Source: Clostridiaceae bacterium (GTDB lineage Bacteria; Bacillota; Clostridia; Saccharofermentanales; Saccharofermentanaceae). Taken from it: a stretch of 46,594 bases of DNA. Made by a program: the position numbers and the translations under genes. This document shows positions 1 to 46,594 of the stretch, in pieces (the first letter of the stretch is position 1; every line of letters starts with the position of its first letter). Location of the stretch: contig DUPM01000161.1 in assembly GCA_012838315.1 (NCBI GenBank), positions 1 to 46,594 of the forward strand. The letters are read 5' to 3'. The notes under the pieces were generated by a model. That model saw only the letters and a program-made list of their open reading frames with translations, was not told where the DNA came from and did no database searches.

Positions 1-83
1 AGCGCGAAAATATTCGCCTTGAGAAATGATGTTCCGTGTGGAATCGATTGATATTGATCGGTTTGAAACAATTCTTTCTGCAT
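1..83 (-). CDS. Unidentified protein, N-terminal fragment
   Basis: An ATG at 83 reading leftward opens a frame that stays open to the window edge (27 codons, beginning MQKELFQTDQYQS). It is preceded by a good AAGGAG ribosome site about 7 bases upstream, and farther up by a TTGACG/TAAGAT promoter with 17-base spacing. That combination makes a real gene start likely. The fragment is too short and has no motif I recognise, so no function is given. It is divergent from proS. Confidence 0.6.
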   Translation of the reverse strand, partial: MQKELFQTDQYQSIPHGTSFLKANIFA

Positions 84-95
84 GACAATCTCCTT

Positions 96-142
96 GTGTT
101 ACTGGATTAACACATCTTAGCAAACAGGTAAAATACCGTCAA
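96..142 (-). promoter_or_regulatory. Promoter with leader inverted repeat for the leftward gene at the window start
   Basis: Reading leftward, TTGACG (137-142) and TAAGAT (114-119) are separated by 17 bases. Just downstream, between the -10 and the ribosome site, lies the inverted repeat GTGTTA-6 nt-TAACAC (96-113). Its position at or just after the transcription start suits a repressor operator, but no regulator is known for it. Confidence 0.5.
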
Positions 143-178
143 TCGTAAGTTCTTTCGGCCGCGTTCTAGTGGGCGAAA

Positions 179-200
179 ACATCTTCAGAAGTGAAGATGT
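179..200. repeat. Inverted repeat in the proS upstream region
   Basis: ACATCTTC (179-186) and GAAGATGT (193-200) form perfect 8-bp arms around a 6-base spacer. It lies about 40 bases upstream of the proS -35 box, in the divergent intergenic region, so it could be an operator for either gene or the remnant of a terminator. No T-rich tail follows it. Confidence 0.35.
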
Positions 201-238
201 AATGTGCATGTTGTTCCGTACTCGGCGGCCCGCTTCAA

Positions 239-267
239 TTGACATTGAACGCATGAAAACGTATACT
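239..267 (+). promoter_or_regulatory. proS promoter
   Basis: TTGACA (239-244) and TATACT (262-267) with exactly 17 bases between them, a near-consensus housekeeping promoter. Transcription would start near 274, leaving only about 30 bases of leader, which is too short for a T-box riboswitch. Confidence 0.75.
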
Positions 268-305
268 TGCTAGTGCTTAATTGTGTATAAATAGGAGATA
301 ATCAA

Positions 306-2015
306 ATGCGTATTTCCAAGCTTTTCATGTCAACTCAAAGAGAAATTCCATCCGATGCCGAGATTGTCAGTCACCAGCTCATGCTTCGTGCCGGCCTGAT
401 GAAGAAGGCGGCATCCGGCATTTACTCGTTTATGCCACTCGGCTACCGTGCTTATCGCAAGGTTGAGAACATTATCCGTGAGGAGATGGACCGTTCCGGT
501 GCGCAAGAATTGATTATGCCGGCAGTTCTTCCTGCGGAAGTTTACATGTCATCGGGTCGTTGGGATAAATTTGGACCGGAGATGTTTAGACTTCAAGACC
601 GGGGAGGCAGACAATTCTGCTTGGGTCCCACACATGAGGAGCCTTTTACCGAGGCGGTGCGAGATAGCGTTAAGTCTTATCGCCAACTTCCGGTAACGCT
701 CTACCAGATTCAACACAAATATCGCGATGAAAAGCGCCCGCGTTTCGGGCTCATGCGGGCTCGAGAGTTTGTCATGAAGGATGCTTACAGCTTTGATGCG
801 GATGAAGCGGGTCTTGATGTGTCTTATGACACAATGTATCGCGCATACTGCCACATTTTCGATCGGTGCACTCTGGATTATATCCTGGTGCATGCTGACT
901 CAGGAGCAATGGGCGGTTCGGGATCTCAGGAGTTTATGGTCAAGTCCGATGTGGGCGAAGACGCAATTGCGTATTGCAGTGCCTGCGGATATGCGGCCAA
1001 CGAAGAAAAGGCGCCGTGCAAGGTGGCTGAGCGCGGAGAGCCCGAGAATTTTCTTGCGATAGAGAAGGTGCACACGCCGGGCTTTAAGACCATTGATCAG
1101 TTGATGCATTTTCTGGGTCTCGAGTCGACTGAATTTGCAAAGACCATGCTCTACAATATAGACGGTAAGAATGTTGCGGTAATGGTTCGTGGCGATCGCG
1201 ATGTCAACGAGACCAAACTTAAAAATTTGTTTGATGCGACAGATATTATATTATCGGCCTTTGAAGATGTTGAAGCCATTACCGGAGCGGAGGTCGGGTT
1301 TGCCGGACCTATCGGTCTCAAGCAATCGATAACACTCGTCGCTGATCTTGAGGTTGCAGCGATGGCGAATTTTGTCGTCGGCGCCAATGAGACCGACTAT
1401 CACCTAAAGAACGTGAATATCCTGCGTGACTTTAAGCCGGCGCAGATTGCCGACATCCGAAATGCTGTTCCAGGAGATCCTTGTCCGTTATGTTCTGCAC
1501 CTCTGGCACTCTGTCGTGGCATTGAGGTTGGTCACATTTTCAAATTGGGTACAAAGTATTCTGAAGCGCTTGGTGCAAAGTATCTCGATCAGAACGGTAA
1601 GGAACAGACCATGGTTATGGGAAGCTATGGTATTGGTGTAGGAAGAACTTTAGCGGCGATTATCGAGCAACATCATGATGACAATGGCATCATTTGGCCG
1701 ATGGCCGTTGCACCGTATCAAGTCATTGTCGTTCCGACCAACTCGACCGACGAGACAATCAACTCGATGGCTTCTTCAATTCACGATCAGCTCCAGGCTC
1801 AGGGCATAGAAGTTTTGCTGGATGATCGCGATGAGCGGCCCGGTGTGAAGTTTAAGGACGCCGATTTGATTGGCATTCCGCTTCGAATTACTGTCGGGCG
1901 CAAGGCGAAAGAGGGCGTCGTAGAGTATAAGCTACGCTCTTCGTCTGAGGTTTGCGAGATGACGGTTGAAGAGGCCGTCTCTGAGGCCATAAAAGTGATA
2001 AATAAAACGATTTAA
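306..2015 (+). CDS. proS: Prolyl-tRNA synthetase, bacterial type
   Basis: Charges tRNA-Pro with proline in the cytoplasm. The 569-residue length is usual for the bacterial-type enzyme, which carries an editing domain inserted between class II motifs 2 and 3. Visible landmarks are the N-terminal run ending in [20 protein letters not shown], motif 2 around residues 140-163 ([17 protein letters not shown], then KDAYSF), the editing insert at roughly 230-390, motif 3 with GSYGIGVGR near residue 442, and a C-terminal anticodon-binding domain with [16 protein letters not shown]. The ATG at 306 has AGGAG 8-9 bases upstream and a strong promoter at 239-267. It is transcribed alone, followed by a hairpin at 2081-2123. 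No T-box is present, so control by uncharged tRNA is not indicated. Confidence 0.97.
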
Positions 2016-2080
2016 TGGTGTTCGTGAGATTTTGTTGAGATTTATTGAATAGGTGTAGTTTCATCAAGTTAGATTCATTA

Positions 2081-2123
2081 AAAGGGGGCTGTCTCAAAAT
2101 GAAAGTTGAGAGACAGCCCCTTT
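2081..2123. terminator. Bidirectional terminator hairpin between proS and the leftward zinc-ribbon gene
   Basis: GGGGCTGTCTC and GAGACAGCCCC pair in a long stem (outer arms 2081-2095 and 2109-2123) with A-tracts on the left and a short T-tract on the right, giving T-rich tails on both strands. It sits between convergent genes. A second small palindrome, CTTGGT-GT-ACCAAG, follows at 2126-2139. The GGGGGCTGTCTCAAAA arm also resembles ends seen on some insertion elements, but no transposase is nearby. Confidence 0.7.
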
Positions 2124-2162
2124 GGCTTGGTGTACCAAGAGAGGTCATTGCACACTAATATG

Positions 2163-3116
2163 CTAATCTTCTCTGAAGTACATAATGAAGCGAAGAAGTG
2201 CGGCAACAAAAGCCAGCAAACTACTTAGCAAGAAATTCTGAAGAATCATGTCTTTATACTGAGGCATACTTAGATAAGAAAAAAAAGATTTTGAGACATC
2301 CGAATAAGTGTATGGCTTCGCATCAATCGGTAAAGAGGTATTTAGTTCCATCAAGATTCGGTTCGACTCACTGAAAAAGAATGAAAACAGAAATGAAAAA
2401 AGGAGGATGGAAGCACATATAATTAGTCCGAGAACACTCATCTTTCCGGCTGATTTTTTATATCCGAAGAAAATGAGAAAGGACAGAAAAAAGCCGGCGA
2501 GGGGATAACCAACTGGGTATTGTGTCAGGAAAAACCAAGAAAGAATGCCGATTGACATGCCGACAAAAGCGCCAAAAAAACCAGCAAGGATATTTTCGCG
2601 TTGCTCACTTATACCTCGGGAAAGCGAAGAAATGCGATTTTTGTTTTGCTTGTCCTGCAAAGCCCGCCTCAATTCTAGATTTAGTTTTTCCACACAGTCT
2701 TTACAAAGGAAGGCTCGGACACTGCCAATTTCCAAAGGCCGAATCGCATCTTGTGTTGAGCCGCACAAAAAACATCCGCTCTGAATAGATAAGTCTTCGC
2801 AAGCATCTATTATAAAAGTAATCAAGCGATTCATACGCTCAAGCCAATCCAGTTCAACCGGAATGAACAAGCAAACGGAGTGTTCATCAAACTGGATATC
2901 ATTACTGCGGCTATGCAAACTGTCGAAGAGCATATTTCGCATTGCGTTACGGTTCGCTCGGCTTAAATTTGATGTGCCAATTCGAAGTTCAATTATTCCG
3001 CGATATTCGAAATACTCGGCGGTGATAAAACGATTTCTAATCACACCGGCGAAAAAATCGACTGCGATTTCGTCAAGCTCCGTTCCGGTAACGATTTCAT
3101 ATGTAACATCTGTCAT
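2163..3116 (-). CDS. Zinc-ribbon-containing membrane protein, function unknown
   Basis: A 317-residue protein I cannot assign. The N-terminal half (about 140 residues) is soluble and alpha/beta-like. Around residues 135-165 come two CxxC pairs (CFLCGS, then LCKDCVEKL) that should bind zinc. A charged linker rich in Lys/Arg follows, and then about four hydrophobic segments (starting AGFFGAFVGMSIGILSWFF) anchor the C-terminal half in the membrane. A longer frame reaches 3203, but the ATG at 3116 is preceded by AGGAG at 8 bases and is preferred. It lies about 100 bases downstream of the RluA-type gene on the same strand and may be co-transcribed with it. Low-complexity and hydrophobic content make distant homology hard to judge. 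Confidence 0.75.
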   Translation of the reverse strand: MTDVTYEIVTGTELDEIAVDFFAGVIRNRFITAEYFEYRGIIELRIGTSNLSRANRNAMRNMLFDSLHSRSNDIQFDEHSVCLFIPVELDWLERMNRLITFIIDACEDLSIQSGCFLCGSTQDAIRPLEIGSVRAFLCKDCVEKLNLELRRALQDKQNKNRISSLSRGISEQRENILAGFFGAFVGMSIGILSWFFLTQYPVGYPLAGFFLSFLIFFGYKKSAGKMSVLGLIICASILLFSFLFSFFFSESNRILMELNTSLPIDAKPYTYSDVSKSFFSYLSMPQYKDMILQNFLLSSLLAFVAALLRFIMYFRED

Positions 3117-3218
3117 AAGCACGCTCCTGTTTATAGAAGAAAAAGCATTTATAACAAGAATTATGCCACAATGAAATAGCCGAAGCAAACGATCGACACT
3201 CATCCAACAACGTTGGAA

Positions 3219-4199
3219 TTAGGACTCAAGCTTGACCCCGTAAAGCGGTTCTACTGAGAATTTACGCCCCGATAAACGATAGTGCATATTTTCTCTGGGA
3301 ATCCCGGCGAAAATGAGTGACGACGCAAATAACTGTTGATAACGAACTTTGCCGCCGAGAGGGGATTCGAAGTGCTTGTTAATGCGGTTGCGCCCGTAAT
3401 TACCATCGCCGATGATCGGATGACCGATGTGTGCCATATGTGCGCGTATCTGGTGCGTTCGACCGGTGACCAACTCAACCTCAAGTTCTGAGACATCTTC
3501 ACCATCTGGTCCGATGCCGCGGTAGGTGGTCAATACCCGGTAGCGTGTCGTAATCGGCAAATCATTGTCGGACGGTATGTCGTGAATGAAGACGTTTCCT
3601 CGAGTCGGTTTTTCAAGAAAAGCCTTGATTTCAAGCATTAATGTATCGTCATCACAGATGCATGCGGTGCCTGCGTCCGGCGTGCCGAGAACCAGGCAGC
3701 GATAGCGCTTGGTCATGTGATTGTGTTTGAACAAGGCTACGGCGTGTTCCAAACTCGCCTTGTTTTTGGCCAACATGACAATACCACCTGTATTCATATC
3801 GATACGGTGACACAAGTCGATGTTGGGATTGCGGAAATCATTGCGAATCAAGTCGATCAATGTGTCGCCCACCGTGCCTTTTCCCGGATGGACAGCCAAT
3901 CCTTGACGCTTGTTAATCATAAGTAAATTGTCGTTTTCAAATACGACCTTGTAATCATCAAGTACCCTGCCGTCAGGTAGTACTTGTGTCGCATCGAAAA
4001 ATGAATTGGGCACCCAAAGTTCAACAACATCGCCTTCGTCGATGGCGACATCGGATGTGATTCGCTTACCGTTGACACGGACATCTTTGTGCCGAAGCGC
4101 TTTGTGCATTCGAGCGGGTGTCAAGGTTGGGAAGACGCTGATGCAAGCGCGAATGACCTTTTTACCGGCCATATCAGCGGGGATTTGAAAACTCTTCAT
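3219..4199 (-). CDS. RluA-family 23S rRNA/tRNA pseudouridine synthase
   Basis: Isomerises specific uridines in structured RNA, most often 23S rRNA for this family. The 326-residue protein starts with an S4 RNA-binding domain (about residues 20-85, with TPARMHKALRHKDVRVNGKR), then the catalytic domain. The catalytic Asp is in HRIDMNTGGIVMLAKN; the family consensus is HRLDxxTSG, so the Asp is kept while Ser is Gly. The late motif GRTHQIRAHMAHIGHPIIGD is intact. The ATG at 4199 is chosen over the ATG five codons upstream because AAGGAG stands 6-7 bases before it. Which of RluA, RluC or RluD it matches in target cannot be told. It is divergent from murI. Confidence 0.93.
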   Translation of the reverse strand: MKSFQIPADMAGKKVIRACISVFPTLTPARMHKALRHKDVRVNGKRITSDVAIDEGDVVELWVPNSFFDATQVLPDGRVLDDYKVVFENDNLLMINKRQGLAVHPGKGTVGDTLIDLIRNDFRNPNIDLCHRIDMNTGGIVMLAKNKASLEHAVALFKHNHMTKRYRCLVLGTPDAGTACICDDDTLMLEIKAFLEKPTRGNVFIHDIPSDNDLPITTRYRVLTTYRGIGPDGEDVSELEVELVTGRTHQIRAHMAHIGHPIIGDGNYGRNRINKHFESPLGGKVRYQQLFASSLIFAGIPRENMHYRLSGRKFSVEPLYGVKLES

Positions 4200-4250
4200 G
4201 GGATACTCCTTCATTCAAGCGTCATGGGTGCAGTTGCTATTATAATAGTA

Positions 4251-4273
4251 AAACTATATTATTCATATAGTTT
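4251..4273. repeat. Inverted repeat in the rluA-family/murI divergent region
   Basis: AAACTATA (4251-4258) and TATAGTTT (4266-4273) form perfect 8-bp arms around 7 bases. A TATAAT-like -10 for the leftward gene lies close by (4240-4246), so the repeat may overlap that promoter's -35 region. It is AT-rich, so chance is possible. Confidence 0.35.
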
Positions 4274-4409
4274 GAAACACTTGTCACCATATTATCAGAC
4301 GCATAGCTATAGAAAAAGGATGATTTTGAATGTTGTGCGTCTCGGCGGAAGCGTTACAAATTTATAAAATAATGATAAACTATTTATGAGTTTTATGCGG
4401 AGAATAAGT

Positions 4410-5306
4410 ATGACAGATAAAGCCATTACATCATTGACAGACATCAATAGCACTTCTCCAATCGGAATTTTTGATTCCGGTATCGGTGGCATGACTGTTC
4501 TCAAGGAGATTTGGAATACGCTCCCGGGAGAAAGCACCGTGTATTTTGGTGATAGCGGTCGTCAGCCATACGGTAGTAAATCGCATGACACGATTGTCAA
4601 GTATTCCACGGAAATTATGCGTTTTCTTGAGAGCAAGCACGTTAAGATGATTGTTATTGCTTGTAATACTGCGAGTTCGCATGCTTACGATACGCTATGT
4701 CGTATTTCTAAGGTCCCGGTCGTTGAAGTCATATCTCCCGGTGCTCGCCAGGCTGCTATGCGTACGCGAAATGGCAAGATTGGAATTATCGCGACGAGAG
4801 CCACTGTGAGCTCCGGTGTTTACGGTGGGGCAGTCGTCGAGGCTGCGAATCAATTGATGACTGCCGGAAAAATGGACGCAGATGTACTTCAAAATCTTGA
4901 AGTTCGAGAGGTCGCTTGCCCTCTGTTTGCTTCTTTGGCAGAAGAAGGCTGGTGGAATACCCCGGTGACACGAATGGTTGCCGAGACTTATCTTCAACCC
5001 CTTAAGGACTCGTGCACAGATACCTTGGTTCTAGGTTGTACGCACTATCCACTTTTATACGATGTTATTTCCGACGTTATGGGCAAGGAGACCATATTGA
5101 TTGACTCCGGGTCTAGCGTTGCTGAGAGAGTACGTGAAGTTCTTATCAAGGATCATCTCTTGAATGAAGCGAGCGCGCAACCGGCGTATCACTTTTATAC
5201 CAGCGATGACCCGCAGATGTTCGAGAATATGGCGGCGCCGTTTCTCGGCGGAGGCCGGCCCAAAGGAACCTGTCATATCTCGACAGATTCATTCAGAGAG
5301 GAGTGA
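4410..5306 (+). CDS. murI: Glutamate racemase
   Basis: Makes D-glutamate from L-glutamate for peptidoglycan in the cytoplasm, without a cofactor, using two cysteines. The 298-residue protein shows FDSGIGG at the N-terminus (Asp22), the first catalytic cysteine in ACNTAS (Cys85) and the second in LGCTHYPLL (Cys210, with His212). Its length is slightly above the usual 265-275, from a short N-terminal extension. The ATG at 4410 has GGAG 7-8 bases upstream; the more upstream ATG at 4386 lacks a good site. The stop lies 2 bases before the DUF1934 gene, so the two are an operon. Confidence 0.95.
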   Translation: MTDKAITSLTDINSTSPIGIFDSGIGGMTVLKEIWNTLPGESTVYFGDSGRQPYGSKSHDTIVKYSTEIMRFLESKHVKMIVIACNTASSHAYDTLCRISKVPVVEVISPGARQAAMRTRNGKIGIIATRATVSSGVYGGAVVEAANQLMTAGKMDADVLQNLEVREVACPLFASLAEEGWWNTPVTRMVAETYLQPLKDSCTDTLVLGCTHYPLLYDVISDVMGKETILIDSGSSVAERVREVLIKDHLLNEASAQPAYHFYTSDDPQMFENMAAPFLGGGRPKGTCHISTDSFREE

Positions 5307-5308
5307 GC

Positions 5309-5728
5309 ATGATTAAGGTAAATATCAGAATCAGTAGCAACTTCCAAGAACGTCCGGATGCGATATCGAGCGGAACATTTGAAATGAAGGACGGACAGCA
5401 TATTCTTCAATGGTTCCAGTTACCTGAAAAGGATGAGCCATTTGGTGCCCAATACATTCTTACATATAAGATTGGTTCCGGTATTTTGGATATTTCTCGC
5501 ACCGGTAATGTGGTTTCCAAAATGCGCTTTTGTTCCGGCGCGCGCACTCGGGGAGAGTTAGCAACACCTGAGGGATGTTTTGAGCTGGAGATATATACTC
5601 ATTTGTTGGTCGTGCCGGATGGGCCGAATGATGAAGCACATCTGGTTTACGATTTGACTTTCTTAGGGCAAGAGCCCATGCGCAACGAATTGCGTATCTT
5701 CTTAACGAAAAATGATGATGAGAATTAA
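5309..5728 (+). CDS. DUF1934 family beta-barrel protein (YwiB-like)
   Basis: A 139-residue soluble protein resembling the DUF1934 family, a small calycin-like beta-barrel of unknown role found in Firmicutes. Support comes from its size and pattern: an N-terminal strand (MIKVNIRISSNFQ), the middle segment YKIGSGILDISRTGNVVSKMRF, and an acidic C-terminal strand LVYDLTFLGQEPMRNELRIFL. The ATG at 5309 is preferred over the GTG at 5303 because GAGAGGAG lies at the right distance before it; it starts 2 bases after the murI stop. In Bacillus the relative ywiB sits by argS, so the murI pairing is local. Family call is moderate; function unknown. Confidence 0.8.
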   Translation: MIKVNIRISSNFQERPDAISSGTFEMKDGQHILQWFQLPEKDEPFGAQYILTYKIGSGILDISRTGNVVSKMRFCSGARTRGELATPEGCFELEIYTHLLVVPDGPNDEAHLVYDLTFLGQEPMRNELRIFLTKNDDEN

Positions 5729-5825
5729 TCTGCTTAACGATAGATATTGTACTTTCGCTGTTCGTGTTGTAAGATAATCAGCGTCTAAGTCAGTTCCAAG
5801 TTGTCAAAAGCGCGTTTTTTCGCAC

Positions 5826-5850
5826 GAATTTCTCCAAATGAGAGAAATTC
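5826..5850. repeat. Inverted repeat in the DUF1934-rpmF gap, possible terminator or leader hairpin
   Basis: GAATTTCTC (5826-5834) and GAGAAATTC (5842-5850) are perfect 9-bp arms with a 7-base loop, followed by only a short T-run. It lies upstream of the rpmF promoter, so it most likely ends the murI-DUF1934 transcript. The rest of the 267-base gap holds that promoter and no open frame I would support. Confidence 0.45.
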
Positions 5851-5883
5851 TTTCGAATCGCATAAATTCAATCATGAAATGTC

Positions 5884-5913
5884 TTGACAAAAGAAGGTCT
5901 CATGTATGATAAT
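5884..5913 (+). promoter_or_regulatory. rpmF operon promoter
   Basis: Consensus TTGACA (5884-5889) and GATAAT (5908-5913) at 18 bases, within TATGATAAT. It would start a leader of about 75 bases before rpmF and probably drives the whole rightward cluster to 13313. Confidence 0.65.
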
Positions 5914-5995
5914 ATCATTCGCGCCTCAGATAACTCTCGTGGCGGATTCGTTCGTCGGAGCGGCGCTCTGACTGTTAATTAACGGAGGTGGATAT

Positions 5996-6181
5996 ATGGC
6001 ACATCCCAAGCGTAAATGGTCCAAAGCAAGGACCTCTCGGCACAGAAGTCTGTGGAAGCTCGGTGTTCCCGGACTCGTAGAGTGCCCACACTGCCACACG
6101 AAGATGCTGCGACGTAAAGTCTGCAAGACATGCGGCTATTTGGATGGCAAGGAAATTGTCAAGATTGACGAGACGGCTTAA
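5996..6181 (+). CDS. rpmF: 50S ribosomal protein L32
   Basis: A 61-residue basic protein of the large ribosomal subunit. It begins MAHPKRKWSKAR and has the zinc-binding cysteines of the Zn-containing form of L32 in CPHC (30 and 33) and CKTC (43 and 46). The ATG is preceded by ACGGAGGTG. In many Firmicutes rpmF follows a YceD/DUF177 gene; none is present here, and rpmF has its own promoter. It leads the cluster with DUF512, der and typA, which fits a ribosome-assembly theme. Confidence 0.97.
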   Translation: MAHPKRKWSKARTSRHRSLWKLGVPGLVECPHCHTKMLRRKVCKTCGYLDGKEIVKIDETA

Positions 6182-6265
6182 TCGCCGATTAGACAACGAT
6201 AATGAATGGCAGTGCGGAACCGGTAATCTGGGTCGCACTGCTTTTATTTTCGGGAGATTAACATT

Positions 6266-7687
6266 TTGGATAACAAGTCACTCAAGCACAGCGTTATTTT
6301 TCGTGTTGAACCGGACAGTATTGCCGATGAGATCGGTATTCGACCCGGTGATATTCTCGCGGATATCGATGGGCTTCCGATAAGAGATGTATTCGATTAT
6401 CGGTTGAGAGAACTTGCGGCAACGCTTTCTGTCGGGATTTTGCATCCCGATGGTACGTCATCCGAGGTCCTCATCGAGAAGGATGAAGATGAGGAGCTGG
6501 GCATTGTCTTTCAGGATGATTTGATGGATGACTGTCGCTCATGCTCAAATAAGTGCGTATTCTGTTTTGTGGATCAATTGCCGGAGGGCATGCGTTCGAC
6601 TATGTACTTTAAAGATGATGATCTTCGGATGTCTTATTTGAATGGCAATTTTGTGACGCTGACGAACCTCAAAGAAGAGGAATTCGATCGTTTGCTCTCA
6701 TATCACTTATCCCCTCTCAATGTCTCGGTCCACGCGACTGAGCCGGAGTTGAGGGTAAAGATGATGAACAATCAGTTTGCAGGGCACATCATGGAACGTC
6801 TTCGTAAGGCTGTCGCCTGTGGGATTGATATCAATGCACAACTCGTGCTATGTCCGGGATTAAATGATGGACCACATCTGGATAAATCAATTGATGATCT
6901 TTCTGAGCTGGGTGAGCATCTGGTTTCAGTCGCGCTTGTACCGGTGGGTCTGACGCGTTTTCGTGACGCAAGGTCGCTGTACCCTTTGCGGCCCTTTGAT
7001 CAAGAGTCAGCACGTGAGGTTATTGCTGTTGCGGAGCGTTACCAGAAATTCTTTTTAAAGAAGTTCGGCCGGCGCATCGTTTTTCTTGCGGATGAATTCT
7101 ACATTCGCGCCGGTATGACAATCCCCCGTGCTTCTCATTACGAGGGCTTTTACCAACTTGAAAACGGAGTCGGTCTGTTAGCCTGTCGTCGAGCGGAGCT
7201 TTTTCATGCCATTTCGAAGCGTAAGCGGCGTAAGACACATATAGCCAAGACGAGAGAACACATTTCAGCATTGACCGGCACGGGTGAATTTCGAATTGCA
7301 GTCATTTCAGGAGTCGATGCCGCAAATTATATCTCGGAATCGATGATGTGCATCGTCGATAATTATGGTATAAATGTTGAGGTTGTTGGCGTGCCCAATG
7401 ATTTTTTTGGCCATTCCGTCACGGTGACAGGGCTTTTGACCGGACAAGATATATTAAAAGCAATCTCGGGATTGGCTGAAATGCCCAATCCGGTGGATGT
7501 AGTTTTTATTCCGGATGTGACGTTGCGTTCCGGTGAGGATGTTTTTTTGGATGATATGACGGTTCGGGACATGGTGTCCCAATCGACACTTCCAATTATT
7601 GTATATGAGACTACAGGCGAGGGATTTATTTCGGCGATTGAGAACATGCCGAATGTGTTCTCTCAGAACTCTCGAGAGGAGAGATAA
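6266..7687 (+). CDS. DUF512 family PDZ/radical-SAM-type protein
   Basis: A 473-residue protein of the DUF512 family, commonly found beside der in Firmicutes and of unknown reaction. The N-terminus looks like a PDZ domain (residues 10-60, FRVEPDSIADEIGIRPGDIL). Next is a radical-SAM-type cluster motif CSNKCVFC (Cys93, Cys97, Cys100), the CxxxCxxC that holds a 4Fe-4S cluster. A barrel-like region with NVSVHATEPELR and VPVGLTRFR follows, then the DUF512 C-terminal domain. No ATG fits: the frame opens with TTG at 6266, with GGGAG about 10 bases upstream. Its stop is 1 base from der, so co-expression is near certain. A role in ribosome or RNA maturation is only inference from its neighbours. Confidence 0.9.
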   Translation: MDNKSLKHSVIFRVEPDSIADEIGIRPGDILADIDGLPIRDVFDYRLRELAATLSVGILHPDGTSSEVLIEKDEDEELGIVFQDDLMDDCRSCSNKCVFCFVDQLPEGMRSTMYFKDDDLRMSYLNGNFVTLTNLKEEEFDRLLSYHLSPLNVSVHATEPELRVKMMNNQFAGHIMERLRKAVACGIDINAQLVLCPGLNDGPHLDKSIDDLSELGEHLVSVALVPVGLTRFRDARSLYPLRPFDQESAREVIAVAERYQKFFLKKFGRRIVFLADEFYIRAGMTIPRASHYEGFYQLENGVGLLACRRAELFHAISKRKRRKTHIAKTREHISALTGTGEFRIAVISGVDAANYISESMMCIVDNYGINVEVVGVPNDFFGHSVTVTGLLTGQDILKAISGLAEMPNPVDVVFIPDVTLRSGEDVFLDDMTVRDMVSQSTLPIIVYETTGEGFISAIENMPNVFSQNSREER

Positions 7688-7688
7688 T

Positions 7689-9033
7689 ATGAGCAATGTA
7701 CCCGTAGTAGCTATTGTCGGTCGACCGAATGTTGGCAAATCTTCGCTTTTTAATGCCCTTTACGGCGAGCGAATTTCCATTGTTCACGATATGCCGGGCG
7801 TGACGCGCGATCGGCTTTATGCTCGCGCAACATGGCGTGAGAGAGAATTTCTGATGATTGATACGGGCGGTATTGAGCTCGATAGCGATGATGAGATTAT
7901 GGTCGGCATTCGTGATCAGGCGCAAATTGCAATTGATACGGCAGATGTCATCTTGTTTATGTGCGATCTTAAATCCGGACTTACTGAGTCGGATAGAGAC
8001 ATTGCCGTAATGCTTCGTAAATCAGGGCGACCGTTGGTGACTTGCGTGAACAAGTTAGACCATGTCGGAGATCCGCCGGCAGAGTTTTTCGAGTTTTATC
8101 AGCTGGGTCTCGGGGATATTCATGCGGTCTCCGCATCACATCGTTTGGGCATTGGAGAGCTTCTGGACGCCATTTATGAGCATTTTCCGAGTGAATCCGA
8201 AACAGAGGAAGATGAGTCAACAGTTCGTGTAGCGCTCATCGGTAAGCCCAACGCAGGCAAATCCTCATTGTCGAATGCCATGGTCGGTCGTCAGCGCTCA
8301 ATCGTATCCGAAATTCCCGGAACGACCCGAGATGCATTGGATACCAACATTTCTAATCAATACGGTGAGTTTACCATTATCGACACCGCAGGACTCCGAA
8401 AAAAGAGCCGCATTGACTCTGCTGTAGAAAAGTATAGTATGATTCGATCCCTGGCGGCCATCGAGCGAGCGTCAGTTTGCGTCATATTAATTGATGCGTC
8501 CGAGGGAGTTACCGAGCAGGACACGAAGGTCGCAGGATATGCGCATAATGCAGGCAAAGCTTGCGTTTTCGCAGTGAATAAGTGGGACTTGGTCGAAAAA
8601 GAGACCGGCACACTTGAGAACATGAGGAAGATTTTACTGGATCGTTTTTCGTTTATGGACTATGCGCCGGTGGTCTTTATATCAGCCAAGACCGGACAGC
8701 GCGTTGAAAAACTGTTTGAAGTGATTCGCAGCGTGCATGAGCAAGCCGGAAAACGACTGAAGACCGGACTTCTGAACGAATTGATAGCCGAGGCTACCGC
8801 AATGGTTCCGACGCCCCAAGATAAGGGCAAGCACTTAAAAATATATTACGCGACGCAAGTTGCGACGCATCCACCGCAATTCTTGTTATTTGTAAATAAT
8901 AAGGAGCTTATGCATTTTTCATACGAGCGGTATCTTGAAAATCAACTTCGCAAGAATTTTGGGTTTCAGGGCACACCGATCCGCATATATCTTCGAAACA
9001 AAGAAAAGGACGCACAGGAAGGAATCCACCGAA

Positions 9034-9047
<14 letters not shown>
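7689..9047 (+). CDS. der: Ribosome biogenesis GTPase Der (EngA)
   Basis: A double GTPase needed for 50S subunit assembly. The 452-residue protein has the first GTPase domain with P-loop GRPNVGKSS (11-19), DTGG and NKLD, and the second with GKPNAGKSS (185-193), DTAG and NKWD, followed by the KH-like C-terminal domain that ends GFQGTPIRIYLRNKEK. Length is typical. The frame is open 30 codons farther upstream, but the ATG at 7689 has GAGAGGAG before it and starts 1 base after the DUF512 stop. Its end overlaps the start of typA by 14 bases, suggesting translational coupling of two ribosome-associated GTPases. Confidence 0.97.
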
Positions 9048-10872
<1,825 letters not shown>

Positions 10873-10894
10873 CATGAGAGGTTAACGCGCCGAT

Positions 10895-12076
10895 ATGTTT
10901 TCGAAGAAAGTCAGAATCGCGTTTCAAGCATTACTCATTATTTTAGCTGTGGTGGCGTGTGGCATACTTGGCGTCTTTTTGGGATACAATTACGTCATGT
11001 CACAGACCAAGCGGTTTGATATGCTAGACAAGTCCATGGCAGAGGGGCAGCTCGTCATTGACGAGACGACGCCCGGTTCGGTGATGTTGGTCATTGAGAC
11101 CGGCGATAACACGCCTGCAATAGCAGAGAAACTCAAGGACGAAGGTCTGATTGAGAATGAGGTCATCTACGTCATGATGTCTAAGCTCAACGGCTTTGAC
11201 GGCGGGTACCTTGCGGGAACGCACTTTTTGACAAGGGATCTCACTTACGATGAGATTATGTATATCCTCTGCCAAGAGCCGAAGGTTACTCGAGTCACTT
11301 TCCCTGAGGGCATGACATATATTCAGGTCAAGAAAGCGCTAAAAAATGCCGGATTGACATTCGACGAAAGCGAGCTGGATGAATATATGAACAGCTCTAA
11401 TATGTTTGTTAACTACAGCTTTGTGTCGGATGTAGAGGCTAACCCGGAAAGAGACTTTGTTCTCAATGGGTATCTTTTTCCGGACACTTATGATTTCGAC
11501 ATGAATGCCGATGCAGACGCAATCATTCGTACTTTTCTTCGAAATATGGAGGTCAAGCTTCAGCCGGATTATTACGAGCGTGCCAAAAAACTCGGGATGA
11601 CCATGGATGAGGTGATGACGCTGGCGTCCTTGATACAGAGTGAGACCACTGATGAAAAAGATATGCTTTTTATATCTGCTGTCTTCCATAATCGTTTGAA
11701 ATCAAACGATCCAAGCATGAGGCTTCTCGGCTCCTGTGCATCCATTAATTTTTTGCGCGAAAAAGACGGATTACCGTCGGTATGGGCAGCAACCAGTGCG
11801 GACATCATGAGAGAAAGTCCCTATAACACTTATAAGTTTGAGGGCTTGCCACCGGGACCTATTTGCATGCCCGGTGTAGACGCAATACAAGCCGCGCTCT
11901 ATCCGGAGCCGAATGTTAATTACCTCTACTTCTGCGCGACCGGAATCAACGGTGGGACGGCTTTCGCGGTAACATATGAGGAACACCAAAAAAATATTGA
12001 GTTGTATTCGCAGAACTGGGTAGACGGCGGTCCGGTCTTTGAGGATGATAGTCTTGAAGATGAAGATCTTGAATAA
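10895..12076 (+). CDS. mltG: Endolytic murein transglycosylase MltG (YceG-like)
   Basis: Cuts nascent glycan strands at the membrane and so sets strand length. The 393-residue protein has a short cytoplasmic start, one membrane segment (about residues 10-33), a LysM-like region (SVMLVIETGDNTPAIAEKLKDEG in part) and the YceG domain with FPEGMTYIQV, AVFHNRLK and the late motif SPYNTYKFEGLPPGPICMPG. The usual ASI(I/V)ExE motif is ASLIQSE here, so the first Glu is Gln while the second stays. The normal LQSDPT segment is also changed (MRLLGSCASINF). The end overlaps the U32 gene by 17 bases, matching the mltG(yrrL)-U32 order of Bacillus. The family call is firm; activity is less sure. Confidence 0.92.
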   Translation: MFSKKVRIAFQALLIILAVVACGILGVFLGYNYVMSQTKRFDMLDKSMAEGQLVIDETTPGSVMLVIETGDNTPAIAEKLKDEGLIENEVIYVMMSKLNGFDGGYLAGTHFLTRDLTYDEIMYILCQEPKVTRVTFPEGMTYIQVKKALKNAGLTFDESELDEYMNSSNMFVNYSFVSDVEANPERDFVLNGYLFPDTYDFDMNADADAIIRTFLRNMEVKLQPDYYERAKKLGMTMDEVMTLASLIQSETTDEKDMLFISAVFHNRLKSNDPSMRLLGSCASINFLREKDGLPSVWAATSADIMRESPYNTYKFEGLPPGPICMPGVDAIQAALYPEPNVNYLYFCATGINGGTAFAVTYEEHQKNIELYSQNWVDGGPVFEDDSLEDEDLE

Positions 12077-13313
12077 TCCGGAATTGCTATCTCCTGCCGG
12101 AGACCCCGAGAAGCTTCGAATCGCGATTGCGTATGGAGCGGATGCCGTTTATCTCTCCGGAAATGCATTGGGTCTGCGTGCGCAGAGCACCAATTTCTCG
12201 AACGCTGAGCTTATAGAGAGCGTTGCTTATGCTCATGAACGTGGTGTGCGATGTTATGCCACGATGAACATCTACGCACATCCTGACGATTTTATATTGA
12301 TGGGCGAGCAGTTGGACGCATATGTTGCCGCAGGGATCGATGCGTGTATCGTATCGGACCCCGGTGTGTTTTCGTTTATTCGTAATCGTGCCCCGGAGAT
12401 GCCTATTCATATCAGCACGCAGGCCAGCGTCTCGAATGCGGAAGCATGTATGTTCTGGTATCGGTTGGGCGTCAGGCGGGTTGTGCTGGCTCGAGAATTA
12501 ACGCTCGAAGAAATTAAAGGGATTCGTATGTCTTTGCCTGACGATATGGAGCTTGAATGCTTTGTTCACGGTGCAATGTGTGTTTCCTACTCCGGTCGTT
12601 GCCTCTTGTCGGATTTCTATACCGGTCGGTCCGGCAATAGGGGTGCCTGTGCGCAGCCTTGCAGATGGGAGTATCAGGTTTCCGAGGTGAAGCGGCCGGA
12701 TCAGGTCTTAACGGTCGAGGGTGATCAGCGCGGAAGTTATATATTTAGTTCAAACGACCTTTGTATGATCAATCATATTCCGGAACTGGTCGAGGCGGGA
12801 ATAAACAGCTTTAAAATCGAGGGGAGAATAAAAGGCGCATTTTATGTTGCTACAGTTACGAAGGCTTATCGTTCGGCAATAGATTGCTATGTACGAGACC
12901 CCAAAGCGTTCTCCGTTGATGATAAATGGAGCGAGTGGATTGGACGCACGGTGCATCGAGAATTTGCGACCGGCTTTTTCTTTGACCGTCCGATAGACAA
13001 TCCGCGTATTTTTTCGGATCAGACATATCATAAGCCGGCTTATGTTGTTGGCGTCGTTCTCTCTTACGATGAAAAGGATGCTCGAGTCATCGTCGAGCAG
13101 AAAAACAAAGTCAGTGACAGCGATACGGTGACGCTGATGACACCAAAGGGAGAGAGCCTGGATATTGTGATTAAAGACTTAAGAGATGCTGACGGTAACT
13201 CAATTATATCAACGCCTCATGCGAAGATGATTTACAGTTTTTCTTACGAAAAGCCTATAGAAAGATATTCCTTTATCAGTCGGTTAGGTAACAAGGACAT
13301 GGGTATTACATAG
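12060..13313 (+). CDS. U32 family peptidase-like protein, probable tRNA uridine hydroxylation factor (TrhP-like)
   Basis: A 417-residue protein starting with the standard family opening NPELLSPAGDPEKLRIAIAY. The U32 signature is present in full: ECFVHGAMCVSYSGRCLLS, followed by GNRGACAQPCRWEY with conserved cysteines. Members of this family beside mltG in Firmicutes (YrrN/YrrO, TrhP1/TrhP2) are known to act in 5-hydroxyuridine formation at tRNA position 34 rather than as proteases; I infer the same here from context. Only one copy is present, whereas Bacillus has two. The ATG at 12060 lies inside the mltG end; an ATG five codons earlier would be too close to the ribosome site. Confidence 0.9.
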   Translation: MKILNNPELLSPAGDPEKLRIAIAYGADAVYLSGNALGLRAQSTNFSNAELIESVAYAHERGVRCYATMNIYAHPDDFILMGEQLDAYVAAGIDACIVSDPGVFSFIRNRAPEMPIHISTQASVSNAEACMFWYRLGVRRVVLARELTLEEIKGIRMSLPDDMELECFVHGAMCVSYSGRCLLSDFYTGRSGNRGACAQPCRWEYQVSEVKRPDQVLTVEGDQRGSYIFSSNDLCMINHIPELVEAGINSFKIEGRIKGAFYVATVTKAYRSAIDCYVRDPKAFSVDDKWSEWIGRTVHREFATGFFFDRPIDNPRIFSDQTYHKPAYVVGVVLSYDEKDARVIVEQKNKVSDSDTVTLMTPKGESLDIVIKDLRDADGNSIISTPHAKMIYSFSYEKPIERYSFISRLGNKDMGIT

Positions 13314-13345
13314 ACGACTCTCTTTTCAACATCAAATCATACGAG

Positions 13346-13375
13346 AACGTCCTCATCATTAATGATGAGGACGTT
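13346..13375. terminator. Terminator closing the rpmF-U32 cluster
   Basis: A perfect 15-bp inverted repeat with no spacer: AACGTCCTCATCATT followed by its reverse complement. A short T-rich tail follows on both sides. It lies between convergent transcripts and should stop both. Confidence 0.75.
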
Positions 13376-13425
13376 TGTGTTGAGGGATACATAAATAGCA
13401 TAAGGATATTACGCGGCATTGAACG

Positions 13426-14721
13426 TCAGTCGCTGACTTTGCTGAGGATTTTTCCCGCGAAATCACGCAGTTTTTTGTCAAAAGAAAATACTTTCAAAAC
13501 CTCTAAAACAATGAGAAGGACGACGGGACCGACCAAGAAGCCGATTGCACCCCATATCGCTACACCGATAATCATTGCGAATAGAGTAGCAAGCGGATGC
13601 ATGTTCATTGCATTTCCGAGAATCGGGGGCTCAACCACTCGACGGACTATTGTGATAATTGTCATACCAATCAATAAGATTAAGAAAGAAGTGTATTGTC
13701 CTTGAATGACGAAATAGATCATTAAAGGCACCATCGTCGCACTGACACCCAGTACGGGCATGAAGTCGAGCACTGCTGTAATTAGTGCCAAAACGACGGC
13801 ATAATCAACTCTTGCGAAATAGAATATAATCAGCGCTTCGAAAAAAGTAATAATCAGGAGAGAGAGGTATCCGCCCAGGACTCTGAATAATGTTGTCGAT
13901 AGTTGATCAAGCAATAAGAATGATTTGTGGCGAAAGACATGACTCTTGATATTACGAGCAAAAAAGCGCAGTAGTTGCTTGCCGTCGGTGATGAAATACG
14001 CACCGGACATAATGACAACGACGACGAAAAACAGCATAATCGGAAGGCTTCCGAGGAAAGACAAGAGTCCACGGAGCAGTGCCGAAGCCACGCCCGGGAT
14101 TCGGTCTTGGAGTGTTTGCTCCAGGCCGAGTACATACTCATATATGGATTCGATCGCCGAGTTCGTTAAGAAGCCACCGTTGTCGACTCTGAAACGATCA
14201 AGAAAAGACATCGCTGTGTTCATGATATCTGAATCCCTGAACCAATTCGGAATATTCTGTATGACTTTGTTCAGTTGGAAAACTAGCGCGACACCGGCCA
14301 TGAATAAGCTGCCTAATAGAACGATTACCATGATGGCATAGATTATGATGGTCAGGACTGTCTTTCCGGACTTGCGCTTCTTTCCCCATGAAGGAAAAAT
14401 GAAACGAAGTAATTTGGAAGGTTCCTTGGGCTTTGTGAACTTCGCAGGTGCCTTGGATTCAGCATCCGTGGCCTCCGTTGATATCGGCGCTTTATTCTTT
14501 CGCTTAAAGAGCGAGGAAATCACTCTTCCAACTTTGAATAATAAATTGGCTAAATGTCTGGATGCCTTGGCTAATACGAATCCGATCAGAAATGGCAATA
14601 CGACAACGATCAACTGGCTGAACAAGTATAGAACGACCGCAGCGATGGCCGTAATGAGCAAATACTTAATGATTGTGATTACAGTAGTACGGTCTCTTTC
14701 GTACCGAAATTTATCTTCCAT
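13426..14721 (-). CDS. AI-2E family permease (PF01594-type)
   Basis: A 431-residue membrane protein of the AI-2E/PerM/YtvI superfamily. It shows two N-terminal membrane segments (IIKYLLITAIAAVVLYLFSQ onward), a charged linker of about 70 residues rich in Lys, more segments, and the conserved C-terminal region (GVSATMVPLMIYFVIQGQ, then VEPPILGNAMNMHPLATLFA). Some relatives export autoinducer-2, others are Na+/H+ antiporters or unknown, so the substrate is not given. The ATG at 14721 has CGGAGG 6 bases upstream. It is the last gene of a leftward group with the CPBP-like and A24 genes; a TATAAT in the 48-base gap might give it its own start. Confidence 0.85.
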   Translation of the reverse strand: MEDKFRYERDRTTVITIIKYLLITAIAAVVLYLFSQLIVVVLPFLIGFVLAKASRHLANLLFKVGRVISSLFKRKNKAPISTEATDAESKAPAKFTKPKEPSKLLRFIFPSWGKKRKSGKTVLTIIIYAIMVIVLLGSLFMAGVALVFQLNKVIQNIPNWFRDSDIMNTAMSFLDRFRVDNGGFLTNSAIESIYEYVLGLEQTLQDRIPGVASALLRGLLSFLGSLPIMLFFVVVVIMSGAYFITDGKQLLRFFARNIKSHVFRHKSFLLLDQLSTTLFRVLGGYLSLLIITFFEALIIFYFARVDYAVVLALITAVLDFMPVLGVSATMVPLMIYFVIQGQYTSFLILLIGMTIITIVRRVVEPPILGNAMNMHPLATLFAMIIGVAIWGAIGFLVGPVVLLIVLEVLKVFSFDKKLRDFAGKILSKVSD

Positions 14722-14769
14722 GAACATCCTCCGACTTGTTAAAAACAACCTTATTATACACGAAAGTCA

Positions 14770-15756
14770 TCATCGAAACATGATTATTGACCACAGGCTA
14801 AACAAGAAAAGAGCGGACATGACAATTGACCAACCCTTATACCATTTGGTGTCAGTGAAATCAGTTTCAGGCACGGAGGACTTTTCGAGCAGCATGGCTG
14901 AATAATTTCTTTGCAACTGCGACACGACTGCTCCGAGAGCGAGTAAACCTATAACTATAGATGTGATGGCGACATAAGGAATAGAGGGATCAATGTCGAT
15001 GCGGGTCTGTGCCTCTGCGATGCCTATGTAAGGGATCAGCGCTGATAGTATAAGCATGAAGCCGACCATGGCACACTGTGTAAGAATACTGCTAATGACA
15101 CTATCAGTCGTCATTCTGATGTAGCCCAAGAGTAGTCCGAGGAAAAAATAGGCCCAAAAATCGATAGGGTTCAACATGAAGACAGCAAAAAGGAAAGCAA
15201 TAATAATAATACCAAAACCGTTTTGACATTTTTTGGGCAAAGAAGCGAAAAGCAAACCTCGAAAAAACACCCCTTCCGCAATACTCGGAAGCAGAACGCC
15301 GGCAATAAGTATCAGCGCGAGAGCAATGGGAGAACGATCTAAACCCGCGTAGAAAATGGCCGGAAGAGGCACGCGAGTGTGATTTGTTATATAGAAATAA
15401 AGAGACAGGTTATGGAGCGCAGTAAATATCAGTGACGCAGGGAAGCCAGCCAAAATACTGATAATTAATATACCGATTCCGGGAAACTTGCCCATCAGAT
15501 TTTTGCCGGACACAACATAACGAGTTGAGAGAAAAACAAGAGGTAGTAAAAAGCAAATAAATGACCGTAGGATACCTATAACTGCGAAGCCGAACACCGA
15601 GGTTTTGGAATAAGATAAAATGTCTTCCGGGATCGCCGCCCAAATGGTCATCAACACAGCAGTAAGAACGGAAGCGCACAGAAAAACAAAGCCAAAATGC
15701 AGCTGTTTTGGCAAACCGAGAATCAATTGGAAATTGAAATTATGACGATCTATCAA
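14770..15756 (-). CDS. CPBP (Abi/CAAX-like) intramembrane protease family protein with degenerate motifs
   Basis: A 328-residue protein with about eight hydrophobic segments. Residues 155-240 resemble the CPBP domain: SIAEGVFFRG, then FLFAVFMLNP and SILTQCAMVGFML. Active CPBP proteases usually have EExxxR, FxxxH and a third His/Asn motif. Here the first motif keeps Glu161 and Arg166 but the second Glu is Gly, the His of motif two appears as Met, and no His is visible in motif three. It may therefore be inactive as a protease. The frame begins with TTG, whose last two bases overlap the TGA of the upstream A24 gene, with TGGAG about 9 bases upstream; this suggests translational coupling. Confidence 0.75.
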   Translation of the reverse strand: MIDRHNFNFQLILGLPKQLHFGFVFLCASVLTAVLMTIWAAIPEDILSYSKTSVFGFAVIGILRSFICFLLPLVFLSTRYVVSGKNLMGKFPGIGILIISILAGFPASLIFTALHNLSLYFYITNHTRVPLPAIFYAGLDRSPIALALILIAGVLLPSIAEGVFFRGLLFASLPKKCQNGFGIIIIAFLFAVFMLNPIDFWAYFFLGLLLGYIRMTTDSVISSILTQCAMVGFMLILSALIPYIGIAEAQTRIDIDPSIPYVAITSIVIGLLALGAVVSQLQRNYSAMLLEKSSVPETDFTDTKWYKGWSIVMSALFLFSLWSIIMFR

Positions 15757-16640
15757 AGCATTAACTCCAGTGAAGGCAATATGTTTGTCAGATAGTAAGA
15801 ATGAATCAAAGGTTCAAAAACTAAAAACAAGGCCGTTCCCAGCGCCAAAAATGGACCGAAAGCAACATAGTCCGGGTTGTCTGCGAAGTTCATCTCTTTC
15901 TTTTTCTTTTCTAATACTCGCCTTGCGCGAGCCGGATTTGGACTTTCTAGAATCATATGCTCCTCGCGTGCGATGCGACGACGCTTGCGAATCAGCAGAG
16001 GAACGGAAACAATACCGCCGACAACGAAGGCGATGCAAAATACAAAAATCAAACCGAACCCACCAGAAAGCATGCCGCAGGCAAAAATAAACTTAACGTC
16101 TCCCATGCCCATCGCATCCTGTCCGCTGATCAATCGGCCGATAAAACCAATCAGTAACAGAAGACCGGCACCGATGATTGCTCCTGCGAATCGATTAACG
16201 AGAAGAATCGTTACGGAAGCCTCGGCGTCAAACCAAAGATTTCCTTCTAAAAGATCGGTTAAAATGCCGAAGATTCCAAGTGACGCAGAGATAGCAACCA
16301 GTTGATCCGGAATAATTCGGTTGAGTTTATCAGATACTACTATAAGCGAAAGCGGATAGAGGGGCAGAATAATGAGCAAAATATTAAACAATCGAAACTG
16401 ATTGTAATGCCTTTGGTTGAGCCAAACGCCGATTAAGACGAACACAAACAGAACAATCGCCAAAACAATGCCGTGTGGCTTCATCTGTAATCGACGTGCA
16501 AGACGAACATTCTCGGCTTTGGAATCATAGTCGTAATCTTGAAGCCAAGCCTCGGGCATCATTTTAAAAAGGTGCGGCAATAGTGTTGCGATAAGAGCAG
16601 ATACGACAGCAAAAGCAACTGCGACATAGGCGTCCGCCAT
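15753..16640 (-). CDS. A24 family (prepilin-peptidase-like) aspartic protease, lacking the N-terminal zinc domain
   Basis: A 295-residue membrane protein with about eight hydrophobic segments. The two catalytic Asp motifs of A24 peptidases are visible: VSDKLNRIIPDQL and GMGDVKF. The large N-terminal cytoplasmic domain with CxxC pairs, which methylates prepilins in PilD-like enzymes, is absent, so it is more like the short TadV/FlaK group or a divergent relative. A charged loop of about 50 residues sits before the end, then YVAFGPFLALGTALF. No pilin or secretion genes are in the window, so the substrate is unknown. The ATG at 16640 has AAAAGGAG 7 bases upstream; the next gene overlaps its stop. 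Confidence 0.85.
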   Translation of the reverse strand: MADAYVAVAFAVVSALIATLLPHLFKMMPEAWLQDYDYDSKAENVRLARRLQMKPHGIVLAIVLFVFVLIGVWLNQRHYNQFRLFNILLIILPLYPLSLIVVSDKLNRIIPDQLVAISASLGIFGILTDLLEGNLWFDAEASVTILLVNRFAGAIIGAGLLLLIGFIGRLISGQDAMGMGDVKFIFACGMLSGGFGLIFVFCIAFVVGGIVSVPLLIRKRRRIAREEHMILESPNPARARRVLEKKKKEMNFADNPDYVAFGPFLALGTALFLVFEPLIHSYYLTNILPSLELML

Positions 16641-16729
16641 AAAACGCTCCTTTTCCCTCAAAATATTATCATAAGAATAACCTGATAATCATTTTCATGC
16701 AACCGGCCGGAATATCAAAATACAATGAT

Positions 16730-16758
16730 TTGACCGTGTTACATGAGACTGTTAGAAT
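16730..16758 (+). promoter_or_regulatory. glgP promoter
   Basis: TTGACC (16730-16735) and TAGAAT (16753-16758) with 17 bases between, in the divergent gap upstream of glgP. It predicts a leader of about 70 bases. Confidence 0.6.
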
Positions 16759-16799
16759 TTACGTTGTCTAGTTGTAGGCAAAAATAAGAAGCGGATAAC

Positions 16800-16822
16800 G
16801 GAGGAGCAAAACCTCGTTTTGC
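16800..16822 (+). promoter_or_regulatory. Distant Shine-Dalgarno followed by a hairpin before glgP
   Basis: GGAGGA (16800-16805) is the only good ribosome site before glgP but is about 30 bases from the ATG. Directly after it lies the hairpin GCAAAA-CCTCG-TTTTGC (16806-16822), leaving 11 bases to the ATG. Folding that hairpin would bring the site to a normal distance; alternatively the GAGG can pair with CCTC in the loop and hide the site. An in-frame TAG two codons before the ATG rules out an earlier start. Confidence 0.45.
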
Positions 16823-16833
16823 GAATATAGAAT

Positions 16834-19221
16834 ATGAATTATAAGCACATAACCTCAGACTATTTAAGACAAGAAATCGTGGACAATATCAAGACAGAGA
16901 CCGGTAAAATGCCTCAGAATGCCACGATGTGGGATTACTGGCAGGGGCTGTCGAGAAGTGTCATTGGGATTATTGCTGAAAATTGGGACAAGACTCAATC
17001 ATCCTACGAGAAGGGAAAACAAGCGTATTACATGTCTCTGGAGTATCTGGAAGGCAGATCGTTACTTAATAATCTTGTGAACTTGGGCTTGTATGAATCT
17101 TCGAAGGAAGCGATGGCTTCTTTTGGTGTCGATTTAACCGAACTTCTTGAACAAGAGATTGATCCGGGACTCGGGAACGGTGGGCTCGGACGATTGGCCG
17201 CCTGCTTTCTTGATTCTTGCGCGACGCTTAACCTTCCTGTGACAGGGTACGGCATATTGTATCGATTTGGTTTGTTCAGGCAAACATTCGAAAACGGTTT
17301 TCAAAAAGAGTATCCTGATAGTTGGATGGAGCATGGATATCCTTTTATCGTGCCGAGATATGAAGATAAGGTCGTCGTTCGCTACAACGATGTTGAGATA
17401 TTTGCGATTCCGTGTGACATGCCTATCACTGGATTTGGCACGGACAATGTCAATCGGCTGAGGCTTTGGAAGTCCGAGCCGGCTAAGCAGTTTGACTTTA
17501 ATTTGTTTAATTCTCAGCGATTTGATGATGCGGTTATTGAGCGTAATCGGGTCAATGATATCTGGCGCGTTCTTTACCCGAACGACACGTCATATGACGG
17601 AAAGGTCTTGCGCGTTCGGCAGCAATACTTTTTTGTATCGGCGTCTTTGCAGGATATCGTTCGCCGCCACATCCGTGTTCATGGGCGCGATTTATCCAAT
17701 TTTGCTGAATTGAATACTATACAGCTCAACGATACGCATCCGGTTGTCGCAATACCGGAACTGATGCGCATCTTGATGGACGAGCACGGTTTTTCGTGGG
17801 AGCAGGCTTGGCCGATTGTTCGACGTACTTTTGCATATACCAACCACACCATTATGGGTGAAGCGTTGGAGAAATGGGACATCTCAATATTCCAATACCT
17901 GTTTTCACGCGTATACGAAATTGTTGAAGGTATTAACAACCAATTCCGCAAAGAAATGTCTGGCCGGTGCATGCCTCTTGAGCAGATTGATCGACTGGCT
18001 CCCTTGGGTGACGGAAAAGTACGCATGGCTTGGTTGGCGATTTACGGATCGCGTTCAGTCAACGGCGTCGCGGCTCTTCACACAGAGATTCTCAAGAGTG
18101 ATACGCTCAAGGATTGGTATGCGCTCTATCCTGAAAAATTTTCTAACAAGACCAACGGTGTTACACCGCGACGTTGGCTCAGAATGTGTAATCCGGAATT
18201 ATCATCTTTAATCACTGAGCTTCTCGGCAACGAGGAATGGGTCACGGATTTGTCTTTGTTGGCTAAGCTTGAAAAGTACGCGGATGATTCCGCCGTTATG
18301 GATCGGTTTTTATCGATTAAGCGATATCGCAAAGAGTTGCTGGCTCATGATATCAAGATGCAGAACGGCATTGATGTCAACCCAGATTCTGTTTTTGACA
18401 TACAAATTAAGCGCCTTCACGAATATAAACGCCAACTATTAAATGCAATCTATGTACTCGATTTGTACTATCGCATTAAGGCGGATCCGACCATTGATCT
18501 GCCGCCTGTCACCGTATTTTTCGGTGCGAAAGCCGCACCGGGTTATTTTCGTGCAAAGGGCATCATCAAGTTTATCAACGAGATTTCGAAGATGATACGC
18601 GCGGACGAAGCCGTAAATGATCGAATAAACATCGTTTTCGTAGAAAATTACAATGTGAGTAAGGCGGAGAAAATGTTCCCGGCAGCTGACATATCTGAGC
18701 AGATATCAACCGTTGGATTAGAGGCATCCGGCACCGGAAACATGAAGTTCATGATTAACGGTGCGGTCACGCTGGGCACAATGGATGGCGCAAATGTCGA
18801 AATAGCCGAAGCGGTAGGGTGCGACAATATCTATATCTTTGGCTGTAAAATTGAAGATATGGAAGGGACCAGAGCCTACTATAACCCGCAATGGCAATAT
18901 GAGAACGTGGAAGGACTCAAACGTGTCCTGGATACACTGATTGACGGTACTTTCGACGACAGCGGTACGGGCATGTTCAGAGATATCTACAACAGCCTTT
19001 TATGTGGATCCAATTGGCAGCCCGGTGACGTCTACTACATCCTGGGCGATTTTGAAGATTATCGAAAAGTACGTGACAGCGCTTATGCGGATTACAAAGA
19101 TCATAGTGAGTGGGCGCGAAAGTGCTGGATCAATATTTGTCGCTCAGGTCGATTTTCTTCCGACCGAACCATTGCGGAATATGCAGGAGAAATCTGGAAT
19201 ATCAAGGGTGATAAAATCTGA
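16834..19221 (+). CDS. glgP: Glycogen/alpha-glucan phosphorylase
   Basis: Releases glucose-1-phosphate from glycogen or maltodextrin, using pyridoxal phosphate. The 795-residue protein is a standard length for the bacterial enzyme. Landmarks are the substrate region DPGLGNGGLGRLAACFLDSC, GYGILYRFGLF, NDTHPVVAIPELMRIL, KRLHEYKRQLLNA, and the PLP site EASGTGNMKF (Lys638) followed by NGAVTLGTMDGANVEIAE. No regulatory phosphorylation region is seen. It has its own promoter and a peculiar ribosome site (16800). No other glycogen gene is next to it; the alpha-amylase at the right edge of the window could supply shorter glucans. Confidence 0.97.
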   Translation: MNYKHITSDYLRQEIVDNIKTETGKMPQNATMWDYWQGLSRSVIGIIAENWDKTQSSYEKGKQAYYMSLEYLEGRSLLNNLVNLGLYESSKEAMASFGVDLTELLEQEIDPGLGNGGLGRLAACFLDSCATLNLPVTGYGILYRFGLFRQTFENGFQKEYPDSWMEHGYPFIVPRYEDKVVVRYNDVEIFAIPCDMPITGFGTDNVNRLRLWKSEPAKQFDFNLFNSQRFDDAVIERNRVNDIWRVLYPNDTSYDGKVLRVRQQYFFVSASLQDIVRRHIRVHGRDLSNFAELNTIQLNDTHPVVAIPELMRILMDEHGFSWEQAWPIVRRTFAYTNHTIMGEALEKWDISIFQYLFSRVYEIVEGINNQFRKEMSGRCMPLEQIDRLAPLGDGKVRMAWLAIYGSRSVNGVAALHTEILKSDTLKDWYALYPEKFSNKTNGVTPRRWLRMCNPELSSLITELLGNEEWVTDLSLLAKLEKYADDSAVMDRFLSIKRYRKELLAHDIKMQNGIDVNPDSVFDIQIKRLHEYKRQLLNAIYVLDLYYRIKADPTIDLPPVTVFFGAKAAPGYFRAKGIIKFINEISKMIRADEAVNDRINIVFVENYNVSKAEKMFPAADISEQISTVGLEASGTGNMKFMINGAVTLGTMDGANVEIAEAVGCDNIYIFGCKIEDMEGTRAYYNPQWQYENVEGLKRVLDTLIDGTFDDSGTGMFRDIYNSLLCGSNWQPGDVYYILGDFEDYRKVRDSAYADYKDHSEWARKCWINICRSGRFSSDRTIAEYAGEIWNIKGDKI

Positions 19222-19253
19222 TCGTCGAGATGACAAGAGCACGACATTAATAA

Positions 19254-20165
19254 TCACCCTCCATTCTCTTCTTCTGAGTCATCATCAAAATCAACAATGC
19301 TCACTTCCGGTTTGGAAAATAAACGTAATGGGAACAGGACACAACCGCACCCGCGAGAAATGTATCCACGAATACCATTTCGCTCGAAAAAACCGCGATT
19401 AACACCCTCCATGGGTAAGCGGTCACCTCTGAGCAGGCGGTATTCTAATTTGAAAGGTAAATAAATCTGCCCCCCGTGAAGGTGGCCGGATAACATTGAA
19501 AGAAAGTCGTTTTTTCCGACTGTATAAATATAATCCGGATTGTGAACTACCGCAATGCGGCGCTTGGGTGGAATATCTTCAGGCAATGCGGGAAGCGTAG
19601 GATAAATTCGCGGTTTTCGGCCGGAATCATCCATGCCAATTATCAAGTAATCCTTGCTCTGTTTGGATTTAACGATGACGGTCTCATTGACAAGTAGGTG
19701 AAACCCATGAGAATCGAAGTCAGCTGAATTGATGAGAACATCATGGTTGCCGCGAACGGCAAAGCAAGGGATGCCGAGCTGACTTGCGCGATTTGCGATG
19801 TAACGAAGATAGTTAAGGCCGGGTTCGATGCTCTTTCCACGCTGGCAAATGTCACCGCCGAATACGATAATGTCCGGAGCGGAAGAAACTAAAGCGTCGC
19901 ATAATTTATTCGGTTTGATTCTGCACCCGCGACCATGTAAATCCGAAAAGAATGCGATTCTCAGGTCGGGATTTTTCTGGACTGATGATGAACTTGAATC
20001 CTTCGACAATCGCTCGAACGGAGCATACTCCTTGCGGTGAAACATGCGTACGTACTCAATCTTGAGGATATAAGGCTCAATAATGGCCCAAATAAAAAAG
20101 GCCATCGCAATGAATAGTAAAGAAACTGATGCGATAAAAAGCCCTTGGAATACGGCAGCCGGCAT
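19254..20165 (-). CDS. Membrane-anchored metallophosphoesterase (YkuE-like)
   Basis: A 303-residue calcineurin-type phosphoesterase. One N-terminal membrane segment (about residues 5-30) is followed by the catalytic domain with all the metal motifs: FFSDLHG, GGDI, GNHD, VHNPD and SGHLHGGQI. Relatives such as YkuE act on phospholipid or UDP-sugar substrates, but the real substrate here is unknown. The C-terminal end is acidic (DDDSEEENGG). The ATG at 20165 has GAAAGG upstream. It converges on glgP with only 32 bases between, and I see no clear terminator in that gap. Confidence 0.88.
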   Translation of the reverse strand: MPAAVFQGLFIASVSLLFIAMAFFIWAIIEPYILKIEYVRMFHRKEYAPFERLSKDSSSSSVQKNPDLRIAFFSDLHGRGCRIKPNKLCDALVSSAPDIIVFGGDICQRGKSIEPGLNYLRYIANRASQLGIPCFAVRGNHDVLINSADFDSHGFHLLVNETVIVKSKQSKDYLIIGMDDSGRKPRIYPTLPALPEDIPPKRRIAVVHNPDYIYTVGKNDFLSMLSGHLHGGQIYLPFKLEYRLLRGDRLPMEGVNRGFFERNGIRGYISRGCGCVLFPLRLFSKPEVSIVDFDDDSEEENGG

Positions 20166-20193
20166 AAAAATCGCCTTTCAGATAAATGAACAA

Positions 20194-20221
20194 TTTACGG
20201 TTTTGCTTATTATGCTATAAT
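20194..20221 (+). promoter_or_regulatory. Promoter of the YdbC-like gene and ligA group
   Basis: TTTACG (20194-20199) and TATAAT (20216-20221), spacing 16. It probably drives the five close rightward genes up to 24278. Confidence 0.55.
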
Positions 20222-20291
20222 CATGAGGTATTTCGCCGGCAGTGTCAACGAGACATCCGGTGTTCTCAATAAAAACTCGGAGGAACAACGT

Positions 20292-20537
20292 ATGCCAAAG
20301 CAAGAAATCACATCTGAGATCATTAAGGAGATCGGCATCCTTTCCAGCGGCAAGTCCGGTTGGAATCGCGAAGTCAACATTGTCCGGTGGAATGGCGGAA
20401 AAGCCAAACTCGACATTCGTGACTGGGGACCGGAACACGATAAAGCACGTAAGGGCATTACATTGAGCTCGGAAGAAGTCGCGGTTCTCAAGGAGATTCT
20501 AGCGGACTACGATCCCTATGAGGCAGATGAATATTAA
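20292..20537 (+). CDS. YdbC/PC4-like single-stranded-DNA-binding protein
   Basis: An 81-residue protein matching the PC4-fold YdbC family, small ssDNA-binding proteins of Firmicutes. The core is GWNREVNIVRWNGGKAKLDIRDWGPEHDKARKGITLSSEEV in two pieces, with the helix EVAVLKEILADY at the end. The ATG at 20292 has CGGAGG 7-8 bases upstream; the frame's earlier starts have none. It opens a group with a membrane protein and ligA, hinting at DNA repair or replication, though this is inference. Confidence 0.85.
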   Translation: MPKQEITSEIIKEIGILSSGKSGWNREVNIVRWNGGKAKLDIRDWGPEHDKARKGITLSSEEVAVLKEILADYDPYEADEY

Positions 20538-20549
20538 TCGAGGCTCAAT

Positions 20550-21179
20550 ATGAAAAGCGGATTAAGGGGACTTATCGTCTCAATATTGTTGTTCGTCCTT
20601 TGGGGCACGGTTATTGCCGGTCCTTTTCGGTATTTAGCTTATGCATTCAAAAGTTTGGTGAGCGGCGCATTCGCGACTATCGGTATTAAGGGCACCGCAT
20701 CTGGGTTTTTGATGCCCGTCATCCTTGTCATTATTACTGTCATATATCTCTTGATTAGTGCGCGTAAATCTGCTGAGTATATGGCCGGACTGGGTGCGGC
20801 AATCAGCATTTTCTATTATTTATTTATATGCTTTAAGAACAGAAGTTTCGACGGTCTTGCATTCCCGGTTGCACTTGGGCTCGCAGTTGCGTTGATATTT
20901 ATACTTATGCATTTCGAGAAAGGCAATCTTTGGCTCGGAGATGCGTATTTTTATGCCATCCCGGTCATGTTATTCTATGAGCTTGTGATGGTGCCGCTGT
21001 ATAGAATCCTTAATGTTAAAGGAAATCCATTGAACCCGTTCATTCAGGTTCCGACAAAAGGGATGATCTCAGATATCGGTGATTTGCTGGGTATTCCTAT
21101 GATTGTGTGGGGCGTATTTGTATTTATACTATTATTGCTCCCGATTTTGTACTTTTCGAAAGAACGTAAAAATGGCTGA
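20550..21179 (+). CDS. Integral membrane protein, function unknown
   Basis: A 209-residue protein with about six hydrophobic segments (starting LIVSILLFVLWGTVIAGPF, then FLMPVILVIITVIYLLI) and a short basic tail KERKNG. Between segments 4 and 5 is a polar loop with HFEKGNLWLGDAYF, and between 5 and 6 PTKGMISDIGDLLG. No family comes to mind. The ATG has GAGG 6 bases upstream and begins 12 bases after the YdbC-like gene; ligA follows 24 bases later, so all three are likely co-transcribed. Confidence 0.75.
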   Translation: MKSGLRGLIVSILLFVLWGTVIAGPFRYLAYAFKSLVSGAFATIGIKGTASGFLMPVILVIITVIYLLISARKSAEYMAGLGAAISIFYYLFICFKNRSFDGLAFPVALGLAVALIFILMHFEKGNLWLGDAYFYAIPVMLFYELVMVPLYRILNVKGNPLNPFIQVPTKGMISDIGDLLGIPMIVWGVFVFILLLLPILYFSKERKNG

Positions 21180-23206
<2,027 letters not shown>

Positions 23207-23207
<1 letters not shown>

Positions 23208-23851
23208 TGTATTCGGACAAGGACGAATTGCGACAAATAATGCTGGAACAGAGATGCTCGTGCACTCAAGAGCAGGCCTTAATTGCCGGTGCTCGCATCT
23301 GGCAAAATATTGAATCGAAGCTTATTCCGGCTGTTCTCAAAAGGCATTCTTCAGAAGATTTTTCGGCTCATCATATTTGTGTTGGAACCTATTGCTCAGA
23401 CTCAACCGAACCTGATTTTTCTTGCATCATTTATCCGAAATCCACAGAGGATTCAACAGCTGTTTTGAAGCACATTTGTATTGCATTGCCGACGGTTCGC
23501 GGACAACAGTTAGTATTTAGAGTGCATGATCCAATGGTATCTCTTTGTCGCGGCAAATTGGGCATTTCGGAGCCCAAAGATTCCCAGCGTGTTGTATTGG
23601 CAAATGAGATTGATGTCTTGTTGGTACCAGGCGTTGCGTTCGATACGATTGGAGGGCGGCTCGGCAGAGGGGGCGGCTATTATGATCGATTTCTCTCATC
23701 GATTCCGGAAGACTCACTGCCACTATTGATTGGTGTTTGCCACGATTTTCAGCTGATTGATTATGTTCCGACGTATTTCGGAGATTTTCCGATGGACATT
23801 GTCGTCACTCCGGAGCGGTTCATTGACATTAGCGGTCGCTTCGTCAGATAA
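23207..23851 (+). CDS. 5-formyltetrahydrofolate cyclo-ligase family protein
   Basis: Turns 5-formyl-THF into 5,10-methenyl-THF with ATP, a folate salvage step. The 214-residue protein starts with the usual KDELRQIMLEQR-like helix and has the ATP-binding hallmark GGRLGRGGGYYDRFLSS, preceded by DVLLVPGVAFD. It is about 20 residues longer than usual because of an insert around residues 45-80. The ATG shares one base with the ligA stop (TGATG) and has GGAG 8 bases upstream. Confidence 0.9.
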
Positions 23852-23876
23852 TGTCATTATTGAGATGGAGGGGCAA

Positions 23877-24278
23877 ATGACCTATTTTTTTATTAATCTC
23901 GCATTTCACTTGATGATTTCCGTCGTGCTGTTCATTATACTTCGGCATTTCTTTATTAATAATCAGCAGCGGAAAAACAAGGTCTGGATTAGTTATTTTT
24001 TCCCGGTAGTTGCATCAATTATATTGCTGACTCAGGCATCATATTTTACTTTTCCCAGAGTGTTGGCCAGCGCAGAAATGATTCGTAATGACTTCAGCCT
24101 TCAGACAGGAACAGTTGAAGAGGTTGGGTTTTTGAATAATACACTCGTGATAGAAGGAGAAAAATACTACTTCAATCCAATGATTTATAAGCCCAAAGAG
24201 GGGGACTCGCTCATATATCAATCAACGAATTACGCACGATACATCGTGAAAATGAGTGTTTCAGATACTGCACAATAA
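23877..24278 (+). CDS. Small membrane protein, function unknown
   Basis: A 133-residue protein with two hydrophobic segments (LAFHLMISVVLFIILRHFF and YFFPVVASIILLTQASYF) and a C-terminal polar domain of about 75 residues rich in beta-prone stretches (TVEEVGFLNNTLVIEGEKYY). The latter probably lies outside the membrane. No family recognised. The ATG at 23877 follows GGAGGGG by 5 bases; the longer frame upstream overlaps the cyclo-ligase gene. It starts 25 bases after that gene and is likely the end of the operon. Confidence 0.7.
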   Translation: MTYFFINLAFHLMISVVLFIILRHFFINNQQRKNKVWISYFFPVVASIILLTQASYFTFPRVLASAEMIRNDFSLQTGTVEEVGFLNNTLVIEGEKYYFNPMIYKPKEGDSLIYQSTNYARYIVKMSVSDTAQ

Positions 24279-24350
24279 GCTTCCGTTTTTTCGGTTATAT
24301 CATGTTGAAAGATATCTCGGTCAATGTCAGAATAGGTCTTATCTTAAAGG

Positions 24351-24397
24351 CCGAAGGCTTATGCTTATATTAATCACATGACTTTTCATGCCTTCGG
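24351..24397 (+). repeat. Inverted repeat in the leader of the Spo0A-like gene
   Basis: CCGAAGGC (24351-24358) and GCCTTCGG (24390-24397) are perfect 8-bp arms 31 bases apart, ending about 10 bases before the ribosome site of the gene at 24418. It could form a leader stem-loop or mark two inverted binding sites. Confidence 0.4.
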
Positions 24398-24417
24398 AGA
24401 ATAATCCGGGAGGCAAT

Positions 24418-25020
24418 ATGACTAAGGTATTAACTTCAAAGACGACGACATCCTTTGGATACCAACCTGCGGAGAAGGAAGTTGGCTTCTATGTCGTATG
24501 TAGCGACAGAATGATATTGGATAATATTAATTCCCTAATGCGCAAGCGAGGACTTTTAGGAATCTCCGATACCGCAGGACGCGTTCACTATATGGTTGAT
24601 GCTAGGCGAGGCGTACCTTCGGTCGTCAATCGGATTACTGGCCAAGCGCTTAAGCAATTAGATTATTCATCTTTGTCAAACGCACAAATTATCGTAGCAG
24701 TGGATGAGGTGATGCAAAGGCATGGCCTGGACACCGTATTACTCGGGACGCGTATCTGTCGATATATTCTTATTCAAAGCACTCGGGACGTGTCGTTGAT
24801 GAGTTCAGTCACAAAGCGGGCCTACGGTCTTACCGCTGCCGAGTTTGGAATGACACCGACTCAAGTAGAGCGTAATTTGCGATATGCCTTTCGCAAGCTT
24901 CAGATATATCAGGACGGTCGACGGAATGCGTACATCCTCAACAAGCTTTTCTCGGAATTGCGTGATTATATTGTGGAGAGATACGATTGTGTGCCGTATC
25001 CGACGGATATGCTTCTTTAG
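24418..25020 (+). CDS. Spo0A C-terminal-domain transcription regulator without a receiver domain
   Basis: A 200-residue protein. Residues about 100-195 line up with the DNA-binding domain of Spo0A: GLDTVLLGTRICRYIL matches its GVPAHIKGYLYLREAI region, and VTKRAYGLTAAEFGMTPTQVERNLRYAF matches [28 protein letters not shown]. The N-terminal 90 residues contain VGFYVVCSDRMILDNINSLM, but no acidic pocket or phospho-accepting Asp of a response regulator receiver that I can place. So it is either a truncated Spo0A relative or a separate family. The ATG at 24418 has GGGAGG 5 bases upstream. It has its own leader with an inverted repeat and ends in a terminator shared with HU. Confidence 0.8.
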   Translation: MTKVLTSKTTTSFGYQPAEKEVGFYVVCSDRMILDNINSLMRKRGLLGISDTAGRVHYMVDARRGVPSVVNRITGQALKQLDYSSLSNAQIIVAVDEVMQRHGLDTVLLGTRICRYILIQSTRDVSLMSSVTKRAYGLTAAEFGMTPTQVERNLRYAFRKLQIYQDGRRNAYILNKLFSELRDYIVERYDCVPYPTDMLL

Positions 25021-25054
25021 TTCACTGTTTGAATCAGTTCGATAGAATAGAAAA

Positions 25055-25074
25055 AGCCTCACAAATGTGAGGCT
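25055..25074. terminator. Bidirectional terminator between the Spo0A-like gene and HU
   Basis: AGCCTCAC-AAAT-GTGAGGCT with A-rich sequence on the left and CTTATTT on the right, between convergent genes. Confidence 0.8.
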
Positions 25075-25103
25075 CTTATTTAAGACAAATATTGAAACAA
25101 GAA

Positions 25104-25379
25104 TTACTTGTTGACTTTGTCCTTCATACCTTTGCCGGCCTTGAATACAGGAGCGGTAGAAGCAGGAATGTTCATCGGCTCGCCAGTGCTGGGATTGCGG
25201 CCTTTGCGAGCAGCACGCTTCTTGGTCTCAAATGTTCCGAAACCAACTAAGACCACCTTCTCATTCTTGGAAAGGGCGTCAACAACTGCATCCAGTGTTG
25301 CGTTGATCGCTGCTTCTGATTCCTTCTTTGTTAGGGTTGTTGCCTGTGCAACTGCATCAATTAGGTCTGTTTTGTTCAT
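25104..25379 (-). CDS. hup: HU family nucleoid-associated DNA-binding protein
   Basis: A 91-residue histone-like protein that bends and compacts DNA as a dimer. It begins MNKTDLIDAVAQATTLTKKE and carries the family motif GFGTFETKKRAARKGRNP followed by TGEPMNIPA on the DNA-gripping arm. The ATG has GAAGGAGG 11 bases upstream and a strong promoter. It is transcribed alone. Confidence 0.97.
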   Translation of the reverse strand: MNKTDLIDAVAQATTLTKKESEAAINATLDAVVDALSKNEKVVLVGFGTFETKKRAARKGRNPSTGEPMNIPASTAPVFKAGKGMKDKVNK

Positions 25380-25420
25380 AATTACGTAGCCTCCTTCAGG
25401 CGAAATTCACATTGGCTATA

Positions 25421-25449
25421 ATCATACGGTCCAATATATGATGTGTCAA
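25421..25449 (-). promoter_or_regulatory. HU promoter
   Basis: Reading leftward: TTGACA (25444-25449), 17 bases, TATGAT (25421-25426). The remaining roughly 300 bases up to the DUF1858 gene at 25756 hold no open frame or strong repeat that I can support; a GATAAT-like -10 near 25710 may start the DUF1858 transcript. Confidence 0.75.
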
Positions 25450-25755
25450 GCCTTGCGTGTGTAATGTTGCTCAAATGAGCTAGACCTTGAGCACAAACGG
25501 CTGTAAACCGCCTGTAACATGCCTATTTTACTTCATTCTTGGACTTTTGCATAGGGGGAAAAGGTCTTATTCTTAAATAAACTGTATAAATTCTCGGGGA
25601 AATCCGTTAAATTCAATCCGGCTCGTCGTAATCTTTCGAAGTGATGTGACCTTTTCGGTAAAAACGATTTCCTTCGGACTTTCTCGCAGACTTATTGCGC
25701 CAATTCGAATCAGATGATAATGTTATATGCACAAGAATATTCGGAGGAGAACATT

Positions 25756-25962
25756 ATGAAGATAACAAAAGACATGATTATTGCAGATGTTTTGAATATG
25801 AATCGTGGTACGGTTCCGATATTCATGCAAAATGGGTTGCATTGTATGGGCTGTGTAATGGCCAGCGGTGAGACCATCGAAGAAGCATGTATGGTTCATG
25901 GCATGGATTGTGAAATCTTGCTTGACGAGTTGAACGATTTTTTTGATAAACAAGAGGCTTAA
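25756..25962 (+). CDS. DUF1858 family protein
   Basis: A 68-residue protein of the DUF1858 family, short helical proteins often found alone or fused to hybrid-cluster or redox proteins. It shows the typical pattern MKITKDMIIADVLNMN, then IFMQNGLHCMGCVMASGETIEEAC and an acidic C-terminal helix. The CxxC (HCMGC) is conserved and suggests metal or redox chemistry, though the function is unknown. The ATG at 25756 has CGGAGGAG before it; an upstream ATG in the same frame lacks a site. Confidence 0.88.
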   Translation: MKITKDMIIADVLNMNRGTVPIFMQNGLHCMGCVMASGETIEEACMVHGMDCEILLDELNDFFDKQEA

Positions 25963-26039
25963 GATTAATGCTTCTAGAATGATAGTGGCTCGCTTGCAAG
26001 ATAGTCATTATTTGTAAGCCGCTGGGTGTAAATTAGTTG

Positions 26040-28217
26040 CTATTCATTTGACTCTTCGGCGCTCGATTTATTGTTGTTGTTGCGGTTTGCTGCAGGGATA
26101 ATAACATGAAATCGAGTGCCTTTCTTTTCGACACTTTCGACCCATATCTTACCGTTGTGTTTATCAACAATGCTCTTAACAATGGATAAGCCAAGACCGG
26201 AACCGCTCTTGTTGACGGCGGCGTTCGCTGCACGATAAAAACGATCAAAGATATAGAGTTGCTCCGCTGTCGGGATGCCGATGCCGTTATCGCGGACGGT
26301 AAAGTGGATGGATTCTCCTCCGAGAAGCGCAGATTCTCGATACGCGGATACCTCTACGATCCCATCTTCTTCGGTATAGCGTAGCGCGTTGACGATAATA
26401 TTTTCGATGACGCGAAGCATACGATTCGGATCACCCATGATTGTTAGACTGTCGTTGTCCGGGAGGTCAAGAGTCAGCTGTTTGCCGCTACCTTCAGTCT
26501 CCATGACGTACAACTCAAAAAGACTCTCTATCATGTCTTTGAGGCTTATCGGCTGTTTGTCGAGTTTGGCGTTATCGGACTCCAGTCTTGTTAACTGGAC
26601 TAAATCGTCGATTAGTTGCTCCATTTGCACGCTTCTGGTGTGCATACTGCGCAAATAGGTCTCGAGGTTTTCCTGCGATATTTTGTTTTTGGAATTCATA
26701 ATCAGCTCGATGTAACCTCGGATTGCTGTGATTGGCGTTCTCAAATCGTGAGATACATTGGACATCATTTTTTTTCTTGCTTCTTCGTTTTTGATGAGCA
26801 TCTGATTTGCGTTAACCAATTCCGCGTTGACCTTCGTAATGCTTCCGGTTTTCTCCTGAACGGCGACTTCTAATTCTTGTGTAAACATCGAAATTTTTTC
26901 GAAATTTCGAACATAACGAATAGTGAAGTACATCGCTGTTCCGAAGACCAACACAACAACGCCAATAGAGTGTAGTGAAATGAAATAGACTTGCGGGGAA
27001 CGAATCAGAAGGGTGGAGAAAATAATGCTCGCAAGAACAGAAGATATCAAGTGAAAAGTGCCCTCTTTCGGGTGCCGTGGCGTCTTATACAAGACGCGAA
27101 AAAAGTTATAGAAATTAATGCCGGCGGCAAAAAGAGAATTTGCAACCAAAGTTGACGTCCGGTACAGAAGATGAGGTGCAATCCAATATGCGCTTAAAAA
27201 AGAGATCATCGCGACAAAAATGATGATGATATCCCAGTTTCGAATGCGTCCGAAAAAATCAAACTCTCTGGGGTAAATGGATGCGAAGTAAAGAGAAGTG
27301 ATAAACATCAGAAGAAAATAGAAGGTAACCTGAAGGAGTTTATTCCAACTCCCCGGCAAAGCGACAATAAATTTGTCGGATATTTCATACAATAGAGAAC
27401 AAATAATAATGAGTGTAAAATAAAAATACTTCTGTTTGTTTCGAAACGTAGCAGCAACGAAAAATCCTGCAATTATTATTAATAGTGAGAGCGTGATGAC
27501 CACGCAAATCCACATTTTCGAGATTGTTGAAATGGACTCCACCTGATCCGGAGTGCCCAGAGCCGGAGCAACGGTTATGCCGCCGATGGCAGAAGTGAAA
27601 TTAGCACAACTAACAACGATATCGATGTTTCCCAACTCATCCGGCTGCAAATTTACCCGTGAGTAAGTTTCCTGGTGGCGGTAATCGGCCGGATTGTCAG
27701 TGGCTTTCCCGATTTCTTTTACCAAAGTGCCATTAACGTAAATCTCAGCAGCGTAATTGATTTCTGGAAAATCCATCGACAATAAATCTGTGCCCTTCGG
27801 CACCTTCATTCGGAGGCGGTAGGTTCCTACGCCGTTATCACCAATGTAGCGTGAATCCATCAGGTTGCTCGATGGCTTAAGATTTGATGATGCCCAGCCT
27901 GCAGGTGAGATTGAGAAATTGGTATAGCTTGGATAGACCGTCTCGTCATGTTCGGAAAAATCGCTCGGCCTCAATAATTGATTGGGATAGAAATCCCAGC
28001 CGTGTTGCAGATAAACTCGACCGCGCTCTTCGAAGTTGTAATCGGATAAATCAAGTGCGCCGGATTTATCAAGACGAAATAACTCGCCGTGTCTCTGATT
28101 GGTCATAAACACAATCACAAACACGACGAGCAATAAAATCAGAAATACGATCGTCCGAACGAAAATCCGAAGGACGTTTCTTTTGTCCTTAATTCCTAGG
28201 TTGTCTATCTCTGTCAT
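26040..28217 (-). CDS. 7TM (DISM-type) sensor histidine kinase
   Basis: A 725-residue membrane sensor. A first membrane segment (residues 15-40) leads to an outside domain of about 190 residues with a beta-sandwich-like motif (GTYRLRMKVPKG, then EIYVNGTLVKEIG), resembling 7TMR-DISMED2 ligand domains. Seven hydrophobic segments follow (about 230-440), then a coiled coil, HisKA with phospho-accepting His490 in SNVSHDLRTPITAIRGY, and the ATPase domain with ENIIVNALRY, DNGIGIP (643-649) and GSGLGLS (672-). The ligand is unknown; this architecture is often tied to carbohydrate or other small ligands. It lies 18 bases downstream of its response regulator. The GGGAG before the ATG is close to the start, so a slightly later start is possible. 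Confidence 0.93.
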   Translation of the reverse strand: MTEIDNLGIKDKRNVLRIFVRTIVFLILLLVVFVIVFMTNQRHGELFRLDKSGALDLSDYNFEERGRVYLQHGWDFYPNQLLRPSDFSEHDETVYPSYTNFSISPAGWASSNLKPSSNLMDSRYIGDNGVGTYRLRMKVPKGTDLLSMDFPEINYAAEIYVNGTLVKEIGKATDNPADYRHQETYSRVNLQPDELGNIDIVVSCANFTSAIGGITVAPALGTPDQVESISTISKMWICVVITLSLLIIIAGFFVAATFRNKQKYFYFTLIIICSLLYEISDKFIVALPGSWNKLLQVTFYFLLMFITSLYFASIYPREFDFFGRIRNWDIIIIFVAMISFLSAYWIAPHLLYRTSTLVANSLFAAGINFYNFFRVLYKTPRHPKEGTFHLISSVLASIIFSTLLIRSPQVYFISLHSIGVVVLVFGTAMYFTIRYVRNFEKISMFTQELEVAVQEKTGSITKVNAELVNANQMLIKNEEARKKMMSNVSHDLRTPITAIRGYIELIMNSKNKISQENLETYLRSMHTRSVQMEQLIDDLVQLTRLESDNAKLDKQPISLKDMIESLFELYVMETEGSGKQLTLDLPDNDSLTIMGDPNRMLRVIENIIVNALRYTEEDGIVEVSAYRESALLGGESIHFTVRDNGIGIPTAEQLYIFDRFYRAANAAVNKSGSGLGLSIVKSIVDKHNGKIWVESVEKKGTRFHVIIPAANRNNNNKSSAEESNE

Positions 28218-28227
28218 CTCCCAGTCA

Positions 28228-28247
28228 CGACCGGATTATTCCGGTCG
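28228..28247 (-). repeat. Hairpin spanning the response-regulator stop codon
   Basis: Reading leftward, CGACCGG-AATAAT-CCGGTCG is a perfect 7-bp stem with a 6-base loop. The TAA stop of the response regulator is in the loop, and the sensor kinase start lies about 10 bases beyond. There is no T-run, so it is not a normal terminator; it could tune how much kinase is made relative to regulator, or protect the upstream message. Confidence 0.55.
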
Positions 28248-28943
28248 CAGGGTGTTGCGAATCGGAGGATAAGCAAATGAATAGCCGCTACCCCACTCAG
28301 TCTTTACAAAAAGAACATCCGGTGCTGCCTTTTCGAGCTTCTTGCGCAGATAACTGATATTAACCATAACCAGATGGTTATCACACATACCGTCATCACC
28401 CCATACAACAGAATAAATCCTGGAGAACGGTACGATTACGTTTGGTGTCTCAGCAAGAAGCCGAAGGATGTCAAACTCCCTATTGGTCAGGTGAACTACA
28501 TTGCCGCTCAAAATAACTTCGCGAGTCTTGATATTAATCGATAACGGCGGGAACTCCATAAGGAAGCCGTCAGTCGTCATGTTACGGCGAATGTGAGCAG
28601 ATACTCTTGCAGAAAGCTCTTGTAAGCTGTAAGGCTTAGTCATGTAGTCATCGCCACCGACTTTGAAGCCGGTAATCTTGTCTTCAAGCTGGTCGCGAGC
28701 AGATAAGAAGATAATCGGAGCCTTCGTGTAAACGCGAAGCTTTGATGGCAAATCGTAAGCGCTTCCGTCGGGAAGCATAATATCAAGTACAATACAGTCG
28801 AATGCGTTGGTTGCGACTTTCTCAAGTGCTTGTGTCATTGTTGTCGCAACATTAATCTCATAACCCTCATTCTCGAGATAAGCTCTGTTGACCTCAAGAA
28901 TATCGGTATCATCATCTACCAGGAGCAATCTGTGTTTAGCCAT
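28236..28943 (-). CDS. OmpR/PhoB family response regulator
   Basis: A 235-residue two-domain regulator. The receiver has the acidic pair DDD near residue 10, the phospho-accepting Asp54 in VLDIMLPDG, Ser81 and Lys103 (TKPYS). The C-terminal winged helix has LTNREFDILRLLAETPN and the final hairpin VKTEWGSGYSFA. It is the first gene of the leftward pair with the sensor kinase at 26040, which surely is its partner. The ATG has GGTGG/GAAGG upstream. Targets are unknown. Confidence 0.95.
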   Translation of the reverse strand: MAKHRLLLVDDDTDILEVNRAYLENEGYEINVATTMTQALEKVATNAFDCIVLDIMLPDGSAYDLPSKLRVYTKAPIIFLSARDQLEDKITGFKVGGDDYMTKPYSLQELSARVSAHIRRNMTTDGFLMEFPPLSINIKTREVILSGNVVHLTNREFDILRLLAETPNVIVPFSRIYSVVWGDDGMCDNHLVMVNISYLRKKLEKAAPDVLFVKTEWGSGYSFAYPPIRNTLRPE

Positions 28944-29125
28944 AACTTCACCACCTTCATAGTGTCGAGGCGTCTAGTCAACGCCACCGCAAATCAAAAA
29001 CCTCTAAGCAGCTGTTTTCTAAATTATATACCAACTTGTCAAATAATAAAAGATGAGCAACATCATCAAATCGAATAATATTGACGCTTCTTGAAAACAA
29101 ACGGTGAACGTGGTACCCTGGAAAA

Positions 29126-29137
29126 GAACAAAAGTTC
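29126..29137 (+). promoter_or_regulatory. LexA/DinR (SOS) box upstream of dinB
   Basis: GAAC-AAAA-GTTC, followed by G, fits the Gram-positive SOS box CGAACnnnnGTTCG on all eight core bases. It lies 44 bases before the chosen GTG start of dinB, where a LexA operator would be expected. No LexA gene is in the window. Confidence 0.6.
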
Positions 29138-29180
29138 GATATTAGAAGCATTAATTTATGAATATACCGGAGGCGTACCT

Positions 29181-30473
29181 GTGGAGCGCACCATTCTGCA
29201 TATTGATCAGAATTGTTTTTTTGCGTCGGTGGAGATGTTGAATCGTCCGGAGCTTCGCGATGTCCCGATGGCCGTTGGTGGCGATGCCAACAAACGACAC
29301 GGTATTATTTTGGCCAAGAATCAGAAGGCGGCCGCCTATGGCGTGAAGACGGCCGAAGCCTTATGGCAGGCGAAGGAAAAATGCCCCTCGCTGGTCATCG
29401 TGCCCGGACATTACCAGCAATATGAATATTATTCACGATTGCTATTTGAACTCTATTGCACGTATACAGATCGTGTTGAGCCATATGGATTAGACGAGTG
29501 TTGGTTGGATTTGACAGGGACACAGTCCGCTGTAGATCCTGTGGCGACAGCCGATGAAATTCGAGACAAAGTACAGCGTCTTTATGGATTGACATGTTCC
29601 GTCGGTGTCAGTTTTAACAAGAGCATCGCAAAACTGGGCTCGGACTATAAAAAGCCGAATGCAACAACTTATATTCCCGAATCAGAACTAAAGCGCATGG
29701 TATGGCCGTTGCCGGTTGAAGCACTGCTTTTCGTCGGGCGGTCAACGCAGCGCAAGCTTAACAGAATCAATATTAAGAGCATTGGAGATCTTGCGCGCAT
29801 GTCGCTTTCATATATTGAAGAATATCTTGGTCGTAACGGCGTAAGTCTTTGGAGATGTGCCAACGGCATCGATCCGACGCCTGTGCGGAGTTATAATGCT
29901 AAACGTGATATTAAGTCTGTCGGGAACAGCACAACAACTGCCAGAGATATGTTGAATGATCAAGATGTTTGGCATACAGTCGTTGCGTTATCTGACCAGG
30001 TTGCGACACGGTTAAGAAAGTACCAACGTCGAGCGCAGACAATCCAGATATGGGTTAGAGATGCATCGCTTGAACATTACGAAAAGCAGAGGCGCTTGCC
30101 TTTTCCTACAGATTCGGCCGATGAGATCGCCAAGGTAGCAATGCTGCTTTTCAGGGAGAGTTATGATTGGGATAAGCCTGTTCGAAGTTTGGGCGTTCGC
30201 GGAACGCAACTATCAGAGGAAGCAAGTCCATCTCAATTGAGTTTGTTTGATATGGCACCGCATCATGATCAATCCAATGTAGATCGGGTTTTTGATACGC
30301 TTCGCATGCAATTCGGAGAACATATTATCAAAAAAGCGGTTCAACTTCAGTGTGACCCCAAACTCATAGAAAATGGTCAGACGAGAGACACGCCCGGAGG
30401 GTTTTCTGCACTCAACGGGCTCGACAGGAAAAGCAGACACCAGATTCAGTCGGAAAGTCTGACTATTGAATAA
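29181..30473 (+). CDS. dinB: DNA polymerase IV (Y family)
   Basis: An error-prone lesion-bypass polymerase of 430 residues. It opens with ERTILHIDQNCFFASVE, carries the catalytic acidic pair in PYGLDECWLDL, and has SFNKSIAKLGSDYKKPNA, a helix-hairpin-helix (TQRKLNRINIKSIGDLARM) and a little-finger domain. A beta-clamp-binding motif, SQLSLFD, lies near residue 380. A longer frame starts with TTG at 29091, but the GTG at 29181 has GGAGG 7 bases upstream and starts where family members start. The SOS box at 29126 would otherwise lie inside the gene, which also supports the GTG. Confidence 0.93.
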   Translation: MERTILHIDQNCFFASVEMLNRPELRDVPMAVGGDANKRHGIILAKNQKAAAYGVKTAEALWQAKEKCPSLVIVPGHYQQYEYYSRLLFELYCTYTDRVEPYGLDECWLDLTGTQSAVDPVATADEIRDKVQRLYGLTCSVGVSFNKSIAKLGSDYKKPNATTYIPESELKRMVWPLPVEALLFVGRSTQRKLNRINIKSIGDLARMSLSYIEEYLGRNGVSLWRCANGIDPTPVRSYNAKRDIKSVGNSTTTARDMLNDQDVWHTVVALSDQVATRLRKYQRRAQTIQIWVRDASLEHYEKQRRLPFPTDSADEIAKVAMLLFRESYDWDKPVRSLGVRGTQLSEEASPSQLSLFDMAPHHDQSNVDRVFDTLRMQFGEHIIKKAVQLQCDPKLIENGQTRDTPGGFSALNGLDRKSRHQIQSESLTIE

Positions 30474-30539
30474 ATAATATGGTTAACATAAGATTACATC
30501 AAGAATAATTGCATTCTGAAATGGAGGCGGGGTACTCGT

Positions 30540-31055
30540 ATGTGGGAAGATGTTAATCCGGACGTCGTGCAGAAGATCGTAGGAATTGAGCGTAACGAAG
30601 CGCAGAAAAAGTTTTGGGCGTTCTTTCTGTTGTGGGTTCTGATTCTGATTTTTTGGCATGCGGGTGTCAGGGTGGCTCCCACGGATCCGGGCTATAATGT
30701 GGCTGAAGATCGTGGGGCAATCATTGTGTTAGTTACTCTGCTAGCTATGATTATATGGACTGCTTTTTATGAATACTCTCGGCGGACGCGAGTAATCTTA
30801 CAAGCACGGTATATGCTGTTGACGCCTTGTGAAGCTAGAGAGCGAATGCATTCCAAGGGCACGGGTCATATGAGTCGTGGATATTTCGTATCTTTTCGCC
30901 GACCGGACCGGCGCACATCCGGATGGGTGGAGACATCCCAAGAATTTTTCGATAAATGTACGATTGGAACGATAATTCTCGTTATTTCAGAAGACCAAGC
31001 GGATACGTCGAGAATGAAGGCGTATGACCCTGTGCAATTTGGTATGGAGGAGTAA
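30540..31055 (+). CDS. Membrane protein with two hydrophobic segments, function unknown
   Basis: A 171-residue protein. After 25 polar residues come two hydrophobic segments (FWAFFLLWVLILIFWHAGV and AIIVLVTLLAMIIWTAFYEY), then a soluble domain of about 85 residues including YMLLTPCEARERMHSKGTG and GYFVSFRRPDR, probably cytoplasmic. I do not recognise a family. The ATG has GGAGG 11 bases upstream. It sits between dinB and the sugar kinase on the same strand with gaps of 66 and 74 bases, so shared transcription is possible. Confidence 0.7.
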   Translation: MWEDVNPDVVQKIVGIERNEAQKKFWAFFLLWVLILIFWHAGVRVAPTDPGYNVAEDRGAIIVLVTLLAMIIWTAFYEYSRRTRVILQARYMLLTPCEARERMHSKGTGHMSRGYFVSFRRPDRRTSGWVETSQEFFDKCTIGTIILVISEDQADTSRMKAYDPVQFGMEE

Positions 31056-31129
31056 AATAACTTGGAGATAGCAGTGGCGCATAAAGAAGGCTTCACACGA
31101 CGAATGACAACCAAGAGTTGGAGAGTTTT

Positions 31130-32212
31130 ATGGGGCATATTCCTACTAATATGACAGCACAAACCGTTCTTGTCGTTGGAAACCTCGTTTTAGATATGAC
31201 TCCGGTTTTTCCGGAGCGAGGACGCCCGATTAACATGAGTGATTTCGTTCCCGGACGGCTTCTTCAGATGAATGGCATTCAAGTTCATGCGGGCGGCGTT
31301 TGTGGTAATGTGGGCATGGCGCTCGCAGCGCTTCAGACCGATGTTACCATCACTGCAATTGTCGGCGAGGACGAGTTCAGCGATATCCTGAGTCGCAAGT
31401 TAATGGCGTCCGGTGTAAATATCAACTGTAAAAAATCAGGTCAAACCAATACATCATACTCTATTGTTATAGCACCTCCCGGAATAGATCGAATATTTTT
31501 ACATGATCCGGGTGTTTCCGATTATTTTGAAACCTCAAGTGTGACCGATGAGAGTTTGCGATCTTCACAATTTCTGCATTTTGGGTACCCTCCGCTGATG
31601 CGGAAGATTTATCAAGATGATGGCGAATCTTTAGCAGATTTGTTTAGAAGGGCCAAACAGTTTGGCCTTTATACTTCATTGGATATGGCATTCATTGATC
31701 CCAACTCGCGCGCTTCGGAAGCGAATTGGAATACTATCCTTTCAAAAACGCTGCCCTATGTTGATTTTTTTCTGCCGAGTATTGATGACATGGCCTCCAT
31801 ATTTTTTGAGGACAGATATAAGGCAAGATTGACAGGGCAGGCGTTGAGTCTGTCGAATGATCTCTTGCCGCTTGCCAAGAAAATAAAAGAACTTGGCGCA
31901 AAAAATATAATCATTAAGTGCGGTGAAGCCGGAATATATTATTGTGGAGAAGAGGGAAAGACGGAAGGTTTTTGCGATGCATTTGCACCGGATAAAGTTG
32001 TATCGGCAAATGGTGCAGGTGATGCGGCTATTGCGGGATTTATTTCTGCAATCATCCGCGGACATTCGCTAGAGCAATCGGTTGCTTGTGCGGCGGCTGC
32101 CGGTGCACAAGCGGTGGCATCATACGACACCGTTTCAGCACTCATTACATTTAAAGAATTATCGCTACGGATGGCTAACGGATGGGGGCGAATTCACAGC
32201 ATACAAGAATGA
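31130..32212 (+). CDS. PfkB/ribokinase family carbohydrate kinase
   Basis: A 360-residue kinase of the PfkB family. The N-terminus has VLVVGNLVLDMTPVF and the substrate-binding GGVCGNVGMALAAL; the catalytic motif is NGAGDAAIAGF near residues 297-307, with the base Asp in GAGD. Sugar or nucleoside substrate cannot be read from sequence. The ATG at 31130 has GGAG 6 bases upstream; a TTG four codons before is less likely. About 70 bases after the stop the sequence ATGAAGCG...CGCTTCAT pairs around a long loop and might end the transcript. Confidence 0.9.
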   Translation: MGHIPTNMTAQTVLVVGNLVLDMTPVFPERGRPINMSDFVPGRLLQMNGIQVHAGGVCGNVGMALAALQTDVTITAIVGEDEFSDILSRKLMASGVNINCKKSGQTNTSYSIVIAPPGIDRIFLHDPGVSDYFETSSVTDESLRSSQFLHFGYPPLMRKIYQDDGESLADLFRRAKQFGLYTSLDMAFIDPNSRASEANWNTILSKTLPYVDFFLPSIDDMASIFFEDRYKARLTGQALSLSNDLLPLAKKIKELGAKNIIIKCGEAGIYYCGEEGKTEGFCDAFAPDKVVSANGAGDAAIAGFISAIIRGHSLEQSVACAAAAGAQAVASYDTVSALITFKELSLRMANGWGRIHSIQE

Positions 32213-32290
32213 AGCGTACCATTAATGTTGTATAGTTCACAACAAGAATGATGCGCTTCATCTTATCTATGTAAACGAGTGGCATGGACC

Positions 32291-33880
32291 TTACTTGATA
32301 TCTTTTCGCGTGAATGAGTCAAATCCTATATAGAAAAGGCACACGCATAGAATCAATACATAAATGACAGAGAATGAAAGCGTTGGTAAATTGGAATGAG
32401 ACATGTATTGTGATGTGTCAATATACTCACTCAAGTTGAAAAATTTCTGCATTGGAAAAACTCTGTCGGATAAATCTGTATTATAGATATATATAAAATC
32501 CATCCATCTCTTTTTTCCAATCGGCAATATCATCAGCAGCATATTCACCCAAGTGGTTAGCATCATCAGAACAAAGGGGACAGCGATCCCGACGGCGCTA
32601 TGTCTTGAGAGTGTCGATAGCATGAAAGCAAGAAGCATGAGTACAAATAAGAGCGTGTGATCAACTACCAAATATATAAAATCATAAATGAAATAGGGGA
32701 TAGAAACGACTTCGCCGTTGTTGACAAATAAGTAGGGCGTACCTTTAAATTCCAAGAATACAGTATTCCCAATATTAGTAGCCAAACAAAGAAGAAATAA
32801 CGAAATAAAAAAGAGCGTGATGAGTGCCAAGAACTTACCGGTGTGAATTTTCCAACGGCGCACAGGCGCTACGATGAGCATTTTAATTGAACCTGAACTC
32901 AACTCGGATGATACAATGGAACCCGCGGCTAAGAAAATCAATATGGAGACGAAAAAATTGCTGAATTCCACGCTAACGTTCTTGCTCATGGCTATGTTCG
33001 GATCTTGAAGGGATTCCGCGACTTGGTTATTGTTTATTTTGTAAAGTAGGATGTCGTACTCGTGCTGTTTATCTATTCTCTTATCTTCGGAAAGCACTAA
33101 AATGTTCTGAGATTCATTTATATAGTCATTACTGAATTCGACATTGTTCTCCAATTCGTATTTAAGGTTGCTTGCGTATCGCGCCAGAGACATGGCATCA
33201 TCATAAATGATTTTTCCATCCGTTCCGCCGGTTGGGTCAATAGTGGGCAACCATTCCAGTGCTTCTACTCGAGGCGTTAACTCATATTCCGGCATGAAAG
33301 AAAGAAGATCGCTATAACCATCAAGTTGATAAGCGTTGTAAGCGGCAAAATCTTTATTTTTAATAACATCCATAAGGATGGAATAGTTTTGCTTTTCTTT
33401 TTCAAGAGTGTCTGCCCAAGAATCATCTCTTTCCGATTCCTCGATTGAGTTAAGCGCTCTGATTTCTTCGTCAGCATTTGATAGCGAGCTTAGTGCATGG
33501 GGAATAAATGAATCCGTCATGACGTAGCTTGGCTCGTTATACAACTCCATTTGCAAGTTAACTTCGGCCAAAAATAATTGCCGGCTGTTCTCTTGCAATT
33601 GCCGCTGCAGGTCATCAATATAATATTCATCAGCGTTGCTTGTTGTTGCTTTATCAAGTTCGTCAACTAGGCGTTTATTTTCGTTCCTTCGGTAATCGAT
33701 TTGAGCCTCGACTGTAGCCTTATCTTCAGAGACAGTGTCTGGGCTAAACGACATGACTATATTGATTAAAGCCGGCAAAAAAAAGCCGGACATAACAATA
33801 AATAGAGATAGAAAAATGACAGCCGGACGTTTGAATTGTTTATACATTTCATTGGTATAGACTCCCCAAAGCTTATTCAA
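32291..33880 (-). CDS. ABC-2 type transporter permease with large extracytoplasmic domain
   Basis: A 529-residue membrane subunit. One N-terminal membrane segment (FLSLFIVMSGFFLPALINIV) leads to about 250 polar residues expected outside the cell, with coiled-coil-like and Asp/Glu-rich stretches. Five or more hydrophobic segments follow, starting FFVSILIFLAAGSIVSSELS, a pattern typical of ABC-2 exporters including SSGSIKMLIVAPVRRWKIHTG. It overlaps the end of the ATPase gene by 8 bases and uses GGAGGAGG inside it. The cargo is unknown; the large loop suggests a peptide, lipid or antibiotic. Confidence 0.88.
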   Translation of the reverse strand: MNKLWGVYTNEMYKQFKRPAVIFLSLFIVMSGFFLPALINIVMSFSPDTVSEDKATVEAQIDYRRNENKRLVDELDKATTSNADEYYIDDLQRQLQENSRQLFLAEVNLQMELYNEPSYVMTDSFIPHALSSLSNADEEIRALNSIEESERDDSWADTLEKEKQNYSILMDVIKNKDFAAYNAYQLDGYSDLLSFMPEYELTPRVEALEWLPTIDPTGGTDGKIIYDDAMSLARYASNLKYELENNVEFSNDYINESQNILVLSEDKRIDKQHEYDILLYKINNNQVAESLQDPNIAMSKNVSVEFSNFFVSILIFLAAGSIVSSELSSGSIKMLIVAPVRRWKIHTGKFLALITLFFISLFLLCLATNIGNTVFLEFKGTPYLFVNNGEVVSIPYFIYDFIYLVVDHTLLFVLMLLAFMLSTLSRHSAVGIAVPFVLMMLTTWVNMLLMILPIGKKRWMDFIYIYNTDLSDRVFPMQKFFNLSEYIDTSQYMSHSNLPTLSFSVIYVLILCVCLFYIGFDSFTRKDIK

Positions 33881-34799
33881 TTTTCAGTCCTCCTCCGGTA
33901 ATGTTCAAAAATGCATCTTCTAGTGTTGATTCGATGGTTTGGATGCCAAAAACTCGGATGTCTTGGTCCAGTAGAACACGAAGAATGTCGTTGATTTGTG
34001 CCTTGTTAATTTGCAAATCGATATAATCTTCAGCTTGAGCTGTGACCTTATCCTTCCACTCATCAGATAGCGACAAAATGGCTTTTTCAACATCCGGTGT
34101 AAGCAATCGTTGGGAAGACTCGTGTTCTTTTATTAGTGTCAGTTCTTTCATGGTGTTAACGGAAAGTAATCGGCCGGTTGAAATGACGCCGACCCGATCA
34201 CACATTAGTTGCATCTCTGATAACTGATGACTGGATACCATGACGGCAACCTGTTCTTCGTGTGCCAATTTTTTTAAAATATCTCGAAGTTCGCGAATCC
34301 CGGCGGGGTCTAATCCGTTTGTCGGCTCATCGAGAATAAGGACTTGGGGACGATGAAGAAGCGCCATTGCCAAACCCACACGCTGCTTCATCCCCAGAGA
34401 GTATTTCTTTGTTTTTTCGCGAGCACGATCTTGCATTCCGACCATCTCGAGCGCCTCTTGAATTCGATTATGGTCAACATTGTCATGTAATCTGGCATAC
34501 ATTTTCAAATTCTCAACAGCACTTAAATCTCTGTACAGCTCAGGATTTTCAACAATCGCTCCAATTGAAGCCATCGCCTTCTCATATTGAGAATGGTGGT
34601 CAAAGCCGTTTATCTCAATCTTGCCGTTATCAACAGATAGAAATCCGGTAATCATTTTAATCATTGTCGTCTTGCCGGCGCCGTTTGGTCCGAGAAATCC
34701 AAACACTTCTCCGCGATTCAATTCAAAAGATACATCATCGATGATTTTCTTTTTGCCGAATGATTTTGAAACATGATTGACTCGTAAAGCAACTTCCAT
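33873..34799 (-). CDS. ABC transporter ATP-binding protein (ABC-2 exporter type)
   Basis: A 308-residue ATPase. It has Walker A GPNGAGKTT, the Q-loop region, the signature SLGMKQRV, Walker B VLILDEPTNGLDPAG and the H-loop in VMVSSHQLSE. About 80 C-terminal residues follow the ATPase core, common in BcrA-like exporters. The ATG at 34799 has GAGGAGG 6 bases upstream; 23 codons of open frame before it belong to the upstream gene. Middle gene of a three-gene leftward operon. Confidence 0.95.
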   Translation of the reverse strand: MEVALRVNHVSKSFGKKKIIDDVSFELNRGEVFGFLGPNGAGKTTMIKMITGFLSVDNGKIEINGFDHHSQYEKAMASIGAIVENPELYRDLSAVENLKMYARLHDNVDHNRIQEALEMVGMQDRAREKTKKYSLGMKQRVGLAMALLHRPQVLILDEPTNGLDPAGIRELRDILKKLAHEEQVAVMVSSHQLSEMQLMCDRVGVISTGRLLSVNTMKELTLIKEHESSQRLLTPDVEKAILSLSDEWKDKVTAQAEDYIDLQINKAQINDILRVLLDQDIRVFGIQTIESTLEDAFLNITGGGLKIE

Positions 34800-34810
34800 G
34801 ATTGGCCTCC

Positions 34811-35431
34811 TCAATAAGCGGTAGAATAGTCGTGTGAGGCGAACGCGCCCCACCTGTTGGTTGACCAACTCTCAAAGTGCCAACGATCCTCATCTTTGTA
34901 GAAAGTCAAAACTTCTTCACACCATTCGGAATAGGACTGGGTATTACCTTGAGAATCCGTTGTCTCAAATTCCCAAAGCACATCGGCTTTAACAGTTCCT
35001 GTGTTTTTATATATGGATACTGACTTAACCTTGATGATTTCGCTCTTTGAATAGGAGATTGCCTCTGCATTAGCAAACTCCATATAAAGAACAAACTCAA
35101 GAGGTGCAAAAAAACTCTCAGATACATCTTTGTTTTCGGGCAATATTGATTTGTCCGGGAAGGCGCTATCTATGCTATCACTAATTATTTCTTGAGTGAG
35201 GGCTTGTATCTCCGGTGTTATGTCTAAATAATTATACGTATATATTTTATCCGGAGTAGTAACTACTAAAGCAGTATCGATATTATTAGTAAAGGTATAC
35301 GTCATTTCTTCGATTGTCGACTTGGCTTTTGTGTCACCCGCTTCCATAATCAACAAATAGGCTACGCAACATAATACAACCAATGCAAAAAGAACAAGGC
35401 CGCGGTTCACTTTTTTGAGATAAGAATACAT
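34811..35431 (-). CDS. Membrane-anchored extracytoplasmic protein of the ABC operon
   Basis: A 206-residue protein with an N-terminal membrane anchor (VLFALVVLCCVAYLLIMEA, residues 12-30) and the rest probably outside the cell. The second half (SVSIYKNTGTVKADVLWEFE, then EVLTFYKDEDRWHFESW) looks like an NTF2-type fold. No lipobox is seen; the CC in the anchor is inside the hydrophobic stretch. It has GAGGAGG before the ATG and is followed 11 bases later by the ATPase gene, so it is likely an accessory factor of the exporter. Confidence 0.72.
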   Translation of the reverse strand: MYSYLKKVNRGLVLFALVVLCCVAYLLIMEAGDTKAKSTIEEMTYTFTNNIDTALVVTTPDKIYTYNYLDITPEIQALTQEIISDSIDSAFPDKSILPENKDVSESFFAPLEFVLYMEFANAEAISYSKSEIIKVKSVSIYKNTGTVKADVLWEFETTDSQGNTQSYSEWCEEVLTFYKDEDRWHFESWSTNRWGAFASHDYSTAY

Positions 35432-35462
35432 GGGAACCTCCTCGGAAATTAGCGCAGAATTG

Positions 35463-35487
35463 TTGTCAAGGTCAAGCGCCTTGACAA
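35463..35487. promoter_or_regulatory. Inverted repeat upstream of the ABC operon, possible operator
   Basis: TTGTCAAGG (35463-35471) and CCTTGACAA (35479-35487) are perfect 9-bp arms around 7 bases. Within it, GTCAAG occurs twice in tandem (35465-35470, 35471-35476) and once inverted (35480-35485). It lies about 30 bases upstream of the first gene's ATG, overlapping the 5' leader or promoter, a usual place for a repressor or for a leader hairpin. Confidence 0.5.
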
Positions 35488-35583
35488 TTGTATCATGTGA
35501 ACAATACAGAATAAATATAAAATTAGAATATTTATAATATCTTAATAATTACAAAACCGTTCGGACGAAGAAGACAATAGCCA

Positions 35584-36000
35584 TCATTCGCCTATGACTT
35601 TCACGAGAACATGCTTTCGCCTATTACCGTCAAATTCAAAATAAAAAATTTGTTCCCAGGTTCCAAAATCTAGTTTGTGGTCTGTAATAGCAACGACAAC
35701 CTCTCGTCCCATGATTGTGCGTTTCAGATGGGCGTCCGCATTGTCCTCATAACCATTGTGTCGATAACGGCTGTAAGGTTTTTCCGGCGCTATTTGTTCA
35801 AGCCATTCTTCGAAATCAGCGTGCAAACCGCTTTCGTCGTCATTGATAAACACTGATGCGGTGATATTCATGGCATTGACTAATACCAAACCTTCTCGAA
35901 TCCCACTTTCGTTGACCGCATCTTGAACATCGGTAGTGATGTTGATTAATCCACGACGTGATGGAATTTGGAAAAAGAGTTCTTTTCTGTAAGATTTCAT
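35584..36000 (-). CDS. yjbQ: YjbQ family protein (UPF0047, secondary thiamine-phosphate synthase-like)
   Basis: A 138-residue YjbQ family protein, implicated in low-level thiamine-phosphate synthase activity. It shows [39 protein letters not shown] and the late [20 protein letters not shown]-like end ([20 protein letters not shown]). The family usually has His residues such as HTTAS; here NAMNITAS and [11 protein letters not shown] are read, with Ala-Met in place of a His. The ATG has CGGAGG before it. No TPP riboswitch is seen upstream. Confidence 0.85.
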
Positions 36001-36153
36001 AATTAATCCTCCGGATTTTATTTGCGACTGCTTAAATGGATGTTAATTCAACGCTGAAAATGTGTCGAGTTTTTTATCTCTCCGATAACAAAAAATGACA
36101 GAATTTGATCAGAAGTCCATAAAGCGTTTGTGCGTGGGCGTTTGAGGTGTTTA

Positions 36154-36168
36154 TGTGCATAATGCACA
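36154..36168. repeat. Near-perfect palindrome upstream of the RNA promoter
   Basis: TGTGCAT-A-ATGCACA, 7-bp arms with one central base, about 40 bases upstream of the -35 at 36210. Possibly an activator or repressor site for the RNA. The rest of the 36001-36209 stretch holds no open frame I support. Confidence 0.4.
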
Positions 36169-36209
36169 AATGAACAAGGTGTTAACAGTGGTTTTTTGTG
36201 AAAAATCTA

Positions 36210-36237
36210 TTGACATATGGTGCTAGGGTGCTATAAT
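36210..36237 (+). promoter_or_regulatory. Strong promoter of the structured RNA candidate
   Basis: Perfect TTGACA (36210-36215) and TATAAT (36232-36237) with 16 bases between. It is among the best promoters in the window and has no coding gene downstream on its strand until 38544, so it must serve a non-coding transcript starting near 36244. Confidence 0.85.
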
Positions 36238-36243
36238 TAAGAC

Positions 36244-36690
36244 AAGCTCCAGGGAATACTAGAGAACACCAAACTCTAGAAGGGGTGCCGCCACTACACT
36301 ATACGATGATGGCCTTTGAATCGGAGATTACGTCAAGATGACGAGCCGGAGTAGAAGAAGTGGAAAGTGAATGGCGATTGACGGGACGCGAAGGCGGACA
36401 CAAGTCGCAAGCAGAACGGATGAGTCAAGATCTGAAGGATAGTTCGAGAAGGGTGAAAGCCAATGATCGGGAAGTCCAAGGGTCGGAAGAGATGAAGGTT
36501 GAAGACGAGAGTCCCGACTGAAGTTTCGGAATCAGAAGGATGGAACGGCAAGGGCATATAGCTCAACACCTAGTAAATCCATCAAGATACGGCTCACGAG
36601 TTAGGTTAAGAGATTCGCAGATAATAAAGGGCAACCGGAAAGAATTGGTAAGTTTGAAGAGGTTCGCTGGAGCTCATTTTTATCTCTCCT
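36244..36690 (+). ncRNA. Long structured RNA candidate, family not recognised
   Basis: About 440 nt with no supportable open frame, purine-rich, following a perfect promoter. Its ends pair: AGCTCCAG (36245-36252) with CTGGAGCT (36667-36674), followed directly by T-rich sequence. Inside are hairpins CTAGAG/CTCTAG (36259-36279), CGTCA-AGA-TGACG (36331-36343), TCGGGA/TCCCGA (36467-36517) and ACCTA/TAGGT (36568-36606). I compared it by eye with known long RNAs: it lacks the GAGGAAAGUCC block of RNase P, a tmRNA tag or tRNA-like end, and a 6S-like rod. A large rare RNA family (for example ROOL, raiA or another ornate type) is possible but I cannot claim any. It lies between yjbQ and hpt. Confidence 0.6.
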
Positions 36691-36705
36691 TTTGTTCTGT
36701 TTTTC

Positions 36706-36743
36706 AAAGAAGCGACCTCACGAAAGTGAACGGTCGCTTCTTT
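36706..36743. terminator. Strong hairpin after the RNA, between it and convergent hpt
   Basis: AAAGAAGCGACC (36706-36717) pairs with GGTCGCTTCTTT (36732-36743); inside, TCAC and GTGA close a GAAA tetraloop, with AC bulged. It should stop the RNA transcript read through from the T-rich stretch at 36676-36704, and may also end hpt. Confidence 0.7.
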
Positions 36744-36794
36744 GATTCATGTTTTATCGCTCGACAGATGTGAATTCAAATATATTCCGTGATT

Positions 36795-37343
36795 CTAGTC
36801 GTCGTTCTTCGTGCGCGGCTTTTCTAACTCAGCAATGTAGGGGAGATTGCGCCATTTTTCATCGATATCCATACCGTATCCGACGAGCCAAGACCTACTT
36901 ATTTCAAAACCATAGTATGAAATAGGCACGTTTATGAGTAGTCGATCAGGGTTGTATAGAAGCGAGCAAACACCGACGGAAAGAGGCTTTCGCGCCTCGA
37001 GGTTCTGAATAAGATAGGCTGTTGTTAGGCCTGTGCGAATGATGTCTTCTACAACCAATACATGCTTCCCGGTAATGTTCAGATCAAGATCCTTCGTAAT
37101 CCTTACTATTCCGGTTTGACTGGTTGTATCCGGGATGCTACCGATGGCTATCATATCAATTCCGACTGGCAAATCAATTTGGCGCGTTAAGTCGGAAAAG
37201 AAGTACATGGATCCCTTAAGTACTGATACTAAAACCAATTCTTTACCTGAGTACTCCTGCGTAATTTGTTTGCCAATCTCAGCGGTCCGATTCGCAATTT
37301 GTTCCTCGCTGAATAGAATGCGTTTAATGTGAAGATCTTTCAT
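36795..37343 (-). CDS. hpt: Hypoxanthine phosphoribosyltransferase-like protein with altered catalytic motif
   Basis: A 182-residue protein of the purine salvage family that would make IMP or GMP from base and PRPP. It has VLVSVLKGSMYFFSDL, the acidic PRPP loop and the C-terminal base-binding VGYGMDIDEKWRNLPYI. The PRPP motif, usually VEDIIDTG, reads VVEDIIRTG: Glu99 and Asp100 are kept but the Asp that acts as general base is Arg103 (codon CGC). The rest is normal, so this may be a changed enzyme or a regulator. The ATG has AAAGG about 12 bases upstream. It lies 39 bases after the kinase-fusion gene on the same strand. Confidence 0.88.
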   Translation of the reverse strand: MKDLHIKRILFSEEQIANRTAEIGKQITQEYSGKELVLVSVLKGSMYFFSDLTRQIDLPVGIDMIAIGSIPDTTSQTGIVRITKDLDLNITGKHVLVVEDIIRTGLTTAYLIQNLEARKPLSVGVCSLLYNPDRLLINVPISYYGFEISRSWLVGYGMDIDEKWRNLPYIAELEKPRTKNDD

Positions 37344-37382
37344 GCGATAAATATTCCTTTCTAGGGCAAGTTACTTGTGTTT

Positions 37383-38342
37383 TTATGCGTCATCATTGGT
37401 CGCAGTATCGCTTCCAGCCATTCTGAAACGCTCAATTAATGACATGAAATCTTTTTTATAAACAATTCGTATATTGGTGCCGGGATATAATTCTCGAACC
37501 TTTTTTAGTTTACGATTTTTGGCAGTGACATATTTCTGATTCATCGTTGTCAGTTCAAGATACGTATCGAAATTTGGCAAATAGAAATCCGGGCTGAAGG
37601 CCATGGTCACATTGCCCTCAGCATCCCACTCGACCGGAAAAGTTTTCGGCTCATACTTCCAGTCGATGTGATACATGTCGAGAACTTTTGCAAACTCAGC
37701 TTCAGAGGGATTTTTAAAATCGGTAAACACGGACTGATGATCAATTGCTTCTTGGGCCATGCTCTCTTGGCTGAGTCTTATTTTAACAGCGTGAGATTCT
37801 GATAATGCAAGAATTGCTGCGACGCACTCGTCGACATCGGATTTTGCTGTATTGAGAATAAGATGATACAGGGAATCATCTGTGACATCTGCATTATACA
37901 CAGCTGAGACAAACCGTTTGTGCTTTTTGTCTGCTGTTGCCAATATCTTTGTTGCCTCTTGGTCGGAAACTTTATACTGCCTTCGGATTCGAGCAATTCT
38001 CTCAGACTCAGGAGCAATGATTCTGACGTGAATGGCATCTGCGTAATCGGAGAAAATGACTTGCGAGCCGAATCCCTTCAAAATATAAGACTTATTAGAG
38101 GCCATTTGCATTAGCTCATTTTCCAAATATGCCTTATACTGACCAATATGTTGATTCTCAGTTAAAAAAAACTTTGCACTTTCGTTGAGTAAATGCTTTT
38201 CTCGAACGTCTGTGACCTTTTCGAAAAAACGATGAATTAACTCGTTTCGCGTGATTAATTCGGCGTCGGTTCTGCTGGACAGGGCCTGTGCAATCTCGTC
38301 ACCAAGGCTACCCATTTGACGAGAAATTGTGATTATTGACAA
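37383..38342 (-). CDS. Cytidylate kinase-like protein fused to a PD-(D/E)xK nuclease-like domain
   Basis: A 319-residue protein. Residues 1-185 look like the cytidylate kinase-like family: SIITISRQMGSLGDEIAQAL, then YILKGFGSQVIF, HVRIIAPESERIARIRRQY and an Asp-rich end. Residues about 208-300 differ: EAEFAKVLDMYHIDWKYEP, then SPDFYLPNFDTYLELT and a Lys-rich helix NQKYVTAKNRKLKK, a pattern resembling restriction-endonuclease-fold domains (PDF and ELT in place of PD...ExK). The last catalytic Lys is not clear, so nuclease activity is uncertain. No ATG is available: the TTG at 38342 has GGGGGAG 6 bases upstream; a TTG at 38396 lacks one. Co-transcribed with hpt. Confidence 0.72.
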   Translation of the reverse strand: MSIITISRQMGSLGDEIAQALSSRTDAELITRNELIHRFFEKVTDVREKHLLNESAKFFLTENQHIGQYKAYLENELMQMASNKSYILKGFGSQVIFSDYADAIHVRIIAPESERIARIRRQYKVSDQEATKILATADKKHKRFVSAVYNADVTDDSLYHLILNTAKSDVDECVAAILALSESHAVKIRLSQESMAQEAIDHQSVFTDFKNPSEAEFAKVLDMYHIDWKYEPKTFPVEWDAEGNVTMAFSPDFYLPNFDTYLELTTMNQKYVTAKNRKLKKVRELYPGTNIRIVYKKDFMSLIERFRMAGSDTATNDDA

Positions 38343-38471
38343 TAAATTCTCCCCCTTTGGGTGAGCCCTTCGAAAAAGAACTTCCCTAAATAACAATTCT
38401 CATATATAGAAAATTATATCATAATTGCAAGATGCGATAATATCCAATAAATGAAGCTTTATCCGATTCTA

Positions 38472-38500
38472 TTGAGTCATCCATCAAATAAAGTTATAAT
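38472..38500 (+). promoter_or_regulatory. Promoter of the lipoprotein gene
   Basis: TTGAGT (38472-38477), 17 bases, TATAAT (38495-38500). Confidence 0.7.
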
Positions 38501-38543
38501 AACTCTTAATATCTAATTTATAATTTTTCTGGAGGGTTATATT

Positions 38544-39488
38544 ATGAAAAAGAAAATTCTGGGAATAGCACTAGTATTTGCTATGCTTGTTCCGATTTCG
38601 GCATGTGCGAAGAAAGCGACGGTCGATTCGTTATTTAAAGATTCGGAGAAAGCGCTTGGTAAAGTGGATTCTTATGAAGCGGAAATGTACATTGAGCTAG
38701 ACGCCTCCTTAGTAATGGACACGGTTTCAGTCGGACTAAAAGCGGATAGTGAGATAAATGCCGAAGTTACGGAGGATGGAATGTACTTATCGGGAAATAT
38801 GAATATTGAGATCCCGATGCAAGGTAATCAGAGTGTTGATTTTGAGATGTATGGTCTTAATGAGAAAGATGAAATCACCGTATATGCTTCAGATGGATCT
38901 GAGTGGACAAAGACCGTTGTTGAGGGTGAAGATTATGAAGGTTTTTCAACGCTCCTTGACACGACACAACCCGAGGCGATGATGAGTTTACTGTCAAACT
39001 ATGCCGATGAATTTGATCTAGACAAGAAGCTCGAGAAAGTGAACAAGGAAGATGCCTACGTTCTGACGGGAAAAGTTGACGGAATGATTCTGGTTGACTG
39101 GATTAAGGATTCTGAACTGGATGCTTCTGTTGACGATATCGAAGAGATGCTTGAGACACTTGCTGACGAAGGTATAGATTTAGAAGATTATGAAGCCGAG
39201 GTCTCCATTTGGATTAATAAAAAATCGTCTTTACCTGCCAAGATTGAGATTGATTTCGCAGGCATGCTGTCTGCCTTGTTCGAAGATGCAATGGCGACTG
39301 TTGGCGAAGAGGTCATGCAAGGAATGGAGTTCGAAATAGATATTACTACGGCTACGGTTTCAGTTGTATTTAGTGAAGTGAATAAGGTTGATGCTATTAA
39401 GGTTCCGAAAAAAGTAGAAGACGCTGCTGTTGAGATGGATGAAGACGATCTTATGGGAATCGTTGACGAGTTCTCGATTCCCCTGTAA
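38544..39488 (+). CDS. Acidic lipoprotein of the DUF6612/LolA-like type, function unknown
   Basis: A 314-residue secreted lipoprotein. The signal peptide MKKKILGIALVFAMLVPISA ends in the lipobox cysteine of ISAC (Cys21). The mature part is strongly acidic with repeated beta-strand-like stretches (SYEAEMYIELDASLVMD, EVSIWINKKSSLPAKIEIDF) that recall the LppX/LolA-like fold of Firmicute surface lipoproteins. ATG preceded by TGGAGGG. It has its own promoter and is ended by a hairpin, so it is monocistronic. Role unknown. Confidence 0.82.
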   Translation: MKKKILGIALVFAMLVPISACAKKATVDSLFKDSEKALGKVDSYEAEMYIELDASLVMDTVSVGLKADSEINAEVTEDGMYLSGNMNIEIPMQGNQSVDFEMYGLNEKDEITVYASDGSEWTKTVVEGEDYEGFSTLLDTTQPEAMMSLLSNYADEFDLDKKLEKVNKEDAYVLTGKVDGMILVDWIKDSELDASVDDIEEMLETLADEGIDLEDYEAEVSIWINKKSSLPAKIEIDFAGMLSALFEDAMATVGEEVMQGMEFEIDITTATVSVVFSEVNKVDAIKVPKKVEDAAVEMDEDDLMGIVDEFSIPL

Positions 39489-39506
39489 TTGTTAAGGGTT
39501 CCAACG

Positions 39507-39540
39507 GAGAGGTGCAACTTGTGCGCCTCTCTATATTTTT
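39507..39540 (+). terminator. Terminator of the lipoprotein gene
   Basis: GAGAGG (39507-39512) and CCTCTC (39526-39531) with a 13-base loop, then TATATTTTT. Confidence 0.75.
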
Positions 39541-39626
39541 GAGTGTAAAATCTTACATCTCAAAATGGGTTCAAATGAGCGCTAGAAAGGTTCGGATAAG
39601 TGGAAAAAATATTCACCAGAACACTA

Positions 39627-39655
39627 TTGACGTTCACATGAACGTGTGATAATAT
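39627..39655 (+). promoter_or_regulatory. Promoter with internal palindrome for the DUF1836-NfeD-flotillin operon
   Basis: TTGACG (39627-39632) and TAATAT (39650-39655), 17 bases. The spacer contains the palindrome ACGTTCA-CA-TGAACGT (39630-39645), starting within the -35. Such a location blocks RNA polymerase if bound, and is the typical place of a MerR-type operator. The first gene of the operon is itself MerR-like, so self-control is plausible. Confidence 0.6.
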
Positions 39656-39685
39656 TTAGCCATGAAGTTCGAAAGGAGGTAAATT

Positions 39686-40246
39686 ATGACGATTCCGGGC
39701 ACGACGATTCCGGCAAGGAGAGATAAGGATATTCCCGGTGTGGGTTTTCTGAATGGTATTTTTGCCGCTACGTCGAGTTTGAAATTGTCACAGATTCGTG
39801 AAATGACGGGACTTGATGCATCAGCACTTCAAAACTGGGTCAAGCGAGGATGGGTCAGCCCGCCAATTAACAGAGGATACAATATTGATCAGGTTGCCAG
39901 AATTCTGATTATCAACATGCTTCGTTCTGCTTTTCAGCTGGAGCAAATTGCGTTTCTTCTGTCTTACGTGAATGGATCTGTGTATGATCGCTCGGATGAC
40001 ATCATTCCGGAGTCGCAGCTTTATGAGTACATCTGTCTGCTGGTTAATCGATGTGCTTTGAGCGGTAAGATTGACGATGAAATGCTTGATCAATGCATAT
40101 TTGATGTAACACAACATTATGTTGAGATCATCCCCGGAGCAAGACATCGTCTTTCTGTCGCATTGAAAATCATCATTCTGGCAGACAGATCTATACTCAT
40201 TAAGCAATTAGCTGAACAATTATTGGAAGATCTTCGGAGTCAGTAA
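39686..40246 (+). CDS. DUF1836 family MerR-like HTH protein
   Basis: A 186-residue protein with an N-terminal winged-helix of the MerR kind: LKLSQIREMTGLDASALQNW then VKRGWVSPPINRGYNIDQVARILIINMLR, which is the DUF1836 pattern. The C-terminal helical part is (QLYEYICLLVNRCALSGK) without metal or drug motifs. It has a canonical AAAGGAGGT before the ATG. It leads the operon with NfeD-like and flotillin genes, 40 bases apart, and probably controls it; membrane stress is a possible trigger, but this is inference. Confidence 0.88.
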   Translation: MTIPGTTIPARRDKDIPGVGFLNGIFAATSSLKLSQIREMTGLDASALQNWVKRGWVSPPINRGYNIDQVARILIINMLRSAFQLEQIAFLLSYVNGSVYDRSDDIIPESQLYEYICLLVNRCALSGKIDDEMLDQCIFDVTQHYVEIIPGARHRLSVALKIIILADRSILIKQLAEQLLEDLRSQ

Positions 40247-40286
40247 AGGTTCAAATGGGGTCTCGTTCTTGAGACAGGAGGAATAT

Positions 40287-40889
40287 ATGTTTGATTGGTG
40301 GGAGTCTTTATCTACGTTACAAAGGATTTTTGGTCTCGTCGCTGTTCCATCGACAATCGTAATGATTCTTCAGACGATTTTGGTTGTTGTTGGTTTTGGC
40401 GATGTGGATGCTGATGTTGACGGCGATGTGTCGGATGCGAGTTTGTCAGATAGTTCAGATGGGTTGGCGCTCGTAAGTGTCAGAGGTATAGTCGCTTTTT
40501 TTGCCATTGGCGGTTGGACCGGTATTGTCATGGCTCATTTTCAGATTCACACATTTTTTGTTGTGTTGATCTCAGTGATTGCCGGTTTTTTAGCACTGTT
40601 GTTTGTAGCTTACATGCTAAAGCTTACGACAAAGCTTCAATCCAAAGGTAACATCGAATATAAAAATGCAGTCGGTAAGTTCGCAAAAGTATACATTACA
40701 ATTCCTGCGGATGGACGCCTCGGTAAGGTAAACCTAACACTTCAGGGTCGTTTTGCGGAATGTGATGCAGTTACACAAGACGGAGAGACGCTAAAAACCG
40801 GTCAAACTGTCGTTGTTAATGGCTTAATCGACAGCAATACATTAATTGTATCGCTGCCGGAAGCAAATAATGAAAATCAAGAGAAATAA
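40287..40889 (+). CDS. NfeD-like membrane protein (YuaF-type)
   Basis: A 200-residue protein with about three hydrophobic segments (LVAVPSTIVMILQTILVVV, IVAFFAIGGWTGIVMAHF, FFVVLISVIAGFLALLFVAYML) and an acidic Asp-rich outer loop (DVDADVDGDVSD). The C-terminal 70 residues form an OB-like domain (AVGKFAKVYITIPADGRLGK, then LKTGQTVVVNGLIDSNTLIV). This is the layout of YuaF, which partners flotillin in Bacillus. The ATG at 40287 has CAGGAGG 6 bases upstream; flotillin follows 12 bases after. Confidence 0.87.
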   Translation: MFDWWESLSTLQRIFGLVAVPSTIVMILQTILVVVGFGDVDADVDGDVSDASLSDSSDGLALVSVRGIVAFFAIGGWTGIVMAHFQIHTFFVVLISVIAGFLALLFVAYMLKLTTKLQSKGNIEYKNAVGKFAKVYITIPADGRLGKVNLTLQGRFAECDAVTQDGETLKTGQTVVVNGLIDSNTLIVSLPEANNENQEK

Positions 40890-40901
40890 GGAGGAAAAGT
40901 T

Positions 40902-42347
40902 ATGCCTTTCGGAGCAGAATCATTAGTTTTAGTTATCGTCATTGCCCTTTTGGTGCTGACGACGATCATCGTTATTTTGTCTCGTTATCGCAAATGCCCA
41001 TCAGATAAGATTATGGTCATTTATGGTAAAGTTGGAAGCAACGAAGATGGCACGTCTCGTTCAGCTCGTTGTATTCATGGTGGTGCGGCATTCATTTGGC
41101 CGATATTTCAAGCATTTGAGTACATGGATTTGACACCAATATCGATTAGTGTTGACTTAACAAATGCACTATCCAGACAGAATATTCGTATTGACGTGCC
41201 TTCCAGATTTACCGTTGGTATCTCGACAGAAGAGGGTGTCATGCAAAATGCAGCGGAGCGTTTGCTTGGGCTGAAGCTTACAGATGTTCAAGATCTTGCG
41301 AAGGACATTATTTTCGGTCAATTGCGTTTGATCATCGCGACAATGGATATTGAAGAGATTAATACAGATCGCGATAAGTTTCTTGAAGCAGTATCCGGAA
41401 ACGTTGAGACAGAGCTCAAAAAAATTGGGCTACGCCTGATTAACGTTAACGTCACCGACATTAATGATGAGTCTGGGTATATCGTTGCCTTGGGACGTGA
41501 AGCGGCTGCTAAGGCTATCAATGACGCGAAAAAGTCGGTTGCTGAGGCGGATCGTGAAGGTGCGATTGGCGAAGCGAATGCGAACATGGACCAGAGAATC
41601 AAAGTCTCAATGGCAAACTCAGAGGCGGTCAAGGGTGAGAATGATGCAAAAGCCAATATTGCTGCGTCAGATGCGGTTCGCCGTGAGTTAGAAGCTGAAG
41701 CGATGAGACGTGCGGTATCCGCTGAAAAGATTCAAGCTGCAAGAGCTGCGCAGGATGCATATGCTGCTGAGCAGGCTGCTGAACTTGCGCGTGCTGCTCG
41801 TGAGAAAGCTACCCTCGAAGCGGACATCGTTATCAAAGCTGAAATTGATAAGCGTCAACTCGAAATTGCCGCAGAGGCCCAGGCGGAGCAAACTCGTCGC
41901 AGAGCCCGCGGTGAAGCGGATGCTATTTTTGCCAAGATGGAAGCAGAGGCTCGTGGTATGGAGGAAATTCTAACCAAGCAAGCAGCTGGTTTTGAAAGAG
42001 TCGTCGGTGCCGCTGGTGGTAATCCTTCGGATGCTATTCGCTTGATTATTGCGGATAAACTCGAAGAGATTGTTCGCATCCAAGTTGAAGCCATTAAGAA
42101 CATCAAGATTGATAAGGTCACCGTTTGGGACAGTAATGGTGGAGCCGGAAAAGATGGCAAAACCGCGACCGCAAACTTTCTTTCGGGAATTATGAAGAGC
42201 ATCCCGCCGATGAACGAAATGTTTGATATGGCTGGCATGGAGCTTCCAGAGTATCTCGGGAAAAACAAGTCGTCTGATGATTCAGTTGAATCAGATGCGA
42301 TAGACACAGGTGCGGTAAGCACTAAGATCGGAACGGACAAGGCTTAA
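40902..42347 (+). CDS. floT: Flotillin-like SPFH domain protein (YuaG/FloT)
   Basis: A 481-residue membrane-scaffold protein that gathers signalling and secretion proteins in membrane microdomains. One N-terminal membrane segment (residues 8-27), then the SPFH domain (about 30-200: CPSDKIMVIYGKVG, then AERLLGLKLTDVQDLAKDIIFGQLR and VNVTDINDESGYI), then a long Glu/Ala coiled coil (200-390, with EAEAMRRAVSAEKIQAARAA-like repeats) and an acidic tail. Follows the NfeD-like gene, as in yuaF-yuaG. A bidirectional terminator follows at 42398. Confidence 0.93.
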   Translation: MPFGAESLVLVIVIALLVLTTIIVILSRYRKCPSDKIMVIYGKVGSNEDGTSRSARCIHGGAAFIWPIFQAFEYMDLTPISISVDLTNALSRQNIRIDVPSRFTVGISTEEGVMQNAAERLLGLKLTDVQDLAKDIIFGQLRLIIATMDIEEINTDRDKFLEAVSGNVETELKKIGLRLINVNVTDINDESGYIVALGREAAAKAINDAKKSVAEADREGAIGEANANMDQRIKVSMANSEAVKGENDAKANIAASDAVRRELEAEAMRRAVSAEKIQAARAAQDAYAAEQAAELARAAREKATLEADIVIKAEIDKRQLEIAAEAQAEQTRRRARGEADAIFAKMEAEARGMEEILTKQAAGFERVVGAAGGNPSDAIRLIIADKLEEIVRIQVEAIKNIKIDKVTVWDSNGGAGKDGKTATANFLSGIMKSIPPMNEMFDMAGMELPEYLGKNKSSDDSVESDAIDTGAVSTKIGTDKA

Positions 42348-42397
42348 TAGCAAGGTTCCGTAAAAGATTAAGTTATAAAAGCAAGACTTTGAACCAG

Positions 42398-42435
42398 ACG
42401 AAAGCCGCTATGTGCATTGCACATAGCGGCTTCGT
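42398..42435. terminator. Bidirectional terminator between flotillin and NlpC/P60
   Basis: ACGAA(A)GCCGCTATGTGCA pairs with TGCACATAGCGGCTTCGT, an 18-bp stem with one extra A, between convergent genes. Confidence 0.8.
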
Positions 42436-42466
42436 AATACTATTAGTCAAAGGGAAGGCGTGACGG

Positions 42467-43639
42467 CTACCAGGGGCGTCTGGCGGAGACGAAGTTTCTT
42501 TCCCAAAAATCTGTTCTGCAAGAGCGCTTAACGACGGCATTACTTGAAGATGACGCGTCAATCATCATTCCACCGCCAATGTAAATGCCAACATGACCAA
42601 CCGCTTTGCCGTTGGTGCTGAAGAAGATGATGTCGCCAATCTGCATGTTGTCCATCGAAGTAATCTTTTCCCAATCGGTCACCTGTGCGTAGCCTGCTGC
42701 GTTATAGCGACTGCGCGATGAGCCGGCTTCTTTGAGACAGTAATATACTAAACCGGAACAATCAAACTTATCGGGACCCACCGCACCGAGAACGTAGGGG
42801 TCACCGAGTTGTTTTTCTGCGGCGGCAATAAATTCGTTGATATTTCCCTTTCGCAACTCAGCCTGCACCTTGCTAGCACTCTGTTTTGCATTAGGAGAGT
42901 AAATGAGCGACAAGGTTTGTTCGCCGGTTTTTCCATCGACCGACAAGCCGTTTCTTTCTTGAAAAGCGATTACAGCGCTGACGGTTTCTGAGCCGTAATA
43001 ACCGGTTGCTTTGCTTAAGTAACCCAGGTCAACTAACTGGCGCTGTAGGCTGTCAACGTCTGAACCTCGAGTTCCCTCAATCAGTGTATATTTTTTTGCA
43101 TCCGGTGAATTTATCATGTCGAGTGTGATTGGCCCTGCTACGCCGTCCTGAGCCAATTCATGTTGGCGCTGGAAAAGCGACACAGCATTTTGCGTGGCGG
43201 GTCCGTAATATTGTGTGGACTCATCGAGGTCCATATAATTGAGATCCATGAGTCGCTCTTGAAGTTTTTGCACGCGTTCATTTTCGTCGCCGAATCGAAG
43301 AGTCGGATCGGGTGTTGGTGTCGGCGTCGGTGTTGAAGTCGGTGTTGGCGATGGGCTGGGTGACGGATTAAGTTTAGAATCTGAAAGGTTGTTCTGCAGT
43401 GAAATATTCGATTCAGATGAAGGAGTGAGCTTTTCTGATCCCGAAATCATGGGGCTGATTATTATAAGAACGGCAATAATGGTCAGCATGGCCGTAAATG
43501 AACTCAAGAGATGTATGCGGTATTTGCAGCTGAAGCGAAAAACGCGAGTGTTCTTGACCAATGAAATGAAGCGAGCGTTTTTTACTCGATGTTCCCATTC
43601 TGAGAATTGAGTGATAATTTTGTTAATGAATTTGTTCAT
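42467..43639 (-). CDS. NlpC/P60 endopeptidase with two peptidoglycan-binding domains
   Basis: A 390-residue cell-wall hydrolase. After about 45 basic residues comes one membrane segment (TAMLTIIAVLIIISPMI), then a Ser/Pro/Thr linker (91-113). Two PG_binding_1 repeats follow (about 114-175 and 185-250; each has VQKLQERLMDLNYM or VDSLQRQLVDLGYL and ends with a GVAGP/GKTG turn). Last is the NlpC/P60 domain with catalytic Cys294 in FDCSGLVYYC, His349 in GHVGIYIGGG. It cuts stem-peptide bonds. The ATG has AAGGATG before it. A long tail outside the membrane suits wall remodelling at the surface. Confidence 0.93.
   Translation of the reverse strand: MNKFINKIITQFSEWEHRVKNARFISLVKNTRVFRFSCKYRIHLLSSFTAMLTIIAVLIIISPMISGSEKLTPSSESNISLQNNLSDSKLNPSPSPSPTPTSTPTPTPTPDPTLRFGDENERVQKLQERLMDLNYMDLDESTQYYGPATQNAVSLFQRQHELAQDGVAGPITLDMINSPDAKKYTLIEGTRGSDVDSLQRQLVDLGYLSKATGYYGSETVSAVIAFQERNGLSVDGKTGEQTLSLIYSPNAKQSASKVQAELRKGNINEFIAAAEKQLGDPYVLGAVGPDKFDCSGLVYYCLKEAGSSRSRYNAAGYAQVTDWEKITSMDNMQIGDIIFFSTNGKAVGHVGIYIGGGMMIDASSSSNAVVKRSCRTDFWERNFVSARRPW
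43307..43370 (-). repeat. Low-complexity coding repeat: Pro/Thr/Ser linker of the NlpC/P60 gene
   Basis: Imperfect GGTGTCGG-like hexamers on the plus strand encode the alternating Pro-Thr/Pro-Ser linker at residues 91-113 of the NlpC/P60 protein. Such repeats can vary in copy number between strains. Confidence 0.55.
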
Positions 43640-43870
43640 GTTTCATCCTTATTCTATTGAGTCACATAAATTGTTGCTTGTCTATTGTAATAAGAACTGT
43701 TCGATTGAGGCAACCCAATTCGGAGTATTGCCTCAATTTGATAATATTTTTGCAATAATAAATGCGACAAGAAAATCGCGTAACAGTGTTACAAAGGCTT
43801 ATTTAAAAGCTTTTCGCGATATCTATTCTTTTATAATCAGTTTCTACAGATTCTTTGATTAAGCTTCAAT

Positions 43871-43903
43871 AAAAAACCTCGGCAAAATTGCCGAGGTTTT
43901 TGG
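43871..43903. terminator. hppA terminator
   Basis: AAAACCTCGGCAA-AA-TTGCCGAGGTTTT, with A and T tracts on both sides. The stretch 43640-43870 between NlpC/P60 and hppA holds no other supportable gene. Confidence 0.85.
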
Positions 43904-43933
43904 ATAATAATATGTATATAAATAAATCAATAA

Positions 43934-46111
43934 TCAGAAATTGAGGATTTCCATTAGATTTGCGTGGCTGTATATCGCAACGGAAATCAATGACACGGTC
44001 GACATAATTTTGATAAGAATGTCGAGCGAAGGTCCGACGGTGTCTTTCAAAGGATCACCGACTGTGTCACCAACGATAGCTGCGTCGTGAACTGCAGAGC
44101 CTTTTTCCGCACCTTCGACACCACCGGACTCAATGTATTTCTTGGCATTGTCCCAAGCACCGCCGCTGTTTGCCGAAAATAGAGCGAGCACGACTGCTGA
44201 TAGTGTTGAGCCGACGAGCAGTCCACCGACAAATTCCGGTCCAAATACGAAACCCGAAACGATCGGAACAACAACTGCTAGAATGACCGGTAACTTCATT
44301 TCCTTCAAGGCGCCTGCAGCTGAAATCTGAATGCAGCGCTTGTAATCGGGTTTGACTTCTCCTGTCAATATGCCTGGGCTTTCTCTAAACTGTCTTCTCA
44401 CTTCGACGACCATTTCACCGGCGCTTTTTGCAACAGCATCGATTAAGAGGGCTGAGAACATGAATGGGAGTGCACAACCAACAAATGCGCCAGCGAGTAC
44501 GAGAGGCTTGATGATGTTGAGCTCAATGACCGTAACGGTATCATTGATGCCAAGCTGTGCATACATAAAGGATACCAATAATGAGAGTGACGCTAACGCT
44601 GCGGATCCGATGGCAAAACCTTTGCCAATGGCTGCGGTCGTGTTTCCGACAGAGTCCAGTTTATCTGTAATGACACGAACGGCCGGATCGAGTTTGCTCA
44701 TTTCCGAGATGCCGCCGGCGTTATCGGCTATTGGACCGTATGTATCAACAGAAACCGTAGCAGCGAGGAACGATAACATACCGATAGCGGCCATGGCAAC
44801 ACCGTAGATGCCACTGACATAATTCGCAACGATGACACCGCCTGCTAATGCAAGTACCGGCAATAGAACAGATTTCATGCCTACGGCGAGTCCGTTTGTT
44901 ATCGTTAGCGCAGTACCACCCTTAGCGGAACGAGCCAATTGTTGAGTGGCTTTGTAGTCATAACTTGTGTATCGTTCAGCGAAAATGCCGATGGTAATGC
45001 CAACGACTATACCAATGATTGAAGCAAGCCAAGGCGACATGACGCCGAATCGGAAATCAATCATAGTCGTATCGACATTCTGGAAGAAAAAGTAGGTGTA
45101 CACACCACTGCCAAGAATGATGAGCAACGCACTGACCCAAAGAGAGATGTTGAGTTCCATGTGCGGTTTATCGCTCGGCTTGCGCAACAACACGTATGCA
45201 ATACCGACAACACAAGCCAGAAGGCCGATTCCCGAGAATACGATCGGGAATGTTATCAATTTACTTACGAGCTCTTGGCTCATGGGCGTCACATCATGAA
45301 GCTTTGTGAAAAACAAGTAAGAGGCCAGAACAACACTTGAAATAATAGCTCCGATATAACTCTCGAGAAGATCGCTTCCGAGGCCGGCGACGTCTCCGAC
45401 GTTATCGCCGACATTGTCGGCAATGGTTGCCGGGTTACGCGGGTCATCTTCGGGGATGTGCGCTTCTGTTTTTCCGACCAAATCGGCGCCCATGTCTGCT
45501 GCCTTAGTGTAAATGCCGCCGCCGACGCGATCAAATAATGCGACGACTGAGCAACCTAAAGAGTAACCGGTAACGGACATCGTAAAGGGAATAAATGAAA
45601 TACCAATTGCGTTTTCGACAACGACGATATTTTCGGGATTGGTTTGCTTGAGCAAAATACCAAATACAAAATATACGACAATCAGCCCCAACAGGCCGAG
45701 TCCGGCGGCACAAAGGCCCATAACGCTACCGCCACGAAAGGCGACCTTCATGGTCTTTCCAAGGTTTTTCGTCTCTCTGGCTTCGTTAGAAACTCGGACA
45801 TTTGCGATGGTGGCAATCTTCATACCGATTGCGCCGGCCAAAGCACTCATGATTGTGCCGAGTAGGAATGACACCCCGGTGTACCAAGACACTACCATCC
45901 CCAAGACAACTGCAATAGCTACTGCTGCAACTGCGATGATTTTATACTCGTGTGCAATGAAGGCGCTGGCACCTTCCTGAATGGCGGACGCAATTTCTTG
46001 CATCGTTTCTGTGCCCGGAGACATTTTTCTGACCTTGACATAGTTGTAAGCCGCAAAAATGAGCGTCACAACCACAACAACAGCCACCGGGATAAGATAT
46101 GCGTAAATCAT
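43934..46111 (-). CDS. hppA: Membrane-bound K+-stimulated ion-pumping pyrophosphatase
   Basis: Hydrolyses pyrophosphate to pump H+ or Na+ across the membrane. The 725-residue protein has about 16 hydrophobic segments and the substrate loops AADMGADLVGK, then DNVGDNVGDVAGLGSD, and the late GDTVGDPLKDTVGPSLDILIK. The segment GNTTAAIGKGFAIGSA has Ala where K+-independent members have Lys, so it belongs to the K+-dependent group. H+ versus Na+ cannot be told from this reading. The ATG at 46111 has AGGAGGG upstream; the longer frame to 46159 is rejected. In its leader a weak AAGGG/CCCTT hairpin (46138-46154) is followed by ATTTTT, which may be chance. Confidence 0.95.
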   Translation of the reverse strand: MIYAYLIPVAVVVVVTLIFAAYNYVKVRKMSPGTETMQEIASAIQEGASAFIAHEYKIIAVAAVAIAVVLGMVVSWYTGVSFLLGTIMSALAGAIGMKIATIANVRVSNEARETKNLGKTMKVAFRGGSVMGLCAAGLGLLGLIVVYFVFGILLKQTNPENIVVVENAIGISFIPFTMSVTGYSLGCSVVALFDRVGGGIYTKAADMGADLVGKTEAHIPEDDPRNPATIADNVGDNVGDVAGLGSDLLESYIGAIISSVVLASYLFFTKLHDVTPMSQELVSKLITFPIVFSGIGLLACVVGIAYVLLRKPSDKPHMELNISLWVSALLIILGSGVYTYFFFQNVDTTMIDFRFGVMSPWLASIIGIVVGITIGIFAERYTSYDYKATQQLARSAKGGTALTITNGLAVGMKSVLLPVLALAGGVIVANYVSGIYGVAMAAIGMLSFLAATVSVDTYGPIADNAGGISEMSKLDPAVRVITDKLDSVGNTTAAIGKGFAIGSAALASLSLLVSFMYAQLGINDTVTVIELNIIKPLVLAGAFVGCALPFMFSALLIDAVAKSAGEMVVEVRRQFRESPGILTGEVKPDYKRCIQISAAGALKEMKLPVILAVVVPIVSGFVFGPEFVGGLLVGSTLSAVVLALFSANSGGAWDNAKKYIESGGVEGAEKGSAVHDAAIVGDTVGDPLKDTVGPSLDILIKIMSTVSLISVAIYSHANLMEILNF

Positions 46112-46304
46112 GTGTTTAATCCCTCCTGTAGAAAAATAAGGGCTTTTGACCCTTTTCACAACGGAATTGATTTTATCACATAACTGAATTGGTGAAAATG
46201 CATAAACGATGTGAAGTTGTTAATGTTTTCAAATTGAATGCGAATATCATAAAAGCATAATAAAATACCCTGTTTATGTGTCGAACAAATGATTTCGGGG
46301 GATA

Positions 46305-46338
46305 AAATAACTCGGCCCCGTGTGGGACCGAGTTATTT
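46305..46338. terminator. Terminator of tRNA-Thr
   Basis: Arms AAATAACTCGG (46305-46315) and CCGAGTTATTT (46328-46338). Leftward it follows the CCA end directly and has a T-rich tail. Confidence 0.8.
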
Positions 46339-46413
46339 GGAGCCGATTGTCAGACTCGAACTGACGACCTGCTGATTACAAATCAGCTGCTCTACCAACT
46401 GAGCTAAATCGGC
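46338..46413 (-). tRNA. tRNA-Thr (anticodon UGU)
   Basis: Reading leftward: acceptor arms GCCGATT and AATCGGC, D-arm GCTCAGTTGGTAGAGC, anticodon stem GCTGA/TCAGC with loop TTTGTAA (anticodon TGT), T-loop GTTCGAGTC, and an encoded CCA end. 76 bases. It decodes ACA (and by wobble other ACN). Confidence 0.96.
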
Positions 46414-46440
46414 ATAATTATTCTCGTTGGCGCAAATGAA

Positions 46441-46469
46441 ATTATAGGGATTTCAACGCGTAATGTCAA
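46441..46469 (-). promoter_or_regulatory. tRNA-Thr promoter
   Basis: Perfect TTGACA (46464-46469), 17 bases, perfect TATAAT (46441-46446), about 28 bases before the tRNA. A model strong promoter of this genome. Confidence 0.9.
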
Positions 46470-46543
46470 CATCTATTTCTGCGCATTTTATATAAGAATA
46501 ATGTATAATCAACTGAAATTAATGCGTTTTCTATGAGGTAGTT

Positions 46544-46594
46544 ATGGATAACTATATAATGATCCAGTATTTTGAGTGGGAGTTACCTTCTGAT
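46544..46594 (+). CDS. Cytoplasmic alpha-amylase, N-terminal fragment
   Basis: Seventeen codons open to the window edge: MDNYIMIQYFEWELPSD. YIMIQYFEW followed by P-x-D is the start of GH13 cytoplasmic alpha-amylases (MIQYFEW...LPNDG), with no signal peptide. The ATG has TGAGGTAG before it, and TATAAT (46504-46509) may be its -10. Only the beginning is in the window, so domain content cannot be checked. Confidence 0.75.
   Translation, partial: MDNYIMIQYFEWELPSD

Follow-up and report, generated by a model that had tools for sequence, protein, structure and literature searches.

The stretch of DNA analysed here (46,594 nt, referred to below as the window) comes from a clostridial genome of 2.1 Mb in 163 contigs, belonging to an order that we take to be the Saccharofermentanales of GTDB. 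The locus of interest comprises yjbQ on the minus strand, an RNA element on the plus strand and, convergent with the latter, hpt followed by a kinase-like gene, both on the minus strand; an initial sequence-only reading had placed an RNA of unrecognised family between yjbQ and hpt, and its observation was confirmed in all parts. The element is preceded by a promoter of the sigma-70/sigma-A type (36210–36237, plus strand) consisting of TTGACA (36210–36215), a 16-nt spacer and TATAAT (36232–36237), which matches the consensus at 12 of 12 positions, as that reading had stated, and in addition carries TG before the -10 box. The body of the putative non-coding RNA (36245–36674, plus strand, about 430 nt) is closed by a terminal helix, P1, has homologues with the same ends within and beyond the order and showed no match in Rfam. 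Directly 3' of P1 lies a U-rich tract (36675–36684, core 36677–36681, plus strand) which, on the basis of T frequency in 58 homologues, is the probable 3' end or termination site, and this is followed by a strong GAAA-loop hairpin (36704–36745, plus strand) which, judged from fold and sequence, would serve as a back-up terminator, probably bidirectional and common to the convergent hpt. Both the T-rich sequence and the GAAA-capped hairpin had been pointed out beforehand, as part of a single RNA of about 440 nt; an RNA gene does lie there, but its body ends at 36674 and the terminator hairpin is a separate feature.

The extent of the transcript was inferred from the homologues. In all 58 non-redundant copies a -10-like box ended 6 or 7 nt ahead of the first P1 base (7 nt in the window copy, counted to 36245), and T accounted for 66–83% of the bases at positions 2–7 after P1. 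Given the fixed spacing to P1 and the T-rich positions after it, the first P1 base is very probably the start of the primary transcript and the U tract its end. High expression is inferred from the promoter alone, in the absence of RNA-seq data. The element has a purine fraction of 0.65 and contains only short, unconserved open reading frames, none of them credible, which bears out its earlier description as a purine-rich stretch without a coding frame. The fold of 36243–36745 has a minimum free energy of -150 kcal/mol, which is lower than that of dinucleotide shuffles (z -2.7). That this is a stand-alone structured RNA gene is regarded as near certain.

P1 is an 8-bp helix formed by AGCUCCAG (36245–36252) and CUGGAGCU (36667–36674), the self-pairing ends that had been noticed at the outset. 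Inside it, G36253 stands opposite G36666 and GAA (36254–36256) pairs with UUC; the order after P1, namely G opposite G, GAA/UUC and then UAC, is conserved. The 5' element AGCUCCAGGGAAUAC (36245–36259, plus strand), comprising the P1 5' strand, G36253 and GAA, consisted mostly of invariant positions in 16 diverse copies and is also backed by compensatory P1 variants, and the 3' element GGUUCGCUGGAGCU (36661–36674, plus strand), comprising the P1 3' strand and the inner UUC, is conserved among homologues. P1 variants collected without a pairing requirement included GUUCCAG/CUGGAAC, GCUUCAG/CUGAAGC, GCUCCAAG/GUUGGAGC and GCUCUAG/CUAGAGC. The junction helix Pa is formed on the plus strand by GUGCC (36285–36289), immediately 5' of a conserved GCC, and GGCAA (36630–36634), immediately 3' of a conserved AAAG (36626–36629); its pattern in the family is NNNCC before GCC and GGNNN after AAAG, with two-sided changes in four of five pairs. 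The hairpin P3/P4 (GCGAUU-GACGGGA-P4-GACAC-AAGUCGC, 36374–36408, plus strand; family pattern GYGAUU...AAGUCRC) showed two-sided changes in both helices. So did helix P2 (CCAC/GUGG, 36291–36363, plus strand; family pattern CCNNN/NNNGG), which has a clade-specific loop and for which the evidence is weaker: its strands were partly picked by pairing and its loops trimmed by hand, which biases the P2 counts towards pairing. The MAFFT alignment used was the one with trimmed P2 loops, as untrimmed loops gave misregistration. A further helix, P5 (GCGAAN/NUUCGC), was read by eye among the conserved parts, and the rest of the RNA is variable and purine-rich (57–67%), with total lengths of about 245–625 nt. 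Comparison of the copies suggests a multi-branch core (Pa, P2, P5 and P3/P4) that has been conserved, accompanied by a fast-evolving purine-rich domain.

Covariation was counted as two-sided changes relative to shuffles and to controls with a slid partner, not with R-scape. P1 and Pa together comprise 16 pairs, 8 of which had two-sided changes; for P2–P4 the figure was 10 of 15. None of 500 shuffles reached the covariation score, and the covariation was lost, with far lower scores, once the partner was slid by one to three columns. The copies in the P1/Pa pair table had been prefiltered on P1 pairing, so that P1 percentages lean towards pairing. By compensatory changes in conserved helices, the element meets the test for membership of a structured RNA family.

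This family did not correspond to any known one. A cmscan of the window against Rfam 15 at gathering thresholds returned nothing except a tRNA, a scan of the element at E values up to 10 gave only chance matches (short hairpins or eukaryotic models), and eight diverse homologous loci scanned at E up to 5 matched no family, so that the label "unrecognised" given to the RNA before any database search has held. The raiA/ModT, OLE, ROOL and GOLLD models likewise had no match to the element (E up to 10) or to the eight loci (E up to 5). Three housekeeping RNAs had been set aside by eye at the start and could be rejected on firmer grounds. The genome carries a type A RNase P RNA on contig C36 (290.5 bits) and a tmRNA on contig C18 (165 bits), neither model matching at the element, and no 6S RNA (RF00013) was found at the locus. 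As each of these RNAs is encoded elsewhere in the genome, the element is none of them. The 6S-like match itself is full-length (G000:C93:6441-6631, 36 bits), falls below the Rfam cut-off and is apparently the divergent 6S RNA of this genome. Searches of the open-licence literature turned up neither this RNA nor the fusion protein encoded beside it.

A purine-rich RNA with many GGA triplets in the GC-richer members of the family recalls a protein sponge, either for CsrA through GGA or as an anti-Shine-Dalgarno decoy. The criterion for a CsrB/RsmZ-type sponge, which was GGA enrichment only and left loop context out, was not met: GGA occurred 415 times against 391 in dinucleotide shuffles (z 1.7), and AT-rich members have few GGA. 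The Shine-Dalgarno-like motifs AGGAG and GGAGG were depleted against dinucleotide shuffles (z -3.1 and -3.8, respectively). The lack of GGA enrichment and the depletion of these motifs speak against a decoy for CsrA or the ribosome and are consistent with an untranslated RNA, and a sponge is considered very improbable.

The decisive test of the RNA observation was homology. Searches with blastn gave matches in 26 of 58 relatives, and a pattern of promoter plus 5' element scanned over 84,980 species genomes gave 34 genome hits, about 29 of which had both ends together where the contig allowed; in these approximately 29 clostridial MAGs, GGUUCGCUGGAGC was present 244–601 nt downstream of the 5' element, in one case with a single change. 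One hit was to a Mageeibacillus MAG, a genus placed by NCBI in the Oscillospiraceae. Hits in Rickettsiales, Heimdallarchaeota, Agaribacillus and Prevotellaceae all lacked the 3' partner and were discarded as chance matches. Other hits to the 5' pattern, such as those in G540, G313 and G444, were also set aside, as they resembled coding sequence or had no 3' partner. A phage or mobile origin was likewise rejected, since the 34 viral-contig matches to the 15-mer were due to chance, with the 3' partner in none of them. A covariance model of the 5' domain matched in 92 of 188 genomes of the host's order, to which exact patterns add more. Outside the order, before any protein-led search and among the class-sample loci read, both ends were found only in G198 and G343 by pattern and in G277 by model.

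Homologues thus occur throughout the host's order and in several other clostridial families, with ends that hardly vary and compensatory changes in several helices, and the RNA is widespread in uncultured clostridia from gut, rumen and digester. Across most of the order the RNA runs convergently towards hpt and the gene behind this. Copies at unrelated loci, far from hpt, were present in several genera. In one genus (g2) a paralogous copy follows not hpt but a conserved membrane-protein gene (MxxIIGGFLMALADSVPGVSGG...; L039, L042, L045 and L058). Tandem copies about 500–700 bp apart, with diverged interiors and near-identical ends, were also observed (L025/L131 in G039, L024/L041 in G042 and L142 in G179), and in one RNA copy the interior is filled by a (GATCAAAA)n repeat up to the contig end (L024 from 2194 and L041 from 4645). 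On this comparative evidence, there is very little doubt that the RNA family is real and new.

The hpt gene (36795–37343, minus strand) encodes a hypoxanthine phosphoribosyltransferase (TIGR01203, 171.5 bits, above the cut-off) and is a neighbour and possible third member of the system. The gene behind it (37383–38396, minus strand) encodes a fusion of a cytidylate-kinase-like domain (PF13189, residues 21–184) with a PD-(D/E)XK-like C-terminal domain, and is the proposed partner of the RNA, also on the grounds of co-occurrence. The kinase domain is related to the crystal structures 3hdt and 3fdi (Z about 22), and a fold search with the whole fusion protein reported this domain only. The N-terminus carries GSLGDE in place of the canonical Walker A lysine. 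For the C-terminal domain, weak matches to Phage_endo_I and DUF790 were obtained, and its structural model (pLDDT 84) matched Bax1 (Z 7.5, 3.1 Å over 86 residues), I-Bth0305I (7.1), VRR_NUC (6.7) and Vsr (5.8). It is the better conserved half of the protein, with a mean column identity of 0.79 versus 0.53, and its conserved residues include E232, D270, E281-x-T283, K293 and K296. The fold and the invariant D270 and E281 satisfy the expectation of a PD-(D/E)XK core with conserved acidic residues, but the catalytic lysine of E-x-K is missing, T283 occupying its position; the invariant K293 and K296 might act as substitutes. The PD-(D/E)XK fold is therefore claimed from the model, whereas nuclease activity is not, being uncertain because E-x-T stands where the classical motif has E-x-K.

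The same domain was found in Thermomicrobium roseum, where it forms the N-terminus of a 333-aa protein annotated as Hpt (L299:3944-4945) and precedes a phosphoribosyltransferase domain; over 98 residues it is 52% identical to the C-terminal domain of the fusion protein. A search for the RNA 5' pattern near this gene gave no match, so the domain is linked to Hpt in a further phylum as well, but with no RNA detected beside it. The T. roseum protein was the sole match to the fusion protein in the plasmid collection (1 of 72,556 plasmid records), and the fusion protein had no match in 50,697 phage records. This distribution bears on a possible type III toxin-antitoxin-like pair, in which the RNA would bind and silence a PD-(D/E)XK nuclease. 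Such a pair could account for an RNA gene adjoining a nuclease-fold gene, and conserved ends with a variable interior are compatible with co-evolving inhibition. However, inheritance in the order is mostly vertical with fixed synteny to a housekeeping gene, phage records yielded nothing and plasmid records only the Hpt-fused domain, and PADLOC matches were no more than weak, which leaves this reading improbable.

The association of the RNA with the fusion protein was examined across the host's order, where 117 genomes had both, 42 neither, 20 the protein only and 9 the RNA only; by genus, the corresponding numbers were 20, 9, 1 and 0 (Fisher 5e-18 by genome and 7e-7 by genus). These statistics were not corrected for phylogeny, and for part of the genomes the 5' element by itself was taken as presence of the RNA. 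In 89 of the 117 genomes the RNA lay within 6 kb of the protein gene, on opposite strands in 88 of these 89; the remaining 28 have both without such proximity, mostly on different contigs. Of the 291 genomes in the class sample no more than 15 encode the fusion protein; six of these lie outside the order, and all six have the RNA beside the kinase-hpt genes. In three of the six (G198, G277 and G343) the RNA had been found by a search independent of the protein, and in the other three (G328, G330 and G379) it was predicted from the protein and then found beside the kinase gene. In G328 and G330 it lies a few hundred bases from the kinase gene and has a compensated P1 (GCUCCAA/UUGGAGC and ACUCCAG/CUGGAGU, respectively), in a search that required P1 complementarity. 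In G379 the RNA stands at the start of a contig, and the first bases of this contig are also those at the end of the contig with the kinase gene. The two G379 contigs, C38 and C82, have 23 nt of the kinase-nuclease gene in common (L255 end/L256 start) and are hence neighbours.

In five of the six genomes outside the order the RNA lies upstream of the kinase-hpt genes in a divergent arrangement, and in G198, as in the host's order, its place is downstream of hpt. That the side has changed and the linkage has been kept is hard to explain if a neighbourhood was simply inherited. The same arrangement tells against a cis element, that is, an antisense or 3'-UTR structure controlling or terminating the convergent hpt. 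The convergence with hpt seen across most of the order and a common terminator region would suit such an element, but in genomes outside the order the RNA and the kinase-hpt genes usually diverge, its own promoter-like sequence is present throughout the homologues and some copies are far from hpt, so that this explanation has hardly any likelihood left.

A more serious alternative is that the RNA is an abundant trans-acting molecule with a general regulatory or housekeeping role, comparable to ModT/raiA or OLE, and that the kinase-nuclease protein is merely a linked neighbour. The strong stand-alone promoter and the P1-closed architecture would be expected of such an RNA, extra copies occur at loci without the protein gene, and one genome that is 99% complete (G140) has the RNA without the protein. 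Adjacent genes can moreover be gained or lost together. A relaxed search around the kinase-nuclease gene of protein-only genomes recovered two more RNAs (L304 and L312), but for most of the genomes inspected in this way none came up within 6 kb of that gene. A general role alone does not explain the joint absence of RNA and protein in nine genera, their joint retention in 28 genomes without close linkage or the survival of linkage through a change of side; it is considered unlikely, though still to be reckoned with. Partnership of the RNA with the fusion protein, read from genomic distribution, is well supported but circumstantial, and on balance probable.

With somewhat less assurance, and with no expression or binding data, we favour a trans-acting RNA of a new family that would form the RNA component of a complex with the fusion protein and perhaps Hpt. 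Sequence and comparative evidence indicate that transcription from the stand-alone gene starts at the base of P1 and that the RNA folds into the P1-closed structure and ends at the U-rich tract after P1. The near-invariant P1, with its internal G opposite G, is inferred to be a protein-docking element through which the RNA may assemble with the fusion protein, and perhaps with Hpt, into a ribonucleoprotein. It is plausible that either protein binds RNA, given that the phosphoribosyltransferase PyrR does so and that the RNA-binding RAP domains are PD-(D/E)XK-like. In such a complex, nucleotide binding by the CMP-kinase-like domain and Hpt may be coupled to an activity of the C-terminal domain, either as a nuclease or in binding nucleic acids, on which the RNA would act as a scaffold or brake. 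A new class of bacterial ribonucleoprotein, made of a large P1-closed RNA, a CMP-kinase-like/PD-(D/E)XK protein and Hpt, in which purine or pyrimidine nucleotide status would act through an RNA cofactor on a domain with nuclease or RNA-binding function, is only a tentative possibility, and any exact mechanism is as tentative.

Large structured bacterial RNAs beyond the few known families are rare and most come without a functional clue. This one comes with a concrete, testable partner, indicated by co-occurrence, by linkage that survives rearrangement and by the fusion of the same domain to Hpt elsewhere; if the partnership is true, enzymes of nucleotide salvage would be tied to an RNA-dependent protein of nuclease fold. 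Among known proteins, the predicted fold of the C-terminal domain is that of the PD-(D/E)XK domains of Bax1/DUF790, Vsr and VRR_NUC, from which it differs in being fused to a CMP-kinase-like domain or Hpt and in its E-x-T, and the Z scores are middling. Among known RNAs, the present element resembles RNase P RNA, tmRNA and 6S RNA in having paired ends, in its structured and presumably abundant nature and in its variable peripheral parts. With the raiA motif RNA/ModT (RF03072), reported in difficile (PMC11706538), it shares a clostridial host, structure, sigma-A promotion and a probable action in trans. It has no RF03072 match, and it is strongly linked to hpt and the kinase-nuclease gene, whereas gene synteny was judged a poor indicator of ModT function by the authors of that work (PMC11706538). 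OLE RNA (RF01071) is also large, structured and clostridial and binds at least six protein partners (PMC12286853), but the present RNA differs in its gene partner and lacks an Rfam match. ROOL and GOLLD are similarly large, ornate RNAs of several hundred nucleotides, and GOLLD, which is similar to ROOL, is described as phage or prophage associated (PMC12286853); here, by contrast, the 5' element appears in viral contigs by chance only, never with its 3' partner, and no Rfam family was matched. Large trans-acting structured RNAs are as such already known, and what is new is this RNA family and its association with a protein.
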